Origin: Halieaceae bacterium MED-G27
GTDB lineage: Bacteria > Pseudomonadota > Gammaproteobacteria > Pseudomonadales > Halieaceae
Direction of reading: 5' to 3'
DNA: 55,223 bases
NCBI GenBank assembly: GCA_002456975.1
Contig: NTKA01000009.1
Location: forward strand, 1-55,223
The notes beneath the pieces are model-generated. The model saw nothing but the letters and a program-made list of their open reading frames with translations. It did no database searches and had not been told where the DNA came from. Below, piece by piece: positions 1 to 55,223 of this stretch (the stretch's first letter is position 1; each line of letters opens with the position of its first letter). The translations under genes were made by a program, and so were the position numbers.

Positions 1-7
1 AGCAGGT

Positions 8-1129
8 ATGTTCATCGAACCATTCAAGGTAGAAATGTGGATGAACGAGTGGGAAAACCGCTGTACCTATAATCTTGCCGAGACCTGCGTCGCTAGTATC
101 ACCATCGACGAGCTACTCACGTTATCGGGACGAACTAAAGAAGATTTGTCGGAGCTTCTGGATATGAAGCTCACCTACGGTGCGATCACCGGGTCCGAGC
201 GACTCAGAAACGCCATCGCTGCCCTTTATACCAATCAGTCGATCGATGACATCATCATTACCCATGGCACCATTGCAGCGAACATGCTCGTCCACAAAGC
301 GCTGGTAGAACGCGATGATCATGTCGTGTCAGTGGTGCCGACTTACCAGCAGCACTACTCCATCCCAGCGAGCATTCAAGCCGATGTAAATACATTGATG
401 CTCCGATCTGAAGACGGATTTCTGCCCGACCTCGACCAGCTGCGGGCAATGGTGAAGCCGAACACCAAGCTCATTGCGCTGACTAACCCAAACAACCCGA
501 CCGGTGCGCTAATTGAACAACCTATGCTCGAGGCCATTGCCGACATCGCCGATTCCGTGGGTGCCTATGTGTTGTGCGACGAGGTTTACCGGGGTACGGG
601 ACAGATGGGTGATGGCAAGAGCCCCTCTATGGCCGACCTATACGACAAAGGCATTAGCACCGCAGGTATGTCAAAAACCTTCTCGCTTGCGGGACTGCGG
701 GTAGGCTGGGTGGTAGCACCTCCCGAGGTCACTGAAGCGATTCTCATCCATCGCGATTACGACACGATCTCGGTCGGCATGATCAACGATCACTTCGCAG
801 CGATTGCCATGGAAAGTGCCGAACAGATTCTGGCGCGCAGCCGTGACATCACCCGAACCAACCTGGCGGTTCTCGAGGAATGGATAGCGAACGAGCCGAA
901 AGTGAGCTGGGTTAAGCCACGAGCCGGCACCACGGCAATGCTGAAATTTGATATTCCGGTATCGTCGCGTGAGTTCTGTCTCGACCTGGTGAAAACAACC
1001 GGTATCATGCTGACCCCGGGTGATGCCTTCGATATGGAGGGCTATGCCCGAATCGGCTACGCCAATGACCTGGATACAGTCAAAGCGGGGCTTAGAGAAC
1101 TGTCCGCATATTTACGATCTAGCTTTTAA
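8..1129 (+). CDS. PLP-dependent aminotransferase, class I/II
   Basis: A fold-type I PLP enzyme that transfers an amino group between an amino acid and a keto acid; the substrate cannot be read from the sequence. Visible hallmarks are NPNNPTG (residues 160-166), DEVYRG (191-196, Asp191 contacting the PLP ring nitrogen) and SKTFSLAGLRVGW, with Lys223 as the Schiff-base lysine. The 373 aa length is normal to slightly short for the family. The start used is the first ATG, preceded by AGCAGG, but only seven bases lie upstream and no in-frame stop is seen there, so the true start could be outside the window. It stands alone before a 195-bp gap, and nothing adjacent suggests its pathway. Confidence 0.88.
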   Translation: MFIEPFKVEMWMNEWENRCTYNLAETCVASITIDELLTLSGRTKEDLSELLDMKLTYGAITGSERLRNAIAALYTNQSIDDIIITHGTIAANMLVHKALVERDDHVVSVVPTYQQHYSIPASIQADVNTLMLRSEDGFLPDLDQLRAMVKPNTKLIALTNPNNPTGALIEQPMLEAIADIADSVGAYVLCDEVYRGTGQMGDGKSPSMADLYDKGISTAGMSKTFSLAGLRVGWVVAPPEVTEAILIHRDYDTISVGMINDHFAAIAMESAEQILARSRDITRTNLAVLEEWIANEPKVSWVKPRAGTTAMLKFDIPVSSREFCLDLVKTTGIMLTPGDAFDMEGYARIGYANDLDTVKAGLRELSAYLRSSF

Positions 1130-1324
1130 TCGGTGGTTTCAAATTGAGCTTGATAAGGGATTTCGCCTTCAAACTAGGCTTAGCCCAGCAGCGACGACTT
1201 CGCTAGTCCCATTTTGATAAACAGATCTCGAGTAGCAGCTGTTGAATTGTAATAACAGCGAACTACATTACCAGCAGTTGATTCTAAGAATCGCCGCTAA
1301 AGAAACCCACTCAAAGAGGGCACC

Positions 1325-2344
1325 GTGATCAAGATTGCAAACCGATATTTTTTTCTTCTGTTGCTCTCGTGGGTCGCGCTACCGGCTCAGGGAGAAACCA
1401 TCAGCATCATGACCTTTAATGTCGAAAACCTTTTCGACAACAATCATGACGCGGGTAAGAATGACGAAACCTACCTACCTGTAGCTCGTAAGACGTCTAA
1501 AAATCACATCGAAAAGTGCAAGCAAATTAAGGTCCGTCGATGGCGTGATCAGTGTCTTTATTGGGACTGGAACGATGCAGTAGTCGAGAGAAAGCTCAAC
1601 GTCATTGCAGACTCCATCAAACAGGTAAATCAGGGACAAGGCCCCGACATTATTGCGTTTCAGGAAATTGAAAATCTTTCGATTCTCGAGCGCTTAAGAA
1701 ATGAAAAGCTGAGCGGCCTGGGGTATCAACCGGGTGTGCTGATCGAGGGCAAGGACAGGCGGGGTATTGATGTCGCGTTTCTTTCGAAGTATCAGGCGGT
1801 CGGTGCCAAACTCCACGAGATTAAGTTTCCCAAATCCCAAAAGCGACGTGTCGGCGATACGCGCCCTATTCTCGAGGCCACCTTCAAGCTCCCCACAGGC
1901 GATCTGCTAACGGGCTTAGCTGTTCATTTCCCCGCGCCGTTTCACCCAACTGAGATGCGGGAGAGCGCTTACACCGCGCTTAACAACGTAGTCAGTGGAC
2001 TGCCTGAAGATCGCGATGTTTTTGCTGCCGGCGACTTCAATACCACTCGAGAAGAAGATGCTAATAAAAATATGCTCGAACGATGGGTAAGACCCACTTG
2101 GCAGGTCGCACATGATCTCTGTAAGGGCTGCCCCGGCACCAGTTATTATCCACCCAAAGACGATTGGTCGTTTCTCGATATGATCTTTTGGCGCGCCAGC
2201 GATAAATGGGAGATGAGCGCTAGCTACCTGGCTAATCAAACGAAGGCGCAACGCAACCGCGATGGGACCCCCAAGCGTTTCGAGTTACCCGAAGCCAGTG
2301 GCGTATCAGACCACTGGCCGCTGGTCTTGGAAATAGCTCGCTAA
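1325..2344 (+). CDS. Exported endonuclease/exonuclease/phosphatase-family protein
   Basis: A Mg-dependent phosphoesterase of the EEP superfamily, probably periplasmic or secreted. Residues 1-24 form a signal peptide ending near AQGE. The EEP motifs appear in order: MTFNVENLFD (metal-binding Asn), FQEIEN (metal-binding Glu), GDFNTT (catalytic Asp/Asn) and the C-terminal SDHWPLV (catalytic Asp-His). Several Cys (around KCKQIK, DQCLYW, HDLCKGCPG) could form disulfides, consistent with export. The start is GTG at 1325 with an AGAGGG-type ribosome site just upstream. The substrate (nucleic acid, phospholipid or other phosphoester) is not determinable. Confidence 0.85.
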   Translation: MIKIANRYFFLLLLSWVALPAQGETISIMTFNVENLFDNNHDAGKNDETYLPVARKTSKNHIEKCKQIKVRRWRDQCLYWDWNDAVVERKLNVIADSIKQVNQGQGPDIIAFQEIENLSILERLRNEKLSGLGYQPGVLIEGKDRRGIDVAFLSKYQAVGAKLHEIKFPKSQKRRVGDTRPILEATFKLPTGDLLTGLAVHFPAPFHPTEMRESAYTALNNVVSGLPEDRDVFAAGDFNTTREEDANKNMLERWVRPTWQVAHDLCKGCPGTSYYPPKDDWSFLDMIFWRASDKWEMSASYLANQTKAQRNRDGTPKRFELPEASGVSDHWPLVLEIAR

Positions 2345-2537
2345 AACGAACCAAACCAAAGCATTCGCGTAGCTACCCAGAGTAATCACCAAGGGTGGAA
2401 GGAACCTAAGGGCCTGGTTGCCCTCTTGATTGGGGCTAATGAAAGCGAGCGCAACGCAGTCTCGTGACAACCACCAATGATGCAAAAGCAAGCTAACGAA
2501 GTACTCGCACTACTGGGATTAGGCATGGCACCGAGTG

Positions 2538-3368
2538 ATGACTCCTATGACACGAACTGCCAACGATTTTGATTCGAGCGATGTTGCCAAGACATTGCTG
2601 GCGATCCAGCCCAGATGGTTTCAGTCGACTTTTACTCTCTTCGCCCTGACTGCTGTCTTCTTCGTCGCGCTTCACCTCGATAATCGATTGCTTTACGGCG
2701 TGTCCGTGTGGTCGAAACCATTCAAATTTTCACTATCGCTGGCGGTATATTTTGGAACGCTGTTACTGATGGCGCGATTACTTCCTGTGGGTCAACTCAA
2801 CTCCGGTCGTCATCACACGATAGCGACATCGCTAATCTTTGTTGCCGCGTTTGAAATGGCCTATATCGCGATTCAGGCTATGCTTGGCGAGACGTCGCAT
2901 TTCAATAAGTCCACGCCCTTTCACAGCATCATGTATTCCCTGATGGGGATCGGCGCCATCTGGTTGACGGTGGGGCTGGCGTGGTTAGCTATATTAATAG
3001 CGAAACACACCGATCGCGGCGATCCGCTGGTGCTCTCGATTTTGTTGGGCCTCGGTATCTCAGCGGCGCTTGGTGGCGGCTTCGGCGCTTATCTTGGTGG
3101 ACAGGAAAGCCATTGGGTGGACGCTGCGCCTAACGATGCAAACGGCTTGTGGTTATTCAACTGGTCGAATAACGGCGGAGACCTTAGAGTCGCTCACTTT
3201 TTTGGGCTTCACGCGATGCAAGCAATTCCGATGTTCACACTCCTGCTCCCTCACATTCTGAAGCGAACCGCCAAACGCATTGCGATTGTTGTATTTTCGG
3301 TGACTTATGCAGCGTTATGCGTCTACACCTTTGCGCAGGCCCTTGAAGGGCAGCCGTTTATCGCCTAG
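2538..3368 (+). CDS. Multi-pass inner-membrane protein, unknown function
   Basis: About 276 residues with roughly seven or eight hydrophobic segments (for example FALTAVFFVALHL, FSLSLAVYFGTLLLMARLL, ILLGLGISAALGGGFGAYLGG, AIVVFSVTYAALCVYTF). The first loop holds WSKPFKFSLS. Between later helices lies a short periplasmic-like stretch with WLFNWSNNGGDLRVAHFFGLHAMQ, whose paired His residues could bind heme or metal, but this is only a guess. I do not recognise a named family. A GTG at 2535 immediately precedes ATG 2538; the ATG is preferred. It appears to be a single-gene unit. Confidence 0.75.
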   Translation: MTPMTRTANDFDSSDVAKTLLAIQPRWFQSTFTLFALTAVFFVALHLDNRLLYGVSVWSKPFKFSLSLAVYFGTLLLMARLLPVGQLNSGRHHTIATSLIFVAAFEMAYIAIQAMLGETSHFNKSTPFHSIMYSLMGIGAIWLTVGLAWLAILIAKHTDRGDPLVLSILLGLGISAALGGGFGAYLGGQESHWVDAAPNDANGLWLFNWSNNGGDLRVAHFFGLHAMQAIPMFTLLLPHILKRTAKRIAIVVFSVTYAALCVYTFAQALEGQPFIA

Positions 3369-3552
3369 CTGATTACCTTCCAACTGTCAGCCGCTGCGCA
3401 CCTCAGTCTCTTCCATCAATCAAGACAGCCTCAAGATCGGGTAAGCGGTTCTTTTTTACGATCAGTATCGCCGCGAGACCCGCCGAATAGGGTCGATGCC
3501 TGTTACCATGAATCGTAGTATTGGTGATCCAGAGCGCGATGGCTGTCAAAGC

Positions 3553-5295
3553 ATGAAGAATAGAAAAATAAGCGCCGCACTCTGGGAGCGTGCTACCACA
3601 CTTGCAGTTTGGGCAGTCCTCTCTTTCCATGCCAACAGCGCTATCGCAGCTGAGTTATTGGTCGCCGCCCAAGGACAAATTGGCCCCACTTGGGACAGAG
3701 GCATCGCGGCATTCGATGCTCAGAATGACTACAACAGTTGTTTTAACGACTCGGGCGCTGCCTGTCCGAATGTTAATTGGCGCTGGCTCGGCGATAGCAC
3801 CGAGCGGTTTTTGCGCCTTCAATATCCTGGCACCGGCATTCTTGCGGGTGTGTATTTTAAAGCCTCAGTACCTCAGGATTTCAGCGCCTTCACCGGCGGA
3901 GTCGTTGAGTTCTATGCACGATCGCCAGAGCCGAGCACCGATCTCACTGTAAAGATCGATTGCAACCACCCCTGTAGTACCGGCGATATTCGATTAAATG
4001 GTGTGCTAAGCGAGGATTGGCGAAAAATCACTTTAAACGTCGATGACCTCATAGCGCGCGGCCTCGATATCACCGCTGTCGATACCGGCTTGGTTCTCTG
4101 GCCTACCGCACTGGGTGAGGTCAATGTTGATATCAAAGATATTGTCTGGCGCATGACACCGGAGGCCGCAGCAAGCCAGCGAGGCACGGGTGGGCCCATT
4201 TTGCTCCTAGAGAACCTCGAAGGTGCTGAGAACACCTCACCCAACGACTACGCAGGGCTCAAGCAAGTCTGGGCCGATGAATTCAACCAAGATCAAATCG
4301 ATCTGGGGTCTTGGAATTTCGATATCGGCGGCTGGGGTTGGGGCAACGATGAGTTGCAATACTATTTATCAGACAAAGCAACGCTGGCAGATGGCCACCT
4401 TGTAATTACGGCCCGAGAGCAGCAATTTGAGGACAGAAACTACACGTCGACCCGAATTAAGACCGAGGGTGAAGTGGAATTCACCTACGGGCGAGTCGAT
4501 ATTCGGGCTGCACTTCCTAAGGGCCAGGGCATCTGGCCCGCACTGTGGTCACTGGGCGCTAACTTTCGGGAAGTCGGCTGGCCCTACACCGGCGAGCTCG
4601 ACATCATGGAAATGATCGGTGGCTCGGGCCGTGAAGACACAATCCACGGGACACTGCACTGGAACGTCGGTGGGCTAAACACGCCCTATGCCCACACCTA
4701 TCAGGGTGGCGACTACCGACTGCCGAGTGGCGAGTTTAGCGACGGGTTTCATGTCTTCAGTATGATTCGCGAACCTGACAGAGTCCGTTGGTTGGTGGAC
4801 GATGTTCAGTATTACAGCTTTTCTTTAACTAGCGAGCGCGACTTCGACGCGTTCCGCCTCCCGTTCTTTCTGATCTTTAATATCGCTGTGGGTGGTCGAT
4901 GGCCGGGGTATCCCAACGACAGCACCTCTTTTCCACAGCGGATGGTGGTGGACTATGTTCGGATTTTTGCCGCCAAAAGTGCCTCAGAGGATTCGGACGG
5001 AGACGGGGTTGTCGATCCCGATGATGACCTCCCACTGGACCCCAATGAATCCCTTGATACTGATGGCGATGGCATCGGCAACAATGAAGACAGCGATGAC
5101 GACGGCGATGGTGTAGCAGATGTGATCGACGTCTTTCCGCAGGACCCCAGTGAATGGGCTGACAGCGATGGCGATGGCATCGGTGACAATGCGCAGGCAT
5201 CAGTCACTCCCCCGAGCACAACGAAAGAAGTAGCTATTTGGATGTCAGCCCTGCGCCTTATGCGGAATCGTGATTTAGAAGACTCATCGCCCTGA
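3553..5295 (+). CDS. Secreted GH16 beta-glucanase (laminarinase-like) with ExoP-type N-domain and Ca-binding repeats
   Basis: Probably an extracellular endo-beta-1,3-glucanase. The start is placed at ATG 3553 (MKNRK...), not at 3496, because it gives a clean signal peptide ending at AIAAE. Domains in order: residues about 35-215, a galactose-binding-like beta-sandwich resembling the ExoP C-terminal domain (FSAFTGG, KIDCNHPC, DTGLVLWP); residues about 225-475, GH16 with the active-site motif GELDIMEMIG (nucleophile Glu348, acid/base Glu353); residues about 480-545, three thrombospondin type 3-like Asp-rich repeats (DSDGDGVVD, DTDGDGIGN, DSDGDGIGD). The last ~30 residues resemble no sorting signal. 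The Asp repeats probably bind calcium and act as a stiff linker. Laminarin is the likely substrate by family, not proven. Confidence 0.9.
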   Translation: MKNRKISAALWERATTLAVWAVLSFHANSAIAAELLVAAQGQIGPTWDRGIAAFDAQNDYNSCFNDSGAACPNVNWRWLGDSTERFLRLQYPGTGILAGVYFKASVPQDFSAFTGGVVEFYARSPEPSTDLTVKIDCNHPCSTGDIRLNGVLSEDWRKITLNVDDLIARGLDITAVDTGLVLWPTALGEVNVDIKDIVWRMTPEAAASQRGTGGPILLLENLEGAENTSPNDYAGLKQVWADEFNQDQIDLGSWNFDIGGWGWGNDELQYYLSDKATLADGHLVITAREQQFEDRNYTSTRIKTEGEVEFTYGRVDIRAALPKGQGIWPALWSLGANFREVGWPYTGELDIMEMIGGSGREDTIHGTLHWNVGGLNTPYAHTYQGGDYRLPSGEFSDGFHVFSMIREPDRVRWLVDDVQYYSFSLTSERDFDAFRLPFFLIFNIAVGGRWPGYPNDSTSFPQRMVVDYVRIFAAKSASEDSDGDGVVDPDDDLPLDPNESLDTDGDGIGNNEDSDDDGDGVADVIDVFPQDPSEWADSDGDGIGDNAQASVTPPSTTKEVAIWMSALRLMRNRDLEDSSP

Positions 5296-5430
5296 TTGCT
5301 TCACAAACTTCATCACCGGGCAAGGCGATCAAGACCTAGACCACCGCCGTCTTCTAAACGTAGCAAGTCGATACACTTTACTTCGCAGCCATACTCTTTG
5401 GGTTGCTTTAATTAGGTCGATTTAATTCAA

Positions 5431-6348
5431 GTGTCGGTGAAACAAAACCATTATTTCCCCGTGTTGCTCGCTATTGCTGGCGTCATGACATTCTCGATGA
5501 TGGACGTTGTGATGAAAGCACAGTCGATGGCGATGGGTGTTTACAGCGCAATGTTTTGGCGAATGGTTGTCGGTAGTACGTTAGCGCTGGCCATTTACTT
5601 GCCGACTTTGAAGCAGAAAACCACGCCCATCAGTCGGCGCGGCTGGCATCTGCATATCGCGCGAGCTGTGCTAGCGACTGTCATGCTATACCTGCTTTTT
5701 TTTGGCTTAACCAGAATCCCGTTGGCACAAGCTGTCGGGCTCACGTTCCTGGCACCGATCATCGCGCTTTTTCTGGCCCGTCCTCTACTGGGTGAACACA
5801 TCGACAGCACAGCAACGTTGGCTGCGATTTTGGGCTTCGGCGGTGTGCTCGTGGTGGTTGGAGGAGAAGTTCTCTCCATTGGGCCAAGGACCGATTTACT
5901 CGGAATTTCTGCCGTGCTTGTCTTCGCGCTGCTATATGCGCTTAACCTTATATTGCAGCGAATGCAGGCATTAATCGCGGAACCCCCAGAGATTGTATTC
6001 TTTCAAAACATAATGGTACTGCTGCTGTTGCTTGCTGCAGCTCCTTTTGCACTAGTTTGGCCCGCGAATACTAATGAGTGGATAGGCTCAGCGTTGGCAG
6101 CTTTGCTCGCTGTCGGCTCGCTTTTGTTAATGTCTCGGGCTTACCGACTAGCGGAAGCGCAGCGCCTTATTAATATCGAATACACTGCGTTTATCTGGGC
6201 CGCCATCTTTGGCTGGTTAGTGTTTGCAGAAGCAGTCTCGGCCCGCACGCTGGTGGGAACGGGCCTCATTGTTGTAGGGTGTTTCATTGGCTCTCGCGAG
6301 ACTCGCAATCAACCACCAAGCGAGGCTGTTCATCGTGGCAAAACCTAG
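5431..6348 (+). CDS. EamA/DMT-family transporter
   Basis: A ten-helix drug/metabolite-superfamily exporter of about 305 aa, the usual length for two EamA repeats. The first repeat begins MTFSMMDVVMKAQSMAMG and includes RIPLAQAVGLTFLAPIIALFLA. The second contains LLMSRAYRLAEAQRLINIEYTA followed by the WAAIFGWLVF helix. Related proteins export amino acids or metabolites; the substrate here is unknown. The start is GTG at 5431; the next ATG lies inside the first helix and would truncate it. The stop overlaps the start of the DNA glycosylase gene, so the two are probably co-transcribed although functionally unrelated. Confidence 0.88.
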   Translation: MSVKQNHYFPVLLAIAGVMTFSMMDVVMKAQSMAMGVYSAMFWRMVVGSTLALAIYLPTLKQKTTPISRRGWHLHIARAVLATVMLYLLFFGLTRIPLAQAVGLTFLAPIIALFLARPLLGEHIDSTATLAAILGFGGVLVVVGGEVLSIGPRTDLLGISAVLVFALLYALNLILQRMQALIAEPPEIVFFQNIMVLLLLLAAAPFALVWPANTNEWIGSALAALLAVGSLLLMSRAYRLAEAQRLINIEYTAFIWAAIFGWLVFAEAVSARTLVGTGLIVVGCFIGSRETRNQPPSEAVHRGKT

Positions 6349-7027
6349 CTTTCGCGATATTTACGATCGAGCCTGCGAGCGCAAAGGCGGGGAATCAGCC
6401 CTCGAGGCCCTCCTCCCTAGTGTCGCGACGCACTCGGAGCTCGCCTCAAAAGGCTCAGATCGGTATCTGGCCGAATTCACGCGTAAGGTATTTCAGTCGG
6501 GATTCGTCTGGCGAGTGGTCGATAAAAAATGGCCTAAGTTCGAGGAGATTTTCTGGGACTTTGATATCGAGCGCTTGCTCATGATGCCGGAAGACATGCT
6601 CGAGCGAAAAGCGAGCGATCCCGGCATTATTCGCAATTTCACCAAAGTGCGGACGATTCTGCAGAACGCTGTGATGATCGATGACACCGAGCGGCGAGAA
6701 GAACGCAGCTTCGGTGATTTTATCGCCAACTGGCCGGCAGATGACGTCATCGGGCTCTGGGTTTTTCTCAAAAAGTTCGGCAGTCGCTTGGGCGGGAATA
6801 CGGGACCTTACGCGCTTCGCGCGCTCGGCGTCGATACTTTCTTAATGACGCGTGATATCGAGCTGTTTCTAAAACAAAACGACATTGTGGATTCGGGCAT
6901 TCACAGCCTTAGAGCGCTTAAAGCGACCCAAACCTATTTCAATGACCTACGAGCCGAAAGCGGGCGCGGCCTTGCTGAACTTAGTAGGATCATCGCTATG
7001 GGTGTCGGTCAGAATCGAATCAGTTAA
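6335..7027 (+). CDS. DNA-3-methyladenine glycosylase I-like protein
   Basis: About 230 aa, matching the Tag-like helix-hairpin-helix glycosylases (PF03352 type) that remove alkylated adenine in base-excision repair. Recognised stretches are AKPSFRDIYDRACERKGG, DRYLAEFTRKVFQSGF-W, IRNFTKVRTILQNA, KKFGSRLGGNTGPYALR and a C-terminal GRGLAELSRIIAM. GTG 6335 is chosen over ATG 6287 because homologues begin at the KPSF segment; this start overlaps the end of the transporter gene by 14 bp, pointing to translational coupling. It lacks the zinc-binding Cys/His ends of classical E. coli Tag, so it belongs to the divergent branch, whose lesion specificity is less certain. Confidence 0.82.
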   Translation: MAKPSFRDIYDRACERKGGESALEALLPSVATHSELASKGSDRYLAEFTRKVFQSGFVWRVVDKKWPKFEEIFWDFDIERLLMMPEDMLERKASDPGIIRNFTKVRTILQNAVMIDDTERREERSFGDFIANWPADDVIGLWVFLKKFGSRLGGNTGPYALRALGVDTFLMTRDIELFLKQNDIVDSGIHSLRALKATQTYFNDLRAESGRGLAELSRIIAMGVGQNRIS

Positions 7028-7068
7028 CCTCTTGTAAACTTCTGCGTTACGGCTTCCGGAGTCATGAA

Positions 7069-7578
7069 ATGATCATCAGAAAGATCGCACTCTTATTCAG
7101 TTTTACTTTATTGGCAGTAGCACCGATTTACCCAACCTCAGCCGAGTCTTTAGGTAACCTAGCGCAATATCCGCCCAATCAAGTGGATCTAACGATCACC
7201 ACGCTCCCTGATGGCAGCCCGAAGCTGGAACCCACCGATATCACTCTTCTATCAGGTAATTATTATCGGCTCAATATCGCCTGCCCCGATGTCCGAGATG
7301 ATCTCACTGGCTGGCGAGTCGAATTCTCAGAGTTCTTACGGAACGCCCATTTGCGGTTAGTCACGGTTGGCGACATTGAAGTGCATCTGCAGGGCCTGAC
7401 ATTCCATGCGATCGAATGCGATGAGATCGGATCTGCAAAAGTGAGTTTCGTGCCGATCAAGCCGGGAAGTTTTCCGCTCTACGTGGGCAATGTGCCACTT
7501 GCCGTCGGTAGACCCATGGGGGAAGCGGGTGTCCAGACCAAAGGCAAATTCACGATAGGCACGCTGATAGTCGAGTAG
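7069..7578 (+). CDS. Small exported cupredoxin-like protein
   Basis: 169 aa with a signal peptide (IALLFSFTLLAVAPIYPTSAES) and a mostly beta-strand mature part. The order of strands (DITLLSGNYYRLNIACPD, a short helix EFSEFLRNAHLR, then ECDEIGSAKVSFVPIKPG-FPLYVG) resembles a cupredoxin fold. A canonical Cys-His-Met copper site is not evident: there is a Cys in IECDE and His in NAHLR and FHAIE, but no clear C-terminal H/M pair. It may bind metal weakly or not at all. The start is well supported by GGAG at 7058-7061. No adjacent gene suggests its redox partner. Confidence 0.65.
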   Translation: MIIRKIALLFSFTLLAVAPIYPTSAESLGNLAQYPPNQVDLTITTLPDGSPKLEPTDITLLSGNYYRLNIACPDVRDDLTGWRVEFSEFLRNAHLRLVTVGDIEVHLQGLTFHAIECDEIGSAKVSFVPIKPGSFPLYVGNVPLAVGRPMGEAGVQTKGKFTIGTLIVE

Positions 7579-7718
7579 CCTTCGGTAACGCCGAATGACA
7601 CAGTGTTGCGGTTGCCTTCGTTGCGCCCGTGACCGTCTAATCACTAACCAAAGACAGTCCTTCCTTCGCTGCTTCAGTCTCCCGCACTGATCGATAGGCG
7701 GGCTGACAGACCCGCGAC

Positions 7719-8030
7719 TTATCTGGGAGGCATGCCCCGCACCATCGTCAAAAACTCGAGCTTTGTGCCCTTTCGTCGGTGATTCGATAGGGCTTGATAT
7801 TCCTCGTCCGCGTACCAAGCCCGCGCCTGTGCCTCCGATGGGAACTGAAAAATGATCATTCGCCCTTCTCTGGGCGCCTCGCCCTCTAGAGTGTCAGGCT
7901 GATCGTCAAAGGTAATAAACTGGCCACCGTATCGTTTTAGCAGAGGGAAAAAACCCTTCTCATAGACTCGATAGGTAGCAGCATCAGAGACCTGTAGGTT
8001 CACCACCATGTACACCGGAACATCACTCAT
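7719..8030 (-). CDS. DUF1330 domain protein
   Basis: 103 aa single-domain protein of the DUF1330 dimeric alpha/beta-barrel type. It shows the typical opening (VYMVVNLQVSDAATYRVYEKG), the central GGQFITFDDQPDTLEGE segment and the RMIIFQFPSEAQARAWYADEEYQAL core. These proteins are soluble, of unknown biochemical role, and related in fold to monooxygenase-like ABM domains. It lies 40 bp downstream of the dehalogenase-like hydrolase gene on the same strand and may be co-transcribed with it. Confidence 0.85.
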   Translation of the reverse strand: MSDVPVYMVVNLQVSDAATYRVYEKGFFPLLKRYGGQFITFDDQPDTLEGEAPREGRMIIFQFPSEAQARAWYADEEYQALSNHRRKGTKLEFLTMVRGMPPR

Positions 8031-8070
8031 AAGTTAAAGACTCCAACTAAGCTACAAAATGAAGATAATC

Positions 8071-9138
8071 TTACGCTTCACCGCCGGCCTCAACGTTCGA
8101 GTCTAATGATGCGCCTTGAACGACTGCAAGTACGCGCATCAGTGCTGCCGCAATTTCCTCGGGCACTTCCTCCTGAAGAAAGTGCCCAGCGTCGGTCTCC
8201 AACACTGGCGCCTCGGGGAATAGCGACTTCATCATCGGTAGACCCTTAGCCAAGATCGGGTCATTCATTCCCCAAATAATCTCAGCGGGAATATCGAGAT
8301 CTCTGACATATTGCTCAACCTTACGTTGTGCAGGAACGCTGGGATGATCCAAGCCATCGGGCACCATGCGCATCAGTGCCAGTGGTGCTTTGCTATTGCC
8401 GCTCTCTTTCACAGGGTCCCCGTACAGCGATTGAATTGCAGGTGGAATTGAGTTGGGGTCACCCTGCATGAGAGGTAGGGATTCAAAAATAGAAAACGCC
8501 ACGCTTAATAGCAGCTCACCAACTACAGGCGTCCGTACCATAGCGTGAGCTGAGGAAAGCTCCATGTCCTCGGTAGGCGCGGTGAATCCGGTGTTCAGAA
8601 TAACCGCCCCCTTGAGTAAATCGGGTGACTCTGCCAGAGCACCCATGCCGATCGGACCGCCCCAGTCCTGGCCGACATAAAGAGTCTCTTCAATATCCAA
8701 CTCAGTTAGCACCTTGTTCATCCAACGGACATGGTTTTCCATGGTGTGATCACTCACCGGCACTTTGCTCGAAAAGCCCAAACCGATGAGGGTGGGCATG
8801 ATCAACCTCACACGATCGGTCGGTAACGCTTCAACAATCTTTCGATTGAGGAAACCTGAGGTTGGATTGCCATGTTGAAGGTAAATCGGGTAGCCAGACC
8901 CAACCTCGAGCACATGCACCTTTATGCCGGGCTCAACCTCCACAAAATAGCTTTTGTAGTCCTCTGAAACCTGCGCCAGTGCGTAATCGGGTAGTGGAAA
9001 CACTTCGTACTCACCGGAGTCCAAGCTTACCGATCCTTCACCGGTGGGAGTAACCAGGTGACCATCGCGAGTGAAAATGATCGCTGTTACCGCGGCGACA
9101 CTTAGCAGCGCAACAAGCACCTGAATCAATCGGTTCAT
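8071..9138 (-). CDS. Exported alpha/beta hydrolase, haloalkane dehalogenase-like
   Basis: An alpha/beta-hydrolase with Asp rather than Ser as nucleophile in VGQDWGG, an HGNPTSGF oxyanion segment and a catalytic His in DAGHFLQEE. This pattern is that of haloalkane dehalogenases and epoxide hydrolases. Unusually for that family it carries an N-terminal hydrophobic segment (LIQVLVALLSVAAVTAIIF) that is either a signal anchor or a signal peptide, so the enzyme probably acts in the periplasm or attached to the membrane. ATG 9138 is preferred over the upstream ATGs because GGAG lies 9 bp before it. The true substrate is unknown; a halide-stabilising Trp is present right after the nucleophile. Confidence 0.83.
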   Translation of the reverse strand: MNRLIQVLVALLSVAAVTAIIFTRDGHLVTPTGEGSVSLDSGEYEVFPLPDYALAQVSEDYKSYFVEVEPGIKVHVLEVGSGYPIYLQHGNPTSGFLNRKIVEALPTDRVRLIMPTLIGLGFSSKVPVSDHTMENHVRWMNKVLTELDIEETLYVGQDWGGPIGMGALAESPDLLKGAVILNTGFTAPTEDMELSSAHAMVRTPVVGELLLSVAFSIFESLPLMQGDPNSIPPAIQSLYGDPVKESGNSKAPLALMRMVPDGLDHPSVPAQRKVEQYVRDLDIPAEIIWGMNDPILAKGLPMMKSLFPEAPVLETDAGHFLQEEVPEEIAAALMRVLAVVQGASLDSNVEAGGEA

Positions 9139-9499
9139 TATTATTGGCTCCATCACTTCGACGGTATTTGTACGCACTATGAAGCCTTTCCCGTTGCTTT
9201 AAAACCAGTCAGGGAGTCAGCGTATCCTGGGGATCTATCGATCTTTCAGACAGGTACTCTTTAAGAACTTGAAACAACACAGCTGCAAAACCTAAAAGAC
9301 CTGAAAGACCTGAAAGACCTGAAAGACCTGAAAGACCTGCGAAAAATTAAAGCTATTTTCTCCAATAGCGATTAGCATCGCCGCCCCATTCGCGTTCGCC
9401 TGCATCAATTTGTCACGCTTTTAAACAGCCTGCTCTGAACCGAGCCGCTGATTGATGGGTAGAAGGGGCACAGCGACAAAGTTTGAAACCGCATACCTT
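9139..9499. other. Divergent intergenic region between two hydrolase genes
   Basis: About 360 bp between the starts of two divergent alpha/beta hydrolase genes. Besides the CTGAAAGAC tandem repeat, it must hold the promoters of both genes, but I see no convincing -35/-10 pair, no operator palindrome and no small gene. Confidence 0.5.
9292..9348. repeat. 9-bp tandem repeat (CTGAAAGAC), about six units
   Basis: Five perfect copies of CTGAAAGAC (9301-9345) followed by a partial CTG, and preceded by one copy with a single change (CTAAAAGAC, 9292-9300). It sits between two divergently transcribed hydrolase genes, so the number of copies sets the distance between their control regions. A 9-bp unit keeps no frame relation to any gene here. 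Confidence 0.95.
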
Positions 9500-10465
9500 A
9501 TGAACACTGAAGTCACACAAACCATCGACCTTTCACAGGAACTTCCCGAGTCCAGTGAATCTCCACCCGCTTGGTTTTTGAGCGCTATGGAAGTGCCCAG
9601 AGAAGAGGGCTGGGTCACATCGGATGGCTGTGACATCCATTATTTTCGCTGGGGCACTCCCGCCAATCCGCCGCTACTGTTAATGCATGGCTTTCTGGCG
9701 CACGCACGATGCTTTGCTTTCATCGCACCGTTTCTAGCGGAGCACTACCATGTCGTCGCCTACGACCTCTCGGGCATGGGAGATTCCCAAGCACGTGAAT
9801 CCTATCCGGATACCGTACGGGCTCAGGAAGTAGTCGATGTGGCGGAGGCTACAGGCCTCTTTAGTCACGAGCAAAAACCCATCGTAATCGCTCACTCTTA
9901 CGGTGGGCATGTGGGTATCAGCGCGATGAACCATCACCATGAGCGGTTCGCTGGTCTTATCATCTGCGATCTAATGGTGTTGCGTCTTGAGCGACTAAAA
10001 GCGCATTTTTCGAATGGTAAACCGTTGCGCTCTGATCGCAGTCGCCCCAACCGAATTTACCCAGACTACGCATCGGCCCGCGAACGATTCGTGCTATCGC
10101 CACCACAAGCAGTGTCTGTGCCCTACCTCAACGAGTACATGGCCTATCATTCGCTCAAACAAGTCGAAGATGGCTGGACCTGGAAATTCGACACCAGCGT
10201 CTTTGACAGTGATTTTGGTGTTACCGACCGCATCGTGTATCAAGCCGAAGCCATCGTGGCAGCACCCGGGCGCAAAGCCGTGGTCTACGGTCAAGACAGC
10301 AAGCTATTCGACGATGACTCTGCGGCTTATTTACGAGAGAAAGGCGCGGTCGACATGCCGATTATTGGCATTCCGGGCGCACGCCACCATCTCATGCTCG
10401 ACGAACCCATCGCTTTTGCCAGTGTTCTACGATCACTGGTTGCTCAGTGGCACCTCGCTCCCTGA
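9500..10465 (+). CDS. Alpha/beta hydrolase
   Basis: A serine alpha/beta-hydrolase of about 321 aa with no signal peptide, hence cytoplasmic. It shows LLLMHGFLAHARCF (oxyanion-hole HG), YDLSGMGDS, the nucleophile elbow AHSYGGH (Ser in SYGG) and a C-terminal GARHHLMLDEP with the catalytic His. The cap region holds RPNRIYPDYASARERF. Substrate unknown; esterase or C-C hydrolase activity is possible. The start is uncertain: a TTG at 9452 and ATGs at 9455 and 9500 are all in frame, and I take 9500 because the protein then begins MNTEVTQTID. It is transcribed divergently from the dehalogenase-like gene across a tandem repeat. Confidence 0.82.
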   Translation: MNTEVTQTIDLSQELPESSESPPAWFLSAMEVPREEGWVTSDGCDIHYFRWGTPANPPLLLMHGFLAHARCFAFIAPFLAEHYHVVAYDLSGMGDSQARESYPDTVRAQEVVDVAEATGLFSHEQKPIVIAHSYGGHVGISAMNHHHERFAGLIICDLMVLRLERLKAHFSNGKPLRSDRSRPNRIYPDYASARERFVLSPPQAVSVPYLNEYMAYHSLKQVEDGWTWKFDTSVFDSDFGVTDRIVYQAEAIVAAPGRKAVVYGQDSKLFDDDSAAYLREKGAVDMPIIGIPGARHHLMLDEPIAFASVLRSLVAQWHLAP

Positions 10466-10625
10466 ACCAGACCGATACCCGGATCAGCCGTCGGCGATGG
10501 CTAGCCACAGCCGGAAGCTCGGAACTCACGGCGGCGCTAACGACTCAGGTCTCACCAAGAAAATTTGGAAAAAAATCTTTTGCGGGCTATGGTTGGACAA
10601 ATGCCAGACGGTTCAGGCCTCACCC

Positions 10626-12167
10626 ATGCCAACCCACAAGCCAAACTTTTTAACCATCAACGGCCATAGATCATTTCTGTTGGGGAGCTCTCTTACCCTG
10701 CTGACTCGACCAGTAACAGCATTAGCCGCTGTCGGGCTGGTCATATTGTCATGGCAGGCTCAGGCCCAACCAGACAACAATACCATCGAATTTGAGAACT
10801 GCGTATTGTCGATGCCGGGATCGCCCGCGACCGCGCGAGCGGATTGTGGCTTTATCGAGGTACCCGAAAACCCTGACGACCCCGACGGCAAGAAGATACC
10901 GATTCACGTTGCCATTGCACCCTCAACCGCAACGCAGCCCGAGCCAGATCCGGTTTTCTTTTTTGCCGGCGGGCCAGGACAAGCCGCCTCGGAAACCTGG
11001 GTCATGATCCGCGGCACGCTCGATAAGATTCGCGACAAACGCGATATCGTGATGATTGATCAGCGAGGCACCGGCCAATCAAACAAGCTTACTTGTCCAA
11101 TCGATGAGGACATGGATTTAAATGCCACATTGGATCTTGAGTATGTGGCGGAACAAACCACAATCTGCCGCGATCAACTCGATGCTGATCCACGTTTCTA
11201 CACCACAGATATAGCGATGACCGACTACAACCGCGTTCGAGAGGCTATGGGGTATGAGCGAATCAATCTCATGGGCGTGTCGTATGGTACCCGCGCCGCT
11301 CAGGTCTACCTTAGGAAGTACCCGGATACCGTCCGCACTGTGGTACTCGACAGCGTGGTACCGATGCAGCTCGCTTTGGGTCAAGAGCATTCAATAATGC
11401 TCGATGCCGCGCTCGAGACGGTTTTCAGCGATTGCTATGACGATCAAGAGTGCAATGTACAGTTTGGCGATAGCTTAAATCAGCTCAATGCGCTGGCGGC
11501 TGAACTTCGCGAGGAAGCGCGCTGGGTGACGATTCCTGACCCCATTACAGGCGAAGATCGCGAGATCCGAATGAGTGCCGACACACTGGCTGTGGCCATT
11601 CGCTTTTTGAGCTACGCCAGCGAAACCCAGGCCATGCTTCCGATTTTGATTGACGAAGCCATTGCAGTAGGTTCTCTCGATAGACTTGCGGCGCAGGCAC
11701 TGATGGTGATGAATAGTCTTACCGACCAGTTCGCCCGCGGTATGGAGCTCTCAGTAATGTGCAGCGAGGACTATCCCTTCATTGACACGGAGGCTGACCA
11801 CAGCGACACGCTACTCGGCAATATTTTCCTCGAAGCGATAACAACGCAATGCGAGCTATGGCCACGCGGTGAGGTTGCTGACGACTTCCATAGTCCAGTG
11901 GCATCGGATTTGCCAGTGCTACTGCTCTCTGGTGAAAGAGACCCTGTGACACCCCCTCATTACGCCGAGCAGGCGGCCGCTTCTTATAGCAACCATTTGA
12001 ATTTGGTGGCGCGCGGTCAGTCACACTCGGTCATGAAGCATCCTTGCCTCAAAAAAGTCACCACAAACTTTATCGACGCGGGATCGACTGAAGAGGTCGA
12101 TATTACCTGTGTTGAGAAGATTGAAGCATCTCCCTTCTTTACCAGCCTACTAGGACCCAACCCATGA
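10626..12167 (+). CDS. Exported S33-type alpha/beta hydrolase (tripeptidyl aminopeptidase/TAP-like)
   Basis: About 513 aa. An N-terminal hydrophobic export signal ends near QAQAQPD. The hydrolase core has the proline-iminopeptidase-type FFFAGGPGQAA loop, MIDQRGTGQSNKL, nucleophile elbow GVSYGTR, and the TAP-like C-terminal block LLLSGERDPVTPP with the catalytic Asp, then GQSHSVM with the His. Four or more Cys in the mature part suggest disulfides in the periplasm. The open frame extends upstream to 10014, but that part overlaps the preceding gene and is rejected; ATG 10626 gives the signal sequence. Its stop overlaps the natA-like start as ATGA, so this peptidase and the ABC exporter are translated as one unit. 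Confidence 0.85.
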   Translation: MPTHKPNFLTINGHRSFLLGSSLTLLTRPVTALAAVGLVILSWQAQAQPDNNTIEFENCVLSMPGSPATARADCGFIEVPENPDDPDGKKIPIHVAIAPSTATQPEPDPVFFFAGGPGQAASETWVMIRGTLDKIRDKRDIVMIDQRGTGQSNKLTCPIDEDMDLNATLDLEYVAEQTTICRDQLDADPRFYTTDIAMTDYNRVREAMGYERINLMGVSYGTRAAQVYLRKYPDTVRTVVLDSVVPMQLALGQEHSIMLDAALETVFSDCYDDQECNVQFGDSLNQLNALAAELREEARWVTIPDPITGEDREIRMSADTLAVAIRFLSYASETQAMLPILIDEAIAVGSLDRLAAQALMVMNSLTDQFARGMELSVMCSEDYPFIDTEADHSDTLLGNIFLEAITTQCELWPRGEVADDFHSPVASDLPVLLLSGERDPVTPPHYAEQAAASYSNHLNLVARGQSHSVMKHPCLKKVTTNFIDAGSTEEVDITCVEKIEASPFFTSLLGPNP

Positions 12168-12898
12168 TTGAGGTCAAAAATTTGCATAAGTCGTTCGGCA
12201 AGGTAAAGGCAGTGAACGGCATGACATTCGAAGCGCGCGACGGTGAGATCACCGGCCTCCTTGGCCCCAATGGCGCGGGTAAAACAACGACTTTGCGCAT
12301 GCTCTACTCGCTATTGCCGCCAGATGAGGGTGACATTCGAATCGATGGCCTCGACCCCACCAAGGACGCAATGGCGATAAAAACGACACTGGGTGTCGTG
12401 CCCGATAGCCGAGGCTTGTACAACCGACTCACCGCGCGCGAGAACATCCAGTACTTTGGTGAGCTCCATAATTTATCCAAACCAACCATGGAGGAGCGAA
12501 TCGAATCGCTCGCTACCACGCTCGATATGGGCGAATTTATCGATCGAAAGACCGAGGGGTTTTCTCAGGGTCAACGCGTGAAAGTGGCGATTGCTCGAGC
12601 CATGGTGCATCAGCCTCAGACCGTGCTCATGGACGAGCCGACCAACGGTCTCGATGTCATGAGCACCCGAGCGCTTCGGGAATACATTCGAAGCCTCAAG
12701 GAGAATGGCCAGTCAGTGGTGCTGTCTACTCACATCATGCAAGAAGTCGCGGCGCTGTGTGATCGCATCGTCATCATTGCCAAAGGCAAGGTGGCGGCGA
12801 TGGGGACGGTTGATGAACTGATCAGCCGGAGCGGCTGCGACACCATCGAAGATGCCTTTGTGCAACTCATTGGTTCGGAAGAGGGACTAATGGCATGA
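12164..12898 (+). CDS. natA: ABC exporter ATP-binding protein, NatA-like
   Basis: A 244 aa ATPase that powers the adjacent ABC-2 permease. Walker A GPNGAGKT (34-41), a signature loop in the form FSQGQ rather than LSGGQ, Walker B VLMDEPTNGLD, and the switch His in STHIMQEV are all present. The sequence closely matches the NatA sodium-efflux ATPase type (VPDSRGLYNRLTARENI). ATGA overlap with both neighbours (12164 and 12895) makes a tight three-gene operon. Sodium export is the activity known for the family; the actual substrate here is inferred only. Confidence 0.9.
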   Translation: MIEVKNLHKSFGKVKAVNGMTFEARDGEITGLLGPNGAGKTTTLRMLYSLLPPDEGDIRIDGLDPTKDAMAIKTTLGVVPDSRGLYNRLTARENIQYFGELHNLSKPTMEERIESLATTLDMGEFIDRKTEGFSQGQRVKVAIARAMVHQPQTVLMDEPTNGLDVMSTRALREYIRSLKENGQSVVLSTHIMQEVAALCDRIVIIAKGKVAAMGTVDELISRSGCDTIEDAFVQLIGSEEGLMA

Positions 12899-14073
12899 GG
12901 GGCATTCTAGTCGTACTCAAGAAAGAAATTCGTGAAAACCTGCGCGACCGCAAGGCGGTCTTCAATTCCTTACTGCTGGCACCGATTTTGTTCCCAGTGT
13001 TGCTGATTGGTATGACATGGCTCGGCACCTCGGCTCAGACCGAGCGCGCAGAGCGCGTGCTCGAGGTTCCGGTCGTAGGGGCTGAACAAGCTCCCAACCT
13101 GACTCGCTATCTTGAACAACAAGGGATGGTAGTCAAACCCGCTCCCGAGGACCCCGAAGCACTGGTCAGGAGTCAGAAGGAGCCAGTGATCATCCGGATT
13201 CCCGAGACATTTGGTGAGCAATGGCGAGCCGGTCGACCCGCCGAGATCGAAGTCATCATAGATCCATCACGACCAGAATCGGATATCCCAACATCGCGGG
13301 TGAAACGCCTTCTCAGAGGCTACAGTCTGGAGATCGGTATGTTGCGATTGCAGATGCGCGGTGTATCACCCAATGTGATGTCTCCCTTGCTTATCCGTGA
13401 TGTCGATCTATCTACACCACAAAGCCGCGGTATGCTGATCATGCTGTTTTTGCCGTACATCCTGATGATCACCGCTTTCATGGGCGGCATGCACCTCGCC
13501 ATCGATACGACAGCGGGTGAGAAAGAGCGACGTTCGCTTGAGCCCCTGCTGATCAATCCCGTGCCTCGATGGCAGATCATGATGGGCAAACTACTCGCCA
13601 CCGGTGTTTTTGGAATGGCCTCGCTTGTCCTCACCCTACTCGCTTTCCGCATCACACTACCCTATCTACCGCTCGCGGCCTTGGGTGTAGATCTGGGCTT
13701 AGGGGTTGCAGCCATGGTTGGCATTCTGTTGGTAGTCGCGCCGGTCGCTTTGATGGCGGCAGCACTACTCACGGTACTAGCAACCTACGCCAAAAGTTTC
13801 CGCGAAGCGCAGTCTTACATGGGTCTCGTGGTGCTCATTCCCATGATTCCAACGCTGATGTTTATGAGTAACCCGGTAAAACCCGAGGCGTCGATGATGC
13901 CGATACCACTGTTTTCGCAGAACCTGCTGATCGGCGAATTGGTCAGGGGTGAGGCCGTACCGCTTCAATGGCTACTGTACTCCGCAGGGGGCACTCTCCT
14001 GCTCGCTTTTGCATTGATGGCCTTCGCTGCCACGTTATTCAGTCGCCCGCGAGTTGTGTTCTCGGACTCTTAA
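12895..14073 (+). CDS. natB: ABC exporter permease, NatB-like
   Basis: A 392 aa ABC-2 type permease: one N-terminal helix (FNSLLLAPILFPVLLIGMTWLG), a large extracytoplasmic domain to about residue 175 (with DPSRPESDIPTSRV), then five to six helices including LPYILMITAFMGGMHLAID and the cytoplasmic loop TAGEKERRSLEPLLINP, which is typical of NatB/CcmB-like permeases and contacts the ATPase. It forms the membrane half of the exporter whose ATPase is encoded just upstream with a 4-bp overlap. Proposed role: sodium or small-solute efflux. Confidence 0.88.
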   Translation: MRGILVVLKKEIRENLRDRKAVFNSLLLAPILFPVLLIGMTWLGTSAQTERAERVLEVPVVGAEQAPNLTRYLEQQGMVVKPAPEDPEALVRSQKEPVIIRIPETFGEQWRAGRPAEIEVIIDPSRPESDIPTSRVKRLLRGYSLEIGMLRLQMRGVSPNVMSPLLIRDVDLSTPQSRGMLIMLFLPYILMITAFMGGMHLAIDTTAGEKERRSLEPLLINPVPRWQIMMGKLLATGVFGMASLVLTLLAFRITLPYLPLAALGVDLGLGVAAMVGILLVVAPVALMAAALLTVLATYAKSFREAQSYMGLVVLIPMIPTLMFMSNPVKPEASMMPIPLFSQNLLIGELVRGEAVPLQWLLYSAGGTLLLAFALMAFAATLFSRPRVVFSDS

Positions 14074-14152
14074 AAGTGCCAGTAGAGGATAGCCTCCCCG
14101 CTTAATGCGGGCGCAGCGTAACAAACAAACTAGGCGTCCGACCCAACAAACA

Positions 14153-15127
14153 TTACATGCTTAGAACGGGCAGCGTTGACTTTAAAATCGCTTGGAACTC
14201 ACCGGGGTTTTCCAAGTTAGGAAGATGCCCTGACTCGTATACGAAGTATTCGTTTCTCTTTGGTAACAACCTTTCGAGTTTGTCCGCGAATTCATCGAAA
14301 ACAACCACGGTGTCACTATCACCCCAAATCGTCGTGACCGGAATATCGGCAGATTCAAGCCAGGAATGAATACGATCGAGTTCGGTTGAATCGTGATTCT
14401 TGCGCGTCGAAATCAGCGCGCGCGCAAAGCCTTTATGAACCAATAACTCGGCATAACGATCATCCCAGTCCGGGAATCGATCGGGGTATTTGAAGTCACT
14501 GAGTTGCCCGGCTGGTAGTTCTGGGTAGGAGGCTATCAAGGTATCGATCTCTTCAGCGGTCACTTGAACATCTTCAGCTCGGGTCGCATCCCAAAAACCC
14601 GAGGAGGCAACATAAATCAGTTGCTCGACCCGCTCTGGTGCGAGGCCCACTACCTGACTGACAACGCGCCCCCCATTGGAAAGCCCGATCAACGTGGCTG
14701 TCTCTAACGATAAATAGTCGAGTAACTGCAGCACCTGATTGGCAAATAGGTGATCGGTGTAAGCGACATTCGGGTTGTCTGAGAAACCGCGACCATACAA
14801 ATCCAGCATCACAACACAGGCGCCAGCATCACTGAGAAACTCAAATGTGGGCCGCCAGATATAGGAAGGAACGGAGAAGCCATGTACTAGAACTGTTGGG
14901 TCATCGCAGGTATCGAGATTTGCGGCCTCGTAATAGGTAAAGCCCTTATCGAGTTCGACAAACGCTGCGCCCGGCGGCAAGTCGATGGTTGCCCGAAAAG
15001 CATCGTCTTTAACCACGGATTCGTAACTAGGCTCAGCATCGAGCGATGTCTCAGTACACGCTACCAACCACATGATGCTCATTAGCATCATGCTCAAACG
15101 ACTTTTCACTGATCTGAATCTCCTCAC
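14153..15127 (-). CDS. Putative lipoprotein alpha/beta hydrolase
   Basis: 324 aa serine hydrolase. The N-terminus (SMMLMSIMWLVAC) ends in a lipobox-like LVAC, so the mature protein is probably lipid-anchored. Core motifs are VLVHGFSVPSYIW, LDLYGRGFSDNP, nucleophile elbow GLSNGGR, WGDSDTVV (Asp) and ESGHLPNLENP (His). The pattern resembles meta-cleavage-product hydrolases and lactonases, but function cannot be assigned. It faces natB tail to tail across about 80 bp containing a short GC hairpin (14097-14111) without a T tract. Confidence 0.82.
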   Translation of the reverse strand: MRRFRSVKSRLSMMLMSIMWLVACTETSLDAEPSYESVVKDDAFRATIDLPPGAAFVELDKGFTYYEAANLDTCDDPTVLVHGFSVPSYIWRPTFEFLSDAGACVVMLDLYGRGFSDNPNVAYTDHLFANQVLQLLDYLSLETATLIGLSNGGRVVSQVVGLAPERVEQLIYVASSGFWDATRAEDVQVTAEEIDTLIASYPELPAGQLSDFKYPDRFPDWDDRYAELLVHKGFARALISTRKNHDSTELDRIHSWLESADIPVTTIWGDSDTVVVFDEFADKLERLLPKRNEYFVYESGHLPNLENPGEFQAILKSTLPVLSM

Positions 15128-15222
15128 ACAACCAGCCTAGTAAAGCGGGTTACAAGACACTCAACCCTGCATAAAGACTAGCAATTCCATCTAACGGCAA
15201 TACCCGGCATCCCGCCACATGG

Positions 15223-16899
15223 CTACAAGAATACAGGAGCCGACAATTCGACATCGGCATTTGCCCAGATCGGCTCCCACTGCTTTCGAATCTCGCTCGC
15301 CGCCTCGGCCTTGCCCTGCGCCTCGAGCGCTCGCATGAGACCGTATAGAGACCAACCATTATTCTGATGCCACTGCAAATCGCGTCTAAACACTGCCTCG
15401 GCCTTCTCGTAATCACCTGCCTTGAGCAATGCAGCACCCTGATAAAGACGCATTGATTGCGGCCAATCGGGCGGCTCGGTGTAGTTATTGGTGTCTTCAA
15501 CGGCGACGCCTTGCTCAAAAGAATCCGCGGCCGCTAAGTAATCACCTTTCGCATAGGCAATTTCGCCCGCGAGTCCGTGAGCTGCCAGCGCAAGAATTTC
15601 CGCGGTTGGGCTAGCACCCGCCTGGTTTTTCACAACCTCGGGTGAGGCTGCCAAGGCGCGAATGGTTTCAAGATTGGTCTCAGCTTGAGCCATCTGTCCT
15701 TTTGCGACAAAAGCGCTACCTTTCACGTAGGCAAGAATGCCATCGAGATAGGGCGTCGAGTACTCAGGCGTGTCGATTGCCAACACCTCATCCCATCGAC
15801 CAAAAATTTTGAGTGTCATCCAGGGCGCAGCGAGTCGCTTCTGCATGCGCCCTCTGGGTGTACCGTTCATCCTCATCTGATTGGCCATCTGCCACGACGA
15901 TTCAATCGCCAGTTCAGCACTGCCCTGCATGCCGGCGGCATATCGAACAAAGTCGAGCGCGTGTCCCCCATGAACCCGATGCGACAACCCATAGGTGCCA
16001 ATATTCGGCATCGGCGCATCACCCCAGGCTTTTGCAAATCGCTTATCAACAGCAAGTGAGCGCTGATTGTTATCAATGGCACGCTGGTAATCACCAACGC
16101 GTATGAAGATGTGTGCGGGCATGTGCACTACGTGACCGCCGATTGGCAAAGTTGCTACGAGCGCATCAGCTGACACCATCGCGCGTTCGGGTGTGAGCGA
16201 TGCCTCTATTAAGTGAATGTGCAAGTGATAGACACCGGGATGAGAATCTCCGGTCTCGATAATATGCTCGAGCGCCTCGGCCACCTGAAGCGTTTCACCC
16301 TTGGGTTGGCCGGATTTGTCCCAGTAATCCCAGCGCCGAATCGACATAAAACTCGCGGCATACAAGGCCGTGATATCGGGATCATCGGGATATTCCTTGT
16401 TCAATGAGCGCATGGCTGCCAAATAGACCTGATCACGCTCGCTGGGATCTGGGATGCTGTTGGCGTCATAGAGGACATGCATGGCTCGTATCAATTTTGC
16501 CTCGATAGGCGTCGCGCGATCGATTCTCTCGATAGCTGCCTCTATAGCGGCAAGCCCGGCACCCTGAGGATCATCGGGCATACGCGCATAGCGAGAATTG
16601 GGATTCGGGCCTGCTGCGTGAGCGATACCCCAATACGGCATAGGGTTGCCCGGATCGAGGCGCGATGCCTCCTGATAAGACGCGATCGACTCGGGGAAGT
16701 AAAAACCCCATGCCAAACGCAAACCCTGGTCGAAGAACTGCTGCGCCTCGGGAACATCGGTGGCAATGCTGCGCGAGTAGGTACCCGCATCGGGCACCAT
16801 GACGGCTCGACGCTCGGAGTCATCAGCTTTTGCGCCTAACGCCACTAGAGATAAACCCATCACACTGACGAGGAAGCAAAGTCTTTTCACTATGAACAT
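15223..16899 (-). CDS. Exported tetratricopeptide-repeat protein
   Basis: 558 aa with a signal peptide (LCFLVSVMGLSLVALGAKADD). The mature protein is helical-repeat: the N-terminal part contains AQQFFDQGLRLAWGFYFPESIASYQEASRLDPGNP-type TPR sequence, the centre has several conserved His (HLHIHLIEAS, GHVVHMPAHIFIRVGDY) that may form a metal site, and the C-terminus again has TPRs (EKAEAVFRRDLQWH, YGLMRALEAQGK). The family is common in Gammaproteobacteria and Bacteroidetes but has no established role. It is transcribed ahead of the lipoprotein hydrolase gene with a 95-bp gap. Confidence 0.8.
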   Translation of the reverse strand: MFIVKRLCFLVSVMGLSLVALGAKADDSERRAVMVPDAGTYSRSIATDVPEAQQFFDQGLRLAWGFYFPESIASYQEASRLDPGNPMPYWGIAHAAGPNPNSRYARMPDDPQGAGLAAIEAAIERIDRATPIEAKLIRAMHVLYDANSIPDPSERDQVYLAAMRSLNKEYPDDPDITALYAASFMSIRRWDYWDKSGQPKGETLQVAEALEHIIETGDSHPGVYHLHIHLIEASLTPERAMVSADALVATLPIGGHVVHMPAHIFIRVGDYQRAIDNNQRSLAVDKRFAKAWGDAPMPNIGTYGLSHRVHGGHALDFVRYAAGMQGSAELAIESSWQMANQMRMNGTPRGRMQKRLAAPWMTLKIFGRWDEVLAIDTPEYSTPYLDGILAYVKGSAFVAKGQMAQAETNLETIRALAASPEVVKNQAGASPTAEILALAAHGLAGEIAYAKGDYLAAADSFEQGVAVEDTNNYTEPPDWPQSMRLYQGAALLKAGDYEKAEAVFRRDLQWHQNNGWSLYGLMRALEAQGKAEAASEIRKQWEPIWANADVELSAPVFL

Positions 16900-17207
16900 A
16901 CAAACAGGCCCTAATATTATTGTCTGCCACTACCGTAGCGCTTAGATCGCGCCAACACCAGTTCAATGCGTCTCGTCTACACGGAGATAGTCCACATACT
17001 GTTTGATCGAGCGGGTCTCGCAGGCCAAGAGATCAAAGCGCCTGACTTAAAAGATCATTAGTAAAAAGGAGATATGCAATTGATTGTGCGCAGTCCGAGG
17101 CAATGCAACTAGCAATATTTCAAATAACCTCTCTGGCGCCGGTATTGGTTTACACCTATCAAGTTCGAGTAAGCTCATGAAGAAGGCGAAAAGGTGCGAT
17201 CGAAACC
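16900..17207. other. Divergent intergenic region, nothing recognised
   Basis: About 308 bp separating the divergent TPR-protein and DUF2891 genes. It is locally AT-rich near 17050-17150 and must contain both promoters. I see no repeat, hairpin with T tract or small gene in it. Confidence 0.4.
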
Positions 17208-18320
17208 ATGATAAGAAAAATACTGTTGTCAGCTGCTAGCGTTCTTCTAACTGTTTCCTGTCACGCTGAAGGTGATCAGCCTTATGAAGGCCCGGGACAA
17301 ACCCCATCTTACGAGGTGGTGTTTGCAGGGCTCGCCATGGACTGCATCCACAAGGAATACAGCAATAAAATCGCGCATTACATGACCAGCGATGCCGATC
17401 TAAAACCACCGCGCGAGCTCTACCCCGTTTTTTATGGTTGCTTCGACTGGCACTCCTCGGTGCACGGGCACTGGCTATTGGTTCGAATGCTCAACACCAG
17501 TCCCGACAAGGTAGATCGAGAAGCCATCGTCTCAAAACTAAACCAAAGCTTTACCGCCGATAACGTCGCCGGCGAACTGCGCAGTTATGGGCGAGAAGGC
17601 ATGAAATCATTCGAGCGCCCCTATGGTATTGCCTGGCTTCTGCAATTGACGGCAGAACTGCGGCAGGCCTCGTTCCCCAAAGCCAAGACCTGGCTCGATC
17701 ACTTGCTGCCCCTAGAATCGCTGGCTGTAGCTAAGATGAGTGATTGGCTGCCGAAACTCACCCATCCCATCCGCACCGGTGAACACAGCCAGACCGCCTT
17801 CGCCTTCGGGCTTATGCTCGATTGGAGTCGAGTCGCTGGCGATACGGCGTTTGAGTCTTTGCTGACCACCCGCATCAAAGCTCTTTATGGTGACGATCGA
17901 GATTGCCCGCTTAACTACGAGCCCTCGGGACAGGACTTTCTCTCGCCTTGCTTAGCCGAAGCAGACCTCATGCGCCGCGTCATGAACGAGCGTCAATATG
18001 CTGATTGGTTGACCGAATTTTTCCCCGATCTCACCAGTCAGACGCAAAGCGCTTGGCTTGATCCCGCCACGGTGACCGACAAGACCGATGGCAAGCTCGC
18101 GCACCTCGATGGACTCAATACCAGTCGCGCCTGGATGCTAGAAGGCATTATCAGCGGCCTACCCAATAACGACGCCAGAGTTGATGCGCTGCAAAACATC
18201 GCCGATAAACACGAAGCTGCCGGGTTAGATGCTGTCCTTGGCGATATGCACTACATGGGGAGTCATTGGTTGGGAAGCTTTGCGGCCTATCTCGTTACCG
18301 AACGCGGGCTAAGTCAGTAG
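17208..18320 (+). CDS. DUF2891 family protein, probable lipoprotein
   Basis: 370 aa. The N-terminus LLSAASVLLTVSC is a lipobox-like export signal. The mature part matches DUF2891: CIHKEYSNKIAHYM, LYPVFYGCFDWHSSVHGHW, SFERPYGIAWLLQL, HPIRTGEHSQTAFAFGLMLDW and CLAEADLMRRVM. The fold is an alpha/alpha-toroid-like helical protein of unknown activity. The conserved His/Trp/Asp cluster in CFDWHSSVHGHW looks like an active site or ligand pocket. It lies 112 bp before an NhaC antiporter gene on the same strand. Confidence 0.85.
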   Translation: MIRKILLSAASVLLTVSCHAEGDQPYEGPGQTPSYEVVFAGLAMDCIHKEYSNKIAHYMTSDADLKPPRELYPVFYGCFDWHSSVHGHWLLVRMLNTSPDKVDREAIVSKLNQSFTADNVAGELRSYGREGMKSFERPYGIAWLLQLTAELRQASFPKAKTWLDHLLPLESLAVAKMSDWLPKLTHPIRTGEHSQTAFAFGLMLDWSRVAGDTAFESLLTTRIKALYGDDRDCPLNYEPSGQDFLSPCLAEADLMRRVMNERQYADWLTEFFPDLTSQTQSAWLDPATVTDKTDGKLAHLDGLNTSRAWMLEGIISGLPNNDARVDALQNIADKHEAAGLDAVLGDMHYMGSHWLGSFAAYLVTERGLSQ

Positions 18321-18432
18321 CCGATCCAGCTTTTGGGATTAGGTCTTGATGCCGAGCTACTTCAAAGAGCCTGCGCCGGTTGCCTTACAAAGTAATATTG
18401 CCAAGCGTCTAAGAGTCGGTCAGGGTGATTAG

Positions 18433-19935
18433 ATGTCCGATGCACCCACTCTTTTAAGTCTAGCCCCCATTGTCCTCGCCTTGATCATTTCGGTCGGGAC
18501 AAGACAAGTGATTCTTGGGCTTTTCGTGGGCTTATACACGGGTGTCTTGATGCTGACTGGCCCCGCGCCGATCGAGAGCTTGACGCGCCTGATGAGTGAA
18601 CATCTCGTCCCTCAGCTTGCCGATGAGTACAACGCAGCCGTTCTTATATTGCTGGCTGTTATTGGCGGGTTTGTTGCGCTTATGGAACGAAGCGGGGGCG
18701 GCTACGCATTTGCAAAGAGCCTCGCCAGCACGCTTGGGTCAAAAAGCCGAACCCAGATCTCTGCTTGGAGCTCTGGGATCGTCATTTTCTTCTCTGACCT
18801 TGGCACGCCGCTGATCGTGGGGCCGGCCTTCAGAGCTCTGTTCGATCGCATCGGTCTCTCGCGTCAAAAGCTTGCATACGTCATCGATGCGACGGCCGCT
18901 CCAGTAGCCATCCTCGTGCCGTTCATCGGGTGGGGGGTGTACATCATGAGCTTGCTCAACCAACAAGTTGAGAGTCTCGGCTTAGGGTCCAGCGATTACG
19001 AGCTCCTGTTGAGCGCCCTACCCTATCAACTCTATGCTTGGCTAACGCTCGCGGCCATTCCACTCACCGCAATCATCGGCTACGACTTTCGACTGATGCG
19101 AGAGGCTGATAACAAGTCGCCCTTAGCATTCCCGAGCGATGAAAGACCTGACACTTTGGTGATCGACACTCAGGACTCCGCGCGGGCCTCGTTTATTTGG
19201 CTGCCACTGCTCGTTTTAGGTGCGACATTGTTATGGACACTTGTGCCACTCGGCTTCCCATTCGAGAGGATTAGCGGCAGCCAATTTAGAGCCGGGCTAT
19301 CGGCAGCGTACTTCACTGCCACCCTCTCTCTTGTCGCTTTACTGCTCTACTACAAAACCCATCATTTTCTCTCGAGTGTTTCCATTTATATCGAGGGTAT
19401 GGGGCGGATGATGCCTATTGCAGTAATGCTACTGCTCGCTTGGTCGATGAGCGATATTCTGGGTCTGCTCGGCGCCGATGCCTATGTTGCCAACTGGGTG
19501 GCTGGGTCGATTAGCGCGGAGCATTTACCGCTCTTAATCTTTTTGGTCGCTTGCCTGGTCTCCTTTGCAACGGGATCCTCATGGGGCACCTTCGCTTTGT
19601 TATTTCCTCTAGCCCTACCGGCCGCCGTGTCTGTTGAAGCCTCTCTCGCACTGAGTATTGCCGCTGTATTATCAGGGGGACTTTTCGGTGATCACGCGTC
19701 CCCCATTTCGGAGACCACGTTACTCGCCTCTGCCGGTGCGGGTGTCGAACCTATCGACCACTTCAAGACCCAATTACCGTATGCGCTATGCAATGGCGGG
19801 CTCTGCGTGGTGGGACTTTGGCTAGCAGCGGTAAGCCAATGGCAAGGCGTGGTAATCGTTGTTTTGGGCCTGCAAGTCGGAGTAATACTTATTGCCAAGA
19901 AGCTATGGCATCGCGAAGTAGCGAGCAGCGATTAA
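18433..19935 (+). CDS. NhaC-family Na+/H+ antiporter (first copy)
   Basis: 500 aa integral membrane protein with about eleven or twelve helices. Hallmarks of the NhaC/ion-transporter family are FFSDLGTPLIVGPAFRALFDR, an internal FATGSSWGTFALLFPLALP and the C-terminal GDHASPISETTLLASAGAG, which repeats the Asp/Ser-rich transport motif in the opposite half. It may exchange sodium for protons or co-transport an organic acid or amino acid, since NhaC relatives do both. It is clearly different in sequence from the second NhaC protein at 32023-33480. Confidence 0.86.
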   Translation: MSDAPTLLSLAPIVLALIISVGTRQVILGLFVGLYTGVLMLTGPAPIESLTRLMSEHLVPQLADEYNAAVLILLAVIGGFVALMERSGGGYAFAKSLASTLGSKSRTQISAWSSGIVIFFSDLGTPLIVGPAFRALFDRIGLSRQKLAYVIDATAAPVAILVPFIGWGVYIMSLLNQQVESLGLGSSDYELLLSALPYQLYAWLTLAAIPLTAIIGYDFRLMREADNKSPLAFPSDERPDTLVIDTQDSARASFIWLPLLVLGATLLWTLVPLGFPFERISGSQFRAGLSAAYFTATLSLVALLLYYKTHHFLSSVSIYIEGMGRMMPIAVMLLLAWSMSDILGLLGADAYVANWVAGSISAEHLPLLIFLVACLVSFATGSSWGTFALLFPLALPAAVSVEASLALSIAAVLSGGLFGDHASPISETTLLASAGAGVEPIDHFKTQLPYALCNGGLCVVGLWLAAVSQWQGVVIVVLGLQVGVILIAKKLWHREVASSD

Positions 19936-20095
19936 CGAGCTCGTCTATCCTGCGTTGCTTGAAAAACCCGAATGTCTGCTAAGTATCAGCGATCACTAAC
20001 TGCTAATGGAAGGACCTACTAGCCAAGACCGCTTACGCGAACCAATGCGTTTAGACCTTGGCCTCTAACGCAACTTAAAGAGCGCTAAGCGGCGA

Positions 20096-22342
20096 CTAAG
20101 CCACCGCTTCGATCTTCGCTGGCACAAACTTATGATGCGGCGTGCCTGCAAATTTATCGCAATCGGCCACAGAGGTTAGCTCATTAGGCGCGACACCGGA
20201 CCGCGTGCCATCCTCGTTATCGAGCCCAAAGCCATTGGGTATCGACACATGCCCGGGCATCATCCGATCGGTGACTTCGACAAGCGCGAGCGCTGAACCA
20301 ACGGCCGTCGTGATTCGGACTTGATCGCCCGTTTCGAGCCCAATCGCCATGGCATCATCAGGCGAGATCCGGAGTGAACCGTCGGGATCTTTCCGACGCC
20401 AACCGAAGTCTCGATAGATCGTGTTCGCCGTATAGTCGCGACGTTCACCAGCACTCAAGGCAAACGGGAACTCGCTAGAGGCACGATCGGCAGGGCCTGT
20501 CTCTAACACCTTCAACTCTTGTAGCAATGAAGGAATGACTAGTTGGACTCGCCCGTCATTGCCGAGTCGCTCCCATGAGGCTTCGATCGTATCGCGAGAG
20601 AACACCACACCTGAATGTTGCGAGATAATCGCATCGAATAATTGATCAGCCTGCTCAAGCGGGTCTCCGCTATAACCTGCTCGTGCCAAGCTTTCGCTAT
20701 CTCGCATAGCAAAGCCAAGCGTTAGAGGCCACATCACCGCGCCCTCAGCCGCACCCTCAGGGAGCGATTCTCCAAGCGTCCTGTAAAGAATTACAGGCGC
20801 CAGTTTTGCAACCACACCGTCCTCGGACATCGCCTGCATCATCCGCTCGCGAAAGGCCTGACGACCGTGCTCTTTGAGCAGTGATCGGAGCTCGGACACC
20901 AAATCGGTAGGCATTAGACCAGCAGCCTCGACCAGCCTCGCGTGGATTTCCGCCTCAGACAGAGCCTCACCCTGAGGTTCAAACAATGGCTTTCTGAGGT
21001 GGAAGTAATTATCGGGGTATTCAAAGTTAAAGAAGGTGGCCTCCCACTTTTCATACTGGGTGGACGCCGGCAACACATAGTCCGCCTCACGCGCGGTCTC
21101 GGTCATTGCAATATCAATCACGACCACCAGATCGAGCGACCTCAGCGCCCTACGGAATCGGTTGCTGTCAGCCAGCGAGTGTACTGGGTTCGCCGACTCT
21201 ACCAGCATGGCTCGATACCGGTCGGGATGGTCGGTAAGAATCTCATCCGCAATCACATTACAGGGCACCATACCGCTGATAATTGGCGCTTTGACTACGG
21301 GTGTTTTCCGGGAACTGCGTCCACTGCCCGCAATGTTCTGCAGATAGGCCGGAATGTACTGACCACCCTCTTTACCAAAATGGCCGCAGAGCACCCACAC
21401 CAGCTTTTCGAGGTAACTAATCAGCGTCGAATGATGGTTCATCTGGACACCGAGATCCTCGAACATCGCCATACCTTTAGCATTGACGATTGCATCGACG
21501 GCGCGCTGCACCAGCGAGACCTCTAGTCCCGCGTACTCGCAATAAGTCGCCACCGGAATATCACCGAAGGCATTAATTATTTCTTTCAGCCCCAGTGTGT
21601 GTTCATCGACCCAGGCTGCCGCATAGCGCTGGTCTTGCACCAACATACCCACCATTGCCGCGAGCATCCAGGCGTCGGTGCCGGGCTTCACCCGCAAGTG
21701 GATGTCTGCCATTTTCGCGCTCTCGGTTAACACCGGGTCGACCACGATCATGGTTTTCGCAGGATCTTTACTGAACTCCTTCAAGAACGCTCTGGCGCGA
21801 GGTATGCCGTGCGTGTGCCAGGGGTTTTTCCCCAGGAAAAAAGCGACATCGCAGTGGTGAAAATCGCCTTTGACCATGGCGCCGAACATTTGCCCATTCA
21901 CCCAGAACTCACCGGTCTTTTCCTGCGCCAGAGCACTCGATCGGTAAGTACTTCCAAGAACAGATCGTGTTGCACTCGAATAAGCGCCAGGCAAATGGTT
22001 GCCCTGACCACCGCCGCCGTAATAAAAGATCTTATCGCCGCCGTGAGTATCTCTGACGGCCGAGAATCGCGTCATGATCTCCCGTGACGCTGTTTCCCAG
22101 TCGATCTCTTCAAAACTGCCATCCGGACGTCGTCTCAGGGGTTGAGTAATTCTGTCCTTACCGTTTTGGTAATGGTTTAAGCCCGATGCTTTTTGACAGA
22201 GGTACCCTTGGGACGCGGGGTGGTCTTCATCACCGCGTATGCGAACGATCTCGCGACCCTCATTGCCGCCGGTCTGAACCTTAATGCCGCAATTGCATTC
22301 ACAAAGAATGCAGGCACTTGTTTTCCATTCGTCAGTGCTCAT
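20096..22342 (-). CDS. Molybdopterin oxidoreductase (formate dehydrogenase/nitrate reductase-like family)
   Basis: 748 aa enzyme of the DMSO-reductase superfamily. Residues 10-50 carry a 4Fe-4S site (CILCECNCG plus Cys in GYLCQK). Then come the molybdopterin-binding domains (LGKNPWHTHGIPRARAF; LVESANPVHSLADSNRF; TETAREADYVLPASTQYEKWEATFFN) and a C-terminal dinucleotide-binding domain (RISPDDAMAIGLETGDQVRI, HVSIPNGFG). No Tat signal is present, so it is cytoplasmic. The stretch GSTYRSSALAQEKTGEFW, where the metal ligand is expected, contains no Cys or selenocysteine. No electron-transfer or chaperone subunit lies nearby. The substrate is unknown. Confidence 0.86.
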   Translation of the reverse strand: MSTDEWKTSACILCECNCGIKVQTGGNEGREIVRIRGDEDHPASQGYLCQKASGLNHYQNGKDRITQPLRRRPDGSFEEIDWETASREIMTRFSAVRDTHGGDKIFYYGGGGQGNHLPGAYSSATRSVLGSTYRSSALAQEKTGEFWVNGQMFGAMVKGDFHHCDVAFFLGKNPWHTHGIPRARAFLKEFSKDPAKTMIVVDPVLTESAKMADIHLRVKPGTDAWMLAAMVGMLVQDQRYAAAWVDEHTLGLKEIINAFGDIPVATYCEYAGLEVSLVQRAVDAIVNAKGMAMFEDLGVQMNHHSTLISYLEKLVWVLCGHFGKEGGQYIPAYLQNIAGSGRSSRKTPVVKAPIISGMVPCNVIADEILTDHPDRYRAMLVESANPVHSLADSNRFRRALRSLDLVVVIDIAMTETAREADYVLPASTQYEKWEATFFNFEYPDNYFHLRKPLFEPQGEALSEAEIHARLVEAAGLMPTDLVSELRSLLKEHGRQAFRERMMQAMSEDGVVAKLAPVILYRTLGESLPEGAAEGAVMWPLTLGFAMRDSESLARAGYSGDPLEQADQLFDAIISQHSGVVFSRDTIEASWERLGNDGRVQLVIPSLLQELKVLETGPADRASSEFPFALSAGERRDYTANTIYRDFGWRRKDPDGSLRISPDDAMAIGLETGDQVRITTAVGSALALVEVTDRMMPGHVSIPNGFGLDNEDGTRSGVAPNELTSVADCDKFAGTPHHKFVPAKIEAVA

Positions 22343-22754
22343 AAAACCCTCCGATTCTCACTCGAAGATCACCTGTTAAAGGGATCGCGTCAAGCATTGC
22401 TTCCGAGATAGATGTGTACGCCAATCTCGCACGCAACGCGGCACTTCAATTTCATCGGCGTTAGGAAGTACAGAGAGTTGCGATGGTGGGAAAGAAACAA
22501 TGCGTTCTTCACTACTCTTATTTGAGTAAGTTCCATAGCAACTGCATCCAAGAACTCACCGGATCGACAAGACGCACCTTAACCACGATAAACGGGTTGC
22601 GATCTCCGAGCACGAGGGTAGCTTAATAAGTGTGCAAGTGACGCATTGAAAACTAAGTGGGATAGCCCGGCAAATGTTGCGAAATCATCTGGATACCGAA
22701 GCCCACGTTATATCGACATGTGAACATGTAGAAAACCAAGAATAGGCGGAGACT
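22343..22754. other. Divergent intergenic region with a palindromic site
   Basis: About 412 bp between the molybdopterin enzyme and PhyH genes, which diverge. Near the PhyH end, ACATGT occurs twice separated by GA (22716-22729), forming a 14-bp inverted repeat that ends 25 bp before the ATG. That is a plausible operator. No gene-like frame or other repeat is seen. Confidence 0.4.
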
Positions 22755-23924
22755 ATGCAAGACATTTCAAGATCTATCGAGGCCTGTGCTGCGCATTATG
22801 GACATGACGCCGAGGCGATGAAGCAGTACCTAGAAGACGGCCAGCGCGCCGCACTCGACCTCGACAATCGCGGACCTATCGAATTCGACCAGCAAGGCCG
22901 CTTGGTACAGTCGATTCTTGACGCCTACTCAAAGTATGGCTTCTACGTCTTTACCGGTGTGCTCTCGGAGGAAGAATGTCAGGATCTCGAAGCCGACCTC
23001 GAGCATATGAAGACTACTTTCCCGACCGGCCCCGAGAGTAAAGTTGATAGCCAGGGACGGCCTGCCATGGGTGCCGACTCGCTGACACCGAGTCTGGTCT
23101 GGTCAAAGCCGCTTGGTGATCCGCTCGGCGGCACCGAGCTCGCCAATGGCCGACACCAGGTAAAAATGTTTGAGCCTGAGGCTAAGGAGGCGGCACCTGC
23201 GGCTGCGCCCTTTATCTTGTTGGGCTCGCTTCGGTTTTCAGATGCCTGCCTAAGAACCTATGCCCACCCAGAATTACTCAGAGTGGCAGAAGCCATTAAT
23301 GGCAAAGACTTCGCTCCCTTCAACGAAGCGCTGTTTATCAAAGAGCCAGGTATTGGGGCTGCTGTTTCCTGGCACCAGGATGGAGTTACCCATTGGGATA
23401 GCCAAGATTTTGACGAAGGGATCCACGGCTTTAATTTCATGGCACAGCTCTATGGAAGCACTGCTGTGAACGGTGTCTGGGTACTTCCCGGTAGTCATCG
23501 ACTCGGGAAGCTAGATATCAAGTCACTGGTCAGCGACTCAAATAGTGAGCGACTGAAAGGTGCAGTACCTCTTGTCTGCGGTCGGGGCGATGTGGTGATC
23601 TGTAATCGGCAGGCCTTGCACGGCTCATTCCCCAACAGCGGATTCGAGCCACGCCTGACTGTGAATTTTGGCTTTCATCGACGCTCGTCGGTTCTTGGCG
23701 TGCAAGGCGGCGGTATCCACAGCGATGCTCAAGTGTTTGATGAGACGATTATCGCCCGAAGATCAAAGGTATTGGGGTACGCGATCGCGGCACGCAAAGA
23801 GCGCTTCCCCGAAGAGCAAGCCTATGAGTATCAACCCTTTAAAGAAGCTGGCCTGAGCTTTGAGTGGAATGATGCCGCACGGGCCGATATGAAGGACTAT
23901 AACCGCGACGACCTCAGTATCTAG
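22755..23924 (+). CDS. Phytanoyl-CoA dioxygenase (PhyH) family oxygenase
   Basis: A 389 aa Fe(II)/2-oxoglutarate-dependent oxygenase. The double-stranded beta-helix metal triad is visible: the HxD in SWHQDGVTHWD, the distal His in ALHGSFPNSG, and the following Arg in EPRLTVNFGFHRR that binds 2-oxoglutarate. The N-terminal 60 residues are family-specific. Substrate unknown. The start ATG 22755 has AGG-GGAG-type purine sequence just upstream. It converges on the UGSC-partner gene across an 8-bp tandem-repeat array. Confidence 0.86.
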   Translation: MQDISRSIEACAAHYGHDAEAMKQYLEDGQRAALDLDNRGPIEFDQQGRLVQSILDAYSKYGFYVFTGVLSEEECQDLEADLEHMKTTFPTGPESKVDSQGRPAMGADSLTPSLVWSKPLGDPLGGTELANGRHQVKMFEPEAKEAAPAAAPFILLGSLRFSDACLRTYAHPELLRVAEAINGKDFAPFNEALFIKEPGIGAAVSWHQDGVTHWDSQDFDEGIHGFNFMAQLYGSTAVNGVWVLPGSHRLGKLDIKSLVSDSNSERLKGAVPLVCGRGDVVICNRQALHGSFPNSGFEPRLTVNFGFHRRSSVLGVQGGGIHSDAQVFDETIIARRSKVLGYAIAARKERFPEEQAYEYQPFKEAGLSFEWNDAARADMKDYNRDDLSI

Positions 23925-23996
23925 CAACATCCTGGGTGGTGAATGACCGACGCGAGGGCAACATATTCAACGTTGAACCTCGTCCCAGCGAACATG

Positions 23997-24114
23997 GGTG
24001 ACTCAGTGACTCGGTGACTCGGTGACTCGGTGACTCGGTGACTCGGTGACTCGGTGACTCGGTGACTCGGTGACTCGGTGACTCGGTGACTCGGTGACTC
24101 GGTGACTCGGTGAC
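23997..24114. repeat. 8-bp tandem repeat (GGTGACTC), about 14.75 units
   Basis: Fourteen consecutive copies of GGTGACTC from 23997 to 24108, the second with one change (AGTGACTC), then GGTGAC. It lies between the convergent 3' ends of the PhyH gene and the UGSC-partner gene, ending about 15 bp from the latter's stop codon. There are no spacers, so it is not a CRISPR. Its purity suggests a young, slippage-prone array. Confidence 0.97.
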
Positions 24115-24129
24115 AGATTAAATCCTGAC

Positions 24130-25203
24130 TTAGCCCCCCGCCAAGCCCGGTATTTCGCAGAAGTTATCGGCCTCTACTTTCACGCTTACCGCCGAATTGC
24201 AATGGGTGCCCGCAGACCAGGAGGGCATCACCATCGAATACAGGCCACTGCCACCCGCCTGCAGAATCAAGATCTGTTCAGGACCCTTGAACGCCATGCG
24301 GCGAGATGGGTTCTCACCGGCGAAGGCTGGCATCAGACGTTTCACCATCTCGGGCTCGAGGAAGCAACGCTCATAGAGTTCGTTGGCAATCTGCTGACGA
24401 CTCAGTCCCGCCTTATGCAAAATCAGACTGTGCTCGGGATTGAGTACGACTGTTGCCGACCCACCGGTGAGAATGGCGTTATTACTCGGGGCATTGGCGA
24501 GAGCCATAGCGAGCAAATCGAGCAACACTTTATAGCTATCAGGGTCGTCACCGTCGCCCGCAAATAACACCGAATGAGGTGCCTCGGCACCCAACACCGT
24601 AACCACACTGTCATCAGCATCGAACCCAAGATCGACGTGCATCGGTGGAAACGGGCTGTTTTCCTCATCTTCCGCCAGGCAATAAGTGAACTTACCTGGA
24701 TGTCCAAGCAACGCCATATCGGAACTACCTGGCCGCGCCTTGCCGATGTTAATCATCGTTAGCCGTAGCGCTCGACCAATCGAGGCGTTGGCGCGATGCC
24801 CGGGGCCCAGTGCACCCGTGCCCGAAGCGATAGGACCGCAGTTGTGCCGAGCGGGACCATTGACCAATACCAGCGGCGCCGTGCAGTGCGTTGTGGCCTG
24901 CATCTCGGTGAGATCGAACCGTGGATCGATAACAGCCTTTACCGCAGCAACTACCACGGGCATGTAATCGGGCAAGCAGCCCGCCATGACTGCCGCCACT
25001 GCTACTTTCTCGATAGTGGCCACCCCGTGACCGGGTCCCATCGTACCGAGCACCATATCGCCTTCGATACCTGACGCCAGCACCATCCTCGACACCCGCT
25101 CAGGAGTCGGGATGATAACGGGCAAACCATCGGTACAACCGTCGCGATGCAATGCCTCGAGCGCTTCGGCCTCGTCTTGCGCCGACAGGAATTCAGTCAC
25201 CAT
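24130..25203 (-). CDS. Conserved partner of UGSC selenoprotein, unknown function
   Basis: 357 aa soluble protein with no signal peptide. I recognise a conserved family pattern but no named activity: MAGCLPDYMPVVVAAVKAV, QATTHCTAPLVLVNGPARHN, GHRANASIGRALRLTMINIG, GHPGKFTYCLAEDEENSPF and a C-terminal GGSATVVLNPEHSLILHKAG. Several Cys (CTDGLP near residue 23, MAGC, THC, NCG, TYC, RCF, HCN, FCE) could be redox-active or thiol ligands. Its ATG lies inside the last codons of the UGSC selenoprotein gene (11-bp overlap, different frame), so the two are translationally coupled and very likely work together. Confidence 0.8.
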   Translation of the reverse strand: MVTEFLSAQDEAEALEALHRDGCTDGLPVIIPTPERVSRMVLASGIEGDMVLGTMGPGHGVATIEKVAVAAVMAGCLPDYMPVVVAAVKAVIDPRFDLTEMQATTHCTAPLVLVNGPARHNCGPIASGTGALGPGHRANASIGRALRLTMINIGKARPGSSDMALLGHPGKFTYCLAEDEENSPFPPMHVDLGFDADDSVVTVLGAEAPHSVLFAGDGDDPDSYKVLLDLLAMALANAPSNNAILTGGSATVVLNPEHSLILHKAGLSRQQIANELYERCFLEPEMVKRLMPAFAGENPSRRMAFKGPEQILILQAGGSGLYSMVMPSWSAGTHCNSAVSVKVEADNFCEIPGLAGG

Positions 25204-25729
25204 CGCCCTCTAGAGCACGGATGATTTGGGGCGCGATGCTTTCTGCCACTTCGCGCAAGCGCGCAATGCCGCTGCCAGCGACAGGATGGGGCAATTGAAC
25301 TCGAGGCACATCAGGCATACCCAGGGATTCGGCGACAAAGTCTCCCTGCGGCCAAAACTCCTCGGTGACCAATGCCACCGAGGGAACGCCCATCTTGGCT
25401 AGATTGATGCCGTCACGCACGGTGCCGGTAGTGCAGGAGCCTCAGTGCCCGTAGGCGCCGATGACCCCGACGCATTCACCGCCAATTTCCCCCAGCAACT
25501 GCTCGCTGGCTGGCATGGTGGCATTGCGCTTGTTGTAGGCAACAATCGAAATTCCCGGTTTCAAGGCCTCGATCGCCGCGCCAATCTCATTAAGAAACTC
25601 AACCGAATCAGGAAAGCCGTTGGCGAGTAGGCCAATGCGTGTCTTGCTATCCCCGTCCACCGGAACAGACAAATCGTAAGGGACAGGCTCGACGCTAACG
25701 GCCGCACTGGGATTGTGGTATTCGATCAT
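25193..25729 (-). CDS. UGSC-motif selenoprotein (in-frame UGA = Sec96)
   Basis: A conventional gene caller splits this into two pieces (95 aa and 75 aa), but they are in the same frame and separated only by TGA at 25442-25444 plus seven codons. Read through as selenocysteine, the protein is 178 aa with the junction GAYGH-U-GSCTTGTVRDG, which is precisely the U-G-S-C redox motif known for the UGSC family of selenoproteins and their Cys homologues. The N-half (TRIGLLANGFPDSVEFLNEIG, ISIVAYNKRN) and C-half (GVPSVALVTEEFWPQGDFVA) look like one alpha/beta domain with the Sec at a turn before a helix. A SECIS-like hairpin follows the UGA. The stop overlaps the start of the partner gene. selA/B/C/D must be elsewhere in the genome. 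Confidence 0.88.
25410..25428 (-). promoter_or_regulatory. Candidate bacterial SECIS hairpin
   Basis: On the mRNA, starting 14 nt after the UGA, CCG pairs with CGG and, inside a G-A mismatch, CAC pairs with GUG around the loop CGUGC. The apical loop begins about 20 nt after the UGA and has G at its second position, as expected for bacterial SECIS elements read by SelB. The fold was drawn by eye, not computed. Confidence 0.5.
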
Positions 25730-25835
25730 CTCGCTTTCACACCAACCTTGTATTGCTGTGGGAATACTATCCTAGTCATAGCGTCGCCTGTCTACCCCGC
25801 GACTATTGATGACAACCCATACCATAAAGCGCCAT

Positions 25836-28934
<3,099 letters not shown>

Positions 28935-30614
28935 CTAGGCGTTTTCTAGCATCTCGACCATTTGATCGCGCATTACAAACTTCTGGATCTTGCCTGTCAC
29001 CGTCATGGGGTACTCAGTGACAAAGCGCACGTACCTAGGGATCTTGAAATGGGTAATCTGATCCTTGCAGTAGGCTTTGAGCTCATCCTCAGTCAGAGCC
29101 ATGCCCTCGTTGAGTTGCACCCAAGCGCAGACCTGCTCACCCATCTTCTCATCGGGAATACCAAATACCTGCACCTCGGAAATCGCCGGGTGCTGGTACA
29201 AAAACTCCTCGACCTCTCGTGGATAGATATTCTCCCCACCACGGATAATCATGTCCTTGATGCGACCGACGATTCGGACGTAGCCTTCCTCATCCATAGT
29301 TGCCAAGTCACCGGAGTGAAGCCAGCCAGCTGCATCGATGGTTTCGGCAGTGCGTTCGGGGTCGTTCCAGTAGCCCCGCATCACCGAATAACCACGAGTA
29401 CAAATTTCACCTTTCTGCCCCGTCGCGACCACACGACCATCTTCATCGACGATCTTGATTTCGACCCAGGGCATGGCGCGTCCAACCGTTTCGGTACGGC
29501 GCTCGAGCGAGTCATTCGGCAACGTTATATTGTTGATCGGGCTCAGCTCGGTCTGCCCATAAGCGATCAAGATGTCTTCCATGTGCATCTGCGTGAGTAC
29601 TCGCTTCATCACTTCAATCGGACAAGGCGCGCCCGCCATAATGCCGGTACGAAGGCTACTGATATCGAATTCGGCAAACCGAGGGTGGTCGAGCTCGCCA
29701 ATAAACATGGTTGGCACCCCATGCAGTGCGGTGCAGCGCTCGGCCTCGACCGTTGCCAAGGCCTCAAGCGGATCAAAGGCCTCGCCGGGAAATACCATGG
29801 CCGATCCATGGGTCACACAGGAGAGCACCGCCAGCACCATGCCAAAACAGTGGTACAGCGGCACCGGAATACAGAGTCGGTCTTGATCGGTCAGTCGCAT
29901 TGCCTCACCGGTCAAAAAGCCATTATTAAGAATATTGCAGTGGGTCAGGGTCGCGCCTTTAGGGTTCCCCGTAGTACCGCTGGTGAACTGGATATTGATC
30001 GGATCGTCGGGTTTTAAAATAGTCTGGAGCTCAGCGAGGCGCTGTGTCTCAGTCTCACCGCCCATGCCCAACACCTGATCAAAGTTAAACATGCCAGGCG
30101 TTGCGTCCTCGCCCATCCGAATCACAGTCGTGAGGTTGGGAAGCTTTTCCGATACCAGCCGACCGGGATCGCATTGCCTCAATTCAGACGCTAGTTCGTT
30201 AAGCATCGAAAGATAATCACTGCTCTTGAATGCCTCAGCCGATACAACCGCTTTGCACTCCACTTTATTCAATGCGTATTCGAGCTCGTACAAACGGTAG
30301 GCGGGATTTATGCAAACCATAATCGCGCCAATCTTGGCGGTGGCTAGCTGCACCACCACCCATTCAGCGCTGTTGGGTCCCCAGATCCCGACACGGTCGC
30401 CGGGCTCAATACCAAGCGCAATGAGCCCAGCCGCGATAGCGTCAACCTTGGCCTGAAGCTCCCGATAGCTCCATCGGATCCCTTGATGGCGAACGACTAG
30501 CGCATCGTTTTCTGGAAAGGCCTCGCAAATACCATCGAAATAAGCGCCGATGGTTTCGTAGATGATCTGCGTCGAACTCGTGCCGCAGTAATAGCTGTGA
30601 GTGAGCTTTTGCAT
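28935..30614 (-). CDS. AMP-dependent acyl-CoA synthetase
   Basis: 559 aa ANL-superfamily ligase that activates a carboxylic acid as acyl-AMP and then acyl-CoA. The P-loop [16 protein letters not shown], the AYGQTE motif (in [12 protein letters not shown]), the hinge [20 protein letters not shown] and the C-terminal catalytic Lys in [12 protein letters not shown] are all present. The sequence most resembles medium/long-chain fatty-acyl-CoA synthetases of the FadK/AcsF-like group. It lies directly upstream of lacZ with no gap, so both are probably on one transcript. Confidence 0.9.
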
Positions 30615-30823
30615 GTTAGGTAACTTTGTTTGTTATTCGCTTGCGCTACGAGGTGCACTGACCCACGTCGCTCGTTGTTACTGCATCTTACTCGTTATGA
30701 GGCTCGCCGCGAAAGAGACGGGACAGGGTCTCGAGCGGCAACTTGGGCTATTTCGCCCTAGCGATTAGTTACTTCCACCAGAACTTGAGCGCTGCATTTC
30801 AGAAGTGATGCTTGCGGCTCTGA

Positions 30824-32026
30824 TTAGAGCGCGGCCAGGGCGTTATCGAGATCGCGGATTAGATCATCAGGGTCCTCAAGGCCAATCGCGAGTCGCATAT
30901 CACTGATCGCAACACCCATGGCCTCGAAACGCTCGGGCGTTTGCTCCCGAATCGCACTAATCGCTGGCGCAAAAATCAGACTCTCATGTCCACCCCAGGA
31001 CACACCTCGTCCAAACAGGGTCAAGGTATCGAAGAACCGCTTTACAGCGTCGAGATCGTTCGATGCCAGCGTCACATAGAACAAACTCGATAACCCGCTC
31101 ATCTGACGCTTAGCCAACTCATACTGCGGATGGCTCTCGAGCCCGGGGAATCGAACCCGCGCCACTTTTGGATGCGCCTCCAGCCATTGAGCAACCTTCA
31201 AGCCATTGCGCTCGTGAGCATCGAGCCTTAGCGGCAAGGTTCTCAGGCCTCTCAGTAATAACCACGCCTCGAGCGGCGATAAACGGGAGCCTAGTAACTC
31301 AGACTCGGTACTGCTAAGTCGCGCCATGATCTCGGTATCGCCCAAGACAACACCCGCGATCAGATCGCTGTGCCCTGCCATGTATTTAGAGGCACTGTGC
31401 ACCTCGAGATGCGCACCCAAATCCAAAGTCCGCTGGCGTAAGGGCGTCGCCCATGAGTTATCGACAATAATCTTAATATCGCGATCAGCCACTAAACCGG
31501 CGATCGCGCGAATGTCCTGCAAATTGAGATGGGAGGACGTCGGAGTCTCGAGATAAATAACACGGGTGCGCTCGGTGAGTGCGGCCCTGACCTCGTCAAC
31601 ACTGCCCATTTTTAGGAAAGTCGTAGTCACACCTAGCTTCTCGGGCAGCCAGACCCCCATAAATTTTGTCGCAGGCCCATAGACGCCATCGACAGTAATG
31701 ACATGGTCGCCGTGTTTTAGACATGTCAGCAGCGCGGCACTGACCGCCCCCATTCCCGAGCCAAACAGGCGAGCCTTGTCGGCGCCTGACATTTTGGCGA
31801 TAGCCTCTTCGGTTAACTTTACGGTGGGATTGAGCTGACGACCATAAAACGGTGTGTTTGCGCGATCATCGAAGGCGTCTGATAGCGAGTCCCAGGTCGG
31901 AAAGGTATGAGTACTAGTCTGGTAAATCGGTGGCGCAGCCGATCCGAATAAGGGATCAGCATCGTGTAATTGTCTGGCGAGTTCGGTCTCGATACTCAAT
32001 GGATTAGGGTTATTGTCGTTGCTCAC
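30824..32026 (-). CDS. metC: Cys/Met metabolism PLP enzyme (cystathionine beta-lyase-like)
   Basis: 400 aa PLP enzyme of the trans-sulfuration family (cystathionine beta/gamma-lyase, methionine gamma-lyase). The PLP lysine is in SASKYMAGHSD, the PLP-ring Asp in IIVDNSWATP, and the N-terminal YGRQLNPTVKLTEEAIAKM and ETPTSSHLNLQDI are typical. The Trp after DNS (rather than Thr) and the C-terminal GRGVSWGGHESLIF favour the MetC beta-lyase branch, though gamma-lyase activity cannot be excluded. Its start overlaps the stop of the NhaC-family gene by 4 bp, so the enzyme and transporter probably act on the same compound. Confidence 0.85.
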   Translation of the reverse strand: MSNDNNPNPLSIETELARQLHDADPLFGSAAPPIYQTSTHTFPTWDSLSDAFDDRANTPFYGRQLNPTVKLTEEAIAKMSGADKARLFGSGMGAVSAALLTCLKHGDHVITVDGVYGPATKFMGVWLPEKLGVTTTFLKMGSVDEVRAALTERTRVIYLETPTSSHLNLQDIRAIAGLVADRDIKIIVDNSWATPLRQRTLDLGAHLEVHSASKYMAGHSDLIAGVVLGDTEIMARLSSTESELLGSRLSPLEAWLLLRGLRTLPLRLDAHERNGLKVAQWLEAHPKVARVRFPGLESHPQYELAKRQMSGLSSLFYVTLASNDLDAVKRFFDTLTLFGRGVSWGGHESLIFAPAISAIREQTPERFEAMGVAISDMRLAIGLEDPDDLIRDLDNALAAL

Positions 32027-33480
32027 TGATTACCTACCTTGTCCTTCACGGCTTGAAAGCCGCAGCCAATGCCCATTAATACAAGCGCCGGCGCCACTAA
32101 ACAATTGGCCAGTGTCAAAAACTGCCAATACCAATACTCACTCACCGGCACGCCCAAGGTGGCCACCATAAACAGCGCGGTCGCATGCCACGGAATTAAG
32201 CTCTCGATCATGGTGCCCATGTCTTCAATCGATCGAGACAAGACAGGTCTCGGGATTGCCAAGTTATCGTAGCGCTTCGAGAAGGCATCACCGACAATAA
32301 AAGCCGTAGCGCTCTGATTCGATGTCAGTGCGTTGGTCGCTGCCGCAGCATAGAGCGAGGTTAGAACTGTGCTCTTTTGCGTCGTCGCGAAGCCAAATAA
32401 TTTGCGCACCAGAGTCGGCATGGTCTCGAGCAAGTCGATAGCACCGACAAAGAAGTACACCAGAAAAGCAACAAACACGGCTTCCTTCATGCTGTAAACA
32501 CCGCCGCGCTCGACTAGCGTAGTCACCGCGGGCAGTGCCGATGCCGCCGCGCTCTCTGGAAGGGTTACTCCGCTAACAAGGGATTGAAGCATGACCACCA
32601 GCGAGGTCTCTTGAGTGATGCTTGCGACGATCACTGCTGAAAAGGTGGATAGCAACAACACTGGGATCGTCGGCCATTTTTTCATCGATCCTACAAGCAC
32701 GACGAGCACTGGAATGAGCAATATCAACTGGAAGTTAAACAAGCCCTGAAGTGCCACCACCACATCCAGAGCGGCGCCTGTTGCTTGATCACTCGAGTCA
32801 ATGGACAAGCCAAATCCGACGATGACATAGCCGAACGCGGCAATCAGTGCTGAGGGTATAGTCGTCCAAAGCATGGATCGGATGTGATCGAAAAGATCGA
32901 CTCCAGTGGCAATCGCCGCCATGTTGGTGGTGTCGGATAGAGGCGATAGTTTGTCGCCAAAATAGGCGCCTCCGATGACCGCACCCGCAACAATCGCAGT
33001 ATTCGCATCGAGCGAGTTACTAATGCCAACCAGAACAACGCCAACAGTCGCAGCGCTCCCCCATGACGTACCGGTCAGTGTCGAGAAGATCGCGGCAATG
33101 AGGAAGGCCAGTACGTAGAGATAATTGGGATTGATAAGCTCGATCCCCCAGGCCACAAGCATCGGGATGGTGCCAGCAATCATCCACGAAGCCACCAGGG
33201 GCCCGATCAGCATCAGGATTAAGATAGCCGGGAGTGCGCGGGCTACCCGACTGATGATCGCGCCTTGAATCGCCTCCCAGCTAAAGCCCATCCAGAGCAA
33301 CTGACTGATGGCAAAGCCTGCTGCGGTGAGAAACACCATTTCAAGTGGTATCGGGCTGACATTGAAGACAAGTGGCCGGAGCACCAAGCCCGATATCACC
33401 AAAATACCCAGCACCATGGCTGGCAACAGCGCCTTGAAATCGCTGACGGGCAACACTGTCTGCTCTGACTCACTCGACAT
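32023..33480 (-). CDS. NhaC-family transporter (second copy), coupled to a C-S lyase
   Basis: 485 aa membrane protein with about eleven helices. NhaC-type motifs are TGTSWGSAATVGVVLVGIS, GGAYFGDKLSPLSDTTNMAA and SNQSATAFIVGDAFSKRY. The family includes Na+/H+ antiporters and sodium-linked substrate exchangers. A 4-bp overlap with the downstream C-S lyase gene suggests that this copy moves a sulfur amino acid or its product rather than serving pH homeostasis (inference). It is preceded by about 240 bp containing the decayed trmL copy. Confidence 0.86.
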   Translation of the reverse strand: MSSESEQTVLPVSDFKALLPAMVLGILVISGLVLRPLVFNVSPIPLEMVFLTAAGFAISQLLWMGFSWEAIQGAIISRVARALPAILILMLIGPLVASWMIAGTIPMLVAWGIELINPNYLYVLAFLIAAIFSTLTGTSWGSAATVGVVLVGISNSLDANTAIVAGAVIGGAYFGDKLSPLSDTTNMAAIATGVDLFDHIRSMLWTTIPSALIAAFGYVIVGFGLSIDSSDQATGAALDVVVALQGLFNFQLILLIPVLVVLVGSMKKWPTIPVLLLSTFSAVIVASITQETSLVVMLQSLVSGVTLPESAAASALPAVTTLVERGGVYSMKEAVFVAFLVYFFVGAIDLLETMPTLVRKLFGFATTQKSTVLTSLYAAAATNALTSNQSATAFIVGDAFSKRYDNLAIPRPVLSRSIEDMGTMIESLIPWHATALFMVATLGVPVSEYWYWQFLTLANCLVAPALVLMGIGCGFQAVKDKVGNQ

Positions 33481-33540
33481 AATGACGACGATTTAACTCT
33501 CTATGACTCGACTGATACTACACGCGGCGATGACTCTCCG

Positions 33541-33690
<150 letters not shown>

Positions 33691-33723
33691 AAATGAGCGC
33701 GGGACGGCTGCAAGCGCAAACCA

Positions 33724-34212
33724 CTAGGTTTCGCCGTCGTAGTCAAATTGACGCCAGACCTCATACACCGCCACGGCAACCGCGTTGGAAAGATTAAGAC
33801 TGCGACTATCAGGCAACATGGGTAGGCGGACAATTTGATCATTGGGAATACTGGACAAGGCAGCCTCAGATAACCCTTTAGTTTCCGAGCCGAATAACAG
33901 CGAATCCGACGAATCCCAAACGAAGCCAGAGTGGGATGAGTCCCCCGACGTCTCGACAGCGACCAAGCGACGCTCTGGGTAAGCCGCGCTGTAGTCCTCG
34001 AGCGACGGCCATGTTTTGACCTGTGCATACTCGTGATAATCAAGACCCGCACGTTTCAACCGGGTGTCATCCATGGTGAAGCCCATGGGCTCGATAAGAT
34101 GGAGTGAGGCGCCGGTGTTCGCGCACAACCGGATGATATTACCCGTGTTGGGAGGTATCTCGGGCTGACAAAGCACGACATGTATTGCCAATGGGCTGAC
34201 GCGTTTAGTCAT
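33724..34212 (-). CDS. trmL: tRNA (cytidine(34)-2'-O)-methyltransferase
   Basis: About 162 aa SPOUT methyltransferase that 2'-O-methylates the wobble base of leucine tRNAs. Typical features are IHVVLCQPEIPPNTGNIIRL at the N-terminus, the LIEPMGF loop, LLFGSETKGL and the knot sequence LPMLPDSRSLNLSNAVAVAVYE that binds SAM. The start is ATG 34212; an in-frame GTG at 34221 is possible. A decayed copy of its 3' end lies just downstream (33541-33690). Confidence 0.93.
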   Translation of the reverse strand: MTKRVSPLAIHVVLCQPEIPPNTGNIIRLCANTGASLHLIEPMGFTMDDTRLKRAGLDYHEYAQVKTWPSLEDYSAAYPERRLVAVETSGDSSHSGFVWDSSDSLLFGSETKGLSEAALSSIPNDQIVRLPMLPDSRSLNLSNAVAVAVYEVWRQFDYDGET

Positions 34213-34251
34213 CAATTGCACACTGACACTTGAACTGCATCGTTTCCCGGA

Positions 34252-35976
34252 TCACGGCTTCTGATAGACCAGCTTGCCATCGAGAAAGGTTTTTTCGACT
34301 TCGACCGTGCTAATCGACTGCGGCTCGGTACTGAATAAATCATGCGAGAGAACAATGAGATCGGCGCGCTTACCCGGGCTCAAGGTACCTGTCTCCTGAT
34401 CCTGATGCATTGCCCAGGCGCCCGTCGACGTGTAAGCGCGGAGCATAGTATCGAGATCGACTCGCTCGCTGCGGTTCAAGGTATCAAGCTGCTCGACTTC
34501 GGCTTTGGTGAGTTCGTCGTTAGCAATCCAGTCTTGACGCAGCAGCGCAACCTCAATGGCTTCAAGCGGATTGAGTGAACTGATATTCCAATCGCTTCCA
34601 CCTACAATAGTGGCGCCCGCCTCCACCATACTCGCGATAGGATACATACGCTGCACCCGATCCATGCCAACTACCGGCAAATTCAGATTCATGATCCATT
34701 CGTCAGGGAGCGCCCATAAGGCCTGAAAGTTGGCTACCACGCCTAACTCGGCAAACCGATGATAATCATCGGGGTGAATCAATTGCAGATGCGATATTTG
34801 ATGGCGGAGATCGGTCTCGCCGAGTGCCTTCTCAGCGGCCTCAAAGGCATCCAAAATCGATCGCACGCCACCATCACCCACGGCATGCGTATACACCTGC
34901 ACACCCTGACTCGCCAGCTCGGTCACCGTCGTATTCAGGTATGCCTGCGAATAGGTGAGATGACCACTACCACCCTCATCGCTCAGATAAGGGCTTACCA
35001 AGGCCGCTGTCTCACCCTCGAGGACGCCGTCTATGAAAAGCTTTACCGCCGCTAATTTAAACCGCTCAGTGGATAGCTGAGCCCGGTTCGCCAACAAGCG
35101 CTCGTAGTCGTCGGGTGAATCGAGAGTGAATAAATCACCGCGCCCGTAAGCGAGAGCAGCGCGTATTCTGACCGTGAGCATTCCCTGGTCATCAAGACTC
35201 CGGTAGACATCAATGTCCTCGCTACCCACCCAAGCGTCAAAGGCGCTGGTAATACCGAGTCGGTTCATTTCTTTGACGGCCACGCTTGCCATATGCAGAC
35301 GATCTTCTAGTGTTTCTCGAGGCACGACACGATCGGCCAAGGCCATTGCCGACTCTCTCAGCGTTCCCGTCGGTCGACCCAAAGCATCTCGCTCGATAAC
35401 GCCCGCCTCAGGCGTTTCCGTGTCGACGGTGATATTGGCAAGTCGCATGGCAACCGAGTTAATGGAAACCGAGTGGCCATCTGAAGCGCGCAACAGCATT
35501 GGCTTGTCTGAATTTATCGCATTCATCCATGGCAGCTCTGGTCCCGATTGACCAAAAAAACCAAGATTAAGACCCTCGGCGATTAACCAGGGCTCATCAG
35601 TGGAGGAAAAACAGCCGCGTAACATCTCAGTCAATTGCTCGAGATCGGGCGCCATCGCAACGTCGCATCCAGTCAGCGATCGCCCGCCGAGCCGCGTATG
35701 AATATGCGCGTCGTGAAATCCCGGCATCACCATTTTTCCGGTGGTATCTATCCACTCAGCGTCTGAGCTAGCTAGTCGCTTGGCCTCATGGAGGCTCCCA
35801 ACGTGGGTAATACGTCCATCGCGAACCACAACGGCCTCGGGCTGCTCGATCGTCTGCTCGGCGGTATAGATGTGACCACCAAATAAAACCCAGTCGTCAG
35901 AGGCGTGCGTGCTTAACCCAATAACACCGAAAACCAAGCCCAGTAAAAGCTTGCCAATCGCCTGTTGTCTGCTCAT
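34252..35976 (-). CDS. Exported amidohydrolase, YtcJ-like
   Basis: About 574 aa metal-dependent amidohydrolase with a signal peptide (AIGKLLLGLVFGVIGLSTHASDD). The start is ATG 35976 because GGAG lies 5 bp upstream; the 24 residues before it are not coding-like. Metal-site motifs are MPGFHDAHIHTRLGG (HxH), a His in YTHAVGDGG, HQISHLQL, and the Asp in VGGSDWNISSLNP; the C-terminal LSPGKRADLIVL closes the beta-sandwich. The YtcJ group is of broad, mostly uncharacterised amide or imide hydrolases. It lies 39 bp upstream of trmL on the same strand and is divergent from the PhyH gene at 36082. Confidence 0.87.
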   Translation of the reverse strand: MSRQQAIGKLLLGLVFGVIGLSTHASDDWVLFGGHIYTAEQTIEQPEAVVVRDGRITHVGSLHEAKRLASSDAEWIDTTGKMVMPGFHDAHIHTRLGGRSLTGCDVAMAPDLEQLTEMLRGCFSSTDEPWLIAEGLNLGFFGQSGPELPWMNAINSDKPMLLRASDGHSVSINSVAMRLANITVDTETPEAGVIERDALGRPTGTLRESAMALADRVVPRETLEDRLHMASVAVKEMNRLGITSAFDAWVGSEDIDVYRSLDDQGMLTVRIRAALAYGRGDLFTLDSPDDYERLLANRAQLSTERFKLAAVKLFIDGVLEGETAALVSPYLSDEGGSGHLTYSQAYLNTTVTELASQGVQVYTHAVGDGGVRSILDAFEAAEKALGETDLRHQISHLQLIHPDDYHRFAELGVVANFQALWALPDEWIMNLNLPVVGMDRVQRMYPIASMVEAGATIVGGSDWNISSLNPLEAIEVALLRQDWIANDELTKAEVEQLDTLNRSERVDLDTMLRAYTSTGAWAMHQDQETGTLSPGKRADLIVLSHDLFSTEPQSISTVEVEKTFLDGKLVYQKP

Positions 35977-36081
35977 ATTGACTCCATACACTGTGTAGGT
36001 GGTTGATGTGAAAGCAGAACCGCTTTTGACAAGCGGCGCTACAGACACTGCCCACGTAACGCTAGACTAAGGTGATCGACC

Positions 36082-36873
36082 ATGATCCGCCACTTTCAAG
36101 CAACAGATTCCGTCGCGGCCATGACCGCGGCCCTCGAAGATGACGGGGTTATCATCATCGACCATCTGATCGAGGCGGAGGTGATAGATCGCTTCAATGG
36201 CGATTTAAGAGACGAATTTGATCGTCAGGGTCATCTCTTTCAGTGCGATTTCAATGGCTACAAGACCCTCAGAATTGGTGCGGTCACCAAGCACTCCAGC
36301 GAGTTTCCCACCCTTCTCGCGCATCCTAAAATCCTCGAAATCGCCGACGCGATTCTGAAACCTCACTGCGAGGTTTATCAAGTGGGAAGCACGACCGCGA
36401 TTGAGATCTTACCGGGCGAGGTCGCGCAGGCTCTACATGCTGATGACACCTGCTATCCCAGTCATTTGTTGGCATTTGAAGCGCAAATATCAGTACTGTG
36501 GGCCTTGGATGACTTTACCGAGGACAACGGCGCCACACAGGTAGTGATGCGACAAGACCGACCCGACAGTGAGGCCGATTACGATAAGGCGCCCATCCAG
36601 AAGGCCGTCATGCCTAAAGGCTCGGTGGTGATCTATCTCGGATCAACTGTTCACGGCGGCGGTACCAACAACAGTGACAAGCCGCGCAAAGCGCTAGTGA
36701 ATACCTACTGCTTGGGTTGGCTACGGCAGGAGGAAAATCAGTACCTCTCCCTCACCCATGATGAGGTCAGTGCGCTAGCGGAACCAGTACAACGGCTTTT
36801 GGGCTATCAGGCACACGGCCCTTATCTGGGTGTGTGGCCCGATGATCCTGATGACAAGTGGTTTAACACCTAA
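36082..36873 (+). CDS. PhyH-family dioxygenase (second copy)
   Basis: 263 aa Fe(II)/2-oxoglutarate oxygenase. HxD in ALHADDTCYP, distal His in STVHGGGTNNSDK and Arg in KPRKALVNTY form the metal and co-substrate site. The length and the AATQVVMRQD/GATQVV-like segment fit small-molecule PhyH enzymes (ectoine-hydroxylase-like group) better than the 389 aa protein at 22755. AAGGTGAT precedes the ATG. It converges on the APC permease gene and could belong functionally to the nearby catabolic cluster, but is on the opposite strand. Confidence 0.85.
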   Translation: MIRHFQATDSVAAMTAALEDDGVIIIDHLIEAEVIDRFNGDLRDEFDRQGHLFQCDFNGYKTLRIGAVTKHSSEFPTLLAHPKILEIADAILKPHCEVYQVGSTTAIEILPGEVAQALHADDTCYPSHLLAFEAQISVLWALDDFTEDNGATQVVMRQDRPDSEADYDKAPIQKAVMPKGSVVIYLGSTVHGGGTNNSDKPRKALVNTYCLGWLRQEENQYLSLTHDEVSALAEPVQRLLGYQAHGPYLGVWPDDPDDKWFNT

Positions 36874-36918
36874 AACATACCGCAGCTATCAATGCAGCTT
36901 TGAAGCCAGAGCGCTAGA

Positions 36919-38334
36919 TTAAGCCCTAAGGGTGGATTTGCCTCGAGTCACCCACCAATAAATGAGTGGACCGGTCATGAGCCCCAAAACGCTGACAATA
37001 GCATACCAGCCAGCGGAAAGCCCAAGCAAACTCAGCTCGCTAAGACCCGCTAGCTTCATCGAGCGATCGACAATCGCCAAGTAGGTTACCAGCGCAATCA
37101 AGAGGAGCGCCGGTGTAATCATGAGAGCCATGCCAATCGTGCCAATTGGCACTCGAAACGATCTCTCTAGATCCGGCTCGGTCACGCGCAGACGCACTGC
37201 GGCAATCAAAATTAACGCATAAGCTGCGATCATCAACATAACGTCGATTATCACCAAGCTCTGAAATGGCCCAACCACCAAAACGCAATTCACTGCAGCG
37301 ACAGTGACAATGGCAGCCACCGGTGTTCCAAACCGCGGGCTAACACCGAGCAAGAATCGAGGAAATAAACCGTCGTCGGCCAAGGCATAGAGCGGACGCG
37401 CACACGAGCCCATGTAGTCGAGATAAAGCGCAAGATTTCCCAACAAAGCCGACGCTAGCAGGGCATGACCTAAAGCGCTGCCGCCGAGTGTGCGGCCAAT
37501 ATCGATAAACGAAACGTCGTCACCCATGCCGGCAACACCAAAGCGCTCCCACTGACCAAAAGCAGCCAAACTCGCCATAGTGGGCAACAAATACATCAGC
37601 GCCACAAAGGGCAAGGCCAGCATCAACGCTTTCGGAATTACTTTCTGAGGATTTTCTATCTCGCCCGCAAGGGTCGACATCGACTCATAGCCCGAGTACA
37701 TCCAAAGCCCTACGCTCAAACCCAGAATGAGCGCACCATCACCACCGAATAGGTTTTGGTTTGCCGGGACAATCGGCTCGAAGGGGTTGAATTGCCAATT
37801 GGCTAAACCCACCGCAATCAACACTAAAAATGGCGAGATGATCAGTAGAGAGAAAACTGTCGATCCCAAGGCTACGAAGCGCAGCCCGAGAACATTAATG
37901 ACTGCGAACAAGGCAATGATTGACCAGCAGGTCAGATAGAAGATGTCCTGTCCAAAGCCCGCGTACCCTTGGAGATAACTCGCTGCTAAGACGACATAGA
38001 GCGATGTATCGACCAGCGTTGCCAGCGTCCACCACCACGCAGCCTGAAACCCCCAGAACCGCCCCAATGCGCGACGAGTCCAGTGATGGAAACCTGTGCC
38101 CGGCAACGCGGAACCCAGCTCGCTTGCCACCAAAGCCATGGGGAGTGCCCAAACAAAGGGCAACGCCATAAGCAAAATGAGTGTCAGTCCGGGACCCGAG
38201 GATGACACCATCTCCTCGATACCGAACGAGCCCCCGGATACAAAGATATAAATCATGAAAAACGCACTTAGCACCGGCAAGGGTGTGCGCTTTAGAGCAG
38301 GTCTAGGCTGCGACGGCTCTTGTGCCTCTTGCAT
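36919..38334 (-). CDS. APC-family amino acid/amine permease
   Basis: 471 aa with about twelve helices. APC signature segments are IFVSGGSFGIEEMVSSSGPG in helix 1, a conserved MYSGYESMSTLAGEIENPQK in helix 6 and YMGSCARPLYALADDGLFPRF. The FGIEE and GYES motifs place it in the amino acid-polyamine-organocation superfamily. It is the last gene of the minus-strand cluster starting at 44132, 150 bp after the Rieske gene, and probably imports the cluster's substrate. Confidence 0.87.
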   Translation of the reverse strand: MQEAQEPSQPRPALKRTPLPVLSAFFMIYIFVSGGSFGIEEMVSSSGPGLTLILLMALPFVWALPMALVASELGSALPGTGFHHWTRRALGRFWGFQAAWWWTLATLVDTSLYVVLAASYLQGYAGFGQDIFYLTCWSIIALFAVINVLGLRFVALGSTVFSLLIISPFLVLIAVGLANWQFNPFEPIVPANQNLFGGDGALILGLSVGLWMYSGYESMSTLAGEIENPQKVIPKALMLALPFVALMYLLPTMASLAAFGQWERFGVAGMGDDVSFIDIGRTLGGSALGHALLASALLGNLALYLDYMGSCARPLYALADDGLFPRFLLGVSPRFGTPVAAIVTVAAVNCVLVVGPFQSLVIIDVMLMIAAYALILIAAVRLRVTEPDLERSFRVPIGTIGMALMITPALLLIALVTYLAIVDRSMKLAGLSELSLLGLSAGWYAIVSVLGLMTGPLIYWWVTRGKSTLRA

Positions 38335-38484
38335 CGCCGCTCCCCAGTACGGCTAGCCACTGCGAACACCTCGACTTCAAAGGAAGAGGCACCCTATGGC
38401 GATACTCAGACCTTATTACAGCGCCCGCGTCCTGACTAGCATCGGTGGTATAGACCTGAAAATTTGAGAGGATGCTTTCAGTCC

Positions 38485-39747
38485 CTACGCGGGCAAGCTG
38501 TCCTCTAAGGAGTGCAGGTACCAGCTAATAAACTGCTGAAGTGTAGCCTCGAACTCAGGATGATAAGGGCCTGGCTCGAAGAATCTGGAATTCACACCAG
38601 CGCTGTTGCGCGTGATGATGTAATCGTCTTCCTGCGTGGTGTGATGCCACAGCCAGGTAACATCCTCGACGTTATAGTCCTTGCCCTCGACCGCGTCACC
38701 TCGAACAAACCACACCAACTCCATATCGGTCTCAGTGAGCGACCGCGGTAAAAAGCGATACAACACACAATGATCGGGGTAGTTCAGCATGAAGGCCAAT
38801 GGACCCATCTGAAAATCGCCCGCGCCCCCATCGTAATCCTTGATGTCACCCATGAGCGGCGCCACCGGTTTACCGTCCTTACTGCCCGTGACGTAGCCAT
38901 CGAATAAGCCGTAGCGCATGGTGTGTGCGCAGGCACCGAAGCTCGGTGCATCGAGATAGATTTCAGTGTGCTCTTTGGAGATCCCTGGGATACCCGTTAC
39001 CTCATCGGCACGATCGAGCATCTTTTGCACAATCGGCTCGGATTTTTCATTTAGATCTTTGAGTGTGTGCAAACGTGCGTAAGCCCGATGCGAGGTGGCA
39101 CAGTGGTAACACTCAAGGTAGTTCTCGACCACCAATTTCCAGTTAGCATCAACGCGATAGCTATTGCGGTGCGCCACCTTTGCATTGGCTAGATCATAAG
39201 CACCCAAGGGCTCTTTGATTTTGTCCAGAGACGCCGCGAGATCGCCAGCGTTCATGTCGCAGTTAATAAACACCAACCCCATGTAGACCACGCATTTGAC
39301 CGGCTTCAAACCGTGAGCATCTGGGTCAAAATTCTCCATGACATGGGTCTCGCGGGCGGCCCTCAATGAGCCATCCGTGTTGTATACCCAGCCGTGATAA
39401 GGACAGACAAATGTCCTGCGATTTCCCTTTACTTCCTCACAAACGCGCGCGCCGCGATGCCTGCAGATATTGTGCATCGCCCTGATTTCACCATCGGCGC
39501 CTCTTGCAACAATGATCGAGTCTTCACCGACTTCGATCAGCTGATAATCACCACTGTTGGGGATCTCGCTGCTGTGGAGAGCATACAGCCAACTCCGAAA
39601 AATGAGATGCCCTAACTCTTGCTCGTGAACTAAATGCGAGCGATAGAAATAAGGGTCAATAGCGTGGTTCGGCCGGGCCTTCTCGGCCTCCAGCTTAGAA
39701 CGCATCCGATCAAAGGAATCGTCAACTGATGTCGCAATAGTCAACAT
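38485..39747 (-). CDS. Rieske non-heme iron oxygenase, alpha subunit
   Basis: 420 aa ring-hydroxylating/demethylating oxygenase. The Rieske 2Fe-2S ligands are in NICRHRGARVC (Cys, His) and VCPYHGWVY (Cys, His); the mononuclear iron site is in ENYLECYHCATSHRAY (two His), with a later Asp expected. Its size and CPYHGW pattern resemble the GbcA/stachydrine-demethylase/carnitine-oxygenase branch, whose members remove N-methyl groups or cleave C-N bonds. No reductase gene is adjacent, so electrons must come from elsewhere or from a cluster flavoprotein. It lies 35 bp after the GcvT-like gene. Confidence 0.88.
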   Translation of the reverse strand: MLTIATSVDDSFDRMRSKLEAEKARPNHAIDPYFYRSHLVHEQELGHLIFRSWLYALHSSEIPNSGDYQLIEVGEDSIIVARGADGEIRAMHNICRHRGARVCEEVKGNRRTFVCPYHGWVYNTDGSLRAARETHVMENFDPDAHGLKPVKCVVYMGLVFINCDMNAGDLAASLDKIKEPLGAYDLANAKVAHRNSYRVDANWKLVVENYLECYHCATSHRAYARLHTLKDLNEKSEPIVQKMLDRADEVTGIPGISKEHTEIYLDAPSFGACAHTMRYGLFDGYVTGSKDGKPVAPLMGDIKDYDGGAGDFQMGPLAFMLNYPDHCVLYRFLPRSLTETDMELVWFVRGDAVEGKDYNVEDVTWLWHHTTQEDDYIITRNSAGVNSRFFEPGPYHPEFEATLQQFISWYLHSLEDSLPA

Positions 39748-39782
39748 GGTCTTTCTCTTGAATTAATGGGTGTTCGCTATTT

Positions 39783-40967
39783 CTAATGCGGTGGTGCAGG
39801 CGTTTGCCAGCGACGAGGCGGCTTAAATATCGGGCCTTCTATCACCTTGCAAGGGGCATACAGCTGAGTCCAATGCAATTCTCGCTGATAGTAGATTTCT
39901 GCCACCAACTCATCACCAACAGCACCGTGAGGCATCTCTATCTGTGCATACGCAAGATTGGCTTTTGCCGTGGGGCACCACGCAGCTGAGGTGACCGTAC
40001 CAACAACCTTGCCATCCTTCATCACGAAGGAGTGCTCCGCCGGCTTGTTACCATCGACGTCGAGCAGTGCAAATCGATAACGTGAGCCTTTCGCCTGCTC
40101 CTTCAGCAAGGCAGCCCGCCCATTGAACAAAGGCTTGGAAAAATGCACTAACCAACCCAAACCCAACTCAAACGGGCTTCGCGTACGACCCACACGGACC
40201 ACGTCTTCAGCCGGCATAAAATCGGTATTGGCCTGAAGAAAGCCCGCTTCGATGCGCGCGAGCTCCAGCGCGTGCGAGCCGAACGGTTTAATCAGGTAAT
40301 CGTGGCCAAGTTCAAACAATTGATCCCAAAGTGCCTCTGCCGTCTCTGGTGGCACCCAGACTTCATAGCCCAGATCACCAGTAAAGCCAGTTCGGCTGAC
40401 CATTAGCGGATGCCCTTCAAAGGTGTAATGTGCCATACCAAAGGGCTTTAGCTGATTGAGATCGTGACAACCCAGAAGCGTGAGTACGGTGCAGGAGGTT
40501 GGGCCTTGTACTGCGAGCGCGGCAATGCTGTCAGAGACATTCTCTACCGTGACATCAAAGCCCAGCGTGTTCCAAGCCAACCAGTCATCGGCTCGCTGAT
40601 ACGAGCAGAGGCGAAACTCGTTGTTTGAGAATCGAAAGATCGTACCGTCATCCAGCACTTGTCCGCTGTCGTCACACCAGATCGCGTAACCCACGCGGTC
40701 AATACCAATCTTAGACACATCACGGGTCACCAAGCGATCCAAATAACGCTCGGCATCGGGACCGGAAATTCGATATTTGTTCATTGGGGACAAATCGAAA
40801 ACACCAGTCGTACTTCGGACTGCAAAGTACTCGAGCTCGACATCGAAATAGGCATTGGGTGTCGTGTAGCCCATCCAATTACCCCAATCATTGAGATCGC
40901 ACATCGCCTCCACTCGTGAGTGAAACGGCGTAGTGAGTAGCATGGTATCTCGGCTAACGTCGCTCAT
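39783..40967 (-). CDS. GcvT-like aminomethyltransferase-family protein
   Basis: 394 aa folate-binding protein of the GcvT/DmdA/sarcosine-oxidase type. Typical are YFAVRSTTGVFDLSPMNKY, YLDRLVTRDVSKI, SRTGFTGDLGYEVWVP, ALELARIEAGF and the C-terminal VGTVTSAAWCPTAKANLAYA. Such proteins move a one-carbon unit from an N- or S-methyl group to tetrahydrofolate. It overlaps the preceding flavoprotein gene by 4 bp (ATGA at 40964), so they are coupled. Inferred role: capture of the methyl or formaldehyde equivalent released in the pathway. Confidence 0.87.
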   Translation of the reverse strand: MSDVSRDTMLLTTPFHSRVEAMCDLNDWGNWMGYTTPNAYFDVELEYFAVRSTTGVFDLSPMNKYRISGPDAERYLDRLVTRDVSKIGIDRVGYAIWCDDSGQVLDDGTIFRFSNNEFRLCSYQRADDWLAWNTLGFDVTVENVSDSIAALAVQGPTSCTVLTLLGCHDLNQLKPFGMAHYTFEGHPLMVSRTGFTGDLGYEVWVPPETAEALWDQLFELGHDYLIKPFGSHALELARIEAGFLQANTDFMPAEDVVRVGRTRSPFELGLGWLVHFSKPLFNGRAALLKEQAKGSRYRFALLDVDGNKPAEHSFVMKDGKVVGTVTSAAWCPTAKANLAYAQIEMPHGAVGDELVAEIYYQRELHWTQLYAPCKVIEGPIFKPPRRWQTPAPPH

Positions 40968-42523
40968 GACAAAGCCCCCCGCTTGATAATTTCGTTAGCG
41001 GCATTGCGCCCCGACAGGCCCATCAAGCCTCCACCTGGGTGGGCTCCCGCGCCGCAAAGGTACAGCCCATCGACTGGGGTGGCGTACTGGGTAGATCCCG
41101 GGAAAGGCCGCATCATTAGCGCCTGGTCAATGGACAGTTCACCATGATGCCAGTTTCCGCCGGTCATACCGTGAGATCGCTCAAAGTCGCTCGGAGTAAC
41201 TAGCTCGCTCGCCACGATCATCGACTCAAGGTCGGGCGAATATGCGCTCAACTGATCGATTAACCTTGCCAAAAGCGCGGGTTTCGCTTCATCCCAGCCC
41301 TGTGATGGCTCATAGGGAACGTAATGCACTAGCGCCGTAAGAACATGATGGCCCGCAGGCGCGAGTGATGAGTCCTCCACCGAGGGAATGCTGATATCGA
41401 ATAGATGATGCTCACTAATATCCCGATACTTCATGGGATTCAATGCGGTTTCCATATCATCCAACGGCGGTACGACCAACAAACGTTGTGAGAGCTGATC
41501 GGCTGAGAGACCCTCAAAACTTGGTAGGCCATTTAAGGCCAGATGCAGCTTCGCCGTACCGCTTCGATTTCTATAAAGCTCTACCCGCTTTGCCGTGCCA
41601 GCTTCCATCTGATGGTAGCCAAGTAGTGTTTTGAATGTAGTGGTGGGATCGGCGCTTGAGACCACAATCTTGCTCGAGATCTGTGTGCCGTCTGCCAGCT
41701 CAATGCCAGAGACCTTATCCTCAATCTTGGTGATACTTTTGACCGAGGCGCCCAGCTTGATTTCAACACCAGCCGCTGTCGCTGAAGCAGCCAGAGCATC
41801 GCCTAAGGCACCCATACCACCCATTACCTGCGTCGTACCCGAACCACTCAAGTATTCCCCAGTCACTCGGTGCAAATACGAGTAGACCGTATTAGGTGAC
41901 CGGGGACCCATATTGGTACCCGTCACAGCATCGATCGCCACAGCACTCTTGATAGCAGAATGGTTGAAGTACTCGTTCATCACATCATAAATATTGATGA
42001 GTGCTAGGCGCATGAGATCCTGCATGTGCCCCTTACCTAGGAGCTTTAGACCCAGTCCTAACTTCATTAGCGTGATGCGATCGGTCCAGTTCTTTTCAAC
42101 GAGCTTTGGCGGTCGACCGTGGTAAAGCGTCTTCAGCACTTTGGCAAAGCGCTGCATCATCTGACGAAAGTTTCGATACGCGGCCGCATCGTCAGTATCG
42201 ACGCCCGCACCCGACACCTTGTCACCATCGATAATGAGGTGATCAGCATCGGGCTGAAGACTTATCGTAGCTTTCGGCGCGCTTAGCGATAGTCCCATTT
42301 CCTTCAATTTCATATCGGCCATGACACCGCTATCAAACTGCGACAACCACTGAGCACAATCGGAGACGCTGTAGCCCTCGACAAACTCGCGCGTACTAGC
42401 ACAACCACCAACAACCCCACGCGCCTCCAGGACTAGCACCTTGTGCTTGGCCTTAGCTAGATAAGTGGCACAGATCAAGCCGTTGTGGCCTGCACCAATG
42501 ACTACTGCATCGTAATCAGTCAT
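40964..42523 (-). CDS. CrtI-like NAD(P)/FAD-dependent oxidoreductase (second of pair)
   Basis: About 519 aa flavoprotein of the phytoene desaturase/PYROXD2-like type. The FAD site is VVIGAGHNGLICATYLAKA and the GG motif is VVGGCASTREF; the C-terminal FAD segment is DGLYLCGAGAHPGGGLMGL. ATG 42523 is preferred because GGAGG lies 8 bp upstream; this start overlaps the stop of the first flavoprotein gene by 8 bp. It shares organisation with its neighbour (RPFPGSTQYATP versus RPFPGYAQYRSP), so the two arose by duplication. Carotenoid genes are absent, so a soluble-substrate dehydrogenase is more likely. Confidence 0.87.
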   Translation of the reverse strand: MTDYDAVVIGAGHNGLICATYLAKAKHKVLVLEARGVVGGCASTREFVEGYSVSDCAQWLSQFDSGVMADMKLKEMGLSLSAPKATISLQPDADHLIIDGDKVSGAGVDTDDAAAYRNFRQMMQRFAKVLKTLYHGRPPKLVEKNWTDRITLMKLGLGLKLLGKGHMQDLMRLALINIYDVMNEYFNHSAIKSAVAIDAVTGTNMGPRSPNTVYSYLHRVTGEYLSGSGTTQVMGGMGALGDALAASATAAGVEIKLGASVKSITKIEDKVSGIELADGTQISSKIVVSSADPTTTFKTLLGYHQMEAGTAKRVELYRNRSGTAKLHLALNGLPSFEGLSADQLSQRLLVVPPLDDMETALNPMKYRDISEHHLFDISIPSVEDSSLAPAGHHVLTALVHYVPYEPSQGWDEAKPALLARLIDQLSAYSPDLESMIVASELVTPSDFERSHGMTGGNWHHGELSIDQALMMRPFPGSTQYATPVDGLYLCGAGAHPGGGLMGLSGRNAANEIIKRGALS

Positions 42524-44132
42524 CGGCATATCCTCCGGGAACGGTATTCGGTCGTTTGAGATCTCGCAGTATTTCCCGCGCCGCATTCGCACCGGGCGCC
42601 GCCATCACGCCACCACCGGGGTGGGTGCCTGAGCTGCACATATACATGCCTTTGATCGGCGATCGATACTGCGCGTAACCCGGGAAGGGTCGGTTAAAGA
42701 GCAACTGGTCGAAGGTCAATTCGCCCATGAAAATATTACCCTCGGTAAGACCCACCTCGGCCTCGATTTCTCGCGGCGTCCTGGTTTCACAGTGCAGAAT
42801 CAGATCTCTGAAGTTCGGGCTGTAGTTAGAAATCTGATCGATTACCGACTTCTCAAAGCCATCCTTATCTTCGTCGGTCCACTCTCGGCCTTCTACCTTG
42901 GGTGGGGCGTACTGCACGAACACCGACATCATATGTTTGCCGGGAGGTGCCATGGTGGGATCGGTGAGCGAGGGAATCATCATGTCCAGATAAGGGTCCT
43001 TGGACCATGTGCCCGCCTTCCAGTCATCATAGGCGCGCTCTTGACGCTCGAGTGAATCGCTGAAGTGCAAATCGCCCGCCATTAGCCGGTTTCTAGGATC
43101 GAGGCCATTGAATACAGGTAGACCATCAAGCGCGATGTTAAGCTTTCCTGACGAACCACGAATCTTAAAATTCTGCGCTTTTTTCACCACATCGGCGGGC
43201 AGGTCTTTCGAGTTAGTGATGTCAAGGAAGGTGCGCTTGGGATCTAGGTTCGATACCACGATCGGGGCTCGGTACTCGGTTCCATCTTTTAATGCGACAC
43301 CGACCGCCTTGCCATTCTTAACAATGATCTCATCGACATTCGCATCGCAGATAATCTCTCCACCGAAAGATAAAAACGACTTAGACAGCGCACTGGCAAT
43401 GGCACCCATACCACCTCGCGCAAAACCCCAGGCACCGACGTTGCCATCAACGTCGCCCATATAGTGGTGAAGCAAAACATAAGCTGTTCCTGGTGAGTAA
43501 ACACCAAGTGCGGTACCAATAATGCCACTGCCGGCCATATGCGCCTTGATGACATCGGTTTCAAAATACTCGTTTAGGTAGTCTCCAACGCTAGCAGTCC
43601 AAAACTTAATAGTATCGAGCAGCTTTTCCTCACCCAGCGACATAAACGATTGCGCAAACTCCATTAGATCCCGAAGATCACGAGGTTTTAATGAGGTCGG
43701 GTCCGGTGGTGTGCGCATCAGATAAGGGCGGATCAGCTTGGTTTGCAAGCTGGTATCAGCGGCATAGCGATCATAAGCATTAGCATCTCGCTTGGAGTGC
43801 CTTGCTATCTCGCGGTAGTGACGATCGTGATCCGAGTAGCTACCGAAGTGATCACCGTTTCGCATAAACGTGGCACCACCACCGAAAGGCACCACCTGAA
43901 GACCGTGCCGGGGCAGTTCGAGATCGCGTGTAATTTCAGGGCGTAACAAGCTCGATACATAAGAGCAGTTGGAGTAGTACCAACCCTTGTGAAGCTCCCG
44001 ACTGACGGTCGCACCACCGATGTAGGGGTTGCGCTCGAGCACCGCTACTTTCAAACCAGCTTTGGCCAAATAAGCACCGTTAGTGAGACCGTTGTGACCG
44101 GCTCCTACAACGATCGCGTCATACTGATTCAC
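42516..44132 (-). CDS. CrtI-like NAD(P)/FAD-dependent oxidoreductase (first of pair)
   Basis: 538 aa paralogue of the next gene. FAD-binding IVVGAGHNGLTNGAYLAKAG, IGGATVSREL, and C-terminal KGMYMCSSGTHPGGGVMAAPG are intact. The middle has ARGGMGAIASALSKSFLSFGG, typical of the phytoene-dehydrogenase-like substrate domain. It is the first gene of the minus-strand cluster; its ATG lies 61 bp from a perfect palindrome in the control region shared with the TetR gene. The pair may work as a heterodimer or on successive steps. Confidence 0.88.
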   Translation of the reverse strand: MNQYDAIVVGAGHNGLTNGAYLAKAGLKVAVLERNPYIGGATVSRELHKGWYYSNCSYVSSLLRPEITRDLELPRHGLQVVPFGGGATFMRNGDHFGSYSDHDRHYREIARHSKRDANAYDRYAADTSLQTKLIRPYLMRTPPDPTSLKPRDLRDLMEFAQSFMSLGEEKLLDTIKFWTASVGDYLNEYFETDVIKAHMAGSGIIGTALGVYSPGTAYVLLHHYMGDVDGNVGAWGFARGGMGAIASALSKSFLSFGGEIICDANVDEIIVKNGKAVGVALKDGTEYRAPIVVSNLDPKRTFLDITNSKDLPADVVKKAQNFKIRGSSGKLNIALDGLPVFNGLDPRNRLMAGDLHFSDSLERQERAYDDWKAGTWSKDPYLDMMIPSLTDPTMAPPGKHMMSVFVQYAPPKVEGREWTDEDKDGFEKSVIDQISNYSPNFRDLILHCETRTPREIEAEVGLTEGNIFMGELTFDQLLFNRPFPGYAQYRSPIKGMYMCSSGTHPGGGVMAAPGANAAREILRDLKRPNTVPGGYADD

Positions 44133-44192
44133 AGTTACCTCCGAACATTCGGCATCTATAGAAATGGTGCCATGATAGCGTTCACACGTCTA

Positions 44193-44220
44193 CCAAGAAT
44201 GAATAACCATTCATTCTTGG
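44193..44220. promoter_or_regulatory. Perfect 12-bp inverted repeat, probable TetR operator
   Basis: CCAAGAATGAAT and ATTCATTCTTGG are exact reverse complements separated by AACC. The site lies in the 136-bp region between the divergent TetR-family gene and the catabolic cluster, 49 and 61 bp from the two start codons. Its AATGAAT half-sites are of the kind TetR-family dimers bind, so it probably represses both directions until an inducer is present. Confidence 0.82.
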
Positions 44221-44268
44221 ATTGAGCGAATTAGGCGCAAGGCTTAAGCTAGTGGGGACTGTAAATCG

Positions 44269-44946
44269 ATGACAGCAATGACCCAAAAAGCGCAACACAA
44301 AAACGCTCAGACAGCGGCGACTCAAAACGAGACAAAAAAGCCTCGCAAGATCCTGCCGAGAGAGGAGCGACGCCAGCAACTGATCGAGGCAACCATTTCT
44401 TGTATTGCGCGCGATGGACTCGGCTCGACCACGATGCAAATGGTCACTAAAGAGGCAGGACTCAGCCTTGGCATTGCCAACCTTCACTTCGAAACGAAAG
44501 ACAACTTACTCAAGGAGACACTTCGCTATGTCGCTGAGGAATACCACAGCGGGCAAATTGCGATTATGCAAGGGCAGGAAACCGAGGATTTGACCAGTCG
44601 ACTGACTGCCCTGCTCAACTTCCAATTGAGTCAAGGCGTCACGCAACGACAAAAGATGGCTGTTTGGTTCGCATACTACGGCGAGGCCGGTGCACGTCCT
44701 GTTTATCAAAAGATCGTGTCGGCCTGGGATCGAGCCGCTGCCAAACAACTCGAGACCTTATTTGAGGCCATCATCGAGGACGGTCAATACAGAAATATTG
44801 ATGCTGCTGATCTCGCAATGGGCTACTCAGCGCTTATCGATGGCTTGCACCTAGCGCTACTAGTGACACCGCGCGAATTGACCAAGAAGCAGGCAAAGGC
44901 GATCGCAAAAGATTTTCTCCAGCGCGCGTTTCCCAAGCACTTATGA
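44269..44946 (+). CDS. TetR-family regulator, BetI-like
   Basis: 225 aa. A charged N-terminal tail of about 30 residues precedes the helix-turn-helix domain (REERRQQLIEATISCIARDG, TTMQMVTKEAGLSLGIANLHF-TK). The ligand-binding domain is of the BetI type (WFAYYGEAGARPVYQKIVSAWD, YSALIDGLHLALLV). BetI-type regulators sense quaternary amines such as choline; by analogy this one may sense the cluster's substrate. It is transcribed away from the flavoprotein operon across the 44193-44220 palindrome. Confidence 0.88.
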   Translation: MTAMTQKAQHKNAQTAATQNETKKPRKILPREERRQQLIEATISCIARDGLGSTTMQMVTKEAGLSLGIANLHFETKDNLLKETLRYVAEEYHSGQIAIMQGQETEDLTSRLTALLNFQLSQGVTQRQKMAVWFAYYGEAGARPVYQKIVSAWDRAAAKQLETLFEAIIEDGQYRNIDAADLAMGYSALIDGLHLALLVTPRELTKKQAKAIAKDFLQRAFPKHL

Positions 44947-45132
44947 TGCTCTTTCGCCTATCTCAAGCAACGCGATACCGCGCAGCCAACGTAGTGATCA
45001 ACCCGTATCAACCAAGCTGCAGATCTAGCTGATAGTTGACGGTCAGCACTGTAGGAAAATCCTGTACGCGCCGGTCACTCAATGTGCCTAATGCGTGGCG
45101 GGTAATTCGATAGCGCCCTGAATCGGCCCGAA

Positions 45133-45690
45133 TCAGCGTTGAATTTTAGTCGGTGGGATGTAATCGAAAATAAAGTTAATCCGCCCCTCGTCACCCTTAT
45201 TCATCACGCTGTGCTGTTTTTGATTGTTGATCTCATAGACATTGCCGATCGACATTTTTTGCGGTCGGCCATCGATCATGAAGCGCACCCTGGGATTGGT
45301 GTAAATGGGTATATGGATGCGATGACCGTAATGAAACGAGGGATGCTTGTCGTTGTGGGGCTTGATAATGCCTCCCGCCTCCAAGCGTGCTGCCATCGCG
45401 CGGATAATCGTGCCACCGGGTGGGTAGTGATCCCCCAGAATTTGGTGCATGAGCGGTAAGGCCTCATCCACTAGCAAGTCCCAACCAACATCCTTGGCGA
45501 CTTCGATATTGGGCCAGCCCTGACCGTCGGTAAAGACCATCACAATCGACTGAGTGTGCTGATGCACCTCGTACTCGAGCTGGCGAAACTGATTACCCCA
45601 CCAAGCCTCTTCGGGCAGGCTCAAGATTTTACTTTTAAGCGGCTCGATGTCGTAACTGCCAAGGTCTTTAATCGCTACGCCGATATCCAT
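45133..45690 (-). CDS. Aspartyl/asparaginyl beta-hydroxylase-domain protein
   Basis: 185 aa single-domain Fe(II)/2-oxoglutarate oxygenase of the AspH type. IIKPHNDKHPSFHYGHRIHIPI holds the metal His and a conserved Arg, KQHSVMNKGDEGRINFIFDY the distal His and 2-oxoglutarate Arg. No membrane segment, so cytoplasmic. Related small enzymes hydroxylate free amino acids, lipids or peptides; the substrate is unknown. It is separated by 159 bp from the MFS gene upstream on the same strand; that gap shows no convincing gene. Confidence 0.85.
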   Translation of the reverse strand: MDIGVAIKDLGSYDIEPLKSKILSLPEEAWWGNQFRQLEYEVHQHTQSIVMVFTDGQGWPNIEVAKDVGWDLLVDEALPLMHQILGDHYPPGGTIIRAMAARLEAGGIIKPHNDKHPSFHYGHRIHIPIYTNPRVRFMIDGRPQKMSIGNVYEINNQKQHSVMNKGDEGRINFIFDYIPPTKIQR

Positions 45691-45849
45691 AGGTCTTTGC
45701 TTTTTTCATTTTATCGATGATGGCCAAACCGATCTGCTTTATCAACTGACGGTATTTATTGTCCCAAGGCACCGACAAATGGGCTTGGTGCCGGTGCCGC
45801 ATAGCATGGGTTATCCGGCGGGATTCCGACGCGATAAGAACACTCCCAT

Positions 45850-47004
45850 TCAATCGCGAAAGCGCAGGTAGAGCATGCCGTAGATAGCGAAGGCGACTAT
45901 TGCTGCCAATGCACACATAACGAAAACACCACCGAATCCCCAGCCATAGTCGAGCATAAATGAGGCGGCAAAGGGACCAATGGTCTGACCCAGACCCTGT
46001 GCGCCAGGTATAAAAGCGGCTGCACTGCCCGAGCGGTCAGCCACTGACACACCCCCCATTTGATACACATCGATAAAGATCCACAGAAAATTGAACATCG
46101 CCACGCTCATCACAAAGACCGCAGCGGTGAAGCTTATCGACAGCAATCCAACAGCGATAATCATCAACAGAAAGGTCAATAAGAGCGGACGATCGTAGTC
46201 AAATTTTTTGAGAACATACATAGCACCAAAGCAGCCAAAGAAAGACAGCAGCACCGACCATGAAATCACCTGACCCGCCCATTGTCCGTCTAATCCTGCA
46301 GCCTCTGCCGCGAGCTCGATATTCGCCCAATAGGCACCGATGTTGATATAGGAAATAACAATCGCCGCAATACCCACCCACGCCACTGCGGTGGGTCGCT
46401 GGGTGTCACTGGGCTCTTCGGGCAGTTCGATCGCGGTCAAATCAATAGTAGGTATCAGTCGGACAAACGGGATTGTGACGACGTAGGTCAAAATGAAAAA
46501 GATGTATATCCCATTCATTGAAAGTAGCGGAATCAGTTGCAACTCCAAAAACTGCGATATGGCAAAAGCCAATAGCATCCAGTTAAAAGCTTCTCGTGGC
46601 TTCGAACAGGCACCGAGGCCCGCCACCGCAACCGCGGTATAAAAGCCTGAGCCAAGACCCGCCAATAAGCGCAACCCCAACGTAGTCTCGTAATCCACAT
46701 ATTGCGTGCACAGTGCATTAGCGAGAATCGCGAGCGCTATACCTAGATACGTCAGTAACTGTCGGCTAACGCGTTTAATCAACACACTCGTCGCAACCGC
46801 CCCCAAAAAGAGACCCAACAGATCCGCTGATGCGACTCTGTTTACCTGCACCTCGGTAAAGCCCAATTGATCGACCCAAGCGCTGTTGATGGCGGGCAAG
46901 GCCACCAATACGCTGTAGCCCACGAGTGTCATAAATAAACTGAGTAGAAAGGGGCCTCGGCCATCAAATGGATTAGTCGATGCTGTCACAGCTGATGTAT
47001 TCAA
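45850..47004 (-). CDS. MFS transporter
   Basis: 384 aa with about twelve helices (for example FLLSLFMTLVGYSVLVALPAI, ADLLGLFLGAVATSVLI, LLAGLGSGFYTAVAVAGLGAC, GLGQTIGPFAASFMLDYGWG). The loop between helices 2 and 3 reads KRVSRQLLTY, a weak version of the MFS signature. Substrate unknown. It is divergent from the TPR-sulfotransferase gene with 167 bp between starts. Confidence 0.85.
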   Translation of the reverse strand: MNTSAVTASTNPFDGRGPFLLSLFMTLVGYSVLVALPAINSAWVDQLGFTEVQVNRVASADLLGLFLGAVATSVLIKRVSRQLLTYLGIALAILANALCTQYVDYETTLGLRLLAGLGSGFYTAVAVAGLGACSKPREAFNWMLLAFAISQFLELQLIPLLSMNGIYIFFILTYVVTIPFVRLIPTIDLTAIELPEEPSDTQRPTAVAWVGIAAIVISYINIGAYWANIELAAEAAGLDGQWAGQVISWSVLLSFFGCFGAMYVLKKFDYDRPLLLTFLLMIIAVGLLSISFTAAVFVMSVAMFNFLWIFIDVYQMGGVSVADRSGSAAAFIPGAQGLGQTIGPFAASFMLDYGWGFGGVFVMCALAAIVAFAIYGMLYLRFRD

Positions 47005-47171
47005 TGGACACCTCGCAAGCGCTTTGTGAATGATTTAATTTATGAGCTTGATGGAGCTACTGTGTCATTGGCGCCGGGTGAAGGCAATGGGCAGAGCCGA
47101 TGGAGCCAGTTATTGCGGCACACCTTTGGCAAACACCGTACACTCAGGCAAAGGAGATCGATAAAAAAATC

Positions 47172-49166
47172 ATGGATCAACAGCACCCACGAAAAGTATT
47201 TGAACAAGCCGTCGCTTTGCTAAAAGCGGGCCGTCGAGATGATGCGGAGACACTATGCCGCAATACGCTCGAGCGTGATCCCGGCGATATCAATTTCGTC
47301 GCATTGCTAGGTTCGATTCTGGCCGATAAGGGTGATCTCGATGAGGCGGAGACGCTACTGACCCGTGCCGTCAAAGCGGCGCCTGGCCATGCTAAGGCAC
47401 AGGAAGATCTCGGTACCGTCCTTTTGAATCGCAACCGCGCGGAAGAGGCGATCCCCTACCTCAAGCGGGCCTCCGAACTGCGACCCCAACACCCTCCGCT
47501 ACTCAGCAAACTGAGTGGAGCTTATTTGAGCTTGGGAATGAAAACCGAAGCCGAAGCTTTGCGGTCACAGGCAACCGCACTGTCACCAGAGCAAGCCAAA
47601 CTCGAGGAAGCCACCCGACTCTTTGTCAGTGGCAAATTTAGAGAATCCGAAAAACTAGCTCAGGAGCTAGTCAGAGCGAATCCACGGGATGTGAACTCTG
47701 CGCTGTTACTCGCACGCCTTGCAATCAACGCGAGCTGTTTCGAGGACGCCAAAGCCATCCTAGAAAAAATTATCGAGATGACACCTCGCTTCATTGCGGC
47801 GTGGCACGACTTGGGTACGGTCCTGAAAGAGCTTCATGAATACGAAGAGGCTGTTGACGTACTTCGGAAGGCACTTGAGATCGAGCCCAGCAATGCGATG
47901 TCGCATTACTACCTAGGTGCCGCCCTTGCCATGGCTGCAGAGCCAGAAGAGGCGGTCACCTCTTATCAAGAAGCAGTTGCTATTGACCCTCAACTAACAG
48001 GTGCCCACATAGGCTTAGGCCATGTGCTTAAGACTGTCGGTGATCAAGCGGGGGGTATTGCGGCCTACCGGCGTGCGATCGAGCTTCGCCCCAATTTTGG
48101 CGAGACCTACTACAGTCTCGCGAACCTAAAGACCTTTAGTTTCGATGCCGACGACATCGAAGATATGAGCGTCAGGCTCGCCAACGAAAAGCTACCTATC
48201 GACTGCAGAGTGCATTTCGCCTTCTCACTCGGAAAAGCCTACGAAGATCTCAAGGATTATGACCGAGCCTTTGAGCACTATGAGCTGGCGAACCAGTTGC
48301 ATCGCGATACGATCGCTTACGATCCGGTACAAACCGAAATTGCACACGAACGCATGCGAGCTATCTTCAGTGCGGATTTCTTTAATAAGCTGGATGCCAG
48401 CAGTGCCTGCCTCCGCCCTGATCCAATTTTTATCGTAGGACTGCCCCGCTCGGGTTCAACCCTTCTTGAGCAGATCCTGGCGAGTCACTCCATGGTCGAC
48501 GGAACCAGCGAGTTACCCGATATTTCCATGATCGCCCAAGACCTAACACAACGGAGGTCGGGACAGGTATTTCCGCAATGCATGAACGACCTATCATCCT
48601 CAGAGATCAAAGGACTGGGTAAGAAGTACCTTCAGCAGACCCAGCGCCACCGTCAGACCGCACCGTTCTTCACTGACAAAATGCCCAATAACTTCGCCTA
48701 CGTCGGCTTCATTAAGAGCATTCTTCCTAACGCAAAAATCATCGATGCGCGCAGACATCCAATGGACAGCTGTTTTGGCTGCTTCAAACAGCACTTCGCC
48801 AAAGGTCAGACTTTCACCTATGACCTGTTCGAACTCGGAGAGTTTTATCTCGAGTACCTGCAAATGATGGATCACTGGGATACCGCATTGCCAGGTCAGG
48901 TACTACGAGTTCAATACGAAGACGTCGTTGCCGACTTAGACACGCAAGTAAGGCGCATTCTCGAGTTTTGTGAACTCCCCTTCGAAGATGCCTGCGTCAA
49001 CTTCCACGAAACGAAACGGGCGGTTAGAACCGCCAGCTCCGAGCAGGTTAGACAGCCCATCTACAAGGGCTCAGTCGAAACTTGGAGACGCTATGGTGCG
49101 CATCTCGATCCCCTTAAAGATATCCTTGTCCCTGTATTTCCTAAATCGGAAACATCACAAGTATGA
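47172..49166 (+). CDS. TPR-sulfotransferase fusion protein
   Basis: About 664 aa. Residues 1-370 are tandem TPR units (ALLKAGRRDDAETLCRNTLERDPGD, ALEIEPSNAMSHYYLGAALA, AYRRAIELRPNFGETYYSLA). From about 416 a sulfotransferase domain follows: 5'-PAPS loop FIVGLPRSGSTLLEQIL, a TDKMPNNFAYVGFI segment and the 3'-phosphate motif DARRHPMDSCFGCF. It would transfer sulfate from PAPS to a hydroxyl of a protein or sugar bound through the TPRs. ATG 47172 is chosen since homologues begin near this TPR; AAGGAG at 47151 is rather far upstream (15 bp). Its stop overlaps the next start as ATGA. Confidence 0.87.
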   Translation: MDQQHPRKVFEQAVALLKAGRRDDAETLCRNTLERDPGDINFVALLGSILADKGDLDEAETLLTRAVKAAPGHAKAQEDLGTVLLNRNRAEEAIPYLKRASELRPQHPPLLSKLSGAYLSLGMKTEAEALRSQATALSPEQAKLEEATRLFVSGKFRESEKLAQELVRANPRDVNSALLLARLAINASCFEDAKAILEKIIEMTPRFIAAWHDLGTVLKELHEYEEAVDVLRKALEIEPSNAMSHYYLGAALAMAAEPEEAVTSYQEAVAIDPQLTGAHIGLGHVLKTVGDQAGGIAAYRRAIELRPNFGETYYSLANLKTFSFDADDIEDMSVRLANEKLPIDCRVHFAFSLGKAYEDLKDYDRAFEHYELANQLHRDTIAYDPVQTEIAHERMRAIFSADFFNKLDASSACLRPDPIFIVGLPRSGSTLLEQILASHSMVDGTSELPDISMIAQDLTQRRSGQVFPQCMNDLSSSEIKGLGKKYLQQTQRHRQTAPFFTDKMPNNFAYVGFIKSILPNAKIIDARRHPMDSCFGCFKQHFAKGQTFTYDLFELGEFYLEYLQMMDHWDTALPGQVLRVQYEDVVADLDTQVRRILEFCELPFEDACVNFHETKRAVRTASSEQVRQPIYKGSVETWRRYGAHLDPLKDILVPVFPKSETSQV

Positions 49167-50104
49167 CGCTCAAACTGCCAACCTTAGTCGCAACCTCTGT
49201 GGTCAGAGGTTCTCAAAAAGGACAGAGCCACGGGGGGGTCTACCTGATCGACTTTGAAAACCAGACAGTCGATCAAAAGATTGACTGGAACTCGGGGGAT
49301 ATCGATTTCTCTGGTCGGGGCTGGGATCGAGGACTGCGGGGTGTCGAATTTACCGAGGACGCCGTATGGATTGCAGCGAGTGATGAGCTGTTTTGCTATA
49401 GCCCCGAATTCGAGCTCATCGACTCTTATCGAAATCCCTACCTGAAGCACTGCCACGAAATTAGTCGACGCGACAATTTACTATTTTTGACGTCGACAGG
49501 CTTCGACTCTTTGCTCGCGTTTGATGTGCAAACTAAGGAATTTGTCTGGGGATTCTATATTTCGAAAAATGGAGCCGAATGGGTAGGACAAGCCTTTGAC
49601 CCAAGGGCTCGAGGCGGTCCGGCGTTCGTCAATTCTTACCATATCAACATGGTGAGGGTAGATCAGGATGGTATTTCCTTCAGCGGACTCAATACTCAGG
49701 CCTTACTCGCCGTATCAGCTGACCTGTCAATCACGGAAATCTGTAGCCTCCCGCGCGGATGTCACAACGCCATGCCCATTGCTGATGGAGTGATATTTAA
49801 TGACACGGCATCCGATACCGTGCGCCTAGTGACTCGACATACTGGCGAGCGGAGTGTCCCTGTACCGACTTTCCCCGCGGACGAGCTAGACTTTATGGGA
49901 ATCGATGACTCCAAAATTGCAAGGCAGGGGTTTGGCCGCGGTCTCTGTTTAATCAATCAGCACATCATTGCGGCCGGCTCGTCACCTTCCACCGTGTCCA
50001 TTATCGATATCAGTCAGAGCAAACGATTAACAGCGGTCAACCTCACGATGGATATCCGCAATGCAATCCACGGTCTTGAATGCTGGCCAGCCGATTGGTC
50101 ATAG
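49163..50104 (+). CDS. Propeller-like protein coupled to TPR-sulfotransferase
   Basis: 313 aa soluble, beta-rich protein without a signal peptide. Repeated blade-like elements are HGGVYLIDFENQTVDQKID, RGLRGVEFTEDAVWIAASDELFCYS, HCHEISRRDNLLFLTSTGFDSLLAFD and RQGFGRGLCLINQHIIAAGSSPSTVSIID. The pattern resembles DUF4915/TIGR03032-like proteins, which often accompany TPR-sulfotransferases, but this assignment is uncertain. The 4-bp overlap with the sulfotransferase gene argues that it binds or modifies the same substrate. A terminator follows directly. Confidence 0.75.
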   Translation: MTLKLPTLVATSVVRGSQKGQSHGGVYLIDFENQTVDQKIDWNSGDIDFSGRGWDRGLRGVEFTEDAVWIAASDELFCYSPEFELIDSYRNPYLKHCHEISRRDNLLFLTSTGFDSLLAFDVQTKEFVWGFYISKNGAEWVGQAFDPRARGGPAFVNSYHINMVRVDQDGISFSGLNTQALLAVSADLSITEICSLPRGCHNAMPIADGVIFNDTASDTVRLVTRHTGERSVPVPTFPADELDFMGIDDSKIARQGFGRGLCLINQHIIAAGSSPSTVSIIDISQSKRLTAVNLTMDIRNAIHGLECWPADWS

Positions 50105-50125
50105 CGACACGGGAAAAACAAAAAA

Positions 50126-50150
50126 AAAAGGGCGCAAGAAACGCCCTTTT
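50126..50150. terminator. Bidirectional Rho-independent terminator
   Basis: AAAAGGGCG and CGCCCTTTT form a 9-bp stem with a 7-base loop (CAAGAAA). The run of A's upstream becomes a T tract on the minus strand and TTTT follows the stem on the plus strand. It lies between the convergent ends of the propeller-like gene and the TonB receptor gene and can serve both. Confidence 0.9.
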
Positions 50151-50166
50151 GGAATAATCGCATTTG

Positions 50167-52584
50167 TCAGAACGAACGTCTTAAGGAGATACCGAAGTTC
50201 CTCGGCCTGATCACGTTAGAACTGTTGCGCCCCCACAAGGGATCGAAGTCCTGAGTATCCTCGTAGGTGATACCGCGCTCATCGGAGAGGTTGTTGACAT
50301 ACACACGTGCCTGCCACTCATCCATATCCAGAGTAAAGATGGCATCGGTCACTTTGTAGTCACCCTGCTTCAACCTCGCTGAGGTAAACCCGTCGTTAAG
50401 CTGGTTCAGAGATGCGCCAACATTATTGTGCTGGAGCCTGAATGCACCTTCACCCCCCATAAGCTCAATCCCAGAATACTCGAAATACATCGAATAGCTG
50501 CGATCAGCGAACAGTGGCAGTGCTGACTGAGGATCGAGACCCGATGGAATCTGACCACCCTCTGCACGCGACTCATCATAGAACGCAGGAGCTTCAACGT
50601 ATGCGTCGCGGATATCGGTTAGGTTGAAACCAAACTCCATGTTGTCGCCAATCAGCGCCTTGAAGTCGATATCGAAGCCTTTGACAGTGGCATCGCCGAC
50701 GTTACCCACGACCACCTGGAAGGGGATACTTCCGTAAATCGGATCGCCGTTGCCATCGACAGGACTGTAATTGGCTAAGTTAAAGCTCGGGTCAGTCACC
50801 TCGATCTGCATATCGTTCCACTTCATATCGTAGTAGACCGCGTTAAAAACGATACGCCCATCGGCGAAGGTTGATTTGAGACCAAACTCCTTGTTTTCAA
50901 GAATATCGGACTCGTAGGCAACGGGGAGGGTAGGTCCGCCAAGATCAATACCTCGACCCCGATTCGTACCACCTACCCGATAGCCCTCGGAGTAGACACC
51001 ATAAATCATGATGTCTTCATTAATTTGAAGCTCTAGACCGTACTTGGGAATAAACCCATCATCCTTAGCCTTTCTGTCCGGTAACTCCTGAGCCACCCGA
51101 CTATCAGGCCGCTCTACGGTGTAGCTCAGCTCTCGATCAACGTCATACCATCGCCCACCGATCAATGCCGTCAATCGATCCTCTATCAGGATAATATCCA
51201 TCTCGCCGAATAATGCGGTATCGGTGCGATCCGTACCCTGGAAGGAGTTCCACCAGGCGTCGGTCGGTGCGATACCCGGATAGTAGTAGCTCCAAGCGGC
51301 AAACGCGGGCGAGTTGCGAAAGCCATCGACGTAGGTGTGGAAATCCCAGAACTCCTCCGACTCCTGCCAGAAACCACCGACCGTCCAATTGAGTCGGTCA
51401 TTCGCTCCCGACACCCGAATTTCTTGGGTCAGACTCTCGTTCTTTTGATCGTTGACCAGATAACCAACCGGGTCCAAGCCAAAGTTGTAAGTCGCATAGC
51501 CGGAGTAGATACCAAATGAATAGTGGAAGTAGGCGGCATAGCTCTGAGTATCATTGGTATATAGCATGTCACGATCGTAGTACGACGTAGCTGATACCAG
51601 TTGCGCAAACCCAAGGTCGCCTTCGATCACCAAACTGGTTTGCAACCACTCGTCAGTTCGCATTTCTTTCGCGAATTTAACTGTCTGCAAGTCGCCAACC
51701 GAAGGGTCGTAATCGTTGTAACCACCGGCTTCTAACTCTTGGAAGTTAGCCGTTGCAGTCACTGACCAGTTGTCATCCACCAACCAACGAACGGAGGCTC
51801 TACCTCCTGACCAATCGACTTGGTTGTAGTCATCATCGAGCATGTCAGCATTGTCTTTCAGTCCACCAAGGCCTGAACCAAACACATCATCAACAACGGT
51901 TGTACCCAAAACATTATCGATGTAGCCCGCGTCAGTCGAACTGAAGCCCGAGAGTCGAATCGCCACAGTCTCGCTGACCGGGATGTTTACGGTCGCGTCA
52001 AGCTCGTAGCTGGTACCACCTTTATTGGTAGACCCAAGTCCGGCACCGACGTTCGCGGTAAACTCATCTGGGTCAGGCTTGTTAGTGATCACTCGCACCG
52101 CGCCGCTCTGCGACGACGCGCCGTACAGCGTCGACTGCGGACCCGCCAGCGCCTCAATACGCGCGATGTCCACGGGGTAGATATCTGGAGCCGCTGATGT
52201 CAACGACATCGGTTGTTCGTCCAGATAAATCGCCGCAGTAGGATCAACTAAGAAACCGCCACCATCGCTCACACCTCTAAAGACAATCGTATTTTGGCCG
52301 GGGGTGGTGGTCGAAACATTAAGTCCAGCCACGAAGCGCGAGAAGTCTTCTAGCGTGGTGATGCCCTGCTTCTGAATCTCTTCGCCCGAGAGTGACTGCA
52401 CCATCATTGGAATTTCTTGCGTTGACTCAGCACGCTGACGCGCTGTTACCACCACCTCTTCTAGTTCCGCACTCCAGGCAAAACCTGTGCCCGTGAGACC
52501 AAGAGCCGCAGCGACGCCGCTCACAATCATTTTCTTTTCTAGACCTTTAGGTTTTGCGGGATTGTTGAGTAATAAACCGGTCAT
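50167..52584 (-). CDS. TonB-dependent outer-membrane receptor
   Basis: 805 aa. Signal peptide (MIVSGVAAALGLTGTGFAWSAE), TonB box EEVVVTA, plug domain with IPMMVQSLSGEEIQKQGI, the ARIEALAGPQSTLYGASSQSGAVRVIT segment, then a 22-strand barrel ending in LRRSF with the terminal Phe required for outer-membrane insertion. The ligand is not deducible; this branch is abundant in marine Gammaproteobacteria growing on organic substrates. AAGGAA precedes the start. No SusD, Fur box or uptake gene lies next to it. Confidence 0.92.
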   Translation of the reverse strand: MTGLLLNNPAKPKGLEKKMIVSGVAAALGLTGTGFAWSAELEEVVVTARQRAESTQEIPMMVQSLSGEEIQKQGITTLEDFSRFVAGLNVSTTTPGQNTIVFRGVSDGGGFLVDPTAAIYLDEQPMSLTSAAPDIYPVDIARIEALAGPQSTLYGASSQSGAVRVITNKPDPDEFTANVGAGLGSTNKGGTSYELDATVNIPVSETVAIRLSGFSSTDAGYIDNVLGTTVVDDVFGSGLGGLKDNADMLDDDYNQVDWSGGRASVRWLVDDNWSVTATANFQELEAGGYNDYDPSVGDLQTVKFAKEMRTDEWLQTSLVIEGDLGFAQLVSATSYYDRDMLYTNDTQSYAAYFHYSFGIYSGYATYNFGLDPVGYLVNDQKNESLTQEIRVSGANDRLNWTVGGFWQESEEFWDFHTYVDGFRNSPAFAAWSYYYPGIAPTDAWWNSFQGTDRTDTALFGEMDIILIEDRLTALIGGRWYDVDRELSYTVERPDSRVAQELPDRKAKDDGFIPKYGLELQINEDIMIYGVYSEGYRVGGTNRGRGIDLGGPTLPVAYESDILENKEFGLKSTFADGRIVFNAVYYDMKWNDMQIEVTDPSFNLANYSPVDGNGDPIYGSIPFQVVVGNVGDATVKGFDIDFKALIGDNMEFGFNLTDIRDAYVEAPAFYDESRAEGGQIPSGLDPQSALPLFADRSYSMYFEYSGIELMGGEGAFRLQHNNVGASLNQLNDGFTSARLKQGDYKVTDAIFTLDMDEWQARVYVNNLSDERGITYEDTQDFDPLWGRNSSNVIRPRNFGISLRRSF

Positions 52585-52759
52585 GGCGCGTTCCTTTTTT
52601 GGTTATTTGGCCGTAATGGTCTGGATTTTTCCTACTAACAATGTCGAATTTATTACAAATTGTGGAGCAATACCACCACCTTCGTTAGGCTCTCAGCCAA
52701 CTAAAAACCCAATAAAGACTGGGGACTATCCGTCCTACAGAGGTAAGTGAGGCGAAGAG

Positions 52760-53113
52760 ATGGCAGACATCACTATCTGGCACAACCCAAGGTGCTCAAA
52801 ATCACGCTTAAGTTTGGCTCTACTGACCGAGCAAGGCATTAAACCCACCGAGGTGCGCTACCTTGAAACCCCGCCATCAAGACCGGAGATTGAGCGAGTG
52901 CTCGAGCTATTGGGAATAGCACCAATCGATTTGATGCGGCGCGGTGAAACAACATTCAAAGAGCTTCAATTGTCGTCGGACTCGACCGACGAACAATTAC
53001 TCGAGGCTATGGCAAGCCACCCTATTTTGATCGAGCGGCCGGTTGTCTTCACCAACGAGAAGGCAGTGGTTGGTAGACCACCTGAGAATGTTCTCGAACT
53101 CCTTAGTCACTAA
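52760..53113 (+). CDS. arsC: ArsC-family reductase
   Basis: 117 aa thioredoxin-fold protein of the glutaredoxin-dependent arsenate reductase family. The catalytic Cys is in IWHNPRCSKSR, followed by VRYLETPPS, the LMRRGETTFKEL helix and LIERPVVFTNEKAVVGRPPE with the substrate-binding Arg. Arsenate reduction to arsenite is the family activity, although many ArsC/YffB relatives have other roles; no arsB, acr3 or arsR is nearby. It is divergent from the TonB receptor gene. Confidence 0.9.
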   Translation: MADITIWHNPRCSKSRLSLALLTEQGIKPTEVRYLETPPSRPEIERVLELLGIAPIDLMRRGETTFKELQLSSDSTDEQLLEAMASHPILIERPVVFTNEKAVVGRPPENVLELLSH

Positions 53114-53290
53114 CCATAATCGCTTGAGTGCTATCACACAGTTCGAACGCTAATACTTCGGTCCTTTTGAGGCTCTCGGGCATTGAAAGGACGCTTCGAC
53201 TATTTGCCGGGCGCGGGACTTACAACGCACTCTGGCTCTCAGGCCCGAGGCCATCGAGCTCGTCTTTTTGTGATAGAAAGCGTCATGATG

Positions 53291-53340
53291 GAAAGCGACC
53301 GGTCATGCCAAAAAGCGACCGGTCGTGGCGAAAAGCGATC
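53291..53340. repeat. 20-bp tandem repeat, about 2.5 imperfect units
   Basis: Units of 20 bp start at 53291, 53311 and 53331, each opening with (G/A)AAAGCGA(C/T)C; the first two share AAAGCGACCGGTC. It lies in the 244-bp space between arsC and the end of the DUF3604 gene. An inverted repeat GTCCTTT (53161-53167) / AAAGGAC (53186-53192) sits just before it, without a T tract. Confidence 0.7.
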
Positions 53341-53357
53341 GAGGTTAGATACCAACC

Positions 53358-55223
53358 CTACTCGGGCAAATAATGGATGGGTGAAGACCAGGCCCGCTCC
53401 TGAACCGTGGTTGCAAAGTCGGGTCGAGGCGCCACGCCGGCACGAACCGCATCCCAGGTAGACCAGCGGCAGGTTGGGTTTTCAATAACTCGCGCGTAAT
53501 AGAACGCTCGTTGCTCTGGGTCAAAGTCAGGGTCAGCCCAAACGGCGGCTAACTGCGCAGCACCTGTCTCAGCGTTAATCGAACAATCACTGATATCCAC
53601 TCGCGCGCCGTTATCGAGACATCGATTCGATGCGGGATCAACACCGGCGCCACCTGCACAAGCAACATCAATCACTGCCTCGTGGGTCTCACCGTCGGCG
53701 TCGACCCAACCTTTGATCACTTGGATTCGTTGCAGCGGCGCGCTCAAGGGGTCGGCCGACGCCATCACGATAAAGTTTGGTTTTTGCGCCTCATCCGTAT
53801 TTGCGCTCGGACCCAGCTCGGCACCCATGGTTACACCCTGGCTGTAGGCATTTTCAATGCCGTCGATAGACGACGTCATGGTTTCATCGAGCGAGTAACC
53901 GGCGAAAAAGCGCAGCTTGATGCGCGGACCAGAGGTTGAGAATACCTCTTTGCGCCGGAACGCCTCGTATAATGATTCTCGGGTGTTTTCCTCGGCCCAG
54001 GCGACCGCCAAGCCCGAAGCTCCAAAAGTCGGTATGCTGCCAGCACTGTAGATATTGCCATCAATCTTAGAAAAGGCAGCCGCGCCTCTAGGGGTTGGAT
54101 TGAAGTACTGCATGACCTTGGTGCCGTAGTAATTCAACTTGCCATCAAGCCCCGTTCTTGGAATCGAACCGCGCTGCTCGGGCTCGCTCGACAACAGCCC
54201 AAGCTTCGATACAAAGTCGTGCTCTTCCACCTGCGTTGCGCCCGAGTGCGTATCACTCGCACCGATAAAACCAAACTGAAACGGGTTGGTCATTCCGGTC
54301 TGCTCGAGTGCGAGACCATTCAAAAGCGCCTCACGAGCGTAAGACCCCTTAACAGCGCTCAAGGCGTTTGTGGCGACCCGGTAAGGCATGATTTCAAAAC
54401 CGGCAAACTCATCACGAGTCGACAGAAGCGGATGCGTTTCCGACGTGCCTTTGATCTGGGTGATTTCTACAATCGGCTCGTTACGCATTCGCTGCACCGC
54501 ATAATCATCATCGAGCGGATCGCCCGCCCAGTCTTCAAGTTTGAACATCTGACCGTTAGAGCCGTTTGAGTTATGCGGTATCGCGAGACTCTCGACGCCC
54601 TTAGTCCGGAGGTCATCCATCCACTGCCAGAGGTCCTCGGGGTTTACCGAGTGAAAACGCGAAAACGGCTCGCGCGGCAGTTGATCGCTTCCTTTAAAAA
54701 TAACGTTGCGGTGCAGATTGCCCATATCTGCGGTTGAGGCGGTGTATTCGTAGGCAACAAAGGTCGTGAAGTTACCGGGATCGTTGTACTCATCAGCGGC
54801 TTCGATAATGTCATCCCAAGCAGACCGCACCACTTCATTCACTGCATCTTTGTCGATCGTACCCTGAAGCAATCCTCCAACAGCCCTTGGCAAAAAAGAC
54901 GAAAAAGTATCCAGGCGCTTGGCGATACTAAAGACATCAGTGCCGTAATTTTCTGGATCATTAAGTCCGTTATAGGGTTCGCTAAATGCATTTTTTGAAA
55001 ATTCGGTACTGGTATCGCCCGATGCTTTGGCGAGACCCAAAAACATCGCGTGATCAGTCACTGCATAGAAGTCGAGCGGTTCGGTGAGCTGCATTTTGAA
55101 ACCACCTGGGTTCAAGATCGCCTCACCTCGAGCAAAACGGTAGGCGTCATAGGGAGTGGCCTGCGTGCCCATGGCGTAGGCATCGAACGAGTATTCGGTG
55201 TGAACATGCAAATCGCCGTAAAA
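53358..55223 (-). CDS. DUF3604 family protein, 5' end outside window
   Basis: At least 621 codons; the frame stays open to the last base (reading FYGDLHVHTEYS), so the start and signal peptide are missing. DUF3604 proteins have a PHP-like metal-binding domain, seen here in DLHVHTEYSFDAYAMG, DFYAVTDHAMF, FVAYEYTAS and FIGASDTHSG, all with paired His/Asp. The C-terminal part (CAGGAGVDPASNRC, RAFYYARVIENPTCRWSTWDA) is typical of the family. The proteins are exported and abundant in marine Gammaproteobacteria; their substrate is unknown, with phosphoesterase activity suggested by fold. Confidence 0.9.
   Translation of the reverse strand, partial: FYGDLHVHTEYSFDAYAMGTQATPYDAYRFARGEAILNPGGFKMQLTEPLDFYAVTDHAMFLGLAKASGDTSTEFSKNAFSEPYNGLNDPENYGTDVFSIAKRLDTFSSFLPRAVGGLLQGTIDKDAVNEVVRSAWDDIIEAADEYNDPGNFTTFVAYEYTASTADMGNLHRNVIFKGSDQLPREPFSRFHSVNPEDLWQWMDDLRTKGVESLAIPHNSNGSNGQMFKLEDWAGDPLDDDYAVQRMRNEPIVEITQIKGTSETHPLLSTRDEFAGFEIMPYRVATNALSAVKGSYAREALLNGLALEQTGMTNPFQFGFIGASDTHSGATQVEEHDFVSKLGLLSSEPEQRGSIPRTGLDGKLNYYGTKVMQYFNPTPRGAAAFSKIDGNIYSAGSIPTFGASGLAVAWAEENTRESLYEAFRRKEVFSTSGPRIKLRFFAGYSLDETMTSSIDGIENAYSQGVTMGAELGPSANTDEAQKPNFIVMASADPLSAPLQRIQVIKGWVDADGETHEAVIDVACAGGAGVDPASNRCLDNGARVDISDCSINAETGAAQLAAVWADPDFDPEQRAFYYARVIENPTCRWSTWDAVRAGVAPRPDFATTVQERAWSSPIHYLPE

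What the first reader, a model, noticed from the sequence alone, without database searches (positions are those of the whole stretch)
25193..25729. UGSC selenoprotein gene hidden behind an in-frame UGA
Two apparent small genes (95 aa and 75 aa) share one frame and are separated only by TGA (25442-25444) and seven codons. Joined, they read GAYGH-U-GSCTTGTVRDG, the diagnostic motif of UGSC selenoproteins. A standard annotation would call this two hypothetical fragments or a pseudogene. The flanking halves show no decay, and the next gene overlaps the true stop, both consistent with read-through.
Basis: partly seen in the sequence, partly recalled or inferred. Interest (0 to 1): 0.9.

Follow-up and report, generated by a model that had tools for sequence, protein, structure and literature searches.

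The report
Selenium protein gene with partner gene
A marine bacterium's gene that looks broken by a stop codon is very probably one gene for a known but uncharacterised selenium-containing protein, and it usually sits next to one unstudied partner gene.

Summary
Window 25729-25193 (-) is one 178-codon gene; the TGA at 25444-25442 very probably encodes selenocysteine. The joined protein matches Pfam UGSC at 6e-41, and each half matches alone. The genome carries selC, selA, selB and selD.

Of 71 aligned family members, 63 have TGA and 8 a Cys codon at this site. selA is over cut-off in 23 of 24 genomes chosen with TGA and in 0 of 8 with Cys. A SECIS hairpin follows the TGA, with compensatory pairs and five codons without synonymous change in 35 sequences from three phyla.

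The family is known (PMC2398784). It accompanies UGSC in 28 of 30 and 73 of 80 loci and is fused to a UGSC domain in two species. UGSC is modelled as a Rossmann-like fold, not the published thioredoxin-like guess, and seems distantly related to GrdB/PrdB. I infer a thioredoxin-fed selenol reductase pair; its substrate is unknown.

The parts
25193..25729 (-). UGSC selenoprotein gene, ATG at 25729, 178 residues, Sec at residue 96, stop TGA 25195-25193
   Evidence: Translation; Pfam PF24696 6.1e-41; 63 of 71 aligned members with TGA at the site
25442..25444 (-). In-frame TGA inferred to be read as selenocysteine
   Evidence: TGA or Cys codon in 71 of 71 aligned members; selA goes with the TGA form
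25410..25428 (-). Predicted SECIS hairpin CCGGCAC(CGUGC)GUGACGG; the loop starts 20 nt after the UGA
   Evidence: No synonymous change in its core; compensatory changes at two of six pairs; minimum-energy fold of one of three stretches tried
25412..25426 (-). GGC ACC GTG CGT GAC, five codons without synonymous variation in 35 Sec members; no other exact copy in the held genome
24130..25203 (-). Partner gene, 357 aa, overlaps the end of the UGSC gene by 11 nt; family without Pfam or NCBIfam model
   Evidence: with UGSC in 28 of 30 loci and 73 of 80 loci, 70 of the 73 within 300 nt and 73 on the same strand; AF2 model pLDDT 94.1

Best explanation
The gene makes a 178-residue selenoprotein of the UGSC family. 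A stem-loop just after the UGA recruits SelB with Sec-tRNA, so the ribosome inserts selenocysteine instead of stopping and then reaches the overlapping start of the partner gene. The protein is modelled as a Rossmann/flavodoxin-like domain with the Sec at the start of the helix after the third strand, three residues before a conserved Cys (UGSC). I infer that Sec96 and Cys99 form a selenenylsulfide couple that is re-reduced by thioredoxin/thioredoxin reductase. I also infer that UGSC works in a complex with the 357-aa partner, which would hold the substrate, in the manner of the apparently related GrdB/PrdB subunits of glycine and proline reductase. Supported by comparison: Sec insertion, hairpin, pairing with the partner. 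Predicted: the fold. Inferred: redox chemistry and complex. Unknown: substrate. The stated confidence is for a selenoprotein of the UGSC family made by UGA recoding; for the reductase-pair mechanism it is about 0.3 (see rivals).
For: Sec: Pfam match of the whole and of both halves; selC 69.7, selA 576.8, selB 390.7, selD 398.2 bits, each over cut-off; TGA in 63 and TGC/TGT in 8 of 71 aligned members; selA over cut-off in 23 of 24 genomes with TGA and 0 of 8 with Cys; in the genus of 57 genomes selA and Sec-UGSC coincide 21/3/1/32, Fisher p 1.9e-11. SECIS: codons 102-106 have synonymous diversity 0 in 35 members against a mean of 0.60 (minimum 0.26) at 65 other codons; helix 99.6% paired with 6 doubly changed cells against 0.6 in shuffles, and 94.4% with 16 against 6.0 in the distant clade. 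Partner: 28 of 30 and 73 of 80 loci, 70 of 73 within 300 nt; fused to a UGSC domain in Sporomusa termitida and Vibrio europaeus. Fold: pLDDT 95.6, strand and helix alternate five times. GrdB/PrdB: hhalign E 4.2e-6, probability 87, Sec aligned on Sec; one reversed and 20 shuffled controls gave 0.041 or worse. trxB near UGSC in 3 of 80 loci, plus one weak partial match, and in 2 of 6 annotated plasmid regions viewed.
Against: Sec insertion was not measured. The folding energy of the region is no better than shuffled sequence in three stretches tried (134, 176 and 190 of 200 shuffles fold as well or better), and two of the three fold otherwise; the hairpin alone is -6.0 kcal/mol. Some covariation measures do not exceed the shuffles: further pair types in 260 of 500, pairs changed on both sides and further pair types in 177 of 500. 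One Cys member, the haloarchaeal L105, can still form a hairpin of the distant-clade kind at -6.0 kcal/mol. The tRNA-Sec search also goes over cut-off in 5 of 14 control genomes. Against the chemistry: the two fused forms have DMGTS in place of UGSC, so some relatives do without Sec or Cys there. trxB is near a small minority of loci. The GrdB link is one pairwise profile comparison, and Foldseek finds only generic alpha/beta folds. Neighbouring genes vary widely. 7 of 80 partner loci have no UGSC detected.
Confidence: 0.95

Rival explanations
1. A broken gene: the TGA is an ordinary nonsense mutation and the two ORFs are remnants.
For: The genome is an incomplete assembly (75% complete); the two halves are separate ORFs under the standard code.
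Against: 29 of 32 matches in relatives have one TGA inside; protein conservation on both sides of it; five codons frozen after it; selA tracks the TGA form.
Confidence: 0.01
2. UGA is read through by another route (suppression, frameshift or reassignment to another amino acid), not as Sec.
For: The sequence alone cannot show which residue is inserted.
Against: The 8 non-TGA members of 71 have Cys here; selA is present with TGA forms and not over cut-off with Cys forms; the hairpin has the spacing and loop G of the bacterial SECIS model given in PMC13188914.
Confidence: 0.02
3. UGSC is a general thioredoxin-like thiol oxidoreductase (the published guess), with no special partner.
For: UxxC motif; [quoted passage not shown]
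Against: The model alternates strand and helix five times, unlike thioredoxin (thioredoxin topology recalled); no thioredoxin among the 50 PDB matches listed of 1711; near-constant partner gene.
Confidence: 0.15
4. UGSC and its partner form a specific substrate reductase, working like glycine and D-proline reductase, used in breakdown of imported carboxylic or amino acids.
For: Sec-on-Sec profile alignment with GRDB/PrdB-like proteins; UxxCxxC, the motif given for GrdB in PMC13188914, in 10 of 30 distant members (read off); TctC transporter receptors 10 of 122 neighbours; CoA-transferase III near 13 of 80 and trxB near 3 of 80 loci; class I fumarase beside the partner in L060 and L061.
Against: No pyruvoyl subunit is among the 25 families shown of 129 and of 163 near these loci (capped lists); no GRDB match in this genome (where no control rang either); mixed contexts.
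Confidence: 0.3

Closest known systems
UGSC family (Pfam PF24696, NCBIfam NF041046; UGSC-containing protein of the GOS survey, PMC2398784)
   Same: Sec at UGSC, Pfam match 6.1e-41
   Different: Scores under the NCBIfam cut-off; in the passages I read the partner gene is not named, only a fused domain Unknown_1 that may or may not be it
GrdB / PrdB-like selenoproteins (Pfam PF07355)
   Same: Sec columns coincide in the profile alignment; UxxC at the Sec. Of 21 genomes reached through partner loci, 15 also have PF07355 matches
   Different: Not matched by PF07355; aligned over 71 columns only; partner is not a recognised GrdE/PrdA
Bacterial SECIS model (PMC13188914, Fig 2A legend, passage read)
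   Same: 5-nt apical loop with G at position 2 followed by U; spacing 20 nt
   Different: One G-A mismatch in the stem; primary sequence frozen in one clade; hairpin alone weaker than the model's energy limit

Membership tests
UGSC family | Match to the curated Pfam model over most of its length | tested here: met
   PF24696 140.8 bits against cut-off 25, profile 25-171 of 172
UGSC family | Match above the NCBIfam equivalog cut-off | tested here: not met
   NF041046 104.7 bits against 125; E 4.1e-30
UGSC family | U/C-G-S-C motif with Cys homologues at the Sec site | tested here: met
   63 TGA, 5 TGC, 3 TGT of 71
Selenoprotein | Complete Sec machinery in the genome | tested here: met
   selC, selA, selB, selD over cut-off
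Selenoprotein | Sec shown in the protein | not testable with these tools
   Needs 75Se labelling or mass spectrometry
Bacterial SECIS | Hairpin with upper stem of 4-16 pairs, loop of 3-9 nt with G in its first two positions, 16-37 nt from UGA | tested here: met
   Six pairs with one mismatch, loop CGUGC, spacing 20 nt; pairs kept with compensation; model from PMC13188914
Bacterial SECIS | Minimum free energy at or below -7.5 kcal/mol | tested here: inconclusive
   -6.0 for the 21-nt hairpin; -11.4 for a 53-nt stretch holding it, not better than shuffles
Thioredoxin fold | Thioredoxin topology | tested here: not met
   Model alternates strand and helix five times, pLDDT 95.6; none among the 50 PDB matches listed of 1711
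GrdB/PrdB (PF07355) | Match to the family model | tested here: not met
   Not listed by hmmscan with E limit 10, whose filters drop most weak matches; related only by profile-profile comparison
GrdB/PrdB (PF07355) | Reductive cleavage with a pyruvoyl partner subunit | not tested
   Chemistry not testable here; the partner has no Pfam or NCBIfam match at E 0.001, and at E 10 only a sub-cut-off Pfam match of 14.5 bits

The most novel reading that the evidence does not exclude
UGSC plus its overlapping partner is a two-subunit, thioredoxin-fed selenol reductase found in marine, freshwater and soil prokaryotes: a counterpart of glycine and D-proline reductase built from one GrdB/PrdB-like domain and one protein family that has no name yet. 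Its mRNA carries a SECIS element whose sequence, not only its shape, is frozen across Gammaproteobacteria, Acidimicrobiia and Chloroflexota.
Probability: 0.3. Interest if true: 0.75.

Novelty: new member of a known kind. Interest (0 to 1): 0.45.

Why it matters
UGSC was among the major selenoprotein families of the ocean survey (255 sequences, PMC2398784, passages read). A 2026 review says of a list that includes it that the biological functions 'remain largely uncharacterized' (PMC13188914, passage read). A near-constant partner gene, fused forms, a natural Sec/Cys split that tracks selA, and a confident fold model make the question of what it does testable. The case also shows an annotation error: a Paracoccus plasmid record lists the same gene as two hypothetical proteins.

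Tried and rejected
Single-sequence folding of the region gave no signal better than shuffles; comparative evidence was used instead. A relation of the partner to known structures was sought by profile (nothing better than E 0.99) and by fold: best Foldseek match class I fumarase, E 5.5e-4 but TM 0.26 by query and 0.19 by target length, not accepted. Relation of UGSC to solved structures by profile: nothing better than E 0.18. A GrdB homologue (L131) has no clear relative in the PDB copy by phmmer, so Foldseek probably could not test that link. A viral fold library gave generic matches. A shared operon beyond the pair was sought with 243 neighbouring proteins; the commonest Pfam families were in 9 of 121 and 10 of 122, so none was found. 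The partner against Pfam at E 10 gave only a VacA2 match of 14.5 bits, under its cut-off and over 32 residues, rejected as chance. A script pattern for GrdB-like proteins was too narrow and was replaced. A first profile comparison with 26 rows, four of them out of register, gave E 6.7e-6 and probability 67; it was repeated with 22 rows. Literature: searches; in their listings and in the passages read of PMC2398784, PMC13188914, PMC9312934 and PMC1088965 I saw no function for UGSC and no name for the partner. The fused Unknown_1 domain of PMC2398784 may be the same partner; its supplementary figure could not be read.

Full report
Observation. The two ORFs, the TGA at 25444-25442 and the overlap with the next gene are as stated. 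The joined 178-residue protein matches Pfam UGSC (PF24696) at 6.1e-41, and each half alone matches its own part of the model. NCBIfam UGSC_fam is matched at 4.1e-30, below its curated cut-off.

Genome. The window's genome (2.02 Mb in 68 contigs, 75% complete) has tRNA-Sec, selA, selB and selD over their cut-offs; the first three lie together on contig C21. The tRNA-Sec model also goes over cut-off in 5 of 14 control genomes, so selA and selB weigh more. One UGSC match was found in the genome. A same-genus relative (G049) has a contig of the same length, 8328 bases, as the Luminiphilus record L051, with the gene at the same place; I infer that the window is Luminiphilus.

Relatives. Of 97 relatives, 26 have a match; of 32 matches, 29 have one TGA inside and 3 none: a Cys form (G053, in whose genome no selA was found), a contig-end fragment (G004) and a weak hit (G061). 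Within the genus of 57 genomes, selA and the TGA form coincide: both 21, selA only 3 (one of them G004), TGA form only 1 (G026, 62% complete), neither 32; Fisher p 1.9e-11, which takes no account of kinship. Across phyla, 23 of 24 chosen genomes with the TGA form have selA over cut-off (the 24th has a piece at a contig end), and 0 of 8 with the Cys form do; two of those 8 have weak matches below cut-off. Some of the 30 loci and the 80 are the same contigs, judged by length.

SECIS. In the 35 aligned Sec members with the GTV motif, codons 102-106 (GGC ACC GTG CGT GAC) show no synonymous variation, against a mean diversity of 0.60 at 65 other scorable codons. By their record titles these members are from Gammaproteobacteria, Acidimicrobiia and Chloroflexota. 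The hairpin CCGGCAC(CGUGC)GUGACGG pairs in 99.6% of cells with two compensated pairs; the distant clade has another hairpin two bases nearer the UGA, with two pairs changed on both sides, one of them G-C to C-G in 13 of 30. Not every measure beats the shuffles: further pair types are reached in 260 of 500 and 177 of 500, pairs changed on both sides in 8 of 500 and 177 of 500. Protein constraint cannot explain the codon choice: CGT is used for Arg105 in 34 of 34, yet in 3 of 26 at Arg8 and 4 of 33 at Arg143. None of the 8 Cys members keeps the 15-nt block, but one, the haloarchaeal L105, can still form a hairpin of the distant-clade kind at -6.0 kcal/mol. Both hairpins have G then U at loop positions 2-3, in line with the published bacterial SECIS model (PMC13188914, passage read). 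The 15-mer has no other exact copy in the held genome; one place has two mismatches. Folding of the single sequence gives no support by energy.

Partner. The gene 24130-25203 overlaps the end of the UGSC gene by 11 nt. Its family has no accepted Pfam or NCBIfam match. It is present in 28 of 30 UGSC loci; the two without it are a contig-end fragment and a weak hit. Searching from the partner instead, 73 of 80 loci have UGSC in the stretch held, and one of the 7 without (L081) is cut at the contig end. In the 73, both genes are on one strand; 70 lie within 300 nt, UGSC first in 59 and partner first in 14. In relatives, 24 of 25 genomes with the partner have UGSC. In Sporomusa termitida and Vibrio europaeus a UGSC domain and the partner are one protein, with DMGTS in place of the motif; the Pfam match of the second is just under cut-off, 24.9 against 25. 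Among 72 aligned partners Cys76 is invariant. The structure model is confident (pLDDT 94.1) but has no accepted relative among solved structures.

Fold and kinship of UGSC. The model (pLDDT 95.6, pTM 0.90) alternates strand and helix five times and puts Sec96 just before the helix that follows strand 3. This does not fit the thioredoxin-like fold suggested in PMC2398784 (section 9 read). Profile comparison with 22 GRDB/PrdB-like selenoproteins from genomes gives E 4.2e-6, probability 87, with Sec on Sec over 71 columns; one reversed and 20 column-shuffled controls gave 0.041 or worse. It is a pairwise E-value.

Context and mechanism. trxB lies near UGSC in 3 of 80 loci (a fourth match was weak and partial) and in 2 of 6 plasmid regions viewed of 24 records matched; CoA-transferase III near 13 of 80. 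TctC receptors are 10 of 122 neighbours in the distant clade, short-chain dehydrogenases 9 of 121 in the near clade. This hints at breakdown of imported organic acids with thioredoxin as reductant, but at no single pathway, and no background rate was measured. The redox step, the complex and the substrate are inferred.

Verdict. To my knowledge from the searches named, the new points are the near-constant partner family, the sequence-frozen SECIS, the fold and the GrdB/PrdB link.

Noticed in passing
L166 5396-5965 (Paracoccus ferrooxidans plasmid pFER4): The UGSC gene is annotated as two hypothetical proteins split at the UGA; selB lies 4.4 kb downstream.
   Followed up: yes
L162 5317-7041 and L164 5395-7080: UGSC-partner fusion proteins with DMGTS instead of UGSC, each near genes annotated aconitase X and DUF126.
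   Followed up: partly
L132-L160: Genomes with the partner often carry short PrdB-like (GRDB) genes whose open frame ends at a TGA right after a conserved strand, probably further selenoproteins.
   Followed up: partly
L060 7057-8577 and L061 1657-3177: A class I fumarase gene lies between the UGSC partner and trxB in two gammaproteobacterial loci.
   Followed up: no
L091 4341-5409: Partner gene matched in two frames; frameshift or assembly error.
   Followed up: no
L100, L117, L119, L125, L126, L128: Partner genes with no UGSC detected in the stretch held, also with a more sensitive model.
   Followed up: partly
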